Below are positions 1 to 52,274 of a stretch of DNA of 52,274 nt, in pieces. The notes under the pieces were generated by a model that was not told the origin of the DNA, did not search any database, and worked only from the letters and a program-made list of their open reading frames with translations. The number at the start of each line of letters is the position of its first letter. Positions within the stretch are counted from its first letter, which is position 1. Both the position numbers and the translations under genes were made by a program. Source of the stretch: a virus; the IMG/VR virus record IMGVR_UViG_3300021964_000099, positions 1 to 52,274 of that record. One strand, written 5' to 3'.

Positions 1-700
1 CCATTTTTCTATTTGTACCACCCGCACCATCATCAACAACAAATAAGTCTGCATCTGCCAATGCTGCCCCGATATCGGTAGCACCATCTATTTCTAAAGC
101 TCCAATATCAACTTTTCCTGCTGTAGAAATTGTTGCTAGTTTTGAATCTGCTATTGCAGCGCTTGCATTAATATCATCATTAACAATAACTCCACTTGCA
201 ATACTAAATACACCTGCGTTTGTTAGTCCTACATCACCGCTAGGCACCACAGGATTAAAGTTTGTACCATCAGCCACCATGATTGCAGTGTCTGTATTAG
301 TATTCATGGTGAGATCATCACCAGTAATTGTTAAATCACCTGTAACGGTTAAGTTACGACCTATTGTTACATCATTGCTTGCATCTTCAAAGATTAATTT
401 GCTAGCAGGTATTGTACAAAATACATCTTTTGTACCAGAACTAAAATTAACATCACTATCACTATTAGAACTAGATATAACAGTGGTCCTAGTTAATGTA
501 GAACTATCACCGTTAAGTGTACCAAGACCAACTTCAAACTCGTCTTGATCTTGATGGGCAATACAATAATACGTTGTATTACTATTACCTACACCAGCAG
601 CAAAAGTTTCAAAACCAGTTACTGCACCAGCTAAAGCGACAGGTCCTGTGCTTGTCGTAGTAGTTGTTTCTTTTACGCGATCATTAATGACTAAAGCCAT
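1..700 (-). CDS. Tail fibre-like protein, N-terminal part (cut by window edge)
   Basis: The frame opens with ATG at 700 (MALVINDRVKETTTTT) and runs off the left edge without a stop, giving about 233 residues. The first ~100 residues (RVKETTTT, TTYYCI, FEVGLGT, LTRTTVISSS) match the N-terminal module I know from many marine phage tail-fibre or tail-spike proteins. After that come repeated low-complexity beta segments (NLTVTGDLTITGDDLTMNT) typical of fibre shafts, ending in a DDGAGGTNRKM motif. It lies 8 bp downstream of the preceding virion gene. Its C-terminal part is probably the partial gene at the other end of the window. Role inferred: host recognition at the tail tip. Confidence 0.75.
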   Translation of the reverse strand, partial: MALVINDRVKETTTTTSTGPVALAGAVTGFETFAAGVGNSNTTYYCIAHQDQDEFEVGLGTLNGDSSTLTRTTVISSSNSDSDVNFSSGTKDVFCTIPASKLIFEDASNDVTIGRNLTVTGDLTITGDDLTMNTNTDTAIMVADGTNFNPVVPSGDVGLTNAGVFSIASGVIVNDDINASAAIADSKLATISTAGKVDIGALEIDGATDIGAALADADLFVVDDGAGGTNRKM

Positions 701-708
701 TTATTCTC

Positions 709-1140
709 CTATGCCAATCGTAATATAGCGTTACTTGCATCAGCCGTTGGAAACTGAATTGTAAAGGTTCCACTTGTAGATGTCTTATCACCACCAAAAT
801 CTAAAACAGCAACTGCTTTATTAGAGTCAGAACTGTTGTAAATTAAAGCACCTCTTGCTGTGATTGTAGCTGATGTAAAAGATATGTCAGCAAAATCACA
901 AATAGCCGTAGTTCCAGAAGTTGTTGGAGTTACGCTAGTTAAAGTTCCTCCACCAGAACTATATGTTCCAGAATCAGAAACTTCGTTACTTGTGCTAAAA
1001 GCAGTTGTAGTTGCATCCAAAGAAGCAGAACTTGTGTACAATGCTATTTTAAAAGTATCACCGGTTGACGCTGTAAAATCATGCGTACCTTGCAATAGCT
1101 CTTGTTTGAAGCTTGTACATACAGCTTGAGTTATAGCCAT
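709..1140 (-). CDS. Virion (tail-associated) structural protein, conserved in marine phages
   Basis: A 143-residue protein starting MAITQAVCTSFKQELL, with DTFKIALYTSSASLDATT and a C-terminal AVLDFGGDKTSTSGTFTIQF segment. I recognise this as a conserved beta-rich virion protein of many marine phages, commonly next to tail-fibre genes. No catalytic motif or membrane segment is visible. It sits between the adaptor-like genes and the tail fibre on the same strand with an 11-bp gap upstream, so a tail or baseplate-like role is inferred from context. The exact position in the particle is unknown. Confidence 0.7.
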   Translation of the reverse strand: MAITQAVCTSFKQELLQGTHDFTASTGDTFKIALYTSSASLDATTTAFSTSNEVSDSGTYSSGGGTLTSVTPTTSGTTAICDFADISFTSATITARGALIYNSSDSNKAVAVLDFGGDKTSTSGTFTIQFPTADASNAILRLA

Positions 1141-1151
1141 GTTTTATCCTC

Positions 1152-1835
1152 CTATGGGTTCTGTGATTGCAGAGGAGTACGTAACGCCCCATGCATGTAT
1201 TCATCTCTTCGGTGCCTTCCTTGTTGTTCTATGACAAGTTCTTGAAGTGCCCGTTGATATGATTGTTCGTATAATTGCAGCATTTCTGCTGGTCCCTTCA
1301 AAAATTTGAAGGCTTCTGCAAGACATCCATAAAGTAATAGTGCAGGAGCATTATTACCCAACCAAGAGGTTGCATTACTACTAGACAGTCTTGTTGGTAA
1401 TCTAGTAATTCCTAACTCCACGTTATACGCTACATCGGGCGTTGGTGCAACATAAATTGTATTATGATCCCACCATGCCCAATATCTAGGGGTTCCTGTA
1501 GAAGTTCGATCTGGCCAATATTCGTTCATATAACTAATATCGCGTTGTTCTAAAAAAGTCCTTGATGTTCCAGATGGTGAAAATATTTGCATGTGCCTTA
1601 CGGTGCCAAGCGATGTTGGATCTGGAGACGCGCCACCCGGTAAAGATAAAAAAGCATTACTTGCTGTTAAATTTGCAGATTGATGTGATTTAAAAACATC
1701 TAAATCTACATCTCTAAATATTCTATTTTCAGCGTGCTGAATAAAATCGTTAACAATAGAGTCTGATAAAACACTACTACTAACCTCTGTGTAATCTCTT
1801 ATTTGTGTTACTAGTTCTGAATATGTTGTTGTCAT
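1152..1835 (-). CDS. Head-to-tail adaptor-like protein (SU10-adaptor type)
   Basis: A 227-residue protein. The N-terminal half (SELVTQIRDYTEV...FIQHAENRIFRDVD) is helical, the middle is rich in aromatic residues (YWAWWDHNTIYVAPTPD), and the C-terminal half is helical with a charged tail. This pattern fits the phage adaptor family that includes the SU10 adaptor, in which a dodecamer bridges portal and tail. Its start overlaps the upstream stop by one base (position 1835), implying translational coupling. The P22 gp4-like adaptor is two genes upstream, so this may be a second connector component. Assignment rests on sequence pattern and order only. Confidence 0.6.
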   Translation of the reverse strand: MTTTYSELVTQIRDYTEVSSSVLSDSIVNDFIQHAENRIFRDVDLDVFKSHQSANLTASNAFLSLPGGASPDPTSLGTVRHMQIFSPSGTSRTFLEQRDISYMNEYWPDRTSTGTPRYWAWWDHNTIYVAPTPDVAYNVELGITRLPTRLSSSNATSWLGNNAPALLLYGCLAEAFKFLKGPAEMLQLYEQSYQRALQELVIEQQGRHRRDEYMHGALRTPLQSQNP

Positions 1836-2161
1836 TATGATACGCTCACTGATACTATACCAATAGATGACACAACTAAAGGTTGTTTTTTACTTGTTGA
1901 AGGTTGCATAGAGTCTTCGTATTCAAAAAATCCTGCACCACCGACAAAAACAGTTATAGGTTCTAATCTATCTGGTCTACCATCTTTAACACTTTGTGCA
2001 TCCGATGCGTGTCTTTGTCTTTCAAGCTGTGGATGTTTAGCTTCAAACTCAGATTTATGAACCATGGAACCATTCCATTCTTTAACCATTTCTTTGTAAG
2101 GAAACTCCATACCACTACGATCAGATATTGCTTTTGAATATTTACCAGAAGCATGTGCCAT
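1835..2161 (-). CDS. Conserved small virion protein next to adaptor genes
   Basis: A 108-residue protein (MAHASGKYSKAISDRSGMEFPYKEMVKEWNG...KHPQLERQRH). I recognise the KYS-x-SDRSG-F-Y-EM-K-W-G pattern as a small family found beside gp4-like adaptors in marine podoviruses. Some relatives carry Cys pairs at the corresponding positions and look like zinc ribbons; this copy has no cysteines. It is coupled by one-base overlaps on both sides (2161 and 1835). Its function is not known to me; a structural or assembly role follows from context. Confidence 0.6.
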   Translation of the reverse strand: MAHASGKYSKAISDRSGMEFPYKEMVKEWNGSMVHKSEFEAKHPQLERQRHASDAQSVKDGRPDRLEPITVFVGGAGFFEYEDSMQPSTSKKQPLVVSSIGIVSVSVS

Positions 2162-2829
2162 TAAATGTACCCTCTCTCTGGTGTAGCAAAGAAACTAGAA
2201 CGTGGTCTATCTTCTTCCGAAGCACGTTGCCACTCTTCTTCGTATAATTGTTTTAATAAAGGTGTTCTCTCTGGTGCTTTTTTTACAGAAGTATAATAAG
2301 CTAAACCAGAAGTTAAGCATGGTAAAAATCTAGTTGGAACTTCTAACTGATCATTATAATCACCCGCGTCCTGTATTTTAGTTAAACCATAATATTTGAA
2401 AGTGTGTGCACCATCTGGTGTTGGATATAGATACAATGTAGGAGTAGATGCTCCTCTTTCCAAAAAGTATTGTACCGGTGTACCTTCACTAGATTTAGTA
2501 GAAATATTTAAATATTCAGCACGGCTTATTCTATCAACTTCAATGTCTGTTGTAGTATCTGATGTTTTAAATAAAACTGCTTCAAGTATATCAACTAAAT
2601 CACTATCAAGTGTGTAACTTGTTGTGCTACCTGTTAGTGTTAATGTTCTAAGCTCAACAGTCCAAAGATTAATACCTCTGTTAGCCCATTCAGCTAACAT
2701 AATATTAAGTGAACGTCTTGCGCTTTTTAAATCATAACCAGATCTAGAATTAATTCCACATCTTTCAAATGCTTCTTCAATGACTTGATCCACATCTAAA
2801 TTAAAAGTGTTAGTTCCGGACGTTGCCAT
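2161..2829 (-). CDS. Head-completion / adaptor protein, P22 gp4-like
   Basis: A 222-residue protein. The N-terminus (DVDQVIEEAFERCGINSRSGYDLKSARRSLNIMLAEWANRGINLW) is the hallmark helical segment of the P22 gp4-like family, which binds the portal ring after DNA packaging and forms the platform for the tail. The YTL-SD-VDILEAVLFK and TLYLYPTPD segments also fit. The start codon overlaps the upstream stop as TAATG (2827-2831), so it is coupled to the 51-codon gene before it. Confidence 0.75.
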   Translation of the reverse strand: MATSGTNTFNLDVDQVIEEAFERCGINSRSGYDLKSARRSLNIMLAEWANRGINLWTVELRTLTLTGSTTSYTLDSDLVDILEAVLFKTSDTTTDIEVDRISRAEYLNISTKSSEGTPVQYFLERGASTPTLYLYPTPDGAHTFKYYGLTKIQDAGDYNDQLEVPTRFLPCLTSGLAYYTSVKKAPERTPLLKQLYEEEWQRASEEDRPRSSFFATPERGYI

Positions 2830-2984
2830 TACTTACCTACTTTTCTCATTGCCTTGTTATGAGCCTGCTTAAAAGTTTTACCTTTTTTCATGGTTTTCTT
2901 CATAGAAGACATGTGTTTTTTTGTATGATGTTTAGAATGCTTTTTTAAAGCTTTCTTTCCAGCTTTTGATATTTGTTGTGGCAT
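2829..2984 (-). CDS. Small highly basic protein (51 aa)
   Basis: Short frame with start at 2984 (MPQQISKAGKKALKKHSKHH...) and stop at 2829, ending KAMRKVGK. More than a third of the residues are Lys, Arg or His, with no acidic residue. It is followed by TAATG coupling to the gp4-like gene, which strongly supports translation. Similar Lys-rich small proteins occur at 48 kb in the same late module, so it may be a DNA-binding component of the virion. I know no named family. Confidence 0.6.
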   Translation of the reverse strand: MPQQISKAGKKALKKHSKHHTKKHMSSMKKTMKKGKTFKQAHNKAMRKVGK

Positions 2985-3004
2985 CGAAGACCTCGATATC
3001 ATTT

Positions 3005-3313
3005 TTAATTATAGTATGCTACTACAAAGTCACAATTTGTCACATCGACAAAAGCAGCCGTTTCAAATCTTACGCCATCTCCCTCAAAACTCATTACTAG
3101 AGGTTCATTCGCTGCAGTACCCCATTTTAAATGAATTTTAATATCACCAGCCGCGGAAGTATTATCATAAATTTTTACTTCACCGTCTGCCGCACTTGAT
3201 TGACATTGAATAGATTTTATTCTTATTGAACCAAGATTTGTAGCGCTTTCACCCACAAAGCCTTGCAGTCTACCATCTGATGTTAGTGCAACACTTGCTT
3301 TTACATTAGTCAT
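3005..3313 (-). CDS. Small beta-rich virion protein
   Basis: A 102-residue protein (MTNVKASVALTSDGRLQGFVGESATNLGSIRIKSIQCQSS...). Alternating polar and hydrophobic residues suggest a compact beta domain; no catalytic motif is visible. A good Shine-Dalgarno (TTAGGAGATAAT) precedes the ATG at 3313. It is two genes downstream of the major capsid gene, so a head-decoration or minor structural role is inferred. A strong stem-loop lies between it and the upstream gene. Confidence 0.6.
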   Translation of the reverse strand: MTNVKASVALTSDGRLQGFVGESATNLGSIRIKSIQCQSSAADGEVKIYDNTSAAGDIKIHLKWGTAANEPLVMSFEGDGVRFETAAFVDVTNCDFVVAYYN

Positions 3314-3332
3314 ATTATCTCCTAATTAATAA

Positions 3333-3352
3333 TGTGGAGCGTTAGCTCCACA
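3333..3352 (-). terminator. Stem-loop after the 129-aa gene (attenuator or RNA-processing site)
   Basis: An 8-bp perfect stem, TGTGGAGC/GCTCCACA, closes a 4-nt loop. On the transcribed strand the loop is UAAC, a stable UMAC-type tetraloop. The following bases lead into a ribosome-binding site rather than a long U tract, so partial termination or 3'-end protection of the upstream message is more likely than full termination. Confidence 0.5.
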
Positions 3353-3361
3353 TTTAATTTA

Positions 3362-3751
3362 TTATGCTTCTTTAGCAAATGTACCTCTAACTTGAGTAAC
3401 TTGCCATGCTACTACTCCATCAAGCGATGAAATAACAACATAGTCCCCTTGTTTAGAAGTTGCTTTTGTGTTGATTAAGTCTTTATCATCAGTAGAAGAA
3501 CCCGCATAAGTGATTCCGTCTGAAGCGTTTGGACTAATTGTTAAAGTGTTTTGACCGTCTGGTGCTGTATTTACAAATTTAAAAGAATATCCTACAGCAA
3601 TAGCTGGTAGTGTAAATACTACTCCATCAGTTCCACTTAAAAGAGTTTTTCCAGAATCTGCTGTTGTTACAGTGTAATTTGAAGATTTAGTTTCAATATT
3701 TACACCGTCTTTTCCTTCTAGTATTGGACCAGAAAAAGTTGTTGTACCCAT
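3362..3751 (-). CDS. Beta-rich virion protein downstream of capsid gene
   Basis: A 129-residue protein (MGTTTFSGPILEGKDGVNIETKSSNYTVTTADSGKTLL...). The segment NYTVTTADSGKTLL...FTLPA resembles repeats of phage fibre or head-fibre proteins, where a short beta motif is used in trimeric shafts. It lies between the capsid gene and another small beta-rich protein, with structured RNA elements in both flanking gaps. Inferred role: head decoration or head fibre. Confidence 0.55.
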   Translation of the reverse strand: MGTTTFSGPILEGKDGVNIETKSSNYTVTTADSGKTLLSGTDGVVFTLPAIAVGYSFKFVNTAPDGQNTLTISPNASDGITYAGSSTDDKDLINTKATSKQGDYVVISSLDGVVAWQVTQVRGTFAKEA

Positions 3752-3769
3752 TTTTACCTCGTAAGTAAA

Positions 3770-3813
3770 GTTATACCATCTCTACGAGCGTCTGCTAGGG
3801 CAGTCGGTATAAC
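3770..3813 (-). promoter_or_regulatory. Three-way-junction-like RNA element in the capsid operon leader
   Basis: An 8-bp perfect inverted repeat (GTTATACC at 3770-3777, GGTATAAC at 3806-3813) encloses two smaller complementary pairs: CTGC/GCAG and CTC/GAG. On the transcribed minus strand this folds as a compact three-helix junction just upstream of the ribosome-binding site of the 129-aa gene. No hammerhead core bases are present. Function unknown; possibilities are an RNase processing site or a translational control element. Confidence 0.4.
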
Positions 3814-3833
3814 CAGTTATCCTAGTTTATAAT

Positions 3834-3853
3834 GTGGGGGACTAAGCCCCCAC
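3834..3853 (-). terminator. GC-rich stem-loop after the capsid gene
   Basis: A 7-bp stem, GTGGGGG/CCCCCAC, with a 6-nt loop begins 13 bp after the capsid stop codon. It is followed on the transcribed strand by ATTATAAACTAGG rather than a U tract. Its place and shape parallel the stem-loop at 3333-3352. Likely a partial terminator or mRNA stabiliser for the abundant capsid message. Confidence 0.5.
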
Positions 3854-3866
3854 AAGTTAAGAGTAA

Positions 3867-4772
3867 TTATGCTCCCGGTGAACCAAAGATACCTCTAAAG
3901 TCAGAGAACCCGAATGAGTATCTTTCTCTAGATTTGTATCTAACGTTTCCAGTTTCAAAATCGCCTTCCATCTTAGTGGAAATTGGCGCTCTTTGGAAGT
4001 GTTTTAATCCGTTTGGTGCATCAGTTTTAATGAAAAATGCATCTGTATCAGTTAAGTAGTTATTTACTACATAACCTTGAGGAATCATCCCCATGCTACC
4101 GATAGCATTGATATCATTATCAGCAGTACCAACTCTTTGACCAGATTTCATCAATCTTTCAGCAGTGAACTGAAGATTTACTGGAATGATTAACTTTTGA
4201 CCATTTAGAGCGATTTTTAATCCTCTATCGTCAGTTAATCCAGCAATGTCAATCAGTGCTTGCTCTAAAGATGTTTCATTTAGGTCAGCAGATGTTGCTA
4301 GTTCGTTTGAAATGCTACCGCCAGTTGATGGGTGAGCAGTAGAACATAATTCTACGCCGTCTCCACCAGTGAAAGATGAATCAAACGCATTGTTTAATAC
4401 GTTCGCACCTTTTACTTGTTTAGCGTTAGCCATTGAACGAGCTAGTGCTTTTGTGTAACGAGAACTGATTGTGTCGTAAAGGTTATCCTCTACTGCTTCT
4501 TCAGTAATCGCAAAAGCAAGTGCTATAGTTTCGTGAGTGTATCTCGCAGTGAAAGACTCAGTAGCATCGTCGTAATTTACGCCTGTGCCTTCTGGTTTTA
4601 CTTGCGCTGTACCGAAACCGGATAGCATTACTTCTTCTTCGAATGCACGATCAGAAGTTTCTGTATCGAAAATCTGTTCATGCTGGTTTTCGTATCTGGC
4701 ATATTCCAAACCGAACAAAGCGTTTAGGCCCGGTTCAAGCTCTTTTACCAGTTGTGATCTAGAAATTGGCAT
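3867..4772 (-). CDS. Major capsid protein (Mu gpT-like / HK97 fold family)
   Basis: A 301-residue protein. The order of motifs fits the gpT-like major head subunit: N-terminal LVKELEPGLNALFGLEY; central ALARSMANAKQVKGANVLNNAF; LCSTAHPS with a Gly-rich loop; then INGQK-like LIIPVNLQFTAERLMKS; and C-terminal RYKSRERYSFGFSDFRGIFGS. Members assemble the icosahedral head. The gene is preceded by putative scaffold and decoration genes and followed by two strong RNA structures. The start at 4772 has AGGAGG immediately upstream. No protease gene is obvious nearby. Confidence 0.85.
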   Translation of the reverse strand: MPISRSQLVKELEPGLNALFGLEYARYENQHEQIFDTETSDRAFEEEVMLSGFGTAQVKPEGTGVNYDDATESFTARYTHETIALAFAITEEAVEDNLYDTISSRYTKALARSMANAKQVKGANVLNNAFDSSFTGGDGVELCSTAHPSTGGSISNELATSADLNETSLEQALIDIAGLTDDRGLKIALNGQKLIIPVNLQFTAERLMKSGQRVGTADNDINAIGSMGMIPQGYVVNNYLTDTDAFFIKTDAPNGLKHFQRAPISTKMEGDFETGNVRYKSRERYSFGFSDFRGIFGSPGA

Positions 4773-4784
4773 TAAACCCTCCTA

Positions 4785-5348
4785 TTATATTGCAGTGGTC
4801 AGTAACCAAGTATGCTCACCAACGTTAGGTACTACATATGCGTTAGCATTTGCAGAACTTGTATCGCTGTTGTTTGGATCCTTGGAGATACCAACTTGTT
4901 TAAATTGTCCAGAAGTTGTGCTGGTAGAAGTATCTAACTCTTGTGAAGATCTTCCAGAAAGAGTGCTTCCACCCGTTCCTACTAAATCAAAACCACTAAA
5001 GTTCATAGCTGCTGTGCCAGTACCATCATGTTGGACTTCAAAGACGATTCTTGGATCGTCGTATATGTAAGCCACTATATCAGAAGCATTTGTGCTTGCT
5101 GGATAATAGTTACTAAAAGTTGGCTTACTTGTAGTTGGGTCTGTATAGAAACATCCGCCGAAAATGCCTAAAACTACATCGCCCGCGTCAGCAGATTCAA
5201 TTCCTCCTGCTGCAACAGCTTTCACTGCTTGACCATGATAGATCGCAGTGCCATAGTTCGCCGCAATTGCGTATTCGTTTGTTCTAATAAGACCGCCTGT
5301 AAGATGCCTTACGGGTCTAAACCCGAATGCTGCGTCTTTATTTGCCAT
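4785..5348 (-). CDS. Head decoration-like structural protein
   Basis: A 187-residue protein opening MANKDAAFGFRPVRHLTGG, an N-terminus I know from a family of marine phage virion proteins encoded just upstream of the capsid gene. It is Gly-, Ser- and Thr-rich with beta character (GDVVLGIFGGCFY, DIVAYIYDDPRIVFEVQ). Only 12 bp separate it from the capsid start, so the two are probably co-translated at high level. Decoration or capsid-stabilising role inferred from position. Confidence 0.6.
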   Translation of the reverse strand: MANKDAAFGFRPVRHLTGGLIRTNEYAIAANYGTAIYHGQAVKAVAAGGIESADAGDVVLGIFGGCFYTDPTTSKPTFSNYYPASTNASDIVAYIYDDPRIVFEVQHDGTGTAAMNFSGFDLVGTGGSTLSGRSSQELDTSTSTTSGQFKQVGISKDPNNSDTSSANANAYVVPNVGEHTWLLTTAI

Positions 5349-5410
5349 CGTTATATCCTTTTTTTAAAGGGTTAAGTTTTTTTAGTTCGATGGACAAAAG
5401 AGCTAGAAAA

Positions 5411-5875
5411 TTAGTTCTTTTTGTTGCCACCGAAGGTTACACGAGATTGCCTATCTGGTTTAGAGACCGGCATACTGGGGTGTTGTTCCTTTAGTAAATC
5501 ATTTGCGACTGCTTCTTCTTTATCCAGAACTTGCTGTTTAAAGTAAGCCATTCGCTCTTCCACGATTTCTACCGGAATTTTAGCCAGTAATAAACCACCA
5601 ACGCCTATAACACCTTGGTATTTCCCTTCCTGTATTGTCGGATACTGACCGTCGTCGGAATCGGCTCTTACGAGTTCAAAACCTTCTCTTAATCGAGCAT
5701 TCAAATTTTTATTATCTGATTGCCCTAAAGTTTCAGCGCGTATCCACCTATATTTGTACCCATCGGGTGCAGGAGGTGCGTCTAGGGATGACGGGGGTGC
5801 CCATGGTTTCCTACGAGTCGTTTTCTCGCGGGATAAGGCAGCGCGTGGAGTCTTATTTTCATCAATTTTATTCAT
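5411..5875 (-). CDS. Conserved head-module protein
   Basis: A 154-residue protein with YKYRWIRAETLGQSDNKNLNARLREGFELVRAD near the middle, a motif (YRWIR...N...R...G-E-V) I recognise from proteins encoded beside scaffold genes in marine podoviruses. The N-terminal third is basic and Pro-rich, and the C-terminus contains a helical segment (VEERMAYFKQQVLDKEEAVAND). It starts 4 bp after the scaffold-like gene ends. Role unknown; assembly factor or minor capsid protein inferred. Confidence 0.55.
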   Translation of the reverse strand: MNKIDENKTPRAALSREKTTRRKPWAPPSSLDAPPAPDGYKYRWIRAETLGQSDNKNLNARLREGFELVRADSDDGQYPTIQEGKYQGVIGVGGLLLAKIPVEIVEERMAYFKQQVLDKEEAVANDLLKEQHPSMPVSKPDRQSRVTFGGNKKN

Positions 5876-5879
5876 ATGC

Positions 5880-6809
5880 CTACTCCTTCACGTATTTCGC
5901 ATATTCTTCAAGTGGCACACCTAATTTTTTAGCAATCGCTACTTGTGATGGTGTGAGCCTCACTGTTTTGCGTCCAGTTCGTGTGGTCCTGTTAGCAGAA
6001 GCAACTGTTTGGACGGGTTGTTTGCTTCCTTGGACTTCTCCCCCATCGTTAAACTTCTGGGGAAACTCTTGTCTGAGCCTTCTGTCAATCTCTTCGTAGT
6101 ATTCATCAGAAGATGGATTAAATCCTTCTTCCTCCACAAGCTTTTTGTGGATACCAAACGAAGCATATGTCATGGCTTCATCTTTTCCAAACCACTCGTT
6201 CTTCTCGGCCCAAGCTTCTGCTTTAGGGTCCGGTTGAGCCGGTGGCTGTTGTTGTACATTACTTTGTACAGGTTGTTGTATAGTCTGTCCAGCGTTTTCT
6301 TGAGATTTTTCGTATAATTTTCTTTGCTCTTCCGTAGCATTTATACGCTCTTGCTCAATAGCTAGCTTCGCTAACGCTTGATTTGCTGCTACTTGTGCAT
6401 CAACATCACCTTTTGCAACTGCTGCTTTTAAAGCTATTTTAGCTGTTTCTAGTTCTGATTTTACACGACCAGCAAACTCATTAACATAACCATCATCTAG
6501 TTTTGTAAACTTTGTTTGTAAATCATCACGTTCTTTTTTTATTTGTTCAGCAAAACTAAGAGCTTCTTTTTCTCTTCTCTCTGCCTCACGAATTTTGTAT
6601 GTTAGTCTGTCAATACGTTTTTTGACACCGTCACTATACTCTTCGCGTTCATCTTTTTCTTTAACCGGTTCTGCTTTTACTTCAACTTCCGGTTCTGCTT
6701 TTACTTCTTCTTGTTTTGCATCTTTGAGTTCAACATCAACAGAATTTCCAGACGTATCTAGATCAACCATTATGTTGTCCTCTTTCAATGCTTCTTGTGC
6801 TTCGGGCAT
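5880..6809 (-). CDS. Scaffolding-like protein
   Basis: A 309-residue, highly charged, mostly helical protein. The N-terminus is acidic (EVKAEPEVEVKAEPVKEKDERE), residues ~65-165 form a long coiled coil (IDRLTYKIREAERREKEALSFAEQIKKERDDLQ), a Gln/Pro-rich linker follows, and the C-terminal region is basic (RTTRTGRKTVRLTPSQ). This architecture, and the location between portal and capsid, are typical of phage scaffold proteins, which use a basic C-terminus to bind the capsid protein. An alternative start (MVDLDTSG) exists 13 codons in. Confidence 0.7.
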   Translation of the reverse strand: MPEAQEALKEDNIMVDLDTSGNSVDVELKDAKQEEVKAEPEVEVKAEPVKEKDEREEYSDGVKKRIDRLTYKIREAERREKEALSFAEQIKKERDDLQTKFTKLDDGYVNEFAGRVKSELETAKIALKAAVAKGDVDAQVAANQALAKLAIEQERINATEEQRKLYEKSQENAGQTIQQPVQSNVQQQPPAQPDPKAEAWAEKNEWFGKDEAMTYASFGIHKKLVEEEGFNPSSDEYYEEIDRRLRQEFPQKFNDGGEVQGSKQPVQTVASANRTTRTGRKTVRLTPSQVAIAKKLGVPLEEYAKYVKE

Positions 6810-6824
6810 GGGTTCCTCTCCATG

Positions 6825-7244
6825 TTAATGTGTTACTGGCGATAAGATACTTTCGGGGTCTTCTACAACTCCAAGAATTTCATCATCATTTAGTAAGCGT
6901 AGTTCGCCGCCTTCAATGTTAAGACGTGAACCTGCGTATTTGGCAAATATTACCCAATCGTTTTTCTTGCACCATGCACCATTTGGAAAACGACTTTCAT
7001 CGTTATATGCATCTGGTCCTACCTTTAGTACAAGTCCAACATTAGCTGCAATTTGTGTTTCTTGTACTGTTTTATCAGACAAGATAATACCACCTTTGGT
7101 TTTGCCTTTACCTCTATGAGGTAAAATTAAAATCCTCCAACCTGTTGGTTCTGGTAGTTTAGATTCTTCTTTTTTCTTTTTTTCTTTTTTTACTTGTTTA
7201 GCACGCGCTTCTGCAACGTGTGTTGGTAAAATTAAGTTAGTCAT
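6825..7244 (-). CDS. GroES-like co-chaperonin (Cpn10 family)
   Basis: A 139-residue protein. After a Lys-rich N-terminal extension (~35 residues), it carries the Cpn10 order of motifs: GWRILILPHRGKGKTKGGIILSD with the mobile-loop region KTVQETQIAANVG, then LVLKVGP, WVIFAKYAGSRLNIEGGELRLL and a final DDEILGVVED. Cpn10 caps the GroEL chamber; phage versions such as T4 gp31 are known to help fold capsid proteins. Its position directly before scaffold and capsid genes supports that role. The basic extension is unusual for the family. Confidence 0.85.
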   Translation of the reverse strand: MTNLILPTHVAEARAKQVKKEKKKKEESKLPEPTGWRILILPHRGKGKTKGGIILSDKTVQETQIAANVGLVLKVGPDAYNDESRFPNGAWCKKNDWVIFAKYAGSRLNIEGGELRLLNDDEILGVVEDPESILSPVTH

Positions 7245-7431
7245 TTTGCTCCTGTTTCTTTAGCAGGTCCGAGAGTTCCTGTTCGATATAGTTTAAAGTA
7301 TCAAGTTGACCTAAATGATTTTGATAATCATTCCAATCTTTTACTTGATTGTTGATAATTATCTCAGTTAGTTGGGTTTGTCTAGTCCTAATTACTCTAT
7401 ATAGCTTTTCAGCTAAATAAATTGCATCCAT
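7237..7431 (-). CDS. Small helical protein (64 aa)
   Basis: A 64-residue, fully helical-looking protein (MDAIYLAEKLYRVIRTRQTQLTEIIINN...). It overlaps the start of the chaperonin gene by 8 bp and begins 4 bp after the holin gene ends, so it is embedded in a tight operon. Small proteins of this kind are common between holin and structural genes in marine phages. I know no function for it. Confidence 0.55.
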   Translation of the reverse strand: MDAIYLAEKLYRVIRTRQTQLTEIIINNQVKDWNDYQNHLGQLDTLNYIEQELSDLLKKQEQND

Positions 7432-7434
7432 AAG

Positions 7435-7830
7435 TTATTTTTTCTTAAATAAACCTACAGCTCCTTTCGCGCCCTTAATGCCGAAACTTGCTGAGCAGGC
7501 AATATATAATAGATGTTTATAATAATCTGGGAGAGATTGCAAGGCAATAAAACCTTTCTCAATATGCTCTGTCATTCCGGGAAAGAAGACTAGTGTCGCT
7601 GGAGCGAGAAGACAAATTAAAATTAGTTCGTCTTTCCAACTTCCCTTCATTTGATCTACTGCTGATTGTTCCCATGCTACTTTGCCGGCAATTTGATCTT
7701 GTTTCAATTTAGTAGCTGCGCGAACTTCCGTAACTTTTAATTCTGCTTTTGCCTTTTTAGTTTCAACGAAACCTTTGACGCCGTCAGCGACGACGCCAAG
7801 TAAAGGTTTAGCTAAGAGTTGCCAGACCAT
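7435..7830 (-). CDS. Holin, GTA 3-TM type
   Basis: A 131-residue protein that matches the pattern of the gene-transfer-agent 3-TM holin family: N-terminal hydrophobic LLAKPLLGVVADGV, a charged helical linker (KKAKAELKVTEVRAATKLKQDQ), WKDELILICLLAPATLVFFPG as the main membrane segment, then YYKHLLYIACSASFGIKGAKG and a Lys-rich tail. Such holins permeabilise the inner membrane at lysis. A strong ribosome-binding site (GGAGGAGGAG) lies just upstream. Its family is best known from alphaproteobacterial elements. Confidence 0.75.
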   Translation of the reverse strand: MVWQLLAKPLLGVVADGVKGFVETKKAKAELKVTEVRAATKLKQDQIAGKVAWEQSAVDQMKGSWKDELILICLLAPATLVFFPGMTEHIEKGFIALQSLPDYYKHLLYIACSASFGIKGAKGAVGLFKKK

Positions 7831-7833
7831 GGT

Positions 7834-7965
7834 CTAGGCTCCTCCTCCTAATTGACTTAGAATGATGAGTACAATAACTGCTACGATACCCGCCTTTATC
7901 CAGTCCTTCATTTTCCAATCGGACCATTCTTTTAAATGTGCCCATAAGTCTTTCAGTAAATTCAT
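7834..7965 (-). CDS. Single-pass membrane peptide next to holin (43 aa)
   Basis: A short frame (MNLLKDLWAHLKEWSDWKMKD then AGIVAVIVLIILSQ) with start at 7965 and a near-perfect AGGAGG site. An amphipathic Trp-rich N-terminus is followed by one clear membrane segment and GGGA. It ends 3 bp before the holin start. A lysis accessory or antiholin role is plausible from position but not shown by sequence. Confidence 0.6.
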   Translation of the reverse strand: MNLLKDLWAHLKEWSDWKMKDWIKAGIVAVIVLIILSQLGGGA

Positions 7966-7973
7966 TTTACCTC

Positions 7974-8150
7974 CTAATGTTCGGTCAAGTCAAAGTCCGG
8001 ATCGAACTCGACAACCTTTATTGGATCTAAAACTTCCTCAAGTTTTTGTAATGCATCTTTTACATCATGTTCACAATTTAAGCAACCACAATGACATTTA
8101 CCGCCATTACCATGGTGACATTCATGTTCACAATGTCTACAAAGAGCCAT
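7974..8150 (-). CDS. Cys/His-rich zinc-binding-like small protein (58 aa)
   Basis: Start at 8150, coupled to the upstream gene by TAATG; stop at 7974. The first 29 residues hold 7 Cys and 6 His (LCRHCEHECHHGNGGKCHCG then CLNCEHD), enough for at least one and probably two metal sites. The second half is acidic and amphipathic. It does not fit a classical zinc finger. It sits between portal and holin genes. I know no named family. Confidence 0.6.
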   Translation of the reverse strand: MALCRHCEHECHHGNGGKCHCGCLNCEHDVKDALQKLEEVLDPIKVVEFDPDFDLTEH

Positions 8151-8398
8151 TAATGGATTGTCGCCTTTTCATATTCGTGATTCTCTAAATCTTGTGCAAA
8201 TGCATAAAACATTTCTGAGGTTTGTTCTGGCCCCAATATATCTAGATAAATTGTCTTAGCTACAACTAACAATGATGCACTTAGTGCCATTGGGTCTTGT
8301 GGATGTTGATCCGCAAAAGCAAACACTTCATCTAAAATCTTTTTACTTTTTTCTTTTTTTAACAGTTTTTTTCCTTTTTTTAGCAATGTAGCCCCCAT
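8150..8398 (-). CDS. Small helical protein downstream of portal (82 aa)
   Basis: The frame is open up to 8431; I chose the start at 8398 (MGATLLKKGKKLLKKEK) because it reduces overlap with the upstream gene, but 8407 and 8431 are possible. A basic N-terminus precedes two helices (KILDEVFAFADQHPQDPMALSAS, LVVAKTIYLDILGPEQTSEMFYAFA). The stop is fused to the next start as TAATG. Function unknown. Confidence 0.5.
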   Translation of the reverse strand: MGATLLKKGKKLLKKEKSKKILDEVFAFADQHPQDPMALSASLLVVAKTIYLDILGPEQTSEMFYAFAQDLENHEYEKATIH

Positions 8399-8528
8399 CC
8401 TTTGCATATGTAGATATTTTAGCACTTCCAAGAGCTTTTCTCATTTGAGAAGTATCACCTACTTTAGTACCAAACTTTTTCTTATATTTTTTAGCTAATA
8501 ATTTAGCTATTCTAGGATCTAGCGCCAT
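8343..8528 (-). CDS. Small basic protein with GG motif (61 aa)
   Basis: A 61-residue Lys-rich protein (MALDPRIAKLLAKKYKKKFG...). Its C-terminal part holds TYAKDGGYIAKKRKK, one of several 'GG-hydrophobic' tails seen in late proteins of this genome. It overlaps the 3' end of the portal gene by 17 bp. Possibly a DNA-binding or virion-associated peptide; no family known to me. Confidence 0.55.
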   Translation of the reverse strand: MALDPRIAKLLAKKYKKKFGTKVGDTSQMRKALGSAKISTYAKDGGYIAKKRKKTVKKRKK

Positions 8529-10926
8529 CTTTTTGCCTCCTTTGACCTGCTAAAGTTACTTCTGCTCTAAGATCTGCTTGATCTTCTTGACTTTGTAGCT
8601 TTTCTTTGTCCATTTCATCCTTTTGTGCAAGTTTTTGACCTTCAAAGTTAAGTTTTTCTACGTCTAACTCAAGTTTTTTATCAGCATTTTCTTTATTTTG
8701 CTGTATTTCTTGTGCACGAAGCATTAATTCTTGTTGTTTTAGGTCAATAAGTGGATCAGAATCTTTTTTACCAAGGTATTCTTGCTCTTCCGCCACTAAT
8801 TCTTCTGTCATTTGTACAATTCTCTCTGCAATCTCGTTCTCATTTTGTTGTTGAAACTGTTGCATAAGTTGTGGTGGTACTTGTCCACCAAATTGTGCTG
8901 CTTGTTCTTGCATCGCTTCAGCATTTTTCGCTGTTATTTCTTCTCTAGCCATCATTGAAATGTGTTCAGAGATGTGAGCTTGTAAAACACCCATTGCAGG
9001 TGGATTATTTGCTACTAAAAACGAACTCATAAAAGCTTGGTGTGCATTTATATGCGCTGCATGGTTCTGGCCTTGAAATGCTTGTAGCTTCATCATCTGT
9101 AATGACTTAGCATTTTCCATTCCGGGATCTTCTGGTTGTGGTTGTTGAGGAGGAGGAAGTAACATGTCAATATCTCTAACACCAAGTGCTTCATACATAC
9201 GTCTGTATGCTTCATGCATGTTATGCATTTGCGGATTTGATGTAGCCATTTGCATTTGTGTTTGCGCTAAAGTAACGCGCTGAGCCATAGAGAAAATATT
9301 CGGATCAGAAACAGGTAGTATGTCAACCCGTTCATCAAAATCTTGTTGTTTAACAACACGATTGCCACCACGAACAGCATAAGGGTACTCAGCCGGTAAA
9401 CTTTCTGCAAAGACTCTTGATAGTAATTTAAATTCAACTTTTTGTGCGTAATGTAATCGTTTATGAATAGCGTTCATCACTTTCGTGCCGCGTTCCATAA
9501 TTGCCATTGTTGTACCTACAGGATTTGCTTGTGAGCCTTCGCCCATCTTGTTATCGGCAATAGACGCAAAACGTCTACCTGCATCAACAACAAACCCTAG
9601 TAAAGCAAAAAGAGTTTGACTTGGTTCTTTATAAGGAATCAACATCAAGGATTCGCGGATCGCGCCTCCCGGTGCATCTACATCCCGGAACTCTCCGGGT
9701 TGGAGCGGTTGATCATCGTCTCGAACTCGCAACCCTCTTGCCTTAAAACCGGCAGGGAGATTGGACAACGTACCTGCATCAATGAGTTGACGGAGTGCTG
9801 ATGTAGCAGTTCTGGAGAGACCCCCGAGCATGTGGATAAGGCCAAAGCCATAAAAACCAAGACCGGGTAGAAACTTATAGTGAACAAAGTATTGTATCTT
9901 TTTTCGGAGAGGATCATCTTCTCTGTAGTTTCGGTATATGGCCAAAACTTGTCCCGATCCTTCGTCAACAGTAACAACATAAGGCAATTTAATACCAGTA
10001 GGTTCTCCTGTTTGCGAGTCTTTATCTTCGAAACCGGGTATGTCCAAATCGCAATGAAACTCTAAGAGTACTATGTCCTCTGCGTTTTGCGGCGCAGAAA
10101 TCCCATCTAATTCATCGTACTTATCTTGTGCGTCGTTGTTATCAACTTGTGACATCATCACATCAACATCACGGTACATACCGCTTACTTGTTTCTTACG
10201 TAACTCATTGCCCATTGTTTTAATAACATGTGTAATGCGCTCACAAGATTCCATGTCTGTTGATACATAAGGCATCACCACATCTTCTGCTGGTACAAAT
10301 TTTGATACGGCTCTACCTCTTACACTTTCGTAGTAAACTTTTTTAAAGGCACTACCCGCTAGTGGTAAATGAAAAAGCATTTGATCAAGTTCTTGATCGT
10401 ACTCTTCCATCTCATAACTAATTTGATAGTTCATGAACTCTTTCACACGTTGTGATTGCTGTTCAATCTCTGGTGTTATCTCGCCCACTATTTGTGTGCG
10501 GATAGGACCTTCGGGGGGAAGTAACTCTTTATAAGCTTGCGCTTGAAACTGTGTAACTGTCTCTGCTAGTAATGGGTGTGTAACACCGGTTGCACCAGCA
10601 AAGGGTTTTGATCTATCTTCGTATTTAAATCCTAGTAAGTCTAATCCGTCCGTATATGTTTTTAGCCAGTCTGCTCTTGCATCTTTATCATATTCATAAT
10701 CAGCAATTAAACCACCAGCCAATGATTCTAATTCATCATCCGGTATAAGTTCTGCTAGGTTCGCGTTAAATGCTCCTTCTAGTGATGTATCTTCAACAGG
10801 GTTTACGATTGCTGAACCGTCCTCCAACATCATTGCATCACCTTCCATCATTGGTGCGGTGATTTCTTGAGCGGAATCTGGAGCTATCTCTAGATTAATC
10901 TCTTCGTTTACTTTTTCTATAGCCAT
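8512..10926 (-). CDS. Portal protein (P22-like, long podovirus type)
   Basis: An 804-residue protein encoded two small genes and one mid-size gene after TerL. Recognisable segments are the N-terminal acidic region, DWLKTYTDGLDLLGFKYEDRSKPFAGATGVTHPLLAE, a core with AGSAFKKVYYESVRGRAVSKFVPAEDVVMPYVSTDMESCERITH, and NKMGEGSQANPVGTTMAIMERGTKVMNAIHKRLHYAQK in the stem/wing. The C-terminus is a long Gln/Glu/Lys-rich helical barrel-like region. Such long portals occur in P22-like and marine podoviruses. The start directly abuts the upstream stop (10927). Confidence 0.85.
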   Translation of the reverse strand: MAIEKVNEEINLEIAPDSAQEITAPMMEGDAMMLEDGSAIVNPVEDTSLEGAFNANLAELIPDDELESLAGGLIADYEYDKDARADWLKTYTDGLDLLGFKYEDRSKPFAGATGVTHPLLAETVTQFQAQAYKELLPPEGPIRTQIVGEITPEIEQQSQRVKEFMNYQISYEMEEYDQELDQMLFHLPLAGSAFKKVYYESVRGRAVSKFVPAEDVVMPYVSTDMESCERITHVIKTMGNELRKKQVSGMYRDVDVMMSQVDNNDAQDKYDELDGISAPQNAEDIVLLEFHCDLDIPGFEDKDSQTGEPTGIKLPYVVTVDEGSGQVLAIYRNYREDDPLRKKIQYFVHYKFLPGLGFYGFGLIHMLGGLSRTATSALRQLIDAGTLSNLPAGFKARGLRVRDDDQPLQPGEFRDVDAPGGAIRESLMLIPYKEPSQTLFALLGFVVDAGRRFASIADNKMGEGSQANPVGTTMAIMERGTKVMNAIHKRLHYAQKVEFKLLSRVFAESLPAEYPYAVRGGNRVVKQQDFDERVDILPVSDPNIFSMAQRVTLAQTQMQMATSNPQMHNMHEAYRRMYEALGVRDIDMLLPPPQQPQPEDPGMENAKSLQMMKLQAFQGQNHAAHINAHQAFMSSFLVANNPPAMGVLQAHISEHISMMAREEITAKNAEAMQEQAAQFGGQVPPQLMQQFQQQNENEIAERIVQMTEELVAEEQEYLGKKDSDPLIDLKQQELMLRAQEIQQNKENADKKLELDVEKLNFEGQKLAQKDEMDKEKLQSQEDQADLRAEVTLAGQRRQKDGARS

Positions 10927-11718
10927 TTATTTTCCCTTGCCAAAAGTTTGTTTATGCAATTGATCTATTGCTGTTGGACTCATCTTTCGTAAGTTTTCAC
11001 TATCCTTTAAAGAAAGCGCTCCTTCTAATTCCATTATTTTTACTAAAGTATCCATCTTCATAACTGAATCACCAAGACTACCACCATTTGCCATGCCTAC
11101 AGGTCTTGTTATATCATTAATGTTGATTATGCCACCTTTTGCTGCTTTTATTTCTTTTGACCCATCCATTGTACCTAGTGTTTGTTCTAACAAACTCATT
11201 GGTATAAAATCAACAGCGGTAGGGATACCATTTAATATCATCAAAGCACCTCTAGCAATTTTTTTAATTGTAGGGTTATCAGCAAAATCGCCAAATGCTT
11301 TTCTCATGTTATCAAGAAAGGTTTGTTCTTTTATTTCTTTTGGTGCATCCATTTTAACTGCGTCATTAAGAATTTCGTTGGCTGTTTTTAAATCAGTAAT
11401 TCTTTCTGTTTTATTGAATGCTGTTGCAGGTAATTTGTTTCTTGATCTTAACAATTCTATTTGTAATGGTGATTGTCCTTTGTACGCGAGCCGTGGTTCA
11501 TCAGCTTTTGTCACTATCTCATTAAACTCTGCTAGTGCTGTTCTATCTTTACCTACTCTATTTTTAAAATCTGCTTTTTGTTCTTTGGTAATAATATTTT
11601 TAGATTTTGCTAGATCAAATAACATTTGAGGCGTTAGCCCTTTAGCAAATGAAGGGACGTCAAGTAACTCCTTCATTTTAGCTCCCACTGCTCCTTGTGC
11701 CATTTTTGTATCTGCCAT
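10927..11718 (-). CDS. Late protein with GG...ITRPVG motif, function unknown
   Basis: A 263-residue protein between TerL and portal. The frame is open to 11736, but MADTKMAQGAVGAKMKELLD at 11718 is the better start because it follows the upstream stop by one base. The body is helical and Lys-rich; residues ~200-220 carry AAKGGIININDITRPVG followed by MANGGSLGDS. That motif recurs, in variant form, in the proteins at 35.3 kb and 33.3 kb. It could be a portal-associated or internal head protein; no family is known to me. Confidence 0.6.
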   Translation of the reverse strand: MADTKMAQGAVGAKMKELLDVPSFAKGLTPQMLFDLAKSKNIITKEQKADFKNRVGKDRTALAEFNEIVTKADEPRLAYKGQSPLQIELLRSRNKLPATAFNKTERITDLKTANEILNDAVKMDAPKEIKEQTFLDNMRKAFGDFADNPTIKKIARGALMILNGIPTAVDFIPMSLLEQTLGTMDGSKEIKAAKGGIININDITRPVGMANGGSLGDSVMKMDTLVKIMELEGALSLKDSENLRKMSPTAIDQLHKQTFGKGK

Positions 11719-11719
11719 T

Positions 11720-11806
11720 TTATTTTTCCATCGCAATGGCGGCTTTCACCGCCATGCGACTAACCCAGTCAGAGGTGTGTGCGTTTTCGGCCGACTGGTA
11801 ACTCAT
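11720..11806 (-). CDS. Tiny coupled peptide (28 aa)
   Basis: A 28-codon frame (MSYQSAENAHTSDWVSRMAV...) starts at 11806 inside a TAATG overlap with the gene upstream and stops one base before the next start. The two-sided coupling is the main evidence for translation. The sequence is amphipathic with no recognisable motif. Confidence 0.4.
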   Translation of the reverse strand: MSYQSAENAHTSDWVSRMAVKAAIAMEK

Positions 11807-12096
11807 TATGTTTTTCTTGATGCTCCCCAACCTTTGGTTGTTAGCATTTTATTTTTATTCTTGTGGACAGATCCACCGCCCATATATCCTTTTACTTCTC
11901 CGCCTTTAGCATAGTTTCCTTTACCACCTTTACCGGGAATAACTACATCTCTTTTAGGTTTAATTTTAAGTTTAGGTTTAATAGGATTTTCTTGACTATA
12001 TTCCTTTTCAGCAATTCTATAATCACTTTCCATTCTTTGTTTATCAGTTGTACTTTCATACCACTTTTTATATTCTTCCGGCGTCATCATATTCAT
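11806..12096 (-). CDS. Small basic Gly-rich protein between TerL and portal (96 aa)
   Basis: A 96-residue protein starting at the last base of the TerL stop region (coupled at 12096). The N-terminal half is helical and charged; the C-terminal half has GKGGKGNYAKGGEVKGYMGG followed by a conserved-looking tail KMLTTKGWGASRKT. I associate this GWG-x-RKT tail with small late proteins of marine phages. Role unknown; basic charge suggests DNA or capsid contact. Confidence 0.55.
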   Translation of the reverse strand: MNMMTPEEYKKWYESTTDKQRMESDYRIAEKEYSQENPIKPKLKIKPKRDVVIPGKGGKGNYAKGGEVKGYMGGGSVHKNKNKMLTTKGWGASRKT

Positions 12097-13538
12097 TAGT
12101 AGTACTCCCTTGGTTCCGTGATCCGTGGTTCATCGTAGTAGTCATCGGGGAGTTTGACAAAGTTGCCTTGACGGTATCGCATGAGCGCTTGTGTTGTTGA
12201 GTCAACATAATCGTCATGGTCGCCAAAAGGAAAAGCTGCACACTCCTCTATAACGTCCTGTGCCCATCGTTCATCCGGACACCATACTTGGCCCGATTCA
12301 AACATAGGGGCTACTGAGTTTACCCGAACATGTTTATCGTTCCCTCGACTTGGTGTAAAGTTTACAACAGGTATACCTGCTGATCTTAACTCATCTGTCA
12401 ACGGAAGTCCAGAAGCTTTTGCTTCTACAATAACTGTTTCCGGTTCCCAGTATTTATATTTATCCATAGCAATTTTTTTGAGCTCTGTAAACTCCCATCT
12501 TCCTTTTTCTGCATCTAAAAGTATTATTTGAGGGTTTCCCTTACTTGGGTGACTGAACACGCCCCATGTAGTAATCGCGCTATAGTCCGCTGTTTCTTTT
12601 TTACTGAACGCTGTATCATAACTTTGGATGACATGAATCAAGTCCGGTACTTCATCTTCTTCCCATATTTGCCACCACTCACGTTTCAATATAGAGCCCT
12701 CTTCGGCGGTAGGATTTTGCTGCCACTGGGCTTGCCACTTTTGTTCTGTTAAGGAAGCACGGGTCGCGGTCAATGAATCAATGTCCCAGTACTCTGGCCA
12801 AATAGGTTTATTACTTGGTAATATCGCCGGGAACTCAATAAGCTCCCACTGGTCTGCCTTGGGTTCTTTTGCTTGAGCGTCAATCAATCTGCCTGTCAAA
12901 TCTTTCACGGACCACCGGGTCATAACAATAACGATAGCACCGCCCGGCTGTAGACGTTGTCTAGGTCCAGAGGTATACCATTCATACGCACTGTCAAAAG
13001 CTGTTTCGGATAGGGCGTCTTGCTCGGAGTGCGGGTCATCAATGATCAATAAGTCTGCACCACGGCCCGTGATACTTGAACCAACGCCCGCTGCAAAATA
13101 CTCGCCGCCTTTGTTTGTTTCCCAACGGCCTGCCGCTTTACTGTCCGCGGATATCGAAACTTGGTCAAAGACTTGCTGGTAGACTTGACTGTCAATAAGG
13201 TTCTTCATCTTACGTCCAAACCTTACGGCAAGTTCTGTATTGTGTGTGGTTTGAATTATCTTGAGTGTAGGTTTATTGCCAACTAACCAAGATGGAAATA
13301 AGAAAGAAGCAAACTCTGACTTTGTATGTCTAGGTGGCATATTGACAATCAAACGCTTGATTTTACCATCCCGTATGTCCTCAAATTTTTTTGCAATTTT
13401 TTTGTGATGATAACCGGAGACAAAGTCTGGCCAAACATGTCTGACAAAAGGTATGAAGCCTTTTTCAGCAGCATCTAGCTTTTTTAAATGTTCTTGAATT
13501 AGTTGTTCTTGAAGTTGAACTTCAGTTTGAGAAACCAT
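12096..13538 (-). CDS. terL: Terminase large subunit (ATPase/nuclease)
   Basis: A 480-residue DNA-packaging motor. The ATPase domain has the Walker A-like NMPPRHTKSE at ~66-75, Walker B LLIIDDPH at ~163-170 and the coupling motif MTRWS at ~206-210. The C-terminal RNase H-like nuclease shows its acidic residues in SYDTAF (D308), IVEAKASG (E372) and HDDYVDS (D446). The length is normal for the family. It is the first gene of the leftward late module; a sigma70-like promoter lies directly upstream, and the small subunit is encoded 6 kb away. Confidence 0.93.
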   Translation of the reverse strand: MVSQTEVQLQEQLIQEHLKKLDAAEKGFIPFVRHVWPDFVSGYHHKKIAKKFEDIRDGKIKRLIVNMPPRHTKSEFASFLFPSWLVGNKPTLKIIQTTHNTELAVRFGRKMKNLIDSQVYQQVFDQVSISADSKAAGRWETNKGGEYFAAGVGSSITGRGADLLIIDDPHSEQDALSETAFDSAYEWYTSGPRQRLQPGGAIVIVMTRWSVKDLTGRLIDAQAKEPKADQWELIEFPAILPSNKPIWPEYWDIDSLTATRASLTEQKWQAQWQQNPTAEEGSILKREWWQIWEEDEVPDLIHVIQSYDTAFSKKETADYSAITTWGVFSHPSKGNPQIILLDAEKGRWEFTELKKIAMDKYKYWEPETVIVEAKASGLPLTDELRSAGIPVVNFTPSRGNDKHVRVNSVAPMFESGQVWCPDERWAQDVIEECAAFPFGDHDDYVDSTTQALMRYRQGNFVKLPDDYYDEPRITEPREYY

Positions 13539-13548
13539 TATGAAAAAT

Positions 13549-13577
13549 TTTATATAATATTTTTATGGGATAATCAA
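13549..13577 (-). promoter_or_regulatory. Promoter for terL and the late module, near-leaderless
   Basis: On the minus strand, TTGATT (13577-13572) and TATAAA (13554-13549) are separated by 17 bp. The -10 box ends only 10 bp before the terL ATG, so the transcript would have almost no leader and no Shine-Dalgarno is visible. The spacer contains ATCCCAT, a heptamer also present in four other putative promoter regions here. Confidence 0.5.
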
Positions 13578-13761
13578 TATTTTCATTCGTACAGATTTAG
13601 GGGTGTGGGTATGTCTGGATTAGTGTTACGCGCAACTATGTAGGAGTCCCATTATACTATTTAGGGGGGCCCCCGAAGGGGGTGCGACCTTTTGCCATAC
13701 CATATGTAGTATGCACCAAGATCCTATCTACTAGATATAGTACCCCCCGAAGGGGGGCGAG

Positions 13762-13770
13762 TTATCCACA
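13762..13770 (+). promoter_or_regulatory. DnaA box (TTATCCACA)
   Basis: A perfect match to the strong bacterial DnaA box, placed directly after a GC hairpin of the repeat array. A second perfect copy in the opposite orientation lies 370 bp away and a third at 20.57 kb; all are intergenic. Confidence 0.55.
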
Positions 13771-13828
13771 GCCACTAGATATGGTACACGGACCGCGAAG
13801 CGGGCCACAAGATGTAGTATGTCCAGAC

Positions 13829-13856
13829 CAAAAAAAACACCCCCCGAAGGGGGTGC
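13829..13856 (-). terminator. Rho-independent terminator (minus strand)
   Basis: Read on the minus strand: a C-run, TTC, G-run hairpin with a cUUCGg-type loop, followed by TG and a run of eight T. It lies 20 bp after the stop of the gene at 13876 and would insulate it from the terL promoter. Of the similar hairpins in this array, only this one has a U tract. Confidence 0.75.
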
Positions 13857-13875
13857 GACACTATGTCACATTGAC

Positions 13876-14052
13876 TTAGTTTATATAGAGATCCTTATCT
13901 TGCCAATAAAATTTAGAAGAATCATAGTCATACTTATTTAAGACAAGAAGCAAATTAGATTTAGTAACTTGAATATATGCGCCATCTTCTTCGCTAATCA
14001 TTACCCAAGCAAAAACCATGTCAGCTTTTTTAATCATTTGTTTCACGGTCAT
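13876..14052 (-). CDS. Small protein inside the repeat array (58 aa)
   Basis: I place the start at 14052 (MTVKQMIKKADMVFAWVMIS) because it has AGAAAGGATAAT directly upstream, the same ribosome-binding sequence as other early genes here; the frame is open to 14073. The protein has a helical N-terminus followed by a beta-like segment (GAYIQVTKSNLLLVLNKYDYD). It has its own promoter-like -10 element and terminator. No family known to me. Confidence 0.6.
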   Translation of the reverse strand: MTVKQMIKKADMVFAWVMISEEDGAYIQVTKSNLLLVLNKYDYDSSKFYWQDKDLYIN

Positions 14053-14078
14053 ATTATCCTTTCTGTTTTTCATATCCT

Positions 14079-14097
14079 ATCTTTATAGGATAATATA
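14079..14097 (-). promoter_or_regulatory. Early promoter -10 region
   Basis: The minus strand reads ATATTATCCTATAAAGATA. The same ATCCTATAAAGATA block recurs upstream of the DUF932 gene (16384-16397). A clear -35 hexamer at canonical spacing is not obvious (TTTACG lies 15 bp upstream), so this may be an extended -10 type promoter. Confidence 0.4.
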
Positions 14098-14137
14098 AGA
14101 TGCGTAAACTATATAATTATCGTAACTTATAATTAAC

Positions 14138-14146
14138 TGTGGATAA
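14138..14146 (-). promoter_or_regulatory. DnaA box (reverse orientation)
   Basis: TGTGGATAA on the plus strand is the exact complement of TTATCCACA. It lies in the AT-rich segment between the small gene and the second half of the repeat array. Confidence 0.5.
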
Positions 14147-14438
14147 CTTTATTTATACCAGACCTAGTACCCCCCGAAGGGGGGCTGCGACAATTGGTCA
14201 CATTGACACAATATGTGGTACGTGGAACGCGGAGCGTGGCACAAGATGTAGTATGCCCCCGAAGGGGGCTGCGACGTTATGTCACATTGACACAAGATAT
14301 AGATCCCCCGAAGGGGGTGCGACATATTGTCACATACTAGATGTAGTAGGTCAACGGATCATGGACATACCACCAGTAGTACCCCGAAGGGGTGCGACAA
14401 TTTGTCACATTGACATTTTGATTGATCTATGATCGCGG

Positions 14439-14831
14439 TTATTTCTTCGCGGTTAAAAAATCTAATAATAGATGATATGATCGCGGTTCAAATTCTAAGG
14501 AACATGGATAATCAAAACCATTTTTTAAGAGTTCCCGCCCTTTGTCACCGTCGTATAGTTTTATGATCTTGCGTCGCGGTGCTTGGACAATATAAAAGTT
14601 ATTAGGATTATTTGAAAAGTTCTTATAATTCCAAGATATTTGTAAGGGGCTAATATTAATTCTATTTTGTTTTATTATTGTTTTACACTCTAACCAGAAA
14701 GAAAAACCATTATAAACGCCGTATAAATCGGGTATTCCCCCGCCGTGTCTGTTTTCAATTCTTGACCAGAATACCTGTTTTAATTCTCTAAATATCTGTT
14801 TATAGAAAAGCGTTTCGGGTTTTGTAGACAT
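14439..14831 (-). CDS. PD-(D/E)XK nuclease, VRR-NUC / resolvase-like
   Basis: A 130-residue protein. The core reads RHGGGIPDLYGVYNGFSFWLECKT: the Asp of GIPDLYG and the ECK triad match the D...(D/E)XK catalytic pattern, and SPLQISWNYK downstream matches the helix after the core in VRR-NUC-type enzymes. Members cut branched or damaged DNA. It is in the early-type leftward block, just after a repeat array and before a terminator. Its role could be junction resolution or host-DNA degradation. Confidence 0.7.
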   Translation of the reverse strand: MSTKPETLFYKQIFRELKQVFWSRIENRHGGGIPDLYGVYNGFSFWLECKTIIKQNRINISPLQISWNYKNFSNNPNNFYIVQAPRRKIIKLYDGDKGRELLKNGFDYPCSLEFEPRSYHLLLDFLTAKK

Positions 14832-14860
14832 AAAAAAACCCGCTAATTATAGCGGGCTTT
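14832..14860 (-). terminator. Rho-independent terminator
   Basis: Stem AGCGGG/CCCGCT with a 6-nt loop, followed on the minus strand by a run of seven T. It terminates the transcript of the 99-aa gene just before the nuclease start. The other flank has a shorter run of T on the plus strand, so it may act in both directions. Confidence 0.75.
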
Positions 14861-14881
14861 TGTAGATTGTAAAAAGATTAA

Positions 14882-15181
14882 TTAGAAGTTTTGTATTATT
14901 AATCTTTCAGTTCCAACGACGGGAATTATAGAAGTGTTGTTTTCTAAATCTTGAATAGTTTCAATAGAGTTATAATTTTCTATTATTTCTTGAAGGTTTT
15001 CATATTCTGAATATTCGCAAGCAAAAGCGACGGGATCAAAATTAAATTCTGTGCCTTGATCTTCTTCTAAGTCTACCAAATAATCATATAGACTTGAAAG
15101 CCCTTCAATAGAAAAATTATTCTTATATTGAGAATTTAGAAACCAATTTCTAAAATAATAAGTATCAATAGTATTTTTCAT
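14882..15181 (-). CDS. Conserved acidic phage protein (99 aa)
   Basis: A 99-residue acidic protein. The pattern SIEGLSSLYDYLVDLEEDQG...EFNFDPVAFACEYSEYENLQE is familiar from an uncharacterised small family in phages and plasmids. It carries its own promoter (15207-15234), a strong AGAAAGGATAAT ribosome site and a terminator, so it is a single-gene unit. The acidity would be compatible with an anti-restriction or DNA-mimic role, but nothing in the sequence proves that. Confidence 0.65.
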   Translation of the reverse strand: MKNTIDTYYFRNWFLNSQYKNNFSIEGLSSLYDYLVDLEEDQGTEFNFDPVAFACEYSEYENLQEIIENYNSIETIQDLENNTSIIPVVGTERLIIQNF

Positions 15182-15206
15182 ATTATTATTATCCTTTCTT
15201 AATATG

Positions 15207-15234
15207 TTTATATCAAAATATAGGATTTTCTCAA
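15207..15234 (-). promoter_or_regulatory. Sigma70-like promoter for the 99-aa gene
   Basis: On the minus strand: TTGAGA (15234-15229), 16 bp spacer, TATAAA (15212-15207), ending 25 bp before the start codon. Confidence 0.6.
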
Positions 15235-15237
15235 GCG

Positions 15238-15280
15238 TAAAAAAACCCCTGTTATAAGGTCACATTATAACAAGGGTTAT
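15238..15280 (-). terminator. Rho-independent terminator after the DUF932 gene
   Basis: A long stem (CCCTTGTTATAA against TTATAACAGGG, one bulge) with a 7-nt loop GTGACC-type, followed on the minus strand by GTTTTTTT. It lies 25 bp after the DUF932 stop codon. Confidence 0.8.
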
Positions 15281-15304
15281 TAATTAAACCGTGATAAACT
15301 TATT

Positions 15305-16354
15305 TTATACGGCTAGTTCTAAGGCTGTATTCATAGCATTAGTTTTAATATTACCTTTTCCATTAGTGAAAAAGTTATTTTTTAAACGGCTTGACACTTG
15401 ATCAACACCGCCCCTTAAATGATCTTCATTATAAGTTACACAATTAAACGCTTTCCAATAAGTGTCTTTTCTTGCGTGATTGCCTGTATTTTGTAACTTA
15501 AAAGTTTTACCATTAGTTTCTATAGTATCGTGAAAAACCCCATAACATCTTTTAATATTGGTAATGTTTGAGCCTTCTAGATCATTCAATGAATTATATT
15601 CCATTGATGATTTTTGAAAGTCACCCAATAGTTTTGGATTATAAACAAGAATAAAATATTTCAATAAATCGCTTTCTTTTATCTGTTTATTGTCAAGGGT
15701 TTTTGCTTGTTCTGAATATTCTTGATTGCTTTTAAGAGCCGTATCAATTTTGGATTTTACCAAGTTTTCAAATTCAGTTGAAAATTCTATTCTATGGCTA
15801 ATTCCTATTTTAAATTGGCTGTTATCTTTTAAAGCATTCATAAAAGTATTAGAACACCACACAGAAATATTAGTTGTCAAAATAGATGACTTGTCACGCC
15901 CTGTATGAAAGTTATTAAACATTATATAAGACTTTACAACATCATCGCCAATATTAAACTGACCGTTTGTTTTTGCTAAGAAAGTGACATATTTATCTCT
16001 ATCGTAGCTAAAAGCATGTTCAAATTTGATACCTGTATTTCTAGCAACATGATCGCCAATTCTAGCGATCTGATCATTTTGCATAGGGTGATAGCTATCT
16101 GTTAAACCAGACACTAAAACTTCTTGATCATCTTTTACTAAAGAAAAAAACTTATCACTTTTTACTAATTCATTAGCAATAGTATTTCCACCTTTAGCAA
16201 ATAATACGGGTTTCATTTCAACATTCCAATCTAAATTGGCATTGTTCATAAGTTGAGAACAATTTAAATTTTGATCAACAGCGTTAAATTGGTTAAGCCC
16301 TTTTCCTGTTAAATCTAAAAGGCTTGACCACTCATAATTTTTTACTTCTTTCAT
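15305..16354 (-). CDS. DUF932 (phage/plasmid-like) protein
   Basis: The 349-residue form starts at 16354 (MKEVKNYEWSSLLDL) after AGAAAGAAG; the open frame extends to 16414 but that part overlaps the promoter. Motifs of the DUF932 / phage-plasmid-like family are visible: KPVLFAKGG, SGLTDSYHPMQNDQIARIGD, TFLAKTNGQFNIGDDVVKSYIMFNNFHTG, the NISVWCSNTF core, and a C-terminal CYGVFHDTIETNGKTFKLQNTGNHARKDTYWKAFNCVTYNEDHLRG. Members are widespread in mobile elements; function is unsettled. It has its own promoter and terminator. Confidence 0.8.
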   Translation of the reverse strand: MKEVKNYEWSSLLDLTGKGLNQFNAVDQNLNCSQLMNNANLDWNVEMKPVLFAKGGNTIANELVKSDKFFSLVKDDQEVLVSGLTDSYHPMQNDQIARIGDHVARNTGIKFEHAFSYDRDKYVTFLAKTNGQFNIGDDVVKSYIMFNNFHTGRDKSSILTTNISVWCSNTFMNALKDNSQFKIGISHRIEFSTEFENLVKSKIDTALKSNQEYSEQAKTLDNKQIKESDLLKYFILVYNPKLLGDFQKSSMEYNSLNDLEGSNITNIKRCYGVFHDTIETNGKTFKLQNTGNHARKDTYWKAFNCVTYNEDHLRGGVDQVSSRLKNNFFTNGKGNIKTNAMNTALELAV

Positions 16355-16387
16355 AAAATTACTTCTTTCTGTGACCATGAAAATATC

Positions 16388-16415
16388 TTTATAGGATTTT
16401 ATAGGATAATGCAAG
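16388..16415 (-). promoter_or_regulatory. Promoter for the DUF932 gene
   Basis: Minus strand CTTGCA/TTGCAT (16415-16409), 15-16 bp spacer, TATAAA (16393-16388), with the ATCCTATAAAGATA block shared with the promoter at 14079. The preceding ACGCTTG is also shared with the 15.2 kb promoter. Confidence 0.5.
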
Positions 16416-16427
16416 CGTTAAATTAAT

Positions 16428-16456
16428 ATAGCCCCGACGAATTCGGGGCTATTTTT
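16428..16456. terminator. Strong GC stem-loop, possible bidirectional terminator
   Basis: Stem ATAGCCCC/GGGGCTAT with a 9-nt loop. The T run is on the plus-strand side (ATTTTTAC); the minus-strand side reads TATATTAATTT. As surrounding genes run leftward, it most likely ends the Gp88 operon, weakly, before the DUF932 promoter. Confidence 0.5.
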
Positions 16457-16485
16457 ACGATTGATATTAAAGGAAATAATTATTT

Positions 16486-16560
16486 TTAGCTTTCAACCGT
16501 AAAACCTTTTTTTGGTAAGTCGCCGTTATTTATAGCCGTTTGTATAACTAGTTCAGACAT
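16486..16560 (-). CDS. Possible tiny peptide overlapping the Gp88 stop (24 aa)
   Basis: A 24-codon frame (MSELVIQTAINNGDLPKKGF...) starts 8 bp inside the end of the Gp88-like gene and ends before the stem-loop at 16428. Overlap-type coupling is the only support. Confidence 0.25.
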   Translation of the reverse strand: MSELVIQTAINNGDLPKKGFTVES

Positions 16561-17257
16561 CAAGCACAAACCCCGAATAATCATTTTTAGCTTTACCTTT
16601 AGCAACCAAACCCGCTATAATATTGTGACCGTCTAAAAATCTAAGATCATTTTGATCTGCATTAATAACTTTGTAACCGTTAAATTTTCTAGGCAAATCT
16701 TTTCTAAATACTGCTGATATATTGCCACCTTTTTTTAGAATATCAAAAGCTTGTTTTTTATTATCTTCATTTAAACTATATGTAAGATGATAATTTCTAG
16801 GAAGTTGACCATTAACAAATTTTAACGCCCTTTTATAAATCTTTGTGTAGTCATACCATTGAATACTTTTATATTCCTCAATTAAACCTGTATTTTCCCA
16901 TGATATATCGGAAGTTCCATTTAATCTGATACACGGTGTTAAATTTTTTGCTTTAGCTTTTACAATAAATGCGTCTATTTCTTTTCTTAATTGATCTAAA
17001 AAGGTTTTTCTTTCTTGTATATACCACCTAGTTTTATTGATACGACCTTGTTTAACACTATTAAAAGCACCATGACCCGCCGTATACAAACACGCCTTTT
17101 TGCAACCTTCACTAGCCATAGAACAAACATTAAAACCAGATTGAGTTGAAGGGGCTAAGTATAATATAGCCGTGATAAAACCGTATTTTTGACCTTTTAC
17201 AGTTTTTGCGTTGTTATCGATATTAAGTAATTTTTTTGATTTTACGAATTCTAACAT
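16553..17257 (-). CDS. Gp88-like protein (mycobacteriophage gene 88 family)
   Basis: A 234-residue protein. The family signature is clear: GQKYGFITAILYLAPSTQSG, then NVCSMASEGCKKACLYTAGHGAF with Cys45, Cys52 and Cys56, then QGRINKTRWY and CIRLNGTSDISWE. The three clustered cysteines and TAGHGAF suggest a metal or cofactor site, but the activity is not established. The start at 17257 follows AGAAAGAATAAA. It overlaps the 3' end of the upstream small gene by 35 bp. Confidence 0.8.
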   Translation of the reverse strand: MLEFVKSKKLLNIDNNAKTVKGQKYGFITAILYLAPSTQSGFNVCSMASEGCKKACLYTAGHGAFNSVKQGRINKTRWYIQERKTFLDQLRKEIDAFIVKAKAKNLTPCIRLNGTSDISWENTGLIEEYKSIQWYDYTKIYKRALKFVNGQLPRNYHLTYSLNEDNKKQAFDILKKGGNISAVFRKDLPRKFNGYKVINADQNDLRFLDGHNIIAGLVAKGKAKNDYSGFVLDV

Positions 17258-17378
17258 TTTTATTCTTTCTCTTTTTCATTTTACCTGTAATACCTTTGCC
17301 ACGATCACTATAAACATTTTGCGTATAATAGTAATCGGGGCTTTTAGTATCTTTGCCAAATGGATAATTACTAATCAT
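17223..17378 (-). CDS. Small basic protein upstream of Gp88 gene (51 aa)
   Basis: Start at 17378 (MISNYPFGKDTKSPDYYYTQ) is fused to the upstream stop as ATGA and follows AGGAT; the frame is open to 17414. The first half is Tyr-rich and the second very basic (KMKKRKNKNVRIRKIKKIT). It overlaps the Gp88 start. No family known. Confidence 0.45.
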   Translation of the reverse strand: MISNYPFGKDTKSPDYYYTQNVYSDRGKGITGKMKKRKNKNVRIRKIKKIT

Positions 17379-17458
17379 AAATATCCTATTAACATGGGAG
17401 TAAATAAAAAACAAATATTAATTACTAAAACTATTAAACAAAATTTCTTAACGGTCAT
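17375..17458 (-). CDS. Tiny membrane peptide (27 aa)
   Basis: A 27-residue hydrophobic peptide (MTVKKFCLIVLVINICFLF then TPMLIGYL) with ATGA overlaps on both sides and GAGGAATT upstream. One membrane span fills nearly the whole peptide. The coupling on both sides makes translation credible. Confidence 0.4.
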   Translation of the reverse strand: MTVKKFCLIVLVINICFLFTPMLIGYL

Positions 17459-17643
17459 AATTCCTCTAATATTTTTTCAATGCCATTAAAAAGGTCTTGA
17501 CCTTTTTCTGTATTCATAGTTCCTTTGTTTTTGTCGTCGTCAATAAAAAATTTATCTCTTTCGAAACCGTTTAAATATTCCATAAAAAGAAAAAATATTT
17601 CGTCTGCTGTTTGAAATACAGCGTCGGGAGATAATTTACTCAT
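17455..17643 (-). CDS. Small acidic protein (62 aa)
   Basis: A 62-residue protein (MSKLSPDAVFQTADEIFFLFMEYL...) with an amphipathic helical N-terminus and acidic C-terminus (FNGIEKILEEL). It overlaps the upstream gene by 4 bp (ATGA type) and the following tiny peptide likewise. Function unknown. Confidence 0.55.
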   Translation of the reverse strand: MSKLSPDAVFQTADEIFFLFMEYLNGFERDKFFIDDDKNKGTMNTEKGQDLFNGIEKILEEL

Positions 17644-17915
17644 TTGTTTACAACCTCGCTTATATCTTCAACTCTATCCCTAATACCTCTTAGACTATCA
17701 TTGATATCTTGACGGTCTGAATATTTTCTTGAATATTGATCATCATCTAAATAATTATTTAATATTCTGATTGCGTGGGTTAAATGTAAATCTAAAATTT
17801 TAACATTATAACCTTTTGATTTTGAAAAATGAACGGTGTCAAATTCTAAAACGTCGTAAGGGATAGCCCTATCCTCAACTATTTTTTGTATCTCTAATAA
17901 ATCTTTTAGTTTCAT
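17640..17915 (-). CDS. Small charged protein (91 aa)
   Basis: A 91-residue protein (MKLKDLLEIQKIVEDRAIPY...) with a strong AGAAAGGATAAC ribosome site. The C-terminal half (HAIRILNNYLDDDQYSRKYS, SLRGIRDRVEDISEVV) is helical. First gene after the inverted repeat at 17938-18023. Function unknown. Confidence 0.55.
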   Translation of the reverse strand: MKLKDLLEIQKIVEDRAIPYDVLEFDTVHFSKSKGYNVKILDLHLTHAIRILNNYLDDDQYSRKYSDRQDINDSLRGIRDRVEDISEVVNK

Positions 17916-17937
17916 TGTTATCCTTTCTAATTTTGGT

Positions 17938-18023
17938 AAGTATCAGTTTTGCTGTGGAAACGGCTTAGTAGCCCAGTATTATTCAGCTTTCTTCCTGTAT
18001 TTTTCTTCCTTCAACTGATACTT
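17938..18023. repeat. 11-bp perfect inverted repeat with inner hairpin
   Basis: AAGTATCAGTT (17938-17948) and AACTGATACTT (18013-18023) flank 64 bp that contain a GGCT/AGCC hairpin. The right arm lies in the end of the 53-aa gene and the left arm is 22 bp upstream of the next start, so the folded mRNA would link the two genes. Confidence 0.5.
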
Positions 18024-18140
18024 ATTTATCCTATTATCATGGGAGAAGAATTTAGTCAAGTCTTTTTTTACTTCATCAAAACTAAACTTTTCTACTTTGA
18101 TATTATTATCACGGTCACGGTATACTCTAGTTATAGTCAT
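17979..18140 (-). CDS. Small charged protein (53 aa)
   Basis: Start at 18140 is fused to the upstream stop as ATGA; stop at 17979. The sequence (MTITRVYRDRDNNIKVEKFS...) is rich in Lys, Asp and Glu and ends YQLKEEKYRKKAE. No motif recognised. Coupling and coding-like composition support it. Confidence 0.5.
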   Translation of the reverse strand: MTITRVYRDRDNNIKVEKFSFDEVKKDLTKFFSHDNRINKYQLKEEKYRKKAE

Positions 18141-18418
18141 TTTATTAAACACCCATTTTCAAAAAAGTATTTTGCATTTTTATCAATGCTCTCTTTTATT
18201 GTTTTGTATTTATTCACGGTGTCTTTATCACAAGACCAACAAAGAGATATTTTATATAAATCATCAACAGGATAATCTAACAATTTTTTTAAAAAATTAA
18301 TTAATGTTTTTTCATTTCGTAGACTTTCTTTTGGAAGGGAACAATCAAACCAATCTTGATCATGATTGTTAAAAGAGGCTATAACATTTAATTTTAAATC
18401 TTTTATTGTATTATTCAT
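18137..18418 (-). CDS. Hypothetical protein (93 aa)
   Basis: A 93-residue protein (MNNTIKDLKLNVIASFNNHD...) with three Cys, two of them close together (SLCWSCDKD). It overlaps the stop of the GcrA-like gene by 4 bp and the next start likewise, so it is part of one leftward operon. Function unknown. Confidence 0.5.
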   Translation of the reverse strand: MNNTIKDLKLNVIASFNNHDQDWFDCSLPKESLRNEKTLINFLKKLLDYPVDDLYKISLCWSCDKDTVNKYKTIKESIDKNAKYFFENGCLIK

Positions 18419-18618
18419 AATATTGCTCTTTCTTTTTTTCTCGTATACTTTGAGAATGGGTCGGGTGTATATCCGTTCATAACTTTCTCACGGTAAAATT
18501 GTCCTATCACAGAATTTTTTGATCTATGCAACATTTTCCCAACGGTTGCGTAAGAATGTTTTTTTAATAATTGTCTTGCTAATTCTGTTTCATTTTCTGT
18601 CCATTTTTTTCTTTTCAT
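18415..18618 (-). CDS. GcrA-like / Myb-like HTH DNA-binding protein (67 aa)
   Basis: A 67-residue protein. KWTENETELARQLLKKHSYATVGKMLHRSKNSVIGQFYREKV fits the W-T-E...L...S...IG..L..S.N.VIG..HR pattern of GcrA, a DNA-binding cell-cycle regulator typical of alphaproteobacteria, and of related HTH proteins in their phages. It is the first gene of the leftward early operon and starts 16 bp from a dyad (18634-18650) identical in type to those in the 13.6-14.4 kb array. It could regulate its own operon, the array or host methylation-dependent promoters. Binding is not shown. Confidence 0.6.
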   Translation of the reverse strand: MKRKKWTENETELARQLLKKHSYATVGKMLHRSKNSVIGQFYREKVMNGYTPDPFSKYTRKKERAIL

Positions 18619-18633
18619 TCTATCCCTTTCTCT

Positions 18634-18656
18634 TGCGACATTATGTCACGTTGACA
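18634..18656 (+). promoter_or_regulatory. Seventh dyad copy plus TTGACA, between divergent early operons
   Basis: TGCGACA-TTA-TGTCACG is followed directly by TTGACA (18651-18656), as in the distant array. TTGACA could be a plus-strand -35 element; the best -10 at 17 bp (TTATCC) is weak, so activation may need the bound protein. Confidence 0.55.
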
Positions 18657-18805
18657 GTTATTTAGTACAGGACTTATCCGAATAACTCCGTCGCCTGTAC
18701 AATTTGTCGACTTGCCGTTTTTATAGTAGTTGCAATACGACTACTCTTGTTGATAGACAAGATAAAGCTAGTCAAACGGATAAAACAGTCTATCTTTGTT
18801 TTTTC
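18657..18805 (+). ncRNA. Candidate structured RNA in the divergent early control region
   Basis: No gene fits 18619-18901. Nested complementary pairs occur: GTACAGG/CCTGTAC (18665-18671, 18694-18700); CCGTTT/AAACGG (18715-18720, 18774-18779) enclosing hairpins AGTAGT/ACTACT (18725-18730, 18740-18745) and CTTGT/ACAAG (18746-18750, 18757-18761). GATAGAC/GTCTATC (18752-18758, 18788-18794) competes with the last one and is followed by CTTTGTTTTTT, so it could be a terminator. This suggests a small RNA or an attenuated leader. Confidence 0.45.
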
Positions 18806-18901
18806 GAAAATCCCTGCTTTCTTTATCTACTTATCCCATTAAATAATATAAATTGACATGTCAATAACAAAATGATAAAAAATAAAAAAGAAAGGAAAAC
18901 T

Positions 18902-19099
18902 ATGAATAGATCAGAAGTAATTAATTCATATGTAGAAGAATTAGACTTATACAAAGAATATCGTCACGCTTACGATAAAGCAACAGAACTAGAATTTTTT
19001 GATAAGCAACAAGAAGCAGATTATTATTATGAATATGCACAACAATTAAAAAAGAAAATTGACAATGGAGAAACCATTCTTTACAAAGTTAATTTTTAG
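18902..19099 (+). CDS. Small charged early protein (65 aa)
   Basis: First gene of the rightward early block. Start at 18902 (MNRSEVINSYVEELDLYKEY) follows AGAAAGGAAAACT; an ATG at 18872 lacks a ribosome site. The protein is helical, acidic and Tyr-rich (ADYYYEYAQQLKKKIDNGE). No family known. An AT-rich stretch with palindrome TTGACATGTCAA (18853-18864) precedes it and may supply the promoter. Confidence 0.6.
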   Translation: MNRSEVINSYVEELDLYKEYRHAYDKATELEFFDKQQEADYYYEYAQQLKKKIDNGETILYKVNF

Positions 19100-19110
19100 A
19101 AAGGAAGAAA

Positions 19111-19443
19111 ATGAAAATTGAAGAGATAGATAAAAAGTTAAAAGATATTGAAAGTAAATATCACAATGGTCAAAATGCTACATCTGTTGATATAGCTGAT
19201 TGGTGGTCTAAAGAAGATCAAAAAGAATATAAAAGATTATTAAAATTAAAAGAAAGGAAACCTATGAAGAAATTTAGAGTTACTGTTTGGGAAGAATGCA
19301 CATGGGAAAAAATAATTGAAGCAGAAGATGAGGGGCAAGCAGAGGCAAAAGCCTATGAAGAAATATCAGAAACAGGTTATGATAATTGGGAAATAGGTAA
19401 TCACGGTACAAATGATATTACAGATATAGAGGAGATAAAATGA
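19111..19443 (+). CDS. Two-part early protein with internal ribosome site (110 aa)
   Basis: The full frame (MKIEEIDKKLKDIESKYHNG...) has a good AGAAAGGAAGAAA site. In the same frame, AAAGAAAGGAAACCT precedes a second ATG at 19264 (MKKFRVTVWEECTWEKIIEA...), which resembles a separate small phage family with a beta-hairpin plus acidic helix. Both the long and the 59-residue short product may be made. The start of the next gene overlaps its stop. Confidence 0.55.
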   Translation: MKIEEIDKKLKDIESKYHNGQNATSVDIADWWSKEDQKEYKRLLKLKERKPMKKFRVTVWEECTWEKIIEAEDEGQAEAKAYEEISETGYDNWEIGNHGTNDITDIEEIK

Positions 19444-19580
19444 CACTAGAAGAATTATATTGGTGGAGAGTTGAGAGACTATGGACTATGTATAACAGCA
19501 TTACAAACGATGAAGTTTATAAGTCTATGTGGGAAAGAAAATTAAAAGAATTATTACTGAGGGGGTTTCGTGGACAATGA
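19440..19580 (+). CDS. Small early protein (46 aa)
   Basis: ATG at 19440 overlaps the upstream stop (ATGA). The peptide (MTLEELYWWRVERLWTMYNS...) is helical with many aromatic residues. It overlaps the next gene by 11 bp. A similarly built 49-aa peptide, also starting MTLE, follows at 21045. Confidence 0.5.
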   Translation: MTLEELYWWRVERLWTMYNSITNDEVYKSMWERKLKELLLRGFRGQ

Positions 19581-19764
19581 TTTTGAATTACCAGATTACT
19601 ATAATACAAGTAAACCAAAAGAAGAAAAGCAAGATTTAGTTAAGAGAAAATGCTTTGCTTGTAATAAAGAAAAAGCTATGGGCAAGTTTGAGAGATATTG
19701 TAGTGATAGTTGCAGATCAAGAGCTACAAAGAATTATCAAGCACCAAACAGTATACGGTGGTAA
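19570..19764 (+). CDS. Zinc-ribbon small protein (64 aa, GTG start)
   Basis: The GTG at 19570 follows CTGAGGGGG and begins MDNDFELPDYYNTSKP. The middle has KCFACNKEKAMGKFERYCSD then SCRS: two CxxC / CxxxC knuckles spaced for one zinc ion. The tail TKNYQAPNSIRW is basic. Similar zinc knuckles open the nuclease at 29.5 kb. Function unknown; nucleic-acid binding is likely. Confidence 0.55.
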   Translation: MDNDFELPDYYNTSKPKEEKQDLVKRKCFACNKEKAMGKFERYCSDSCRSRATKNYQAPNSIRW

Positions 19765-19765
19765 A

Positions 19766-19840
19766 ATGTTTGTTTTTATTTTTTTTAAAGTTTTTTTATG
19801 GTTAGCTATTTTAGTTATTCTGCTTCTTCTATCTCTTTGA
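19766..19840 (+). CDS. Possible tiny membrane peptide (24 aa)
   Basis: A 24-residue, almost wholly hydrophobic peptide (MFVFIFFKVFLWLAILVILL...) begins one base after the previous stop. It overlaps the 3' end of terS on the other strand. T-rich DNA alone can give such a frame, so support is weak. Confidence 0.3.
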   Translation: MFVFIFFKVFLWLAILVILLLLSL

Positions 19841-20315
19841 TCTCTTTGATCTCTACACCGATAGCTTCACCGTTGATAACATTATGATCTCTAATCTCTT
19901 TGAGTTTAGCTTCAAGTTCTGGTCTAGTCATGTTATCAAGTGAGGCTGTCACAACTTCTTTACGATCAATATAAAAACCCGCAAGTTGACCGCGACGATA
20001 TTCGGCATTTATTGCAGGCCCCATTTGTCCATTAGTTACAGCGATATCACGCAACCGTGACAATTCTCTAGAGTGTTTTACAAAATCTAACTTACTAGCT
20101 TCTGCATATTCACGCTGTAGATTTTCTATAGCTTCTACAACTTTAGGGAAATACTTGGGATTTCTTAGATTACAAGCCTGTGTGACAGCAGATTTCTCTG
20201 AATAACCCGCCTGTCTTGCACATTCTGTCTGTGTAAGTCTTCCGTTTTCTTTGACAAATATTTCTACAAAGGCTCTTTGTTTAGGTGTTAGCTCACCATT
20301 TCTAGTCTTAGGCAT
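19815..20315 (-). CDS. terS: Terminase small subunit
   Basis: A 166-residue protein. LTPKQRAFVEIFVKENGRLTQTECARQAGYSEKSAVTQACNLRNP is the N-terminal HTH region typical of phage small terminases (LTPKQ-x-FV-EY...N-T-A...AGYS-x-K-A). The rest is helical, with oligomerisation-type heptads and an acidic C-terminus (VEIKEIKEIEEAE) that could contact TerL. It recognises phage DNA for packaging. It is alone on the minus strand between rightward early genes, 6 kb from terL, beside the iteron region. Confidence 0.8.
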   Translation of the reverse strand: MPKTRNGELTPKQRAFVEIFVKENGRLTQTECARQAGYSEKSAVTQACNLRNPKYFPKVVEAIENLQREYAEASKLDFVKHSRELSRLRDIAVTNGQMGPAINAEYRRGQLAGFYIDRKEVVTASLDNMTRPELEAKLKEIRDHNVINGEAIGVEIKEIKEIEEAE

Positions 20316-20342
20316 TTTTTCATTTTAATACACTTTATCATT

Positions 20343-20581
20343 TCTGTATAGTATTATTTCATTCAATATTATAATATTAAATATTAAATTGCATTCAAAA
20401 AAGACATATGGTGAGAGTTACGTTTGGTTACGTATAGGTTACGTGGTCAAAGTAACGATATTATTGTTATATTTCAATGAATTATTGCTATGGTTACGTG
20501 GTTACGTCATATTTGTAAAAATAAAAATTATTTTTTTTTATTTTAAAATAAAATTACTATACAGAGTGAAAGTTATCCACA
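20343..20581. other. Candidate replication origin: iterons, inverted repeat, DnaA box
   Basis: An 11-bp inverted repeat (TCTGTATAGTA at 20343-20353, TACTATACAGA at 20555-20565) encloses an AT-rich segment with palindrome AATATTATAATATT (20365-20378) and five direct GTTACGT copies (20417, 20427, 20438, 20493, 20501); the first three are 10-11 bp apart, one helical turn. A perfect DnaA box TTATCCACA lies at 20573-20581. This is the layout of an iteron origin. As it is directly upstream of terS, a packaging (pac) site is the main alternative. Confidence 0.55.
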
Positions 20582-20637
20582 ACTTTTAACATTTAATCTT
20601 ATTTAGTTCTTTATTATCCCATGTATTAGTTTATTAA

Positions 20638-20643
20638 TATAAT
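20638..20643 (+). promoter_or_regulatory. Perfect -10 box (TATAAT) upstream of candidate RNA
   Basis: TATAAT with no convincing -35 at 17 bp; ATCCCAT lies 16 bp upstream (20616-20622). Transcription would start about 20650, just before the structured segment. Confidence 0.4.
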
Positions 20644-20649
20644 TAAATG

Positions 20650-20820
20650 AGGATGTTGCAACATTCTCGGAGTATGGCTGAACAACTGTAACAAGGTAGT
20701 AAGGCACAGTTCTCACAAAGTATGGTCGAATGACTGAGAGTGTGGGGGTTGGTACTGAAGTACTGGTTAATCCATATCAGATTGACTTGTCGGGAAAAGG
20801 TTGGGGGTAGTCAAAGAATC
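20650..20820 (+). ncRNA. Candidate structured leader RNA upstream of small early operon
   Basis: No gene fits 20316-20850. Here: palindrome ATGTTGCAACAT (20653-20664); an 8-bp long-range pair ACATTCTC/GAGAGTGT (20661-20668, 20736-20743, one G-U); inner hairpin AACTGT/ACAGTT (20684-20689, 20706-20711); an 18-nt imperfect direct repeat beginning AGTATGG (20671-20688, 20719-20736) whose four differences are all transitions; hairpin GTACT-GA-AGTAC (20752-20763); and a G5/C5 pair near 20804-20825. GC content is above its surroundings. It ends just before the ribosome site of the 65-aa gene. Confidence 0.5.
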
Positions 20821-20850
20821 CCCCTACTCACTAAGAAAGAAAGGACTACT

Positions 20851-21048
20851 ATGAAACAATACACCAAAGATGATTTCTTAGACTATGCTACAGCATTTAA
20901 TTATGATCTTGAGGGTTTTACAGATAAAAATGGAAACAATCTATCTGATGATGATATTAAGAAGCTGATGAAATCTTGGACCTTACAAGAGTTTCAAGAT
21001 TGGTTTGGCTTTACTCATCTTGATAGCTACACAGGAGATTCAAAATGA
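20851..21048 (+). CDS. Small acidic early protein (65 aa)
   Basis: Start at 20851 (MKQYTKDDFLDYATAFNYDL) follows AAGAAAGAAAGGACTACT; an upstream ATG in frame falls in the structured RNA. The fold looks helical with an EF-like loop DKNGNNLSDDD. It is the first gene after the candidate leader RNA, so may be controlled by it. The next start overlaps its stop. Confidence 0.55.
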   Translation: MKQYTKDDFLDYATAFNYDLEGFTDKNGNNLSDDDIKKLMKSWTLQEFQDWFGFTHLDSYTGDSK

Positions 21049-21194
21049 CACTAGAGACCAAGATCATCAAACTAAAGATGAAATACGACAAACTTGCTAG
21101 GCGCGAACCAAGTTCCGGGCAACAAGTTCTAGACCGCATGATTTGGGAACGGTTAAGAAATATACTCATAAGAAGATACGGGAGGTTTGAATAA
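21045..21194 (+). CDS. Small basic early protein (49 aa)
   Basis: ATG at 21045 overlaps the upstream stop (ATGA) and the stop overlaps the next start (TAATG). The peptide (MTLETKIIKLKMKYDKLARR...) is a helical, basic sequence ending ILIRRYGRFE. It is built like the 46-aa peptide at 19440. Function unknown. Confidence 0.5.
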   Translation: MTLETKIIKLKMKYDKLARREPSSGQQVLDRMIWERLRNILIRRYGRFE

Positions 21195-21340
21195 TGGAAA
21201 GAACAGAAATAGGTATTGGTAGAATGCGAATCGACGTGGTCGATGATAACGCTTTGTATATCAATCTCAACGGTTACACCTATTATATTGATGACTCCAC
21301 TGATGAGCAGATAATAGAGAAATGGAAGGAAAAAGAGTGA
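21194..21340 (+). CDS. Small early protein (48 aa)
   Basis: Coupled start at 21194. MERTEIGIGRMRIDVVDDNA then LYINLNGYTYYIDDSTDEQI suggests a small beta-sheet followed by an acidic helix. No motif recognised. A gap of 48 bp with AAAGGA follows before the next gene. Confidence 0.5.
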   Translation: MERTEIGIGRMRIDVVDDNALYINLNGYTYYIDDSTDEQIIEKWKEKE

Positions 21341-21388
21341 GACATTTTGTCCATTGTCCGAGGTCCAAAAACATGATATCAAAGGACT

Positions 21389-21643
21389 ATGAACAGAGCA
21401 GACATACAAGATCTCTACGGGGAAGACGAGCCGAATATCTTATTTGCCGATGGTTTCGACGAAGCCATAGCGGGAGTAGTATGGGACGGAGAAAGAACGC
21501 GCGTCGTTTACGACACGGAACTAATTTTAGAATTACTCATGGGGCGTAGTGAGATGTCTTATGAGGAAGCAGTCGAATACTTTGACTTTAATATTGCCGG
21601 TTCTTATATGGGGGAATATACTCCGCTGTATTTAGAAACCTAG
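21389..21643 (+). CDS. Conserved small phage protein (84 aa)
   Basis: An 84-residue acidic protein. The pattern FADGFDEAIAGVVWDGERTRVVYDTELILELL...MSYEEAVEYFDFNIAGSYMGEYTP is a conserved family I recognise from many phages and plasmids, of unknown function. AAAGGACT precedes the ATG. Codon use is less AT-rich than its neighbours, suggesting a different recent origin. Confidence 0.7.
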   Translation: MNRADIQDLYGEDEPNILFADGFDEAIAGVVWDGERTRVVYDTELILELLMGRSEMSYEEAVEYFDFNIAGSYMGEYTPLYLET

Positions 21644-21654
21644 AAAGGAATAAC

Positions 21655-21822
21655 ATGGAAGATAACTTACCAGATAACAGAGTAGATATATTTTACATAG
21701 CAAATAGGCTAGTAGATATATTAGAGGTAGATGATAAAGATCTACGAAGAGAGGTAGAAGAGTTTCGTTCAGAAATTTTTCACAACATCGGTGCTAATGC
21801 CGTACACGAACAGAATAACTAG
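21655..21822 (+). CDS. Small acidic early protein (55 aa)
   Basis: Start at 21655 after AGAAAGGAATAAC. The peptide (MEDNLPDNRVDIFYIANRLV...) is helical and acidic with a heptad-like middle (VDILEVDDKDLRREVEEF). Eight bases separate its stop from the next start. Function unknown. Confidence 0.5.
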   Translation: MEDNLPDNRVDIFYIANRLVDILEVDDKDLRREVEEFRSEIFHNIGANAVHEQNN

Positions 21823-21830
21823 GAGAAAGA

Positions 21831-22049
21831 ATGAGTGCATTTAAAGATTGGGTCATGGAAGAACAAGAAAACAGAGAAGATAGTTTTTTAGATAACTGCT
21901 ATGAGAAAGCATTTGTTATCTATAGCTACGATAAGAACCTACACCTAGCACACTTAGAGAACTCTGATATGCCCTTAAAAGACTTTTTAAAGGCCTATAA
22001 AGTGAAGATGAGAGAACTCGGAGACGATGAGGTGGTGTATCACATATGA
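21831..22049 (+). CDS. Small acidic early protein (72 aa)
   Basis: A 72-residue protein (MSAFKDWVMEEQENREDSFL...) with AGGAGAAAGA upstream. Helical and acidic; no catalytic motif. Its stop overlaps the next start (ATGA). Confidence 0.55.
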   Translation: MSAFKDWVMEEQENREDSFLDNCYEKAFVIYSYDKNLHLAHLENSDMPLKDFLKAYKVKMRELGDDEVVYHI

Positions 22050-22213
22050 AAAAAGAAAAACTGTGTGACACCTGTAAAAAGGAGAAAGCTGTAATTGTAG
22101 AACATGATATGTTTTACTCTTGTGCTAAGTGTATGTGGAAACATGTTATGAAACAACAAAAGAAACTAGCAAAGCCTTTTGACCAAGCACGAAAGTGGAT
22201 TGAATCACAATGA
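22046..22213 (+). CDS. Zinc-ribbon small protein (55 aa)
   Basis: ATG at 22046 is coupled to the upstream stop. CDTCKKEKAVIVEHDMFYSC then AKC gives two CxxC knuckles 15-16 residues apart, the spacing of a zinc ribbon. The C-terminal half is a basic helix (HVMKQQKKLAKPFDQARKW). Likely nucleic-acid or protein binding. Confidence 0.55.
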   Translation: MKKEKLCDTCKKEKAVIVEHDMFYSCAKCMWKHVMKQQKKLAKPFDQARKWIESQ

Positions 22214-22482
22214 ATAAACCCTTGGTCCTTGTTACGTGGCTCGATGCCAAAGACGGGCAAACCGGGTGGCATTCAATCGAGGATATACAAAAAGAACAAC
22301 TAGCTATGTGCCATTCTACCGGGTGGTTGATGTATAAAGACGAGACAAAAATAATTATCATGGCAGACTATTCAGAATTTGACGACGACAAAGAGGGCGG
22401 ACGTCACATCACCATACCAACAGGGTGGGTGCAAACAATAACGTATCTCAAAGGAGATTACCAAGAAAAGGAGAATGTATGA
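22210..22482 (+). CDS. Conserved small phage protein (90 aa)
   Basis: A 90-residue protein (MNKPLVLVTWLDAKDGQTGW...). The pattern LVTWLDA...GWHSIEDI...STGWL...IIIMADYSEFDD...ITIPTGWV is a conserved beta-rich family in phages, function unknown. Coupled on both sides (ATGA overlaps). Confidence 0.6.
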   Translation: MNKPLVLVTWLDAKDGQTGWHSIEDIQKEQLAMCHSTGWLMYKDETKIIIMADYSEFDDDKEGGRHITIPTGWVQTITYLKGDYQEKENV

Positions 22483-22649
22483 AAACAGGAGGTAATATAG
22501 TTAAAGTTACCATGAAAAAAAATGGTTTACATTTTAATAAAAGCAATGATTACGATGAAACACCTGCGGGTCAAGGTAAAAGATTTTATGCTAATATTTT
22601 AAAAAAGATGCAGAGAAAATTTAACCCAAAAAGAAAAAGGAAAAAATAA
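22479..22649 (+). CDS. Small basic protein (56 aa)
   Basis: Start at 22479 (MKTGGNIVKVTMKKNGLHFN) is coupled to the upstream stop, with GGAGAATGT just before; the frame is open from 22425. The C-terminus is strongly basic (KMQRKFNPKRKRKK). Function unknown. Confidence 0.5.
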   Translation: MKTGGNIVKVTMKKNGLHFNKSNDYDETPAGQGKRFYANILKKMQRKFNPKRKRKK

Positions 22650-22650
22650 C

Positions 22651-23088
22651 ATGAACATGGATAGATTACTAGCTTCCGTAAAAAAACACGAAGGCTACAG
22701 AAACAAAGTATATCTCGATACCCTAGGTAAGAGAACCGTGGGCGTCGGGCATTTATGCGTCGAGGAGTTTTGGGAAGATGATAAGGAGTATGAAGAGAAG
22801 TTTCTTATGGATATCCTTGAAGCTGATCTACAAAACGCCATAAATGGCGCTGAGAGGCTTTGTAGCAACTGTCCCGATATAGATGACCTAGCAAAAGAAA
22901 TCATCGTAGAAATGGTATTTCAGCTAGGAGAAACAGGGGTCAGTAAATTTAAGAACATGTGGAAAGCCTTAGAACAAGATCCACCCGAATATGCTACCGC
23001 GGCGATGGAAATGTTGGACTCACGTTGGGCAAAACAAACACCCAACAGAGCCGAAGCAATGAGTGCGGAGATGGCAGGCATTGGCTAA
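22651..23088 (+). CDS. GH24 lysozyme (T4-type endolysin)
   Basis: A 145-residue muramidase that cuts the peptidoglycan glycan chain. KKHEGYRNKVYLDTLGKRTVGVGHL carries the catalytic triad E14, D23, T29 with exactly the T4 lysozyme spacing (E11, D20, T26). The C-terminal lobe has VFQLGETGVSKFKNMWKALEQ and DSRWAKQTPNRAEAM, also typical. No signal peptide, so export would need the holin. Lysis genes are thus split: holin in the late module, this lysozyme on the plus strand, a glucosaminidase at 24.4 kb. Confidence 0.9.
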   Translation: MNMDRLLASVKKHEGYRNKVYLDTLGKRTVGVGHLCVEEFWEDDKEYEEKFLMDILEADLQNAINGAERLCSNCPDIDDLAKEIIVEMVFQLGETGVSKFKNMWKALEQDPPEYATAAMEMLDSRWAKQTPNRAEAMSAEMAGIG

Positions 23089-23209
23089 ATACGTCTGGCA
23101 GTGGTATTGGGGGTACGACTACCTTGGTAACAAAGTAAAAAATATATACTTTGGCCCGAGACTTGATTGGATGAAGCTATTTACAAAACGAAAGAAGAAA
23201 AAGAAATGA
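23081..23209 (+). CDS. Small aromatic-basic protein after lysozyme (42 aa, TTG start)
   Basis: TTG at 23081 overlaps the lysozyme stop; the next start overlaps this stop as ATGA. AKYVWQWYWGYDYLGNKVKN then IYFGPRLDWMKLFTKRKKKK is Trp/Tyr-rich with a poly-Lys tail. Sequence looks coding but the start codon is uncertain. Confidence 0.4.
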   Translation: MAKYVWQWYWGYDYLGNKVKNIYFGPRLDWMKLFTKRKKKKK

Positions 23210-23307
23210 AAATTCTCATACTTACAGGACTAGTTGCGATAATTATTATATTGTTGCTTATTGCAGTGATGGTTTATGCAATTGGTGAAAAAATATCTGA
23301 AAAATAA
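23206..23307 (+). CDS. Single-pass membrane peptide near lysozyme (33 aa)
   Basis: MKILILTGLVAIIIILLLIA then VMVYAIGEKISEK: one membrane span with a short charged C-terminus. Coupled to the gene before. A pinholin or lysis accessory role is possible because of its position two genes after the lysozyme. Confidence 0.45.
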   Translation: MKILILTGLVAIIIILLLIAVMVYAIGEKISEK

Positions 23308-23309
23308 CT

Positions 23310-23340
23310 TGATCCCATATTGTATTTAGGTGTATAGCTA
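23310..23340 (+). promoter_or_regulatory. Putative promoter for the 54-aa gene
   Basis: TTGATC (23309-23314), 18 bp, TATAGC (23333-23338), with ATCCCAT at 23312-23318. Weak match. Confidence 0.35.
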
Positions 23341-23370
23341 GAAGCTTACCCCCAAAACAAAGGAGATTAT

Positions 23371-23535
23371 ATGACGGTAGAAGAATTAAAGGATGTTATT
23401 GTGTACTTACAAGGCAGAATAGAAGAATTAGAATCAAAAAAATTATGTGAATGCGCGGAAGAACCTGTAAAGCCTACCGTTCAGTATGTGACGAACTACG
23501 ATGAGGACGAGGATTGTATTGCGTGTTCAGCGTAG
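23371..23535 (+). CDS. Small acidic protein with Cys pairs (54 aa)
   Basis: Start at 23371 after AAAGGAGATTAT, a strong site. MTVEELKDVIVYLQGRIEEL is a coiled-coil start; two Cys pairs follow (LCECAEE and DCIACSA), enough for a metal site. It overlaps the convergent gene on the minus strand by 62 bp. Confidence 0.55.
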   Translation: MTVEELKDVIVYLQGRIEELESKKLCECAEEPVKPTVQYVTNYDEDEDCIACSA

Positions 23536-23686
23536 ATCTATCTTGGTTCCATTGTTGTACACGACCCCTCCAGTAATCTTTTTCTTTACGGTCAATTTTT
23601 TCCCAACCCATTTTTTTTACACTTTCTCTATCAAATCGGTAGCGTAAGTGTTTTGCTTGTTTATCGTATTTTGTTTCTTCAGCCAT
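23474..23686 (-). CDS. Small basic protein (70 aa)
   Basis: I choose the start at 23686 (MAEETKYDKQAKHLRYRFDR), which overlaps the upstream stop by 8 bp; the frame is open to 23767. Rich in Arg, Lys and Trp (KKMGWEKIDRKEKDYWRGRV). The tail after QQWNQDRS may be read-through-like, as it lies over the convergent gene. Function unknown. Confidence 0.5.
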   Translation of the reverse strand: MAEETKYDKQAKHLRYRFDRESVKKMGWEKIDRKEKDYWRGRVQQWNQDRSTLNTQYNPRPHRSSSHTER

Positions 23687-23861
23687 CAAAGTTTTCCGGG
23701 TTTTTAAATTCTCTTTCGTGTTGCTCCCACAAACGGCGACCTTCGCCGTAAGAATATAACCATTCATTCACAGTAAATTCTTTCGTGGTCCCGTCTGTGT
23801 AGGACACAATCACTTTATCTTGTACTCGTCTTACTGCACTAACTATTCGTTGTTTTTTCAT
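23679..23861 (-). CDS. Small protein with SH3-like beta pattern (60 aa)
   Basis: Start chosen at 23861 (MKKQRIVSAVRRVQDKVIVS); the frame is open to 23885. RIVSAVRRVQDKVIVSYTDG then TTKEFTVNEW gives several short beta strands, followed by a charged helix. Overlaps genes on both sides by 8-23 bp within the RHH operon. Function unknown. Confidence 0.5.
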   Translation of the reverse strand: MKKQRIVSAVRRVQDKVIVSYTDGTTKEFTVNEWLYSYGEGRRLWEQHEREFKNPENFDG

Positions 23862-24117
23862 TAGCTTTCGCGATCTGCTCTGCAAAGTAAACTGATTTTA
23901 TATCTTTGACAGCATCTTTAATGTGTACTTTCTCCAATATAATGTTCTTTAACTCTTCAATATGATCTGCATGATCATGATCTTTACTCGTAATGTATGC
24001 CGGTGCATTTGTCAAAAGCACTTCTTTAGCTTCAAGTTCGGATAACTCTCCACTTAATTTATTCAAAACGGCTGTATACAGCGCTGCCTTGATTCTTCTA
24101 TCATTAGTGTCTGACAT
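23839..24117 (-). CDS. Hypothetical helical protein (92 aa)
   Basis: MSDTNDRRIKAALYTAVLNK at 24117 has GGAG 9 bp upstream; an in-frame ATG at 24126 is too close to that site. Helical throughout (LSGELSELEAKEVLL, IEELKNIILEKVHIKDAVKD) with a His/Asp-rich loop KDHDHADH. Second gene of the RHH operon, overlapping it by 14 bp. Confidence 0.55.
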   Translation of the reverse strand: MSDTNDRRIKAALYTAVLNKLSGELSELEAKEVLLTNAPAYITSKDHDHADHIEELKNIILEKVHIKDAVKDIKSVYFAEQIAKANEKTTNS

Positions 24118-24280
24118 CTTTATCATCTCCGTTTTTTAGTGTTGGTCTATCTTGTTCTTTATCAACTAAATAACGTATAAAAGAAGCCATGGACATATAG
24201 TTTTGTTCCGCTATAGGCTTGGCTCGTTTATAAGTGTCAATGCTGATCGCGACAGATTTATACTTCTTAATGTCGGTCAT
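24104..24280 (-). CDS. Ribbon-helix-helix DNA-binding protein (58 aa)
   Basis: Start at 24280 after AGGAGAAAGAA. KKYKSVAISIDTYKRAKPIA then EQNYMSMASFIRYLVDKE shows the RHH pattern: one beta strand with alternating residues, helix A, a turn and helix B with FIRYLV. RHH dimers bind short inverted repeats through the strand pair. It is first in a leftward operon and two small palindromes overlap its promoter at 24301-24333, so it is probably an autorepressor. Confidence 0.65.
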   Translation of the reverse strand: MTDIKKYKSVAISIDTYKRAKPIAEQNYMSMASFIRYLVDKEQDRPTLKNGDDKDVRH

Positions 24281-24300
24281 TTCTTTCTCCTATAAATGTG

Positions 24301-24351
24301 GTATGTTTATTCATACAAGCCCATACATATGGGATTTTGGCAGATTGTCAA
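24301..24351 (-). promoter_or_regulatory. Promoter with two operator-like palindromes for the RHH operon
   Basis: Minus-strand TTGACA (24351-24346), 16 bp, TATGTA (24329-24324). CCCATA-CA-TATGGG (24320-24333) covers the -10; GTATG-N6-CATAC (24301-24316) lies at the start of transcription. Both are natural RHH-type targets. Confidence 0.6.
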
Positions 24352-24356
24352 GGAAA

Positions 24357-24938
24357 TTAGGTAGCTTTGTTATTATTATAGTATTCCCAAATTTGTTTTG
24401 ATTTAAATATTTCTGGGTATTTTTGAAACAAACCAAGAGTAACAGTAAGTAGTTTTTTTGTATACTCCGGGTCAATCGCGTAGTTTTCTAAGGTTTCAAT
24501 AATAAGAAAAACATCTACATTATCAGTTATATATTGTTGTAAACGTAAATCTCTGTACTCAACAAAGGCACTAGATGCATTGAGTAAGGCAATGTAATCA
24601 GCAACACTCTCACATCTGTTTGGGTACTTTTTTAGTAGTACATTACTGTTTTTTGACTTCATATGAGGCTGTGTGCTGTCTGTTTCGATGATTCCATAGT
24701 AGTTATTACCCTCTATTGCAAAACGAGAGCGTCCCCAATCGGATTCTAGTATGGCTTGTGCTACACTAATCGCTACTACAACCCTGTACCGTGGTTCAAT
24801 AACCGCGTTATTGAGTACAGTACACTCGGCTATACCTTGCACAAACTGATCTTGCGGGTTACCATCATAGTTAAATGTAAAACCATTCAGTAATGGATTA
24901 CATAATAAAAATAATGTCGCGCATAACTCTTTAAACAT
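24357..24938 (-). CDS. Secreted glucosaminidase-like peptidoglycan hydrolase
   Basis: A 193-residue protein with a signal peptide (ELCATLFLLCNPLLNGF) and a Bax/FlgJ-type glucosaminidase domain: VVAISVAQAILESDWGRSRF with the catalytic Glu at ~65, EGNNYYGI, KYPNRCESVADYIALL, and DPEYTKKLLTVTLGL near the end. Such enzymes cleave the glycan chain. Export by Sec would place it in the periplasm without a holin. It lies between the RHH operon and the polymerase block and overlaps the nuclease gene by 8 bp. Confidence 0.75.
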   Translation of the reverse strand: MFKELCATLFLLCNPLLNGFTFNYDGNPQDQFVQGIAECTVLNNAVIEPRYRVVVAISVAQAILESDWGRSRFAIEGNNYYGIIETDSTQPHMKSKNSNVLLKKYPNRCESVADYIALLNASSAFVEYRDLRLQQYITDNVDVFLIIETLENYAIDPEYTKKLLTVTLGLFQKYPEIFKSKQIWEYYNNNKAT

Positions 24939-25212
24939 CGTCGTCCTTCTCCATAAATACGTATTCGACCTTTAATTTTATCTGCTCCGGGGTCCGTTGT
25001 CGATGTATTTTTGTCCCCGGTTTCCAAGATTGACGGTAATTGGTCGTTTTTACATCGATTAATCTTACCTCTCCTGTCTTTTCATTGACTATTACCATGT
25101 CAATTGGACCTTTAGGTGACACATTACGGAACACCCAGTAACCTTCTTTTAAAAATTTAATCGTCGCTTTTAGTTCGTTTACGTCGCCTACTTTTTGTTT
25201 ATCTCTCCCCAT
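24931..25212 (-). CDS. PD-(D/E)XK endonuclease, Holliday-junction-resolvase-like (93 aa)
   Basis: A compact 93-residue protein. VGDVNELKATIKFLKEGYWV then FRNVSPKGPIDMVIVN and EVRLIDVKTTN gives the Glu helix, the Asp of GPIDMV and the DVK lysine of the PD-(D/E)XK fold. The same core, GPxDMVI...VDVK, occurs in the C-terminal half of the 219-aa protein at 29.5 kb. It overlaps the polymerase stop by 25 bp; likely processes junctions in replicated DNA. Confidence 0.7.
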   Translation of the reverse strand: MGRDKQKVGDVNELKATIKFLKEGYWVFRNVSPKGPIDMVIVNEKTGEVRLIDVKTTNYRQSWKPGTKIHRQRTPEQIKLKVEYVFMEKDDDV

Positions 25213-27053
25213 GAGGGTCCTATCTCTGCATCAACTTTCAAAGGTACTTTAAGTTCTACGGTATTCTCCATAACTTCTTTGATCCGTGTTGCTTGTTCCG
25301 GGTTCTCAATAGAACAGTTTAATTCATCGTGTACCTGTATGTGAGAAACAATGCCCTCTTCATATAGATCAACCATCGCCTTCTTTGTCATATCAGCCGA
25401 TGATCCTTGTATCAATCTGTTCAATGCTTTGTATGTCCATGCTCTCTTTAGATCACGTCCATATTCTTTTTCTGCTTCCCACAGTGGCAATGCTTTATGT
25501 ATACCAAATGCTCTTGGCTCCCATAAATCAAAACGACACTTACGGCCTAGCAGTGTGCGTAAGAAACCAACATTATCAGCTTTGCGTGTTGCTTGTTCCA
25601 TGAGCTGTTTTACAAAGGGAACGTTCGCATGAAACTTAGCGAATAAATCTTCGGTCTCGTCTCTATCTAAACCTAACTCGCTAGATAGTTTACCTTTACC
25701 CATACCGTACATCATACCAAGATTGATTGTCTTGGCTGTACGCCGGTCAATGCCGGCCATATCGGCGACAGCTTGATGAAAGTCGGGATCTTCTGTCTTA
25801 TAAGACTCGATGACCTCGTCGGCGCCTTTCAAGCCACCGCCGGTAAGCGCGGCGAAGTGGACAAGAACTCTCGGTTCCTGTTGGCTATAGTCAAATGACC
25901 CCCACTTGCAACCCTCGTCTGGGACGAAGATTGATCGTATCAACGGCCCGATATCTTTATTACGTGCAGGAATTTGTTGTAGGTTTGGATTACTATAACT
26001 GAACCGTCCTGTGACTGTTCCTCCTGTTTCACCACGCATTTGATTGATATCGGCGTGAATTCTACTGTGCGAAGAGTGTGTTAATATTGTGTCAATAAAT
26101 GTCGTGCGTGCTTTATTGAACTCTCTTGCTTGTACAACCATTTTTGCTAATGGATGTTTATGTGTTGTTAAAAAGTTTTTATCAAACTTTGGTTGCCCGG
26201 ACTTCTCAGTGCGCTCATATTTAATATTTAATTTATCAAATGCTTTTGCTACACTTACTGCGGCCCAGATATCGACATCAACACCCGTATCTTTTTTAAT
26301 TTGTGTCAGTAATGTTGTTTCTTTTTTCTGTAAATCTTTTTTTATTCTATCTGCTTTATCTAAATCAACACGTACCCCTTTTGATTTCATATCTAATAGA
26401 CATGGAAAGAGTCGTGTCTCTAAATCAAATATACTTGATAACTCTTGCTTAATTATTTCTACTTTAAAATACTGCCATAATCTTAATGTTAAGTCTGCAT
26501 CTTGTTCTGCATAAGGACCAACATACATTGCCGGAAGTTTATACATCTGTGCTTTTGCATCAACGCCCCACTCCTTCGCGGCTTCGTATAATAAAGCTTC
26601 TGACTTTGTTTCTTTGAGATAATCTTTACCAAGTTCATTTAATGAATATCTAAATCTGTTTTCATCTATAAGTGGCGCGGCAATCAAGGTATCTATAATT
26701 TTACCTTTTACTTCTACACCCCACCAACGTAACCACCCTACATCGTAAGCGGCGTTATGAAATACTTTATCACATGGTAAATCCATGATCTTTTGTACTT
26801 GACGCTTGAGTATATTCTCGTCAAAGTTACCACCACCCTCATGTCGTATAGGGAAGTAACCTTTCCAACCTTCTACAGCAATAGCAACACCGGCTATGTA
26901 GCCATTGTTGATAGCCCAACCCGGACCTTTTGTTTTAATGTCTGGATCGTATGTCTCTAAGTCAACAGCTATTTCTTTTGCTTCGGATAGATTAGGAACG
27001 GTCTCTGGTGGTGTCCACTCACTCGGTGTTTGAAATAGAGGTATCTGTGTCAT
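25188..27053 (-). CDS. polA: DNA polymerase, family A (with 3'-5' exonuclease)
   Basis: A 621-residue replicative polymerase from the start at 27053 (MTQIPLFQTPSEW), chosen for its AGGAAAG site; the frame is open to 27068. Exonuclease motifs are VDLETYD (D31, E33), FHNAAYD (N100, D104) and YAEQDAD (Y181, D185). Polymerase motifs are A, FDYSQQEPR (D388; the usual DYSQIELR is altered), B, RRTAKTINLGMMYG (K441, Y449) and C, VHDE (D576). The residue equivalent to E. coli Phe762 is Leu445. There is no 5'-3' exonuclease domain. It heads the polymerase-nuclease gene pair. Confidence 0.95.
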   Translation of the reverse strand: MTQIPLFQTPSEWTPPETVPNLSEAKEIAVDLETYDPDIKTKGPGWAINNGYIAGVAIAVEGWKGYFPIRHEGGGNFDENILKRQVQKIMDLPCDKVFHNAAYDVGWLRWWGVEVKGKIIDTLIAAPLIDENRFRYSLNELGKDYLKETKSEALLYEAAKEWGVDAKAQMYKLPAMYVGPYAEQDADLTLRLWQYFKVEIIKQELSSIFDLETRLFPCLLDMKSKGVRVDLDKADRIKKDLQKKETTLLTQIKKDTGVDVDIWAAVSVAKAFDKLNIKYERTEKSGQPKFDKNFLTTHKHPLAKMVVQAREFNKARTTFIDTILTHSSHSRIHADINQMRGETGGTVTGRFSYSNPNLQQIPARNKDIGPLIRSIFVPDEGCKWGSFDYSQQEPRVLVHFAALTGGGLKGADEVIESYKTEDPDFHQAVADMAGIDRRTAKTINLGMMYGMGKGKLSSELGLDRDETEDLFAKFHANVPFVKQLMEQATRKADNVGFLRTLLGRKCRFDLWEPRAFGIHKALPLWEAEKEYGRDLKRAWTYKALNRLIQGSSADMTKKAMVDLYEEGIVSHIQVHDELNCSIENPEQATRIKEVMENTVELKVPLKVDAEIGPSWGEINKK

Positions 27054-27318
27054 CTTCTTTCCTATCATTTATCTCACCCGCAATCGCCGCATATCCCGCC
27101 ATGTCTATGTAACAATCTTTTGTAGGTCTGTGTTTTAATCGTGCTACTTTTACAAGTAGCATACATATAGCTACATCGTGTGCAGATATTTCATAATCTA
27201 AATAACCACTCCATAACCTTGCGATGTTTTCGTGGTTTTGATATTTATCACCGTAGTCGTGTTGACGTTGACCAGTAACAATCTTTGCCGCCGTATCTAA
27301 ATATTCTCTAGTCTTCAT
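27019..27318 (-). CDS. DUF6378-like phage protein
   Basis: A 99-residue protein. REYLDTAAKIVTGQRQHDYG then QNHENIARLWSGYLDYEISA and DVAICMLLVKVARLKHRPTK plus DMAGYAAIAGE match the small phage family I know as DUF6378 (T-G-x-R-x-x-DYG...IA-LW...K-AR...D-AGY). It is helical and may resemble MazG-like folds, but activity is unknown. Strong AAGGAGAAAG upstream; overlaps the polymerase start by 35 bp. Confidence 0.65.
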   Translation of the reverse strand: MKTREYLDTAAKIVTGQRQHDYGDKYQNHENIARLWSGYLDYEISAHDVAICMLLVKVARLKHRPTKDCYIDMAGYAAIAGEINDRKEDDTDTSISNTE

Positions 27319-27496
27319 CTTTCTCCTTTTTGTTAATAGATCTTAAATCATTTGTAAGTAGTTGTAAATCAAGTAATAATATTTTTAATTCTTGATCAAC
27401 TTTCTCACGGTTTAGTTTTGGTAATTGTGCGCGTATCTTGCGTATTTGTTTCTCTGTTACACTGACTTGTTTCAATGCAGTATCTATTGTAAACAT
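27308..27496 (-). CDS. Small coiled-coil protein (62 aa)
   Basis: A 62-residue protein (MFTIDTALKQVSVTEKQIRK...) consisting of two amphipathic helices (LNREKVDQELKILLLDLQLL). Overlaps neighbours by 11-13 bp within the replication operon. Possibly an oligomerisation or accessory subunit; no family known. Confidence 0.55.
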   Translation of the reverse strand: MFTIDTALKQVSVTEKQIRKIRAQLPKLNREKVDQELKILLLDLQLLTNDLRSINKKEKDED

Positions 27497-27966
27497 ATTT
27501 CTTCTAACTCCTTTATTTGTAGATTATAACAATTTGCCTTCACGGTAAAATTATTGCTAGGATCAATATCCCCTTTCTTCATATGTCTTGCTTTTTCAAA
27601 ATACTTTTTATGTTTCATTCTCCCAACAATCCACGCTTTTGACATATCATTTAAAATAGTAACAAAAATATATTCATCACATTCTTGATGCAAACTTGTT
27701 TCAGCTATTGCTACGTCGTAAAATTCAAGAGGTTTATATTTACTTCTTTTAGTTTTTACATCTATTCTTTTTCCATCTTCTATAAGATCATAATCATATG
27801 TATTTTTCCAAATTGAATTAGGTAGATGTTGATGAACTATGTATTCTCCTAAAATGCCGGATAAATTTCCTTCACCTTTTGTAATAGAATTTTTTAGTTT
27901 GCCTATTTCACTGGCTTTTTCTCTACAACTTTCTATCATTTCTTCTGTAACATTTATTTCTATCAT
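27484..27966 (-). CDS. PD-(D/E)XK-like nuclease (160 aa)
   Basis: A 160-residue protein. SGILGEYIVHQHLPNSIWKN then YDYDLIEDGKRIDVKTKR shows the Glu helix (GEYIV), Asp and DVK of a PD-(D/E)XK core, followed by beta strands (FYDVAIAETS, DEYIFVTIL, KAWIVGRM) as in phage and restriction-type nucleases. It lies between helicase and polymerase genes. Role in recombination or end processing inferred. Confidence 0.6.
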   Translation of the reverse strand: MIEINVTEEMIESCREKASEIGKLKNSITKGEGNLSGILGEYIVHQHLPNSIWKNTYDYDLIEDGKRIDVKTKRSKYKPLEFYDVAIAETSLHQECDEYIFVTILNDMSKAWIVGRMKHKKYFEKARHMKKGDIDPSNNFTVKANCYNLQIKELEEICLQ

Positions 27967-29492
27967 TAAAATGCCTCCGTAAATTCTCTGTCCGTTTGTG
28001 ATCTCACAATGTTCAAAGTGTTTCTTGCACGCGTCATTCCCACATAGAATACACGTCGCTCTTCATCTCGTTGTGACCAATACGAAGCATCAGCCTTACG
28101 AGTTAAATCTGTTAATAGCATTACATTATCTGCCTCACCACCTTTTGATCCGTGTATCGTGGACAGTTTGATCCGTGGTGCGCGTCTAATGTTTTCTTGA
28201 CGACGTAAACACATCCGTACATACGTCTTCTTGGTAGGTTCAATATTTTCTAATGCTTCAAACCAAGGTAAGTCTTTATCTAATTTTAATCCGTAGCTTT
28301 CTTTCAGCATATCAAAGGTAAACATTTTATCTTTATCTACATTCTTCATTCCTTTAAATTTTTTATCAACACCTGTATTTATTTTTACGTAACTATAAAA
28401 TGATTTAACTCTTTTAAGATCTAATTCTTTTCCTCTGCGAATATCTTCCCATGCCAATATAGCTTGATGTACAAGTTTACTGATAGATGTCTTATCTCCT
28501 CGTTCATAAAAATAACCATATGTTTTTAATTGATCTTCTAGTTTATCTAATCGGTATCCATCTCTTGCTAATACTAACCACTCTCCCTCTTTCATTTTTT
28601 GTAACTGCTCAACCGGATGTATATTTACTTGACCTTTTTCATCACGCGCTGTCCATTCTTTATCCACTCTATCTTTCACACGCTTAATTAACTTATTTGC
28701 TTTTGCATGAATAGACTCTGCTAATCTATATGACTTGTTTAGTATGGTCCGTGTTCCGTCCATATTCATCAAAAACTCTGGTCTTGCACCCGCCCAACGA
28801 TAGATTGCTTGATCATCATCCCCGGCTATGTACACACGCTTTGCTTTTGTAAGGACACGCTCTACCATTTTCCATTGTAACCAACTAAGGTCTTGTGCTT
28901 CATCTACAATCACCACATCAAAGTTTGGCATAAGGTCATAATGTTTTTTATTGAAGTCTACAATCATGTCAGTCATGTCGTATTTGTTTCTTTCTATTTT
29001 GTAATCATGCAAGGACTTATCAATATATTTTAGCTTGCGTAAACCACCCTCAACGTTTCCAACTTCGGGATAATTAAAATAAGCTTCAGATGTTAGTCCT
29101 CGTATCTTTGCACCGTCAATGATTTGCATGAACACATCATCGGGAAAACCGGCACCATATTTTTTTATGTTGTTATTTGGATTACTTAATTTTATCTGTG
29201 TTTTATTAGATACTCTTTTGTAATCTTCATCACTCATGATGTTTTCTTCTTTTAAATGTAACTCTCTGTACGCTAAACTGTGTAGTGTGCGGAAGTTTGA
29301 GAAATCTTTTGAGTCATAACTTAATTGTGCAATAGCACGAGACAATGCTTCATCTGCCGCTTGATTGGTAAATGCAAGATAGGCGATCCTGTGTGGGGGT
29401 ACATTGTTTTCACGCAACTCTTTTTCTACAATGCGTAGTAAGTGTGTTGTCTTACCTGTTCCCGGCGGTCCAAATATTATATTTCTATCCAT
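27966..29492 (-). CDS. UvrD/Rep-like SF1 DNA helicase
   Basis: A 508-residue helicase. Motifs in order: I, FGPPGTGKTT (~8-16); Ia, AFTNQAADEAL; Q/II, VVIVDEAQDLSW; III, YIAGDDDQAIYRWAGA; IV, LNKSYR; V, STIHGSKGGEADNV; VI, FYVGMTRARNTL. This is a compact SF1A 3'-5' helicase without long 1B/2B insertions, comparable to phage Dda-type enzymes. As no DnaB-like helicase is visible, it may unwind DNA at the fork. Overlaps both neighbours. Confidence 0.88.
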   Translation of the reverse strand: MDRNIIFGPPGTGKTTHLLRIVEKELRENNVPPHRIAYLAFTNQAADEALSRAIAQLSYDSKDFSNFRTLHSLAYRELHLKEENIMSDEDYKRVSNKTQIKLSNPNNNIKKYGAGFPDDVFMQIIDGAKIRGLTSEAYFNYPEVGNVEGGLRKLKYIDKSLHDYKIERNKYDMTDMIVDFNKKHYDLMPNFDVVIVDEAQDLSWLQWKMVERVLTKAKRVYIAGDDDQAIYRWAGARPEFLMNMDGTRTILNKSYRLAESIHAKANKLIKRVKDRVDKEWTARDEKGQVNIHPVEQLQKMKEGEWLVLARDGYRLDKLEDQLKTYGYFYERGDKTSISKLVHQAILAWEDIRRGKELDLKRVKSFYSYVKINTGVDKKFKGMKNVDKDKMFTFDMLKESYGLKLDKDLPWFEALENIEPTKKTYVRMCLRRQENIRRAPRIKLSTIHGSKGGEADNVMLLTDLTRKADASYWSQRDEERRVFYVGMTRARNTLNIVRSQTDREFTEAF

Positions 29493-30136
29493 TTTAAATC
29501 TTTCCCATCATAATTAGTATACATGATAAATTTATTTTTATCTCTGTTGAACCAACCAATTTTAACATTATTTTTTTTAGCTTTTTGTAATACAGTAAAA
29601 GAACTTGCACTTGCTTCGCTACTTTTAACATCAACTAAATACACTTCTTCAGAAAATTTATTCCATATAACCATATCTGCTGGCCCTACCGCCGACGCGT
29701 TGTTAAACACTTCCCAATGGTTTTGTAAAAAATATGAAGTTACAAAAATTTCTTCAATGTCCCCTATTCTTGAAGATGGTATTTTTCTTTGATATTCCTC
29801 TACTCTTATTTTCTTTTGTTCCTTTCTTTTTTTTAATTCTTTTGCTTTTTCATAAAATTTTTTTTGCCAATCTTGATCTACCGTAGGTTGAATTGTAACT
29901 AATTTTAAATCTGCACGAGATGTAGAAAAATAAGTGTTAGAATTACAAGATGGTGTACAGTATTTATGATTATCATTTATTTTTTGAAAAGGTTCACCAC
30001 AAGTTAAACAATTTACAATTCTAGGTCCCGGATAAACATATCCGGCACTTCTACATTTTGATCCACAAAATTTTTGTGTTTTTTGAACAGGCATATATTC
30101 TTTACCACAATGTTGACATTTTCTATTTCTATTCAT
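29477..30136 (-). CDS. Tandem zinc-knuckle protein fused to PD-(D/E)XK nuclease
   Basis: A 219-residue protein in two halves. Residues 1-70 hold two zinc knuckles, KCQHCGKEY...KFCGSKCR and NCLTCGEPF...KYCTPSCN. After a Lys-rich helix, residues ~120-190 read RIGDIEEIFVTSYFLQNHWE then SAVGPADMVIWN and EVYLVDVKSS: a PD-(D/E)XK core closely like the 93-aa nuclease at 24.9 kb. The zinc part likely guides binding to branched or single-stranded DNA. The fusion is unusual. Coupled to its neighbours. Confidence 0.65.
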   Translation of the reverse strand: MNRNRKCQHCGKEYMPVQKTQKFCGSKCRSAGYVYPGPRIVNCLTCGEPFQKINDNHKYCTPSCNSNTYFSTSRADLKLVTIQPTVDQDWQKKFYEKAKELKKRKEQKKIRVEEYQRKIPSSRIGDIEEIFVTSYFLQNHWEVFNNASAVGPADMVIWNKFSEEVYLVDVKSSEASASSFTVLQKAKKNNVKIGWFNRDKNKFIMYTNYDGKDLKWIEI

Positions 30137-30348
30137 TTTATATTTAGCTCAGCTTCTGTTTCAATCCATACTTTAGCACCACAGCTCAATGGTTTTTCTG
30201 GCCTATAAACAACTTTTGATTCACCTAAAATAGAAACCTCGTGACAATAGGTATTTTTCTTACCTTCTTTAATCGTTATCACAGGTTCATTTGTTCCATG
30301 TTTTTTATTTGCTCTTACCTTATGCATATTAACATGTATTCTTTTCAT
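30133..30348 (-). CDS. Conserved small replication-module protein (71 aa)
   Basis: A 71-residue protein (MKRIHVNMHKVRANKKHGTN...). The pattern RIHVN-H-x-RAN...PVITIK...EV-ILG-S-VVYRP-KPLSCGA-VWIETEAE is a well conserved family in marine and cyanophages that I recognise but cannot assign a function. Coupled to the primase stop by a TAATG overlap. Confidence 0.6.
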   Translation of the reverse strand: MKRIHVNMHKVRANKKHGTNEPVITIKEGKKNTYCHEVSILGESKVVYRPEKPLSCGAKVWIETEAELNIK

Positions 30349-31901
30349 TAAAAAGGTGTCTCCTCACTCATGTCTGGAGTATCAAACTCATCAGTGCTTT
30401 TTCTAATCCAAGGTACATACCAAAGATAAGCTGTCTTACCTTTTATTTTTCTTCTTACATCTCCGCCGTTCAATTTACTTCTAATATGTGCCAACATCTC
30501 TGTAGCAGTAAAATCTTTAAAATCATTTCTTTTCAAGAACTTATGTAACCATTCTGATTTAAAATATGCAGTGTCCCTATTTACTTTACCTTCTTTTTCT
30601 TCGTATTCTCTTTCTTGAAACAATGCTTTACCCATATCTACTTCATCTATGTGTTCTGCTGAACCTTGATCTTCTAAGAAACGTTCAAGTAAAGTTTCAA
30701 ATCTACCTGTCTTTGTAATCTCATGCGGCATCTGTATAACAACAACAGTTTCCATTAACATTTGCATTCTACTGTCCCAATCAGCCGGTCTCATCATGTT
30801 AGGGTAGAAATTTATTGCATTCATACACGCTTGTCTAAATTTGTGTTGATTATACAATTGATCGGTCGATAATTTTAATCTTCTACCATCTATATTTAAA
30901 AACCAAGTTGACTCATCACTTTCATATTTTGTTAAATCACTAATATCATGTTGTATTTCTGTAGCACCAACTCCATACTGTTTACCTTTACATTCTGTTT
31001 TTTGACAAACTGCACACATAGGTTGATCTTTACATTTGTATTGATAATCTTTTTTTTCATGCTGTCTTATTGTTTTAACAACTTGCTGTGCCGGTAATGG
31101 TGTTTCCATATACTTATGATTAAACTCTTCTATTTTTGCTTGCCATTCCTCCGGCCATTTTCTTTTTGCATATACTGCGTATTGGTACAATGTGTTATCT
31201 CTTCCACCCGGTGGTATGCCTTGCGACATTAATATAGATAGACAAGGTGGTCCATCTTTTAATTCAAGATCATTCTTTCTTTTTACTTTAAATTCTTTTA
31301 AACTTTTTTCGGTCGTACAATAACGATCATATAAAGCGAAGAAATCATCAAGGCTACTAGCATTACCATCGTCGCTATAGCCATGACGCATAGAATCATC
31401 ACCACCGTGATAGGGAAGATTAAGAAAGTTTCCAGTGTCTCCACGATCTGCTTGTATCTCAATTTGTTTTGGAAATATTTCACAATTTGCATAACCTAAT
31501 TCTCCTGCCCACTCCTGTAATTTATCACGCATAAGTTTAGCTTGTACAGGTTCTTTTGTAAATAAAAATACATGTGCACCACCACTCTTTGATCTACACA
31601 TAACAACTGGTAATTCTAATTCTCTTATCTTTCTTACAATTTTTTTATGATCTAATGGATATGTATCTATATCTATACAACCCCATATGCATTTTGAATC
31701 ATCACGTATTGGTATGATACCAAGACTAGGATCTTTACCCTCTATGTGGTCTATCCATAATTGATCTGTAACAGGTGCTTTTTTTATGAAAGCTTGTCCG
31801 CCTGCTTTACCATTTACTAGTTGCCCATCACTTTTATATTGACCATAGGCACGGTCCAATCCATAGAATATAGTTTTAAATTTCTTTATTCTTTCTTCCA
31901 T
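30348..31901 (-). CDS. Primase, archaeo-eukaryotic (AEP) type, TOTE-like
   Basis: A 517-residue protein. The N-terminal AEP core shows KCIWGCIDIDTY (metal-binding D77, D79), CRSKSGGAHVFLF (S-x-H motif, H110) and EIFPKQIEIQ...GNFLNLPYHGG, the pattern of the TOTE-type primase. A middle region has a Cys cluster (YKCKDQPMCAVCQKTECKGK), and the C-terminal part is helical and winged-helix-like. It ends EFDTPDMSEETPF, an acidic tail like that of SSB. It would make primers for the family A polymerase, and replaces the DnaG-type primase of T7-like phages. Confidence 0.8.
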   Translation of the reverse strand: MEERIKKFKTIFYGLDRAYGQYKSDGQLVNGKAGGQAFIKKAPVTDQLWIDHIEGKDPSLGIIPIRDDSKCIWGCIDIDTYPLDHKKIVRKIRELELPVVMCRSKSGGAHVFLFTKEPVQAKLMRDKLQEWAGELGYANCEIFPKQIEIQADRGDTGNFLNLPYHGGDDSMRHGYSDDGNASSLDDFFALYDRYCTTEKSLKEFKVKRKNDLELKDGPPCLSILMSQGIPPGGRDNTLYQYAVYAKRKWPEEWQAKIEEFNHKYMETPLPAQQVVKTIRQHEKKDYQYKCKDQPMCAVCQKTECKGKQYGVGATEIQHDISDLTKYESDESTWFLNIDGRRLKLSTDQLYNQHKFRQACMNAINFYPNMMRPADWDSRMQMLMETVVVIQMPHEITKTGRFETLLERFLEDQGSAEHIDEVDMGKALFQEREYEEKEGKVNRDTAYFKSEWLHKFLKRNDFKDFTATEMLAHIRSKLNGGDVRRKIKGKTAYLWYVPWIRKSTDEFDTPDMSEETPF

Positions 31902-31921
31902 AATGTATTCCTTTCAATTAA

Positions 31922-31939
31922 GGGGCGGTTGCCCGCCCC
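31922..31939 (-). terminator. GNRA-capped stem-loop between SSB-like and primase genes
   Basis: Stem GGGGCGG/CCGCCCC, 7 bp all G-C, with loop GCAA on the transcribed strand, starting 8 bp after the SSB-like stop codon; followed by TTAATTG. Likely a partial terminator or 3'-end stabiliser that keeps SSB expression above primase expression. Confidence 0.6.
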
Positions 31940-31946
31940 ATGTTAT

Positions 31947-32714
31947 TTAAAATGGCGTCTTCTCCTCAGTAGAAGATTCTTCTTCATACTTGACTTTTAC
32001 TTCACCTTTGTTCACGCTTTCAGCAAATGCTTTAGCGATACTGTAAAGGTTAGCATCTTCAAGTTGAGACTCCCTACTAATCTCCCAACCATACCAGTTA
32101 CCCTTATCATTACCTTCTTTGGTAGTTTTAAGGCGGTAGTAATGGCTATAAGATGGTGGAGTAAACAATCCGTTCTTACCATTTAGTTTTAAGTTTAGTA
32201 ACATAGAGTTCCACTTTCTACTCTTTTTAAGCTGTGTAGCTTTCATTGTAATCAAAGCCGGAGTAGAATCCCCGTCCTCAGTTACAAGTAGTACATAGTG
32301 GTTGCCACACGTCTCAACATAGTTTCCGTTTTCTAAACGATCTTTGTTGTTATCATCTCGTGTAGTTTTTGTAAGTATGTCACTTGAAGCATCGTAGACA
32401 TTTATCGGAGCACCCGATCCCTGTCCTCTGTCAGCCCACTCAACGTATTGACGTTGATACGCACAAGGTAGAACACGAATACCATTTGATCCATCATACA
32501 GATCATTAGTCACTGTATTAAAAATCATTCCGGCTTTTGCACCTTCTAGTTCTTCGAGTTCTGGTGATAACTGCATCAAGACTTTTAATCTTGGTGTCGC
32601 TAAGTCATCTTGCGATATGTTTTCAAGGCCGCTATGTGCGTCCCCTTCCATCAAATCCAGACTTAGTGCAGGTAGTTGACTTTCTTCTTTTTTTACAACA
32701 TTAGCTTTTGCCAT
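31947..32714 (-). CDS. Putative single-stranded DNA-binding protein
   Basis: A 255-residue protein (MAKANVVKKEESQLPALSLD...). The core is beta-rich (RVLPCAYQRQYVEW, HYVLLVTEDGDSTPALITMK, GWEISRE) and the C-terminus is acidic, ending KYEEESSTEEKTPF. Bacterial and T7 SSBs end in acidic tails with a terminal Phe. Position before primase, helicase and polymerase supports an SSB role. I cannot name its family from sequence, so the assignment is inference. Confidence 0.6.
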   Translation of the reverse strand: MAKANVVKKEESQLPALSLDLMEGDAHSGLENISQDDLATPRLKVLMQLSPELEELEGAKAGMIFNTVTNDLYDGSNGIRVLPCAYQRQYVEWADRGQGSGAPINVYDASSDILTKTTRDDNNKDRLENGNYVETCGNHYVLLVTEDGDSTPALITMKATQLKKSRKWNSMLLNLKLNGKNGLFTPPSYSHYYRLKTTKEGNDKGNWYGWEISRESQLEDANLYSIAKAFAESVNKGEVKVKYEEESSTEEKTPF

Positions 32715-32727
32715 ATGTTTCTCCTTT

Positions 32728-33285
32728 TTACTTTTTACTTATTTTAGTTTCGGCGCCAACAAAGACTCCGAAAGTGTCCATCGGCAACTCAGTACCCTCA
32801 ATGATTTGTTCTCTAACAAACGCTTTGAGAGTCATGGGTTCCACCCAGACCTTCTGTGTGTGCTCATATCCTAGTGAATTTATGTTGTCAATAAATTCAT
32901 TTGCAGATTGATCCTCACCTTTACCGAACGTAGCAGATACTTGATTTTTTATCAAGTCGCCGTGTCCGTTATCACGAAGCCACTGAAACGCTTCTTCGCG
33001 ATGTCTTACTGGAATAGAAGCCTGTACTAATTGTTTCACCTTTACAGATGAACCATCTTTTAGTGTCAAACTTTCTAATCCTAATTCTGACATTTTTGCC
33101 GGAATTATTTCTTGTGACAATTTACGAGCCGCTTTTGCTTTTGCTTTTAACTGCTCTTCTAATTGTTTCATTTCTTCTTCTAGTGACGCTTGTTCCGCGC
33201 ACAAATCAGCCATTTCTTTTAAAGAATTATCGCCGATCGTTGGCATGGTTACATCACTTTCCATTTCGTCTAATAAGTTACTCAT
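32728..33285 (-). CDS. Coiled-coil replication-module protein (185 aa)
   Basis: Start at 33285 (MSNLLDEMESDVTMPTIGDN) after GAGGAGAAATTG; the frame is open to 33318. Residues ~25-70 form a coiled coil (CAEQASLEEEMKQLEEQLKA), then a small beta domain (LESLTLKDGSSVKVKQLVQA) and a helix with REEAFQWLRDNGHGDLIKNQV. The latter motif recurs in phage early proteins. It may be a recombination or nuclease-inhibitor type factor; not proven. Confidence 0.55.
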   Translation of the reverse strand: MSNLLDEMESDVTMPTIGDNSLKEMADLCAEQASLEEEMKQLEEQLKAKAKAARKLSQEIIPAKMSELGLESLTLKDGSSVKVKQLVQASIPVRHREEAFQWLRDNGHGDLIKNQVSATFGKGEDQSANEFIDNINSLGYEHTQKVWVEPMTLKAFVREQIIEGTELPMDTFGVFVGAETKISKK

Positions 33286-33664
33286 CAATTTCTCCTCTCT
33301 CATATAAGTTAACTTCAATCGGATAGTATTTATATTCTCTCCTATCCCACTTCAAGCATTTAAATTTACCACGATTTTGTGTGGCGGCTATAGCACATGC
33401 AATACCAATAGCAGACGGATCACCCATTAATAAAAGATAGTCATCATCACTAAAATTTCTTAGCTTATAATTTAATCTTTTCACAGTAGGACCCGTACTC
33501 AAAACCAACTGAGAACCTTCTGGTAATAGTAATTCTAATTTACCAAACTTTTCTGCACTAAGTATATTTCTACCCGGTACCTCTTGAACTACAAAAACTG
33601 TACCTTCACCAAGAGGTTGAGTTAAGTGATTGATACCAACCATACCACCAAATTTATCTACCAT
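33278..33664 (-). CDS. Conserved replication-module protein with GG...LTQPLG start (128 aa)
   Basis: A 128-residue protein. The N-terminus MVDKFGGMVGINHLTQPLGE is a variant of the motif seen at the C-terminus of the 35.3 kb protein. The rest is conserved in marine phages in my recollection: RNILSAEKFGKLELLLPEGS, QLVLSTGPTVKRLN, DDYLLLMGDPSAIGIACAIA and KFKCLKWDRREYKYYPIEVN. Function unknown. First gene of the leftward replication operon, divergent from the SNF2-type helicase. Confidence 0.6.
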   Translation of the reverse strand: MVDKFGGMVGINHLTQPLGEGTVFVVQEVPGRNILSAEKFGKLELLLPEGSQLVLSTGPTVKRLNYKLRNFSDDDYLLLMGDPSAIGIACAIAATQNRGKFKCLKWDRREYKYYPIEVNLYERGEIDE

Positions 33665-33692
33665 TCTTTCTCCTTCTGTTTTCCATATATCA

Positions 33693-33721
33693 TTGACAAA
33701 ACATTTTGCAAGTGTTATTTA
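33693..33721 (+). promoter_or_regulatory. Sigma70 promoter for the SNF2-type helicase
   Basis: TTGACA (33693-33698), 17 bp, TATTTA (33716-33721), 30 bp before the start codon, with GAAGGACGACATT as ribosome site. Confidence 0.7.
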
Positions 33722-33750
33722 CAAAATAAGAATTAAAGAAGGACGACATT

Positions 33751-35187
33751 ATGGATTATAAGTTTAAGACAGAGCCATACGCTCATCAATTACACGCGTT
33801 AGGTGCAAGTTATAACAAACAAAACTTTGCTTTGTTCATGGAGATGGGCACAGGTAAATCTAAAGTATTGGTTGATAATATTGCTATGCTTTATGATAAA
33901 GGTAAAATAAATGCGGCGCTAATCATTGCACCAAAAGGTGTGTATAGAAACTGGGAGCGTCAAGAAATACCTACGCATATGCCAGAGCATGTGTTGTACA
34001 ATGTGGTGACATGGTCGCCTGCTACAACAAAGAAACAAGATAAAGAAAACAGGAAACTATTTCGACACGGTGAAGAACTCACTATATTCTTGATGAATAT
34101 AGAAGCGTTCAGTACAAAAAAAGGTTTAGATATAGCTCAACGATTTTTATTAGCACATCAAACACTGATGGCAATTGATGAATCAACGACGATAAAATCT
34201 CCCACAGCATCACGAACCAAAAATGTATTGAAATTACGCGATCACGCAAAGTATAGGCGGATATTGACAGGGTCGCCAGTAACGAAAAGTCCATTAGATT
34301 TGTATACACAGTGCTATTTCCTCGATCCATTATATTTAGATTTCTCGTCTTATTATACTTTTAAGAACCGTTACGCAATGATGGTGGACCGCAACGTCGG
34401 TAGTCATAGCTTTAAATTAGTGACAGGATATATACGACTAGATGAGTTGAATTCTAAGCTAGATAGCTTCTCATACCGGGTACTCAAAGAAGATTGTTTG
34501 GATTTACCAGATAAGGTGTACATGAAAAGAAGTGTTCCGTTGTCCCCGGAGCAAGTAAAAGCATACACGGAAATGAAAAAGCATGCGTTGACAGAGCTAG
34601 AAGGCTCACAAACTACAGCGGCTAGTGCCTTGGCACAGATGATTAGACTACATCAAATTACATGTGGACATTTAGCTACCGATGATGGTGAGGTCAGAAC
34701 ATTAAAGAATAATAGAATAAGCGAACTACTCAACATATTGGAGGAAGTAGATGGAAAGGTTATTATTTGGGCGGTATACCGTCATGATATTAAAGAAATT
34801 ACAAACATACTTTCAGAGAAATATGGAAAGGACAGTGTGGCGGCTTTTTTTGGTGATACTGCTGATAGCGATCGTCAAGATATTGTTACTCGCTTCCAAG
34901 ACAGAGAAAGCCCTTTACGATTTTTCATCGGTAATCCTAGAACCGGAGGGTATGGTCTCACTCTTACTGCTAGTAACACTGTTGTGTATTACAGTAACAG
35001 CTACGATTTAGAAATTAGATTGCAGTCAGAGGACAGAGCACACCGTATTAGTCAAACAAAAAAGGTAACGTATATTGATTTGATATCGGATGGCACCATA
35101 GATGAGTTCATTGTGAAGAATTTGCGTGGTAAAATCAACTTAGCAACAAAAGTACTAGGTGAAGAACTCAAAAAATGGCTAATTTAA
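33751..35187 (+). CDS. SNF2-type SF2 helicase/ATPase
   Basis: A 478-residue ATPase. Motif I FMEMGTGKSK (~30-38); motif II AIDESTTIKS (D143, E144; DEST in place of DEAH); motif III RRILTGSPVTKS (~170-180). The C-terminal lobe has VIIWAVYRHD, PRTGGYGLTLTASNTVVYYS and QSEDRAHRISQTKKVTYIDL (arginine finger region). It is like phage SNF2-type remodelling ATPases, probably translocating on double-stranded DNA. It is the only plus-strand gene of the replication region and has its own promoter. Confidence 0.85.
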   Translation: MDYKFKTEPYAHQLHALGASYNKQNFALFMEMGTGKSKVLVDNIAMLYDKGKINAALIIAPKGVYRNWERQEIPTHMPEHVLYNVVTWSPATTKKQDKENRKLFRHGEELTIFLMNIEAFSTKKGLDIAQRFLLAHQTLMAIDESTTIKSPTASRTKNVLKLRDHAKYRRILTGSPVTKSPLDLYTQCYFLDPLYLDFSSYYTFKNRYAMMVDRNVGSHSFKLVTGYIRLDELNSKLDSFSYRVLKEDCLDLPDKVYMKRSVPLSPEQVKAYTEMKKHALTELEGSQTTAASALAQMIRLHQITCGHLATDDGEVRTLKNNRISELLNILEEVDGKVIIWAVYRHDIKEITNILSEKYGKDSVAAFFGDTADSDRQDIVTRFQDRESPLRFFIGNPRTGGYGLTLTASNTVVYYSNSYDLEIRLQSEDRAHRISQTKKVTYIDLISDGTIDEFIVKNLRGKINLATKVLGEELKKWLI

Positions 35188-35295
35188 TATAAACCCTGTT
35201 TTTTTACACGTTGGTAAAGAAAAGTAATTCTTAGGTACTATCACCCTAGGAGGTGCTAATTCGTGCAGTGTCGCTTAAATTTGAGATGAAAATTT

Positions 35296-36165
35296 TTATA
35301 GAGGTCGTATTAAATGGCTGATTCCTACGATTCCTCCATCTTTTTTACCCATGGGTTTAGTTATAGCGTCTAGTGTTCTTTTATTTTGTTTTGATACAGG
35401 AATTACATTTAATTTATATGATTTAGGTATATCATTAATTAATTGAACTAAATTTTTTTCTTTACCAAAACTTTCTATTTTTCCTTTTGGGCTAACTGAC
35501 ACAACCACTAAACCTAGTTTTCTTAAATCTCTTGAAACTAAATTTATTTGATTATCAATTGCATTTTTTTGTTCTAAAAATTTACCTTTAGACATTTCTT
35601 TATTTTTAAATTTAGCAACTAAAGAATTTTTTGATGCTATGGCATTATCTATAATAGTTTGATAATTTCTTTTCATAGCGTTTCTACCACCTGTGGTAAT
35701 GTATTGAGCATCTTTATAATAACTTGGAATAGGAAGTTTAGCATCCATAGATACTTTACTCAAACCATGTTCTCTTTCTAAACTTGTTGAATATCTATCT
35801 TTTCCTGTTACATCTTTTTTAGTGGTTGTTGGTTTTCCTAAAGCTGCAAGAAATTTTGTTCTAATTGTAGATCCTGCTTGTCCTATTGGAGTATCTAAAA
35901 ATCTACTAAATAAAGTAGGCGTATTATAAATTGTTTGAACTTTACCTTCTTTAGTCTGACCTTTATATTCTCTTTCTTTTGGTTTATTTACTTTCGTCTT
36001 TCCTCCACCCGGCAGGTTTATTTCTATAGGTAGTTTTTCTGCTAATCTTTCATTAGGGTCTAAAGTTAATCCCATATTAAATATGCTTTCTCTATCGGCA
36101 GGAGAAAGTTTTAATAAAAAAGAACCGGGATCGGTAGCTAGTATTCCTCTAACTTCTTTTGACAT
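35296..36165 (-). CDS. Late protein with C-terminal GG...LIRPL motif
   Basis: Last gene of the late module; 289 residues, strongly basic (KTKVNKPKEREYKGQTKEGK). No catalytic motif is visible. It ends MGKKDGGIVGISHLIRPL, the motif shared with the 10.9 kb and 33.3 kb proteins. The gap to the plus-strand helicase (35188-35295) shows no good terminator. Virion or DNA-associated role inferred from operon and charge. Confidence 0.55.
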   Translation of the reverse strand: MSKEVRGILATDPGSFLLKLSPADRESIFNMGLTLDPNERLAEKLPIEINLPGGGKTKVNKPKEREYKGQTKEGKVQTIYNTPTLFSRFLDTPIGQAGSTIRTKFLAALGKPTTTKKDVTGKDRYSTSLEREHGLSKVSMDAKLPIPSYYKDAQYITTGGRNAMKRNYQTIIDNAIASKNSLVAKFKNKEMSKGKFLEQKNAIDNQINLVSRDLRKLGLVVVSVSPKGKIESFGKEKNLVQLINDIPKSYKLNVIPVSKQNKRTLDAITKPMGKKDGGIVGISHLIRPL

Positions 36166-36168
36166 AAT

Positions 36169-36240
36169 CTATAAATACGTTATCGCGCCTGCTACCCAAA
36201 GGGCACCAAATATCATGTACGCTATTGTTACTGGTTCCAC
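36169..36240 (-). CDS. Tiny membrane peptide (23 aa, GTG start)
   Basis: GTG at 36240 overlaps the upstream stop (TAGTG) and has AGGAG 9 bp before. The peptide MEPVTIAYMIFGALWVAGAI is one membrane span. Supported by coupling and the ribosome site. Confidence 0.4.
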   Translation of the reverse strand: MEPVTIAYMIFGALWVAGAITYL

Positions 36241-36785
36241 TACATCGCTCCTAAAGGATTTTCTAATGCTAGTTTAATTCTTTTATCCATCTTTTCTTCT
36301 AGTTCTTTTTGTGCTTGCTTGAGTCTATCTTCTAATTTTTTCATGTCATCTTCTAAAGAATTAATTGTTTCTTTTAGATCTCTTGCATTATCTCTAGAGT
36401 CTTCTTTTGTTTGTTGTTCTACATCATTGACAATTGTTTCTATACGTCTTACGTCTTGACGAAGATCATTCTTCAACTCGTTTGCCACATCAGACACCAA
36501 AGAAATTTCCTGTAACATCATGGTCATTTCTTGTGTAATCATCTCAACTTCATTTTGAATTAACTCTGTTTTACTTGTTAGCTCTTCTTTAGTAAGATCT
36601 AATCTCTTATCAAATCCAGATAAGTCCGGCGCGACGTATTCCTGTATTTGATCTTTCATGTTGAGATAGTCTTTGTAAAATTCAAAGCCACCCCATAAAG
36701 CACCACCTGCTGTAGTTAGCGCTGTTAAAATTACAAATATTTTACCACCGCGAAATTTTATTCCGCCTACTTCTACTTCTGCCAT
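36240..36785 (-). CDS. Membrane-anchored coiled-coil protein (181 aa)
   Basis: Residues ~14-33 (KIFVILTALTTAGGALWGGF) form a membrane segment; the remaining ~140 residues are a long coiled coil (LTSKTELIQNEVEMITQEMT, LKETINSLEDDMKKLEDRLK). One-anchor coiled coils are seen in spanin-like and internal-membrane-spanning phage proteins. It overlaps the start region of the Met-rich gene end by 13 bp. Function unknown; a lysis or injection role is possible. Confidence 0.55.
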   Translation of the reverse strand: MAEVEVGGIKFRGGKIFVILTALTTAGGALWGGFEFYKDYLNMKDQIQEYVAPDLSGFDKRLDLTKEELTSKTELIQNEVEMITQEMTMMLQEISLVSDVANELKNDLRQDVRRIETIVNDVEQQTKEDSRDNARDLKETINSLEDDMKKLEDRLKQAQKELEEKMDKRIKLALENPLGAM

Positions 36786-38506
36786 TGTTGCATCACCATT
36801 TCGTTCATTAGCCCGTCACTTCCTGCGAACAAGAAATATCCAGCTATATTGTTATCAGATATAACTGTGTCTGGCAAACTCTCATCTGTAAAGAAGCCCG
36901 CCCTATCATTCAGTTGTTGTTGTGAGTCAAAAAAGGTCTTGGTATTACCCAACACTTGCATCACAATAAGTGTTTTTAATTGATTTTGAGAGTCATATCT
37001 ACCTTTATCTCCCATCTTTTTCACTATTTTTTTAGCTGCTTTTTCTTTTTTAGACTCTGGTTTCTTTACAGGTTTCTCTTCGGCTTCACCCTTATCCTCT
37101 GTTTCTTCCATATCTTCTGGTTGATCCTCATCTGCATCAGCCTCTGGTGAGCCTTTCTCCGGTTCTGGCTCTTTGTCCATATCTTCTTTAGGTTCGTCAG
37201 CAGGCTCATCAGCAGGTTCTGGCTCAGCTTCGGTTTCTGTTTCATTTACTGGTTCCTCCATTTCTGGTTCGGGTTCCGTGGTTGATTCTGGTTCTACCTC
37301 TATCTCTGGTTCCATTTCTGGTTCAGACATGTCCATTTCTGGTTCTGGCATCTCTGTATCCATATCCATTTCTATCTCTGGCATTTCCATATCGGGTTCT
37401 GGTAACTCCATATCGAAGTCCATTTCCATCTCCATCTCCATTTCAACACTTGCCATCTCCATTTCTGGCATATCAATCTCCATTTCTGGCATATCCATTT
37501 CAAAGTCCATCTCGAAGTCCATTTCAAAATCCATCTCTATCTCAACAGTTTCGTATGATACATCCATATCTGATTCTTCAAACTCTGGTTCAAAATACAT
37601 ATCACCGTCTGGTGCTTCTATAATATCATTGTGTTCAAATATATTCTCAACAATATCTATAACCTCTGTCTCCGTACTACCACCGTAGGCTACCCACATC
37701 TCTACACTGGTGATAGATTGCTGTACGATTGTATTGATTGTGTTGTATAATACGTTTACCGTCACATCATCAAAGAGTGGTCCGATAGCCAAGTTTATAT
37801 CACGGCCACCAATTTCAATAATAAGTGTTGTAATTTTACCACTAAAATCAAAACCACCAGCATACTCTTGAAAACCACTAGCTACACCAGATTCTGATAG
37901 TATGTCTGTACCGCTAAAGACAGATGTATTACCATTCTTACCGGTAATGTGCATGTAGATACGATCCTCCGCATCTTGTTTGTCTACCTTAATTGTATAG
38001 TTAGTTTTACCGCCGTACTCTATATCAAGATCCGATATGTCCACGGTGTTAATAAAGGTTGTACCCATACCGTCAACACCCATGGTGGAGGTAATACTAC
38101 CACTACCTGTTATAGAAGCACATTTGTCCGTGCCTAACTGTCCACATCCTGTGCCAGATGGCATACTAGCAGGGCCTTGACCGCCCCAATCCGAATCCAT
38201 GTCACCTTCTTGACTTGAGCCAACATAGCCATTGTCGCCGTCAAGAATATCACCACTGTCTTCATTAGTGACAGTCGTTGTCGTTGTTGTCGTTTCAGTC
38301 GTTGTTATTACCGTATAGCCATCAGCTTCATACTCAATGGTTTCTGTAATGGTTTCGTCTATGATATCTTCAATAGTAGGAGTACATAGTCCAACTGTAT
38401 CTGTAGAACAGTCTACCGCTTGACTAGAAAATGAAAGGAATACCGAGAACAGTAACGCCGGTATACATAGCCATAGCCGCAATAACAAACTTTGTAAATT
38501 GATCAT
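36773..38506 (-). CDS. Exported methionine- and acid-rich repeat protein
   Basis: A 577-residue protein with a clear signal peptide (LWLCIPALLFSVFLSFSSQA). Four cysteines (33, 41, 121, 129) lie in a Thr/Gly-rich N-terminal domain with beta character. Residues ~313-398 hold 23 Met interleaved with Glu and Asp (FEMDFEMDMPEMEIDMPEME), then comes a Pro/Glu-rich stretch, a Lys-rich segment and a C-terminal globular part. Met-rich acidic repeats can bind Cu(I) or Ag(I) or act as flexible spacers. It overlaps the next exported gene by 83 bp and has AAAGGA upstream. I know no family. Confidence 0.65.
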   Translation of the reverse strand: MINLQSLLLRLWLCIPALLFSVFLSFSSQAVDCSTDTVGLCTPTIEDIIDETITETIEYEADGYTVITTTETTTTTTTVTNEDSGDILDGDNGYVGSSQEGDMDSDWGGQGPASMPSGTGCGQLGTDKCASITGSGSITSTMGVDGMGTTFINTVDISDLDIEYGGKTNYTIKVDKQDAEDRIYMHITGKNGNTSVFSGTDILSESGVASGFQEYAGGFDFSGKITTLIIEIGGRDINLAIGPLFDDVTVNVLYNTINTIVQQSITSVEMWVAYGGSTETEVIDIVENIFEHNDIIEAPDGDMYFEPEFEESDMDVSYETVEIEMDFEMDFEMDFEMDMPEMEIDMPEMEMASVEMEMEMEMDFDMELPEPDMEMPEIEMDMDTEMPEPEMDMSEPEMEPEIEVEPESTTEPEPEMEEPVNETETEAEPEPADEPADEPKEDMDKEPEPEKGSPEADADEDQPEDMEETEDKGEAEEKPVKKPESKKEKAAKKIVKKMGDKGRYDSQNQLKTLIVMQVLGNTKTFFDSQQQLNDRAGFFTDESLPDTVISDNNIAGYFLFAGSDGLMNEMVMQQWQK

Positions 38507-38978
38507 TATTTATTTCCTTTACATCTTCTTGTGTTAACTCTATCTTACCAAATACTCTGCTTCCTTTTGGCACGAGGTCCGGGTTTTGTTCCCAACCTTC
38601 CCTTGCTTCTTCACCGATAGCTCCCATATATGGACAGTACGTCCCTGCCATCCACATACTATCAAAAATACGGTAATCAGCACATAATGTTGATACCGCG
38701 GCAACTTTCATGCCCATCGAATATAATGACCGTGACAATTTTATCCTTTCACAGTTTTCATCCGTGATGGTTACACCGGTCGCCAAACCTAATATTTGTG
38801 TCTGCACGGCAGTTGACGCCGCTGTTTTACAGATGTCTGAATTGTTGACCACGACACTTGGTGCATTGGCTGTAGGTGGTGTATTATTGGTCACTACCGT
38901 ACTAGATACCGTGTTAGTATCTGCGCCGTAAGCCGCTGTAGTAACAAACAGTAAACATATTATTAATAATATTCGCAC
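38424..38978 (-). CDS. Exported cysteine-containing membrane protein (184 aa)
   Basis: A signal peptide (ILLIICLLFVTTAAYGA) leads to a Thr/Val-rich linker and a domain with paired cysteines (DICKTAAS, DENCERIKL, STLCADYR, GTYCPYMG). The C-terminal 20 residues (FVIAAMAMYTGVTVLGIPFIF) form a membrane segment. It is coupled to the gene upstream (stop/start at 38978) and overlaps the Met-rich gene. It probably faces the periplasm, tethered to the inner membrane. Function unknown. Confidence 0.6.
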   Translation of the reverse strand: MRILLIICLLFVTTAAYGADTNTVSSTVVTNNTPPTANAPSVVVNNSDICKTAASTAVQTQILGLATGVTITDENCERIKLSRSLYSMGMKVAAVSTLCADYRIFDSMWMAGTYCPYMGAIGEEAREGWEQNPDLVPKGSRVFGKIELTQEDVKEINNDQFTKFVIAAMAMYTGVTVLGIPFIF

Positions 38979-39181
38979 TATTTAAGACCACTCATAATCT
39001 TCATAATTGTCCATATAGAGCCAATAACGGCGCCTACCAATAATAAAACTTTTATTCCTCCAAGTCCCATGTTCGTGTGTTTGTTTAAATCGCGCACTTG
39101 CTTTTGCATAATACCTATATCTTCACGAATGTATTTTATATCCGTCTTTAATTCAGCTATTTCTTTTTCCCACTCAGCCAT
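38978..39181 (-). CDS. XhlA-like coiled coil plus membrane anchor (67 aa)
   Basis: The first 40 residues are a coiled coil (EIAELKTDIKYIREDIGIMQ) and the last 27 a membrane segment (GIKVLLLVGAVIGSIWTIMK). This is the layout of haemolysin XhlA-type holin-associated proteins. It is coupled on both sides. A second holin-like or membrane-scaffold role in the exported block is inferred. Confidence 0.55.
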   Translation of the reverse strand: MAEWEKEIAELKTDIKYIREDIGIMQKQVRDLNKHTNMGLGGIKVLLLVGAVIGSIWTIMKIMSGLK

Positions 39182-40464
39182 TATGCTCTCGGAAACAATC
39201 CTAAGTTTCTGTAATACTGCATAAGACTAGGACTCATAACACCTTGTTGTGTATATTGAGGTAAACTTGCATAGAATTGTGCAAGATTAAAAGGATCTCT
39301 TTGTGACATAACTGGATTTAAAATAGGGTTTTCTGGTGGTATTGGTCCGGGTCTAGGAGTAACGACACCTCCAGAATCTGGTATACCAGCAACAGGTGGA
39401 GCTGATGATGCTGTCATGATACCCGATGCACGGTCCTGTGATTCTTTGCTTCTAGCCGCCAATTCTCTAGCTTCCATTATTTGTGCCGCAAAACGTCTAT
39501 CCTCTGGTGAATTTCCTGTTGGCATAGCAACGTTAGCAAGGTCTCTCATTTGTTCACTTGTTTGTGCTGGTCTAAGTTTGTAAAAAGTTTTTGGATCTGT
39601 AAGTTTTAAATAAGCTAATCCCTCTGATCCTAAATTATCGGTTATGTTTTCTAGTGTAGTTATACCCTCTGGTATATCTCTTTGCCCTGTTAAATCACCA
39701 TACATCGTTCCTACAGTTTCACCGAAACTCATATTGTTCATTCTGTCAATGTAATCACTAATATTATCCTCTTCGTCGTCTACTCTTTCATCTATTTTTC
39801 CATACTCTTCATTATAGTTCTTAAATATGTTAGATAATTCATCATTTGATAGTTCGTTCTTTTTTGCATATTCAATAATTACATCAGCCGGATAAGTATT
39901 CTTTGTTAACGTAACAAGTGCAACTTTGTCGCTAGAATCTAATTCTGAACCTTCCAGTAATTTTTTAAATAAAACGCTGTTTGCATTCATTCCTTCCAAC
40001 GCTGATGCTCCAAAAGTAGCAATTCCGGGTAAAGAAGGAAATTGTAAATTATTAAAATCAATACCAAATATTCCTGTTTTTTTAGATGGTTTACCTTTTA
40101 ATATATTTGAAACAATTTTTTGTCTTATTGGATCTCCTGCTGTTTCCTTGACTACCCCCGAGAGGTTGTCTAGGTCCAAACCAAAATCAAATAAAGTATC
40201 TTCATAAGGAGTACGAACAACCGGATCTCTTTCTTCTAAATAATTTTTTTGAATTTCTCTAGCTTTCTCCCCTACATTAAATCCACGTTCATCATCATCT
40301 GTAACTAATGTTCTTCCGCTTACACCTCTAATACCAGCTTTCTTCATACTGTCAGCCATTTCTTTGTATTGATTTTGTTGACTTGGTGAAGGTCTAGACG
40401 TATCACTAGGATTACTAGGATTATATGTGTATGCGTTACTTCCGCTTCCAATTACAACAACCAT
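39181..40464 (-). CDS. Large late protein, probable virion component (427 aa)
   Basis: A 427-residue protein (MVVVIGSGSNAYTYNPSNPS...) with a Ser/Pro-rich N-terminus, a helical acidic middle (YAKKNELSNDELSNIFKNYN) and a Pro/Gln/Tyr-rich C-terminus (ARPGPIPPENPILNP type). No enzymatic motif is visible. Coupled to the 999-aa gene (40464). Internal-virion or tail-associated role inferred. Confidence 0.55.
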   Translation of the reverse strand: MVVVIGSGSNAYTYNPSNPSDTSRPSPSQQNQYKEMADSMKKAGIRGVSGRTLVTDDDERGFNVGEKAREIQKNYLEERDPVVRTPYEDTLFDFGLDLDNLSGVVKETAGDPIRQKIVSNILKGKPSKKTGIFGIDFNNLQFPSLPGIATFGASALEGMNANSVLFKKLLEGSELDSSDKVALVTLTKNTYPADVIIEYAKKNELSNDELSNIFKNYNEEYGKIDERVDDEEDNISDYIDRMNNMSFGETVGTMYGDLTGQRDIPEGITTLENITDNLGSEGLAYLKLTDPKTFYKLRPAQTSEQMRDLANVAMPTGNSPEDRRFAAQIMEARELAARSKESQDRASGIMTASSAPPVAGIPDSGGVVTPRPGPIPPENPILNPVMSQRDPFNLAQFYASLPQYTQQGVMSPSLMQYYRNLGLFPRA

Positions 40465-43463
40465 TATGCTACCCTCTGTATTGGTTTACGTGCGTTCATG
40501 ATACCACCCTCTGCGGCAAATGTTATTTCACCCGGTCCACCAAATAGTTGTTGGCCTCTTGCCATGGTGTTCGGGTTCATTGGTCCGGGGTCCGTGATCG
40601 GTGTTGCTATATTAGCCGCTGATAAACGTGAAGCAGAGTTAACCGGAGACGGATTAAAATTAGCCATTGGTATTTCTTTCACTGCATCATCAACATTTGT
40701 TATTGGTGCTCTTGTAACACTAGTTCCTCCTGTCACTGGTCCTGCTAAATCATCTGCATTTAATTCAAATAATATACCTTGATCATTAACAGCATTACCA
40801 TCTGTTACTTGACCTAATACATCTTTTTCTAATTCAGCAAGTGCTCCGTTTATAATTCTTAAATTGTTTGGACTAACAACATTGTTAGCATCTAAGTCAG
40901 ATAGTAAAGAGCTTGTTGCTTTTTTCGATAATAATCTTGATACGAGATCATATTTTAATAAGCTAAATGCTAATTTTGTTACATTAAATTTATCAACAAA
41001 CTCAGCAACTTCAGCTCCTGCCGCTATCATACCACCAACATCGTTACCACCTGCTACAGCCGTAGTATACAAATTAAAGTTTTGTAAATCTTCTATTTGT
41101 TTTTCATCAAAAAACTTCATCAAGTATGGGTTTTGTTGTAGCTGTCTAATTTCGTTTCGTAAAATTTTAGGGTCAATTGTATCACTAAAAGCATTCTTAC
41201 CGGCTTTATCAACAATTGTTTGCGCTTTTTGCAACATGCCATTTATAACATGATAACGAACAACATCCGCACCGTTTGAATCAACACCACCTAAATCAGA
41301 TATGATTTCATCAAACTCTTTTTCTAATCCTATTTTACCTTTACCTTGTGATTTATTAATTAGGTTATCAGCAAATTCTTTTGAGTTACCTCTTTGTGCT
41401 TGTGTAACAATACCATCGGCTAATTTGTTTTGTTTGTAAATAATTTCTCTCATCTGTTTAGTAACAGCTTCAAAGTTATCACCTAATAATACTTTTAGTG
41501 ATTCTTTATCATTAACTAAAAAGTCATCTAATATTTCTACACCATTTTTATTTTTTAATGTGTTGGTAATCCATGCATTTTTAAATACATTAAATGCTTG
41601 CTCTGCACCTTCTTTTTGTGCACCCTCTGTTCCTTCTGTTAACATATTTTTAAGAGCAGATACTTTTATTGTATTACCTGCTTTCATAAATTGAGAAACA
41701 AACTTATCTGGATCTCCGCCCTTTGTAAGAGCATCTTTAATAAAAGCAAGAGATCTAACAGACTCTTCGCCTGCTGAATGATTATCTAATATATTTAACC
41801 AATGTCTAAATTCATTTGGTCCAGATACTAAAGAATTACTATCACCTTTTAATATTTTAACTAGCTGCTCATGTAAATCTGTTGCAACAGCATTAACTCC
41901 TTCATCTGGATGCATAGTTAATTTATGCAAATCAGCTCTCATCTTAATTAAAGTTTTTAAACTATCTAAATTACCATCTTTAATACTTGATATGGTATTA
42001 TCTAAATCTTTTATCGTATTAAATATACCGTTTAGTTCTTCTGGAACTTCTCCATATGTTTTTTTTGGAACTTTAAGAGGCATAGCATCACCATACTCTC
42101 CACCAATCATCTTGTCTTTGGGCTGGTATTTTTCAGTAAAATCTTGCATCTTACTAGAAAAATTATTTTTAAATCCAGTTAAATTTATACTAACATCTTC
42201 TCCACTATCTTTAAATGCTTGCACAGCTTTATTAGTGTATGTTTTAGTAGTATCTAAGGTTACTTTATTCCAATTTTTAATGGCTGTTTGAAGAGATGTG
42301 TTGGCTTCATCTAAACTAGAAAATACACCGCCGCTTACTAATTTACTATCATTAGCTATATTTAAAGCTAACTGATCATTTAATAATTTAAGCTTACCAA
42401 GATCTAATTGATTATCTCCTTTACCTATACCAAACTTTTGTAAAGCGTCTTGCAAAGATTTTACTTGAGCTTCTTGTATTAAATCTGGTCTTTGTACAAA
42501 TAATCCTGCTTGAAAATATATTCTTCTTACAATTGGATTGGCCGCAAGTTGAGCAAATACCAAAGGTTCTAAATCAAGAGATTCCGCCGCTCTAATAATA
42601 TCTTCTCCCATATCGGCCATACCGGGACGTTTGCCTTTTAATAAAAAGTTTGCAAATTCTGAGGTGCCTTTATATATACCACCGGCCAATAATGCATTAG
42701 CATAATCATCTAAACTTGTAAAAGTTTTAAATAAATCAACTTCTGCAAAATTATTAACATCATATTCATCTTCTCCGTATCCTAATAAAAACTCGTTAAG
42801 TTCTTTGCCTTTTAATCCAAGAAAGTTTGCAATAGCCACTCTTGCGGTAGGTGGTATGTAATCTAAAGCATATCCAGTTCCTTTTATTATAGGATGCTTT
42901 GATCGTTTTAATGCATTAGGAATATTTAAAGCTGCTATGTCTGTTGCAAAAGCTTCATCTAAAATAGTTCCTGCAACTCTACCTATTTCACCAAAATCAC
43001 GTCCATAGGGATTAGCTACTCTCCAACCTTCATCATCTTTATCATATTTAAATAACTCTAATTTATCTGTAGATCCTTGACCATAGTCCACATTTATTCT
43101 TTGATACTCACCTTTTGGATAATAATTTAAAAACTTTTTTTGTCTGTTTTTAAAATAATTAGAACGCGATAATTGAAAAGTTAATGCGACGTCTTTGTAA
43201 TTATTAAATCCAACGTTTTCAACTGGCTCTCCTATCATATCAGAAACAAAATCCATTTTGTTTGAAACAACTTCTTTTTTTGCTTTTTCTAATTTTTCAC
43301 CATACACAGAAGGTCCAAAAGGATTAAAAGCAGGTAGTTTACTTTCTTTGTCTTCTTTTAAAGATTCTTCTAATACTTCACTTGTGTCAACATTAAATTT
43401 TTTTTCAGATACTTTTGGAAAAATTCCTACAATATCTTCTTGACCTAAATCTAATTCTGCCAT
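40464..43463 (-). CDS. Internal virion / ejection-type protein (999 aa)
   Basis: The largest gene here: 999 residues, predominantly alpha-helical with long charged segments and no enzymatic motif that I can identify. The middle has heptad-like stretches (LHKLTMHPDEGVNAVATDLH). The tail ends FAAEGGIMNARKPIQRVA, another GG-hydrophobic terminus. Podoviruses encode two to three such large helical internal proteins that leave the capsid first and span the envelope; order and size here fit that. Confidence 0.6.
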   Translation of the reverse strand: MAELDLGQEDIVGIFPKVSEKKFNVDTSEVLEESLKEDKESKLPAFNPFGPSVYGEKLEKAKKEVVSNKMDFVSDMIGEPVENVGFNNYKDVALTFQLSRSNYFKNRQKKFLNYYPKGEYQRINVDYGQGSTDKLELFKYDKDDEGWRVANPYGRDFGEIGRVAGTILDEAFATDIAALNIPNALKRSKHPIIKGTGYALDYIPPTARVAIANFLGLKGKELNEFLLGYGEDEYDVNNFAEVDLFKTFTSLDDYANALLAGGIYKGTSEFANFLLKGKRPGMADMGEDIIRAAESLDLEPLVFAQLAANPIVRRIYFQAGLFVQRPDLIQEAQVKSLQDALQKFGIGKGDNQLDLGKLKLLNDQLALNIANDSKLVSGGVFSSLDEANTSLQTAIKNWNKVTLDTTKTYTNKAVQAFKDSGEDVSINLTGFKNNFSSKMQDFTEKYQPKDKMIGGEYGDAMPLKVPKKTYGEVPEELNGIFNTIKDLDNTISSIKDGNLDSLKTLIKMRADLHKLTMHPDEGVNAVATDLHEQLVKILKGDSNSLVSGPNEFRHWLNILDNHSAGEESVRSLAFIKDALTKGGDPDKFVSQFMKAGNTIKVSALKNMLTEGTEGAQKEGAEQAFNVFKNAWITNTLKNKNGVEILDDFLVNDKESLKVLLGDNFEAVTKQMREIIYKQNKLADGIVTQAQRGNSKEFADNLINKSQGKGKIGLEKEFDEIISDLGGVDSNGADVVRYHVINGMLQKAQTIVDKAGKNAFSDTIDPKILRNEIRQLQQNPYLMKFFDEKQIEDLQNFNLYTTAVAGGNDVGGMIAAGAEVAEFVDKFNVTKLAFSLLKYDLVSRLLSKKATSSLLSDLDANNVVSPNNLRIINGALAELEKDVLGQVTDGNAVNDQGILFELNADDLAGPVTGGTSVTRAPITNVDDAVKEIPMANFNPSPVNSASRLSAANIATPITDPGPMNPNTMARGQQLFGGPGEITFAAEGGIMNARKPIQRVA

Positions 43464-45478
43464 TATTGTTGTCCTGCTTTATTTACTCCACCTTCTAGAG
43501 CATGAATAGTACCATCAGTATGATAGTAAAAATATACGGGTAAATCTTTTCTTAAAATTCTTTGCTCTATGACTTCACCATTTTTCTTTGTTACTCTAAA
43601 GATGCCATCTGAATCTGCATAACCAGCAAAAACTAATTTTCCTTCATCATAAGCTTTAGATAAATCAACACCTTCTCCTTTAACTACTATATCTTTTTGT
43701 TGTTCAAAAAAACTTATATCACGAACACTTTTGTAATTTAAAACTTCTTGTATTCTATCACTTGTTTGTTCTTCATATTCTCGGTATTTTTGATTTTTAA
43801 AATCATTAACTTCTTTAACTGCTTGTACTTGTGTTTTCTTTTGATTTAATATTAAATCATTATACAAATTTAACGCATCCCTATTAACCTCTGCATTAAA
43901 TAAATTTGTTTCAAATAGTAATCGTTGACCTTCTTTTGTTAAACTTACTTGTGGACCAGAATCAATTAACAAACCAACCTCTGTGTTATTTAATTGTTGA
44001 TCCCATTCTAATGCTCGACCAATCGTTGCTTGTTTTGCTAGTGCAATAGAAACTTGTGTAGCAGGTAAATTACCACCTTGTAAAACAAAATCTTCCATTG
44101 TTTTAAATTCTTCTGGAAAAGATTTATCAACATTAAATAATTTTAATAACGATACAAAACTAGCACGCCCTTCTATTAAACTTCCAGAACCAGATTTGTC
44201 TAATAAGGCTAATGAATTTTGTGTAGATTGAATAACACTATTAGCTTTGTTCCCAGAAGTTGTTATTTGATCTGCTATGTTTTTTGCAACATCACTTTGT
44301 GCTTGAATATTTTTTTCACCTGCCATTAACTCTAATTGTTCATCAACAGATAATATTTCTTTTCTAGGCGTTATATTAAATCCAGTAAGACCTTCAATTT
44401 TATTAATATTAATAGGTTGACCAAAAGTAGGACTATCTGGTCTAAAGTCTATAATTTTTATACCAGCTTCAGTTTCTTGAAAATCAGCTTTTTGTTCCTT
44501 ACCCTTATATGTAATCGTTCCATCAAGTGTGTCTTTTATTTTTGTTTCTGTTAAATCATCTTTTAAAATATCAAAATTTTTCATATCATAAGCTGTATTG
44601 GTAGCAGGATTAATAAATTTAAATCCATCACCATCTAAAACACGAACAGCATCAACAGTTGCACCCGACTCATCACCTTTTTTAATTAACTCAACGTTTG
44701 TCGCTCCAGTCCATTTACTATCCTCAGACCCATCATCTACTTGTTTAAAATTACCCGGTGTTAATTTTATTTTACTGCCCGGTATAGTCCATGAAAAAAC
44801 ATTGTCCTCTGGATTAAATGTTCTAATAGCATTAGTTTCAACACCATTATTTAATAATACTTTTACATCTGTAGGATTATTCCAATTTGTTTTTTCTGTA
44901 TCCCTAATAACTTTAAAAGGTGTTTGTTCTTGATCTATAGGATCTCCTGTTGCTGTTTGATAAACAAACGCATTATTACTTTTATCAAATGTGCGAAGAG
45001 CAGGAATATTTTCTTCTGTACCATCATATCTTATTGTTACTTCCGTTGGATCAGAAAATTCTGTTTTATCATCTTGTTTTAAAGCAAGTGACAACGCTGT
45101 TTCTCTCAACGCTGCATTTGGATCTTTTGCTTTATCTTCTATTATTGTTTGTGTAGCTTGTTGTATTTCCGGAGCAGCACCTTCTACTGATTGACCAAGA
45201 ATGTCCAAACCACCACCAGAACCACCTTGAAAAGATCTACCCGACATAAGACCTGCGCCTAATTTAATTAAAGCAGGACTAAAAGCTTGTAACTTGCTTA
45301 CTGGTTTTGTTTCTGGAAAAATATTTAATTCTTTTAACATTTGTAAATTTTCTTTATATTTTTCTGCAAGTCCACCATTTTCAAATTTTTGTACAGGAAC
45401 TAAACCAGATGTAATACCTACACCTCGTGATGAGACTTGTCCGCCTCTGTTAAATAATTTTCTACCTAGTACTGACAT
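43463..45478 (-). CDS. Internal virion protein-like (671 aa)
   Basis: A 671-residue protein. It opens MSVLGRKLFNRGGQVSSRGV with a GG motif, followed by SGLVPVQKFENGGLAEKYKE. The middle has a repeated unit of ~70 residues around WNNPTDV.VLLNNG.ETNAIRTF (copies near 140, 200 and 255: DPTEVTIRYDG, NPTDVKVLLNN, GATNVELIKKG). The C-terminal half is helical. No enzymatic motif is seen. The repeat suggests a fibrous or stacked beta region within an injected protein. Confidence 0.55.
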   Translation of the reverse strand: MSVLGRKLFNRGGQVSSRGVGITSGLVPVQKFENGGLAEKYKENLQMLKELNIFPETKPVSKLQAFSPALIKLGAGLMSGRSFQGGSGGGLDILGQSVEGAAPEIQQATQTIIEDKAKDPNAALRETALSLALKQDDKTEFSDPTEVTIRYDGTEENIPALRTFDKSNNAFVYQTATGDPIDQEQTPFKVIRDTEKTNWNNPTDVKVLLNNGVETNAIRTFNPEDNVFSWTIPGSKIKLTPGNFKQVDDGSEDSKWTGATNVELIKKGDESGATVDAVRVLDGDGFKFINPATNTAYDMKNFDILKDDLTETKIKDTLDGTITYKGKEQKADFQETEAGIKIIDFRPDSPTFGQPININKIEGLTGFNITPRKEILSVDEQLELMAGEKNIQAQSDVAKNIADQITTSGNKANSVIQSTQNSLALLDKSGSGSLIEGRASFVSLLKLFNVDKSFPEEFKTMEDFVLQGGNLPATQVSIALAKQATIGRALEWDQQLNNTEVGLLIDSGPQVSLTKEGQRLLFETNLFNAEVNRDALNLYNDLILNQKKTQVQAVKEVNDFKNQKYREYEEQTSDRIQEVLNYKSVRDISFFEQQKDIVVKGEGVDLSKAYDEGKLVFAGYADSDGIFRVTKKNGEVIEQRILRKDLPVYFYYHTDGTIHALEGGVNKAGQQ

Positions 45479-46392
45479 TAACCTATCAATGCTCCAAGAC
45501 CACCGGCACCCGTAGCAAGAAGTCCTGCCGCTTGTGCATATGGATTAGTTTGTGCAAATGGTGCTACTACTTGTGTGCCTGCTCCACCCGGTAGTAGTTG
45601 TCCTAAGATGCCTGCACCTGCTGATAGTCTTTGGAACGGTGCATTTTCCATTGCCGCTACATTTGCAGTGTCTACATCAAACATTCTTTGTGCAAGTTGT
45701 TGTTGCATGCCACCAATACCCATCAGTTGATTAATATCTGATTGACCAAGTTGTTGTGTCTGTGCACCAAGTCCAGCCATCATGCCACCAATACCACTTG
45801 TTTGTTTACCTAAATTACCAAACTGCTGTGCTTGTTGCATACGTTGTGTGTTTGCTGCTTGCGCCGCTGCTTGTGCTTGTTGATAGTTACGAGACAAGTC
45901 CTCAAAGATACGTCTTGATTTTAAGTCTTGTGCATTACGTGCTGTTTCTGATTGTTGTAAACCAAATCTACTACCACCAAAAGCACCCGCTTGTACAGCC
46001 TTACCAGCTAACTGGTTTTGTGCCATTGCTGCTTGTCTATCAATTTCTTTTAATGCTTCATTTGTAACTGATTGTTGATACGGATCCATAAAAGCTTGCG
46101 CTCTACTTGGATCAAAATTCATTTGTCCTAGTGCTTGTACACCAGCACCTGTTGTTCCAAGAGCCGCGGCTTGTGAAGCTTGCGCTGCATCTAAGAAAGG
46201 TTGATACGCGCCAATACCTTGCATAGCCATATTCATCGCACCTAATTGCGTAGGGGAGAATCCTGCTACTTGTTGTTCTGGAACGTTTACTTGTTTTTTT
46301 AATAATTCTTGTAGTGTTGCCGCCATGTCAGCAGTTGGCTGCTTCGCATAGTCTGGCAATACTGGGTATGTAGTCGTTGTTGATGTAGCCAT
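45478..46392 (-). CDS. Ala/Gln-rich internal virion protein (304 aa)
   Basis: A 304-residue protein very rich in Ala, Gln, Gly and Met (QLAGKAVQAGAFGGSRFGLQ, YQQAQAAAQAANTQRMQQAQ). Such low-complexity helical proteins are typical of podovirus ejection proteins that form a membrane channel. The C-terminus (AQAAGLLATGAGGLGALIG) is hydrophobic and Gly-rich, compatible with membrane insertion. Coupled to both neighbours. Confidence 0.6.
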   Translation of the reverse strand: MATSTTTTYPVLPDYAKQPTADMAATLQELLKKQVNVPEQQVAGFSPTQLGAMNMAMQGIGAYQPFLDAAQASQAAALGTTGAGVQALGQMNFDPSRAQAFMDPYQQSVTNEALKEIDRQAAMAQNQLAGKAVQAGAFGGSRFGLQQSETARNAQDLKSRRIFEDLSRNYQQAQAAAQAANTQRMQQAQQFGNLGKQTSGIGGMMAGLGAQTQQLGQSDINQLMGIGGMQQQLAQRMFDVDTANVAAMENAPFQRLSAGAGILGQLLPGGAGTQVVAPFAQTNPYAQAAGLLATGAGGLGALIG

Positions 46393-47531
46393 TATGCCTG
46401 TGCCTCCAATTTATCCATTGCTTCGTACATTTTTCTTGCGCCCTCGCGACGGTCGCCTCCGCCCGCACCTCTGACTGCTTTAGCCGTCATGACAAATTCT
46501 CCGTCGCTTAGCATTGCAGGAATTGAGTCACTGGTCCCTGTTCCGGGTCCCACGGACTCTCCTCCGTCTTGTAAATCCATCACGCCACCTTCGGCTTTTT
46601 TAAACACTGGATTTACTATTCCTTCTAACACATTACCTTCTGGCATTGTGTCTGCCGGTAATCCTACGTCTTGATCATCTGATGTTAATTGTATCAATAA
46701 TCCCAAACCTGCTGTTCCTAATCCATATAATTTAGCAGCGTCCATAATACTCATACCACCAAGAACACTATTTTTTGCTTTAGCAGCTTTTTCAAGTTGA
46801 TCTTCTAATAAAATATTTATTGTAGAAGTATCTGCATTTGGATTATTTTTTACTATTTCTTCTAATATTTGACTGCTGGATTTTTGAACATCATCAGTTT
46901 TATTAAAAAAAGTTTTTGCTGGTCCATCTTTAAAAAAATCTAAACCCTTTGAATCTCCCTCTAAACCTTGTCCTAACATTCTTTTACCAATTTTTATTGG
47001 ATCAAAAGTATCCATACCATAAGCACCTCTAGCACCTTTTCCTAAAAAAGCACCTTGACCACTAAGTAAGTTCGATGCAACACCAGAACCACCGCCTAGT
47101 AGTGCCATGTTTAGACCTTGTCTTGGATCACCGGGATTTTCTCTTTTAAAAGAACCAAGTATACCCCCTGTTAAAGCACCGGCCGCTGGACCATACATCG
47201 CACCAATAATAGGTGCCGCATAGCCAGATACATCTGCTGCTGCTTTTTTTACTCTATCTACAATTTTCTTGAGAAAGAACTCTGGTTGTCCTGTGACAGG
47301 ATTCTTTGAGTTTAGTTCGTTACCTACAATGTATCTGCCGGGTTCGATACCCATGTCTACCATTGTTTTGAATAACCGTTTTTTCAATAAAGGGTTTTTA
47401 TCTAAAACCTCCATTGGAACAACGGTTTCGCCTTCAGCCGCATGCACAATATATGTATCTTCATAGCGGCCTAAACCACCAATAGATGATACAAAATCTT
47501 TAAATTGATCTAGTGACTGTAATCCCTGCAT
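46392..47531 (-). CDS. Internal or tail protein with SDSIPAMLSDGEFV motif (379 aa)
   Basis: A 379-residue protein. The N-terminal GGLGRYEDTYIVHAAEGETV then VPMEVLDKNPLLKKRLFKTM and GIEPGRYIVGNELNSKNPVT are conserved in marine phages. The middle is Gly/Ala-rich with membrane-active character (APIIGAMYGPAAGALTGGIL). Near the C-terminus is TGTSDSIPAMLSDGEFVMTA, a motif known from many phage tape-measure-like proteins, preceded by AEGGVMDLQDGGES. Likely an injected component. The start is two bases from the previous stop. Confidence 0.6.
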   Translation of the reverse strand: MQGLQSLDQFKDFVSSIGGLGRYEDTYIVHAAEGETVVPMEVLDKNPLLKKRLFKTMVDMGIEPGRYIVGNELNSKNPVTGQPEFFLKKIVDRVKKAAADVSGYAAPIIGAMYGPAAGALTGGILGSFKRENPGDPRQGLNMALLGGGSGVASNLLSGQGAFLGKGARGAYGMDTFDPIKIGKRMLGQGLEGDSKGLDFFKDGPAKTFFNKTDDVQKSSSQILEEIVKNNPNADTSTINILLEDQLEKAAKAKNSVLGGMSIMDAAKLYGLGTAGLGLLIQLTSDDQDVGLPADTMPEGNVLEGIVNPVFKKAEGGVMDLQDGGESVGPGTGTSDSIPAMLSDGEFVMTAKAVRGAGGGDRREGARKMYEAMDKLEAQA

Positions 47532-47532
47532 G

Positions 47533-47766
47533 TTACTTCATGACCTCTCCGAATATGTCTAGGCTATTCACCTTTATAGCGACATCGCGTTTGATATCTT
47601 TTTCTTCTGTTGAAGTTGCAGGATTTTTCACGTCAGCTTGTGCTTCATCTTCACTAGCATATTCTATACCTGTTTGCGCATTAGTGACTGTAACTGCTGT
47701 TTCAATCGGTAAGACATTTGGAGCTATCTTACTAGCTAATACGGTTTCGTCCTTTTTTATACTCAT
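47533..47766 (-). CDS. Conserved small late protein (77 aa)
   Basis: Start at 47766 (MSIKKDETVLASKIAPNVLP) with AAAGGATGGG upstream; open to 47784. The central IETAVTVTNAQTGIEYASED is conserved among marine phages in my recollection. Beta-rich with an acidic middle. Function unknown. Confidence 0.55.
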   Translation of the reverse strand: MSIKKDETVLASKIAPNVLPIETAVTVTNAQTGIEYASEDEAQADVKNPATSTEEKDIKRDVAIKVNSLDIFGEVMK

Positions 47767-47791
47767 TTTCCCATCCTTTTGCAATACTTAA

Positions 47792-48073
47792 TTAACAATT
47801 CCACTTTCTAAGAGACTTATTTATCCTAGAATTCGGGTCTCTAGCTGTTTTTGCACTTGTTAAACGTTTTTTCATACCTGTCATTCGTGCACAAAATGAC
47901 TTACGTCTTTTAGCAGCTTTTGAGCCTTTCTTCAACTTAGAAGGCTTTGTTGTAACAGCGGTCTTTAACTTTGATCCGGGGTTCGCGGCACGATAAGAAG
48001 CAACACCTTTTCGGTTTAATCCACCCGATTTGCTTTTACCTGCTTTACGTTGCCATGCTGGAGTCTTAGCCAT
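47792..48073 (-). CDS. Small basic DUF6321-like protein (93 aa)
   Basis: AKTPAWQRKAGKSKSGGLNR at the N-terminus and SFCARMTGMKKRLTSAKTAR with DPNSRINKSLRKWNC at the end match the DUF6321-type pattern of marine phages and giant viruses. About 30% Lys plus Arg. First-base coupling to the gene before (48073). A nucleic-acid-condensing role in the virion is plausible. Confidence 0.65.
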   Translation of the reverse strand: MAKTPAWQRKAGKSKSGGLNRKGVASYRAANPGSKLKTAVTTKPSKLKKGSKAAKRRKSFCARMTGMKKRLTSAKTARDPNSRINKSLRKWNC

Positions 48074-48339
48074 TATGCCCTCTTCTTCTTTTTCTTCGCA
48101 AAGGTTGCGACGTTCTTTGGTTTAGGTCCAGTGTTCCCTGCTGCACGCTTACGTGCTACAGCAGAACGTTTTTGGCCCTTGGACATGGATCTAGCTTTAG
48201 CTAACGGTACACATTTAGGATAGCCTTTACGCTTTTCTCCTTTGCTTCGACCACAAGGTTTATAACCACCTTTGCCGTCGGGTGCACCAATGTCTACCCA
48301 TTTTTCTTTGACCCAAGCTCTTAGACCTTTTTTAGCCAT
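48073..48339 (-). CDS. Small basic DUF5872-like protein (88 aa)
   Basis: KGLRAWVKEKWVDIGAPDGK with GGYKPCGRSKGEKRKGYPKC and VPLAKARSMSKGQKRSAVAR fits the W-x-x-E-x-W-x-D...PCGRS...YPKCVP pattern I know from DUF5872-type proteins. The two Cys plus strong basic charge suggest a metal-stabilised DNA-binding fold. Coupled on both sides. Confidence 0.65.
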   Translation of the reverse strand: MAKKGLRAWVKEKWVDIGAPDGKGGYKPCGRSKGEKRKGYPKCVPLAKARSMSKGQKRSAVARKRAAGNTGPKPKNVATFAKKKKKRA

Positions 48340-48617
48340 TAGTATTTTTTTGTCTTCTTACGTTTCTTTTGCATAATAGCACCACAGCCTTTTGCAATGC
48401 CACCTTGAGCGTAACTAGAAATTCTTTTTCTGTCTTGTGATATTTTATTGAAGTCTAAAACTTCTCCACCACCAGCCATTTTCTTCTTTTTCTTTTTACC
48501 GCCCGGTGTTACCTTACCAGAACAAACAGCAGAAGCGTACATGTTTGCGTAAGCTGACGGATAAACATCAAACTTACGTTTTGCTGCTGCTTTCCCTCTT
48601 GCACAAAGCTTAGCCAC
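48339..48617 (-). CDS. Small basic protein with CARGKAAAKRKF motif (92 aa)
   Basis: LCARGKAAAKRKFDVYPSAY then ANMYASAVCSGK is a conserved module in marine phages and giant viruses. A Lys-rich middle is followed by MAGGGEVLDFNK and SSYAQGGIAKGCGA, two GG motifs. Coupled on both sides. Probably nucleic-acid binding. Confidence 0.6.
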   Translation of the reverse strand: MAKLCARGKAAAKRKFDVYPSAYANMYASAVCSGKVTPGGKKKKKKMAGGGEVLDFNKISQDRKRISSYAQGGIAKGCGAIMQKKRKKTKKY

Positions 48618-48835
48618 TACTTCTTACCTTTTTTCTTTTTCATTTTAGCAGCAGTAATAATATCGCCTCTAGTTATTTTTTTAGGATCGCCATACATAGC
48701 GGCTAGTTTTTTCTTTTTCATTTTCTTCTTTGGTGTTCCACCATCTTTGTACATCATGCCACCACCCATCATTTTTTTAACAGGTTTATCATCACCTCTT
48801 CTTACGAGTTTTTTTGATTTCTTTTTCATTTTCAT
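48617..48835 (-). CDS. Lys/Met/Gly-rich small protein (72 aa)
   Basis: A 72-residue protein with over 40% Lys (MKMKKKSKKLVRRGDDKPVK). The middle MMGGGMMYKDGGTPKKKMKK has a GG motif, and the end is KITRGDIITAAKMKKKKGKK. First of the basic cluster. Histone- or protamine-like DNA binding inferred from charge. Confidence 0.55.
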   Translation of the reverse strand: MKMKKKSKKLVRRGDDKPVKKMMGGGMMYKDGGTPKKKMKKKKLAAMYGDPKKITRGDIITAAKMKKKKGKK

Positions 48836-48844
48836 AGTTGTCTC

Positions 48845-49207
48845 CTACGTGTTTGTTATTTCTAGTACACTGACTAGTATTTCAATAGCGTCTGCGGTAT
48901 CCGCTTGGACCTTTATTTGATCCGCTTCTTCTAACACAATAGGATGTGTTAAAACTTCTTTTACCTCTGGATGACTTAAATTATCATCATGTAATAAAAT
49001 CTCTAAATTAGAATTACTAGAGTCTAGCATTCTTACTTTTACATTAACAGTACCACCACTAATGTTTGAAATAACAATACTTTTAACAATTCCCACTGTC
49101 GGCAGAATAGGGGGGCTTGCTCCAACATTTGCTGTAGGCACTGTATAGGCTGTTACATTACTAGTGCTGTCTGGTTGTAAAGAAAAACTTTTAAATGAAT
49201 CAGCCAT
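48845..49207 (-). CDS. Small beta-rich virion protein (120 aa)
   Basis: A 120-residue protein starting at 49207 (MADSFKSFSLQPDSTSNVTA), overlapping the upstream stop by 8 bp. Alternating beta pattern (IVKSIVISNISGGTVNVKVR). Small proteins of this shape are common near the tail hub in marine podoviruses. Role inferred as structural. Confidence 0.6.
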   Translation of the reverse strand: MADSFKSFSLQPDSTSNVTAYTVPTANVGASPPILPTVGIVKSIVISNISGGTVNVKVRMLDSSNSNLEILLHDDNLSHPEVKEVLTHPIVLEEADQIKVQADTADAIEILVSVLEITNT

Positions 49208-49370
49208 CAATAAACCACGCTCTTGCCATTGTTACATTCTTTAAATCGTTCTCATAACCAAAGTTCAACTGTTGTATAATTTGTTCTAGTATACGAATTA
49301 GTGTATCCATTTGCTCAGCAGAATATTCTGGTTTTGCATCTGGTAGTCGTGCTGTTGCTATTTTTGCCAT
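49200..49370 (-). CDS. Small helical protein (56 aa)
   Basis: Start at 49370, coupled as TAATG; stop at 49200, overlapping the next start. MAKIATARLPDAKPEYSAEQ then MDTLIRILEQIIQQLNFGYE and a WFIDG end. The helix pattern suggests oligomerisation. A related pattern (Y-x-x-EQ-x-x-LxRxLE-x-xxxQL) is seen in marine phages next to this position. Confidence 0.6.
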   Translation of the reverse strand: MAKIATARLPDAKPEYSAEQMDTLIRILEQIIQQLNFGYENDLKNVTMARAWFIDG

Positions 49371-49990
49371 TAGTATCTCCTTCCAAATAATGAGCCTAAT
49401 CCACCAAAGCCACCAAAGCCAAAAGGACTAAACGCAGGTCTTTGTGGTTGCATAACTTCTTGTGGCTGTGCTTTTTGCATATTTTCAAAACTAGCAATTT
49501 GATTACCAAGGCTACCTAAACCTTTATCAACACTGTCCAGTCTATTATTTATTGTTTCAAACTGTTTACCCATACCACCCATTTGCTCATTGAAACTTCC
49601 AAGTGCATCTTGGTACCCGGTCATTTGATCACCAAAACCTGTTAACTGTTCTCCAAACTTTTCAAACTGACCAGAGTAGTCTGGCATAGCTGGTTGTGCT
49701 ATACCTAGCACCGGTGGTTGTAAACCAATATAATTTGGTGGGCTTATTGGAAAAGGTCCACGTCGCGGAGGGAAAGGTAATTGATCTATAATACCCGGTC
49801 TAATCCTATTATCATCAATTGGCATAGGTAATTGTTCTCCATATCCCGGTCCACTAATAAGATCACGTAACCTATTTCTAAGACCTCCTAAACCACCAAT
49901 ATCTGTTCCCGGTCCGGGTTGCTGTAATAGTCCACCATGAAATATAGGTCCATTTTGCGTGGTACTACCAACTAATTGATCTAGTGCCAT
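49370..49990 (-). CDS. Gly/Pro-rich late protein (206 aa)
   Basis: A 206-residue protein. The first 110 residues are Gly/Pro-rich (GLRNRLRDLISGPGYGEQLP, PFPPRRGPFPISPPNYIGLQ), then a coiled coil (FEKFGEQLTGFGDQMTGYQD, FETINNRLDSVDKGLGSLGN) and a Phe/Gly-rich end (GFGGFGGLGSLFGRRY). Coupled on both sides to neighbouring genes. Virion linker or tail protein inferred. Confidence 0.5.
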   Translation of the reverse strand: MALDQLVGSTTQNGPIFHGGLLQQPGPGTDIGGLGGLRNRLRDLISGPGYGEQLPMPIDDNRIRPGIIDQLPFPPRRGPFPISPPNYIGLQPPVLGIAQPAMPDYSGQFEKFGEQLTGFGDQMTGYQDALGSFNEQMGGMGKQFETINNRLDSVDKGLGSLGNQIASFENMQKAQPQEVMQPQRPAFSPFGFGGFGGLGSLFGRRY

Positions 49991-51858
49991 TATCCGCCTC
50001 TCATTCCATCTGGTTTAATATCTAGTCTCATTGTACCATATCGCCAGTTATCATCAACAGCGTCACTTGAAACACGTACAGCCACTTGTCTGCCTCGTAT
50101 TCTTGTATCAACTTTTGTTGTAGAAGTGTCAACATCAAACGAACCATGACTTGTTTGTGTACCACTAGGATAAGGTCTTGTTTTTAAGGTAACGTCAACA
50201 GTGCCTGTTTGATTTTTAAAGTCTGGTATAAATCTAGATACGGACATAAAGTTATCACCATCAGCAATATCAATATCGCCCGATTCAATGTGATTTGCCA
50301 TAGCGGCACCATCATCATTAACACCCGACTCGTGTATATATACAAAAGTACGACCTGCTTTAAGTCCAGTAATGGTAGAGATTGTTGCTGTTGTATCATC
50401 CGCATCAAATTCTGCTGCATATGGATTATCATACACACCACTATCAGCCCATGAACTTCTTGCTAATGTGCCAACATACCATAAATTTTCTGCATAGTTA
50501 TAGGCAACCATTTTATCAATTTGTGTTGAGTTAGCAGAAGGATAAAACCACATGACTTCATTAAAGTCAGAGTTTGCTGCACAGAATACATCTTGTTTTG
50601 CGTTTGGATTGATATTATCAAATACGTGATCTTGCACAGAACACGGTATCTTTTTTACCGAACCATCAAACATAAAGAAAGAATCATCACTCATCCAGAA
50701 CGATGTACCCGATACATCAACAGCCGCGTTAATACCTACTGCGCCACAATTTGAACCTATTTGTTTAAAACCAAAAGTAAGAGGAGCACCAATAAACTGC
50801 ATTTGATATAGTGCTGTATCTGTCCAAACCATCACCGCACCTCTTGATCTAACGGCTGTATTGATTTGGTTTCCATCTGTTAATCGAAAAGAACCCGCTG
50901 TATTTGTCGCTGTTGGTGCCCATGTATTTGTTGTCTCTTGAGAGGACCAACGAAGAAACATATTATCTTGTGTAGAAGATGTACCTATAGTGGTCTCTGT
51001 ACCAAAACAAATAACGTGTCTATCATCACCCGATACCAACATAAATCTAGATTTAGTAGGAGCATTTGATACATTTGTTGTACTAGCTAAGTTACTAGAC
51101 AGTCCTGCCGATGTGTCCCAATAAAATAAGCCTCCATCAAATTGTAGTGATAATACATCTTCACCCCAGTTATCAAGTGCCCATTTTGATGATTGTAGTA
51201 AAACGCCTTCCGCACCTGTTAGACCTTCTCTTGATGTGTCCCATGCTGATGTGCTCCATGTACCTGCACCCCAACCATAACCAAATAAGGAGACCGCCGC
51301 GCCCGTATTTACTTGATACGTTGCATTTGCTGTTGATCCATTTGCTGTTGATGTTGCTGCTGCTTTAGCTTCGATGGTGTATGTATCGGCATCCGGCACT
51401 GTAAGTATTTCAAACTCACCTTGTAAATCTGCTGCTGCAATTCCACCTACAGCGCCACTTACACTAGCAATTGTGACAAAGTCACCGATCAATGCACCGT
51501 GACTAGTATCTGTTACCGTAACGGTAGAAGAACCACTTGTTACTGAAAAGTCTGTAATGTTTCCGGTTCCTGTAGACCGTGTTGGTGTTATGTCTGCATA
51601 ACTTTCTTCCGAGTATGCATAGAGTTTTTTATTCGTACCATAAATGGCGTATTTAACACCATTTAAGGCAGAATAGGTAAGTATAGCTCGAGTTGCGCCG
51701 ACGAGAGCATCACTTGTTACTTTTGTCCAACCACCAATCTTTTCTGGTAAACCATATCGAAAGCGAACGTTATCGCAATCAATCCATTTACCCTCTGCAC
51801 CATATTCGGTATTTTGTTTATCTATACCCGGTGCTATTTGTAGTTTGGTTAGTGGCAT
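49990..51858 (-). CDS. Tail hub / packaged-DNA-stabilisation-type protein (622 aa)
   Basis: A 622-residue protein opening MPLTKLQIAPGIDKQNTEYG...KWIDCDNVRFRYGLPEKIGGW, the N-terminus of a large structural family in marine podoviruses that I place with P22 gp10-type tail-hub proteins by its position and repeated beta-propeller-like segments (FMLVSGDDRHVICFGTET, MVWTDTALYQMQFIG, SFWMSDDSFFMFDG). It lies between the tail fibre and internal-virion genes. Its start is 3 bp after the fibre stop. Confidence 0.75.
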   Translation of the reverse strand: MPLTKLQIAPGIDKQNTEYGAEGKWIDCDNVRFRYGLPEKIGGWTKVTSDALVGATRAILTYSALNGVKYAIYGTNKKLYAYSEESYADITPTRSTGTGNITDFSVTSGSSTVTVTDTSHGALIGDFVTIASVSGAVGGIAAADLQGEFEILTVPDADTYTIEAKAAATSTANGSTANATYQVNTGAAVSLFGYGWGAGTWSTSAWDTSREGLTGAEGVLLQSSKWALDNWGEDVLSLQFDGGLFYWDTSAGLSSNLASTTNVSNAPTKSRFMLVSGDDRHVICFGTETTIGTSSTQDNMFLRWSSQETTNTWAPTATNTAGSFRLTDGNQINTAVRSRGAVMVWTDTALYQMQFIGAPLTFGFKQIGSNCGAVGINAAVDVSGTSFWMSDDSFFMFDGSVKKIPCSVQDHVFDNINPNAKQDVFCAANSDFNEVMWFYPSANSTQIDKMVAYNYAENLWYVGTLARSSWADSGVYDNPYAAEFDADDTTATISTITGLKAGRTFVYIHESGVNDDGAAMANHIESGDIDIADGDNFMSVSRFIPDFKNQTGTVDVTLKTRPYPSGTQTSHGSFDVDTSTTKVDTRIRGRQVAVRVSSDAVDDNWRYGTMRLDIKPDGMRGG

Positions 51859-51860
51859 AC

Positions 51861-52274
51861 TTACACAGCAGTTTCATATAGTCTAATCCAACGATCAGTA
51901 CCGTTAATGTTAACACGTATTGCTCCTACTTTTGAACTATCGGTGTCTGTAGAAGAAGATACACTTGCTGTACTGTCTGCCGCACTTGTACCATCAAATC
52001 GTATAAACTCTTCATCAGCGTCACCTTGATCTAATGTTAAAACTGCAATTGCTCCAGTCGCACTTGCTTGATCTATATTTACAAAACCACTTGTAGGTCC
52101 GGATGTTCCAAATCCTATTTTGTTTGCAGAACCATCAATAAAGAAAGCGTGAGTTAATTCATCTGTTTCTGCTCTAAAATCTAGTGATCCACCAGATTCG
52201 TTGAAGGTAAATCCACCACCGTCAAGGTCAACATTACCCGATACTTTAATCGCACCGGTAACATCTAATTCAAC
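51861..52274 (-). CDS. Tail fibre-like protein, C-terminal part (cut by window edge)
   Basis: The frame enters from the right edge and stops at 51861, giving 137 residues. VELDVTGAIKVSGNVDLDGG and DFRAETDELTHAFFID belong to fibre-shaft repeats, and the end ...KVGAIRVNINGTDRWIRLYETAV is a typical C-terminal beta tail of marine phage fibres. It is most likely the missing end of the gene at 1-700. A direct joining of the two edges would give an in-frame stop, so some sequence is missing between them. Confidence 0.7.
   Translation of the reverse strand, partial: VELDVTGAIKVSGNVDLDGGGFTFNESGGSLDFRAETDELTHAFFIDGSANKIGFGTSGPTSGFVNIDQASATGAIAVLTLDQGDADEEFIRFDGTSAADSTASVSSSTDTDSSKVGAIRVNINGTDRWIRLYETAV

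Follow-up and report, generated by a model that had tools for sequence, protein, structure and literature searches.

Functional signals that consist of folded single-stranded DNA are few in double-stranded DNA phages, and the promoters of phage N4 are the textbook case. The promoter of the N4 virion RNA polymerase (vRNAP) is a short GC-rich hairpin on the template strand, in which a 3-base loop containing a sheared G.A pair is closed by a C-G pair; the stem bases are partly free, provided that pairing is kept (PMC4496689). More generally, the exceptionally stable DNA mini-hairpins are those with GNA and GNNA loops on G-C stems (PMC4686876). The archaeo-eukaryotic-type (AEP) primase RepB′ of plasmid RSF1010 recognises a hairpin in single-stranded DNA, ssiA (PMC4434180). 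In a comparative paper on 80 HTVC023P-type genomes, the main text contains no mention of intergenic repeats or non-coding elements (PMC9599517).

The locus described here lies in a virus record of 52,274 nucleotides, the whole of which was analysed and is referred to as the window. It is a composite array of hairpins and dyads, flanked by terL and a nuclease-like gene of family phrog_2165. The closest isolated phages by terL are HTVC023P and HTVC027P (61–64% identity), and the nearest isolated or named phages as a whole are the HTVC023P-type pelagiphages and two uncultured relatives (61–66%); DNA searches against named phages gave no match, or a single chance-level match. In contrast to the window, the terL-proximal regions of the cultured HTVC023P and HTVC027P have neither the dyad termed A below nor C(GNA)G hairpins.

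The array hairpins resemble the N4 promoters in that, on one strand, a C-G pair closes a loop of three bases containing a sheared G.A. They differ in being clustered, about 3–9 of them with dyads in one island, and no run of A followed by C, as at the N4 start site, was identified in the array. N4 also has a giant virion RNA polymerase, whereas none was found here (the longest ORF encodes 999 aa, a PDB search with this protein gave nothing credible, and the genome may extend beyond the window). The likeness to ssiA and ssiB of RSF1010 lies in a one-strand single-stranded DNA hairpin and an AEP primase encoded in the same replicon (PMC4434180). However, RSF1010 has one ssi per strand while the array has many hairpins on one strand, and the phage primase has no detectable sequence similarity to any solved AEP primase, a PDB search giving nothing credible. 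With DnaA-box and iteron origins the array shares tandem, orientation-fixed dyads, DnaA boxes, an AT-rich flank and a single locus per genome; it differs in the GC hairpins that stand between its dyads, in having no replication initiator gene next to it, and in DnaA boxes that only the closest relatives share. Literature searches, in which subscription journals were thinly covered, found no description of such an array, in line with the preliminary description of this DNA, which knew of no phage element with this structure.

Architecture of the array

The array occupies positions 13664–14415 (+ strand), about 750 bp of non-coding DNA interrupted by one 65-aa ORF (13876–14073, −), which has no family match and separates two array blocks. 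As noted in the preliminary description, this tiny gene lies within the array and terL (12096–13538, −; phrog_38, E 3e-112) adjoins it; the other flank is the nuclease-like gene (14439–14831, −; phrog_2165). The label ‘nuclease-like’ reflects the PHROG family and the weak resemblance of one homologue to a Holliday-junction-resolvase family; no Pfam family matched.

Nine C(GNA)G triloop hairpins with perfect stems of 4–6 bp are present in the array; the loop is GAA in eight and GGA in one. In every case the GNA loop belongs to the + strand, and the coding strand of terL is the other one. Each of the nine CGNAG words of the region lies in a perfect stem, compared with a mean of 0.03 and a maximum of 2 in dinucleotide shuffles (n = 2000), and no further C(GNA)G hairpin occurs elsewhere in the 52 kb window. 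Two kinds of dyad accompany the hairpins. Dyad A is the 17-bp sequence TGCGACA-N3-TGTCACA, present in the region in five good copies (shuffle mean 0.0005) and one degenerate copy. Dyad B is an approximate 14-bp dyad, TACTANATRTAGTA, of which the word AGATRTAGTA is the right half; its arms pair at 5/5 positions in the copies at 13729 and 14335 and at 3–4/5 in the remaining ones. The strict form of AGATRTAGTA is found seven times on the + strand, always within the region, and twice on the − strand elsewhere, besides looser ones.

All elements are on the + strand unless stated. The first block opens with hairpin 1 (13670–13682, 5-bp stem, GAA, as are all hairpins but the sixth), followed by the degenerate dyad A TGCGACCTTTTGCCATA (13683–13699), with no hexamer after it, and two copies of dyad B, TACCATATGTAGTA (13698–13711) and TACTAGATATAGTA (13729–13742, perfect 5-bp arms). 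Hairpin 2 (13743–13757, 6-bp stem) precedes a perfect DnaA-box-like 9-mer, TTATCCACA (13762–13770), which is found at the same place in relatives L003, L004, L012 and L018. A dyad B variant (13773–13786), hairpin 3 (13793–13803, 4-bp stem) and the dyad B variant CACAAGATGTAGTA (13806–13819) follow, and the block closes with hairpin 4 (13841–13853) adjoining a dyad A (13854–13870) that continues into TTGACT. Beyond the small ORF, a second perfect DnaA-box-like 9-mer (14138–14146, −) is followed by hairpin 5 (14170–14184), a dyad A with TTGACA (14186–14202), a dyad B variant (14207–14220), hairpin 6 with its C(GGA)G loop (14227–14237) and a second copy of CACAAGATGTAGTA (14240–14253). Hairpin 7 (14255–14269) adjoins a dyad A with TTGACA (14270–14286), and hairpin 8 (14305–14317) adjoins a dyad A (14318–14334) that runs directly into the dyad B TACTAGATGTAGTA (14335–14348, perfect 5-bp arms). 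Finally, hairpin 9 (14381–14393) overlaps by one base the last dyad A (14393–14409), again with TTGACA.

The inventory of the preliminary description is thus largely borne out: nine GC hairpins closing on GAA or GGA, five good dyads and a degenerate one, AGATRTAGTA-like units and two perfect DnaA boxes are all in the region, although two more perfect boxes lie elsewhere in the window, at 20573 and 9839. Its statement that dyad A is usually followed by TTGACA is slightly generous, since within the array this is so for only three copies, the others having TTGACT (one), TACTAG (one) or, in the degenerate copy, none. One further dyad A with TTGACA stands outside the array (18634–18650, +), where it precedes by 16 bp the start codon of a Myb/D5-like gene that encodes 67 aa (18415–18618, −).

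A hairpin fold conserved on one strand

Relatives were collected by scanning viral contigs with TerL alone, which gave 80 loci, most of the contigs compared being fragments. Within the arrays of these relatives 85 of 111 CGNAG words lie in perfect stems, as against 1 of 174 elsewhere, with no stem assumed; since the phages are related, the hairpin counts given here are not independent events. The word of the opposite strand, CTNCG, is in a perfect stem in only 2 of 34 cases. When GC-rich triloop hairpins were collected from 18 upstream regions with no loop assumed, 88 of about 115 proved to be C(GNA)G.

The stem sequences vary across relatives (CCCCC, GCCGCC, GTGGC, GCACCC, ACGC and CCGC), while the loop and the closing pair are constant. 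Among 35 distinct hairpin sequences the stem pairs are exchanged, with the G-C pair occurring in either orientation at stem positions 2–5 and some A-T pairs; the loops are GAA in 15, GGA in 11, GCA in 8 and GTA in 1. Comparison of the relatives shows, as far as sequence can, that the hairpins are conserved as structure, with compensatory changes in the stem and on one strand only. Since the shape is kept while the sequence changes, it is probably the folded DNA itself that works, and we infer that the hairpins act as folded single-stranded DNA.

The departures from perfect pairing are of a particular kind. In stems with one non-Watson-Crick pair A.G is the commonest, without enrichment of G.T. 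Tandem G.A stems of the type CGAG/CGAG, enclosing GAA or GGA loops, are made by five distinct arms. The A.G departures and the tandem G.A stems fit DNA better than RNA and so favour folded DNA. In the wider set of phages, described below, GNA and GNNA hairpins both adjoin dyads.

Distribution and gene neighbourhood

Absence of the array from the same locus in close relatives, which the preliminary description had named as evidence against its proposal, was not observed: where the upstream sequence of a close relative is long enough, the array is in most cases present immediately upstream of terL, with about 3–9 C(GNA)G hairpins, dyads and dyad B words. It is nevertheless clade-specific, since some relatives at 85–90% terL identity lack it (for example L033, a 58 kb contig). 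In such array-less relatives other GC-rich repeats occupy the position of the array, and the AT-rich leader and the TATTTAGGGG words are retained. These words (CCCCTAAATA on the terL strand) are found at 13598–13667 in the window and recur upstream of terL in array-bearing and array-less relatives alike; they are possibly a late-promoter or terminase-related motif. Unit number and stem sequence differ quickly even between L003 and L005, whose terL genes are about 98% identical, and the array gains and loses genes. A reading frame similar to the 65-aa ORF is visible in L003, whereas other relatives have a different gene or none. In the case of L128 (IMGVR_UViG_3300008218_000203), the whole contig is a 100% perfect inverted palindrome centred at about 6720, with the fold-back point at a TGTCACATGTGACA site beside the array; this is probably an assembly artefact.

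For dyad A, an adjoining hairpin on the 5′ side is seen in 4/4 window cases and 18/19 cases in relatives, and one on the 3′ side in none of either. To look beyond terL relatives, viral contigs were scanned blind for dyad A with TTGACA (TGCGACANNNTGTCGCATTGACA), which gave at least 120 stretches; GCCGAGCGAAGCGAGG was discarded as a specific search pattern, being too common in viral contigs. Among the matches listed in this wider set, a hairpin is 5′ of dyad A in 39/150 cases and 3′ in 1, and CGNAG is in a stem in 90/296 cases near dyads and 55/1119 far from them, compared with 4/202 for CTNCG near dyads. Clustering of the neighbouring proteins places terL at no fewer than 68 loci, terS at at least 43 and a nuclease-like protein at at least 75. 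Among the matches listed, the commonest gene order is terS / nuclease / dyads / terL, the dyad nearly always points away from terL, and one nuclease homologue weakly matches a Holliday-junction-resolvase family. On contigs of 46–48 kb the dyads are limited to a single island beside terL.

Among the matches listed, the blind scan thus mostly recovered the gene neighbourhood in which the preliminary description had proposed a search of related phages, and with the relatives it supports a multi-copy element of cis-acting order. The comparison shows, within what sequence can establish, a cis-acting DNA element of tandem modules whose order is kept beside terL, at a single locus in each genome; the element is conserved within a phage clade and, with altered detail, in a wider group. 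The conserved fold, module order and gene neighbourhood lead us to conclude that these loci form an undescribed family of composite cis-acting arrays, in which the hairpins seem to be selected as one-strand folded DNA. Selection for a mini-hairpin fold on one strand, with many repeats at one terL-side locus, emerges here from genome comparison alone.

A Pelagibacteraceae single-cell genome includes one phage contig that has three dyads in this island, and nowhere else in that genome does the dyad occur. This links the phage group to SAR11, and the window phage is probably a marine phage that infects SAR11 bacteria; the group is apparently widespread.

Several candidate readers of dyad A were considered. 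The 67-aa Myb/D5-like protein was rejected because a dyad precedes its gene in the window and in L006 but is missing there in L013, L017 and L087, and because G004, G005 and G015 all lack a homologue. Among the window genes, no protein other than a divergent endolysin is common to the dyad carriers compared and missing from the array-less relative G015. A host regulator was sought through bacterial sites carrying the dyad with TTGACA, and none was identified; for nosZ, the TTGACA can be read as belonging to a TTGAC-N4-GTCAA box. Such sites include two tandem dyads A with TTGACA at one intergenic site in about 20 Pandoraea chromosomes (L320–L342) and occurrences in two gammaproteobacterial MAGs. 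In L362, a gammaproteobacterial MAG contig, five dyad A sites lie within 10 kb (3212–12268), some followed by promoter-like sequence, in what looks like a small regulon. In L096, L149 and L156, perfect 37-bp tandem units, TGCGACATCTTGTCGCATTGACACAAGATATAGTGGG, are iteron-like and lie about 270–310 bp upstream of terL.

Possible functions of the array

The reading we prefer, with a probability of roughly 0.36, is that the array is a phage replication-origin or priming region using ssi-like hairpins. It is based on the analogy with the RepB′ hairpin and on the AEP-type primase encoded in the phage (30348–31901; PF22548, phrog_21866). Each module consists of a C(GNA)G hairpin on a fixed strand, then directly dyad A, often with TTGACA, with the 14-bp dyad B interleaved. 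Once supercoiling or replication opens the duplex, the hairpins would act in their folded single-stranded form, and the site may be opened or regulated by dimeric DNA-binding proteins bound to the dyads. The hairpins could then serve as single-strand initiation signals for the phage primase or a helicase loader and, being fixed on one strand, would cause synthesis to begin in one direction, with host DnaA possibly assisting in the closest relatives.

This reading is supported by the strand-locked fold, by the single island per genome with near-fixed orientation relative to terL, by the two perfect DnaA boxes kept in L003, L004, L012 and L018, and by the family A DNA polymerase and helicases that the phage encodes besides the primase. 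It is weakened by several results. DnaA boxes, conserved in the closest relatives only, are not enriched near dyads among the matches listed in the wider set (9 in 153 kb vs 34 in 773 kb); the origin proposed in the preliminary description is still a candidate. Gene-normalised third-position skew shows no clear change across the array, and GC skew was uninformative. The array-less G015 also has primase, polymerase and helicases, so that the replication genes do not co-vary with the array, and in the window these genes are more than 10 kb away from it; the primase, as noted above, is unmatched among solved structures.

Independently of the process served, we put forward tentatively that the array belongs to a new class of cis-element in phages, that its signal is the strand-locked series of GNA/GNNA mini-hairpins rather than base sequence, together with operator-like dyads, and that the reader is other than an N4-type RNA polymerase, for example the phage primase, a helicase loader, a resolvase or the host SSB. 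If confirmed, the array would be a second independent system in which extrusion of DNA hairpins can be studied in vivo, and would serve as a landmark in finding how abundant, barely cultured phages begin replication or late transcription.

A control region of the terL (late) operon is a close, slightly less probable alternative to the origin or priming region; here dyads A and B would be operators for regulators of the phage or the host, and the template-strand hairpins structure-dependent promoters or insulators. The island lies directly upstream of terL, a dyad also stands upstream of the Myb/D5-like gene (at 18634), and the template strand of terL is the one that bears the GNA loop, the same orientation as in the N4 vRNAP hairpins. 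Moreover, about six outlier phages (L113, L137, L140, L142, L150 and L163) have dyad A immediately next to a canonical TTGACA-N17-TATAAT/TATACT promoter, so that it can sit as an operator would, which agrees with the regulatory role suggested in the preliminary description. Within the arrays, however, the −10 box that a sigma70 promoter would need 16–18 bases beyond TTGACA is not found above chance, the array of the window does not have it, and TTGACA points away from terL. The window also has no single-subunit RNA polymerase signature, the sole credible motif-B match being the family A DNA polymerase. As to N4, the comparison drawn in the preliminary description holds for the hairpin fold and fails for the base contacts: N4 requires a purine at the centre of the loop (−11), where the array hairpins often have C (GCA in 8 of 35, besides GTA in 1), and G at −8, whereas 24/35 have C-G next to the closing pair. 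Membership of the N4 promoter type was rejected on these two positions and on the missing polymerase signature.

Cleavage of extruded hairpins by the neighbouring resolvase-like nuclease or by terminase, starting packaging, replication or recombination in the manner of a cos or pac site, appears improbable. An extruded inverted repeat forms a four-way junction. One nuclease homologue has the weak resolvase match, and in most of the blind-set loci listed the array lies between the nuclease-like gene and terL, often with terS beside the nuclease. Yet array-less relatives retain terL, terS and the nuclease (52% identical in G015). Furthermore, TerS of the window (19815–20315) is 80% identical to that of the dyad-less G015 and only 39–40% identical to those of the dyad-bearing G004 and G005. 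Dyad A does not, then, follow TerS; it was rejected as the TerS recognition site, and a packaging site read through the dyad, as envisaged in the preliminary description, is disfavoured.

It is very improbable that the array is a fast-evolving repeat region, REP- or MITE-like or recombination junk, with no function of its own. The rapid turnover of units and stems between L003 and L005, the gene swaps within the array and the other GC-rich repeats at the site in array-less relatives would suit this reading, but the strand lock, the near-invariant GNA loops and the fixed hairpin-dyad order and orientation in a wide set of phages speak against it, and the window genes examined include no transposase. 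Least probable of all is a structured non-coding RNA or mRNA leader in which the hairpins act as RNA: the fold of the region, computed with DNA energies, is for both strands far more stable than that of shuffled sequence (z −5.4 and −4.1), but Rfam gave a single sub-threshold match at chance level (E 0.99), G.T wobbles, tolerable in RNA, are not enriched among the stem departures, the strand that shows loop conservation is the one opposite the terL transcript, and the dyads suit duplex-binding proteins. An array of intrinsic terminators, in which each GC hairpin would lead into a T run, was also rejected: after the hairpins the + strand has TGCGACA or other non-T sequence, and the − strand mostly TAC or CAT. 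The exception is the hairpin at 13841, which is followed by TGTTTTTTTT on the − strand and could be a terminator-like site.
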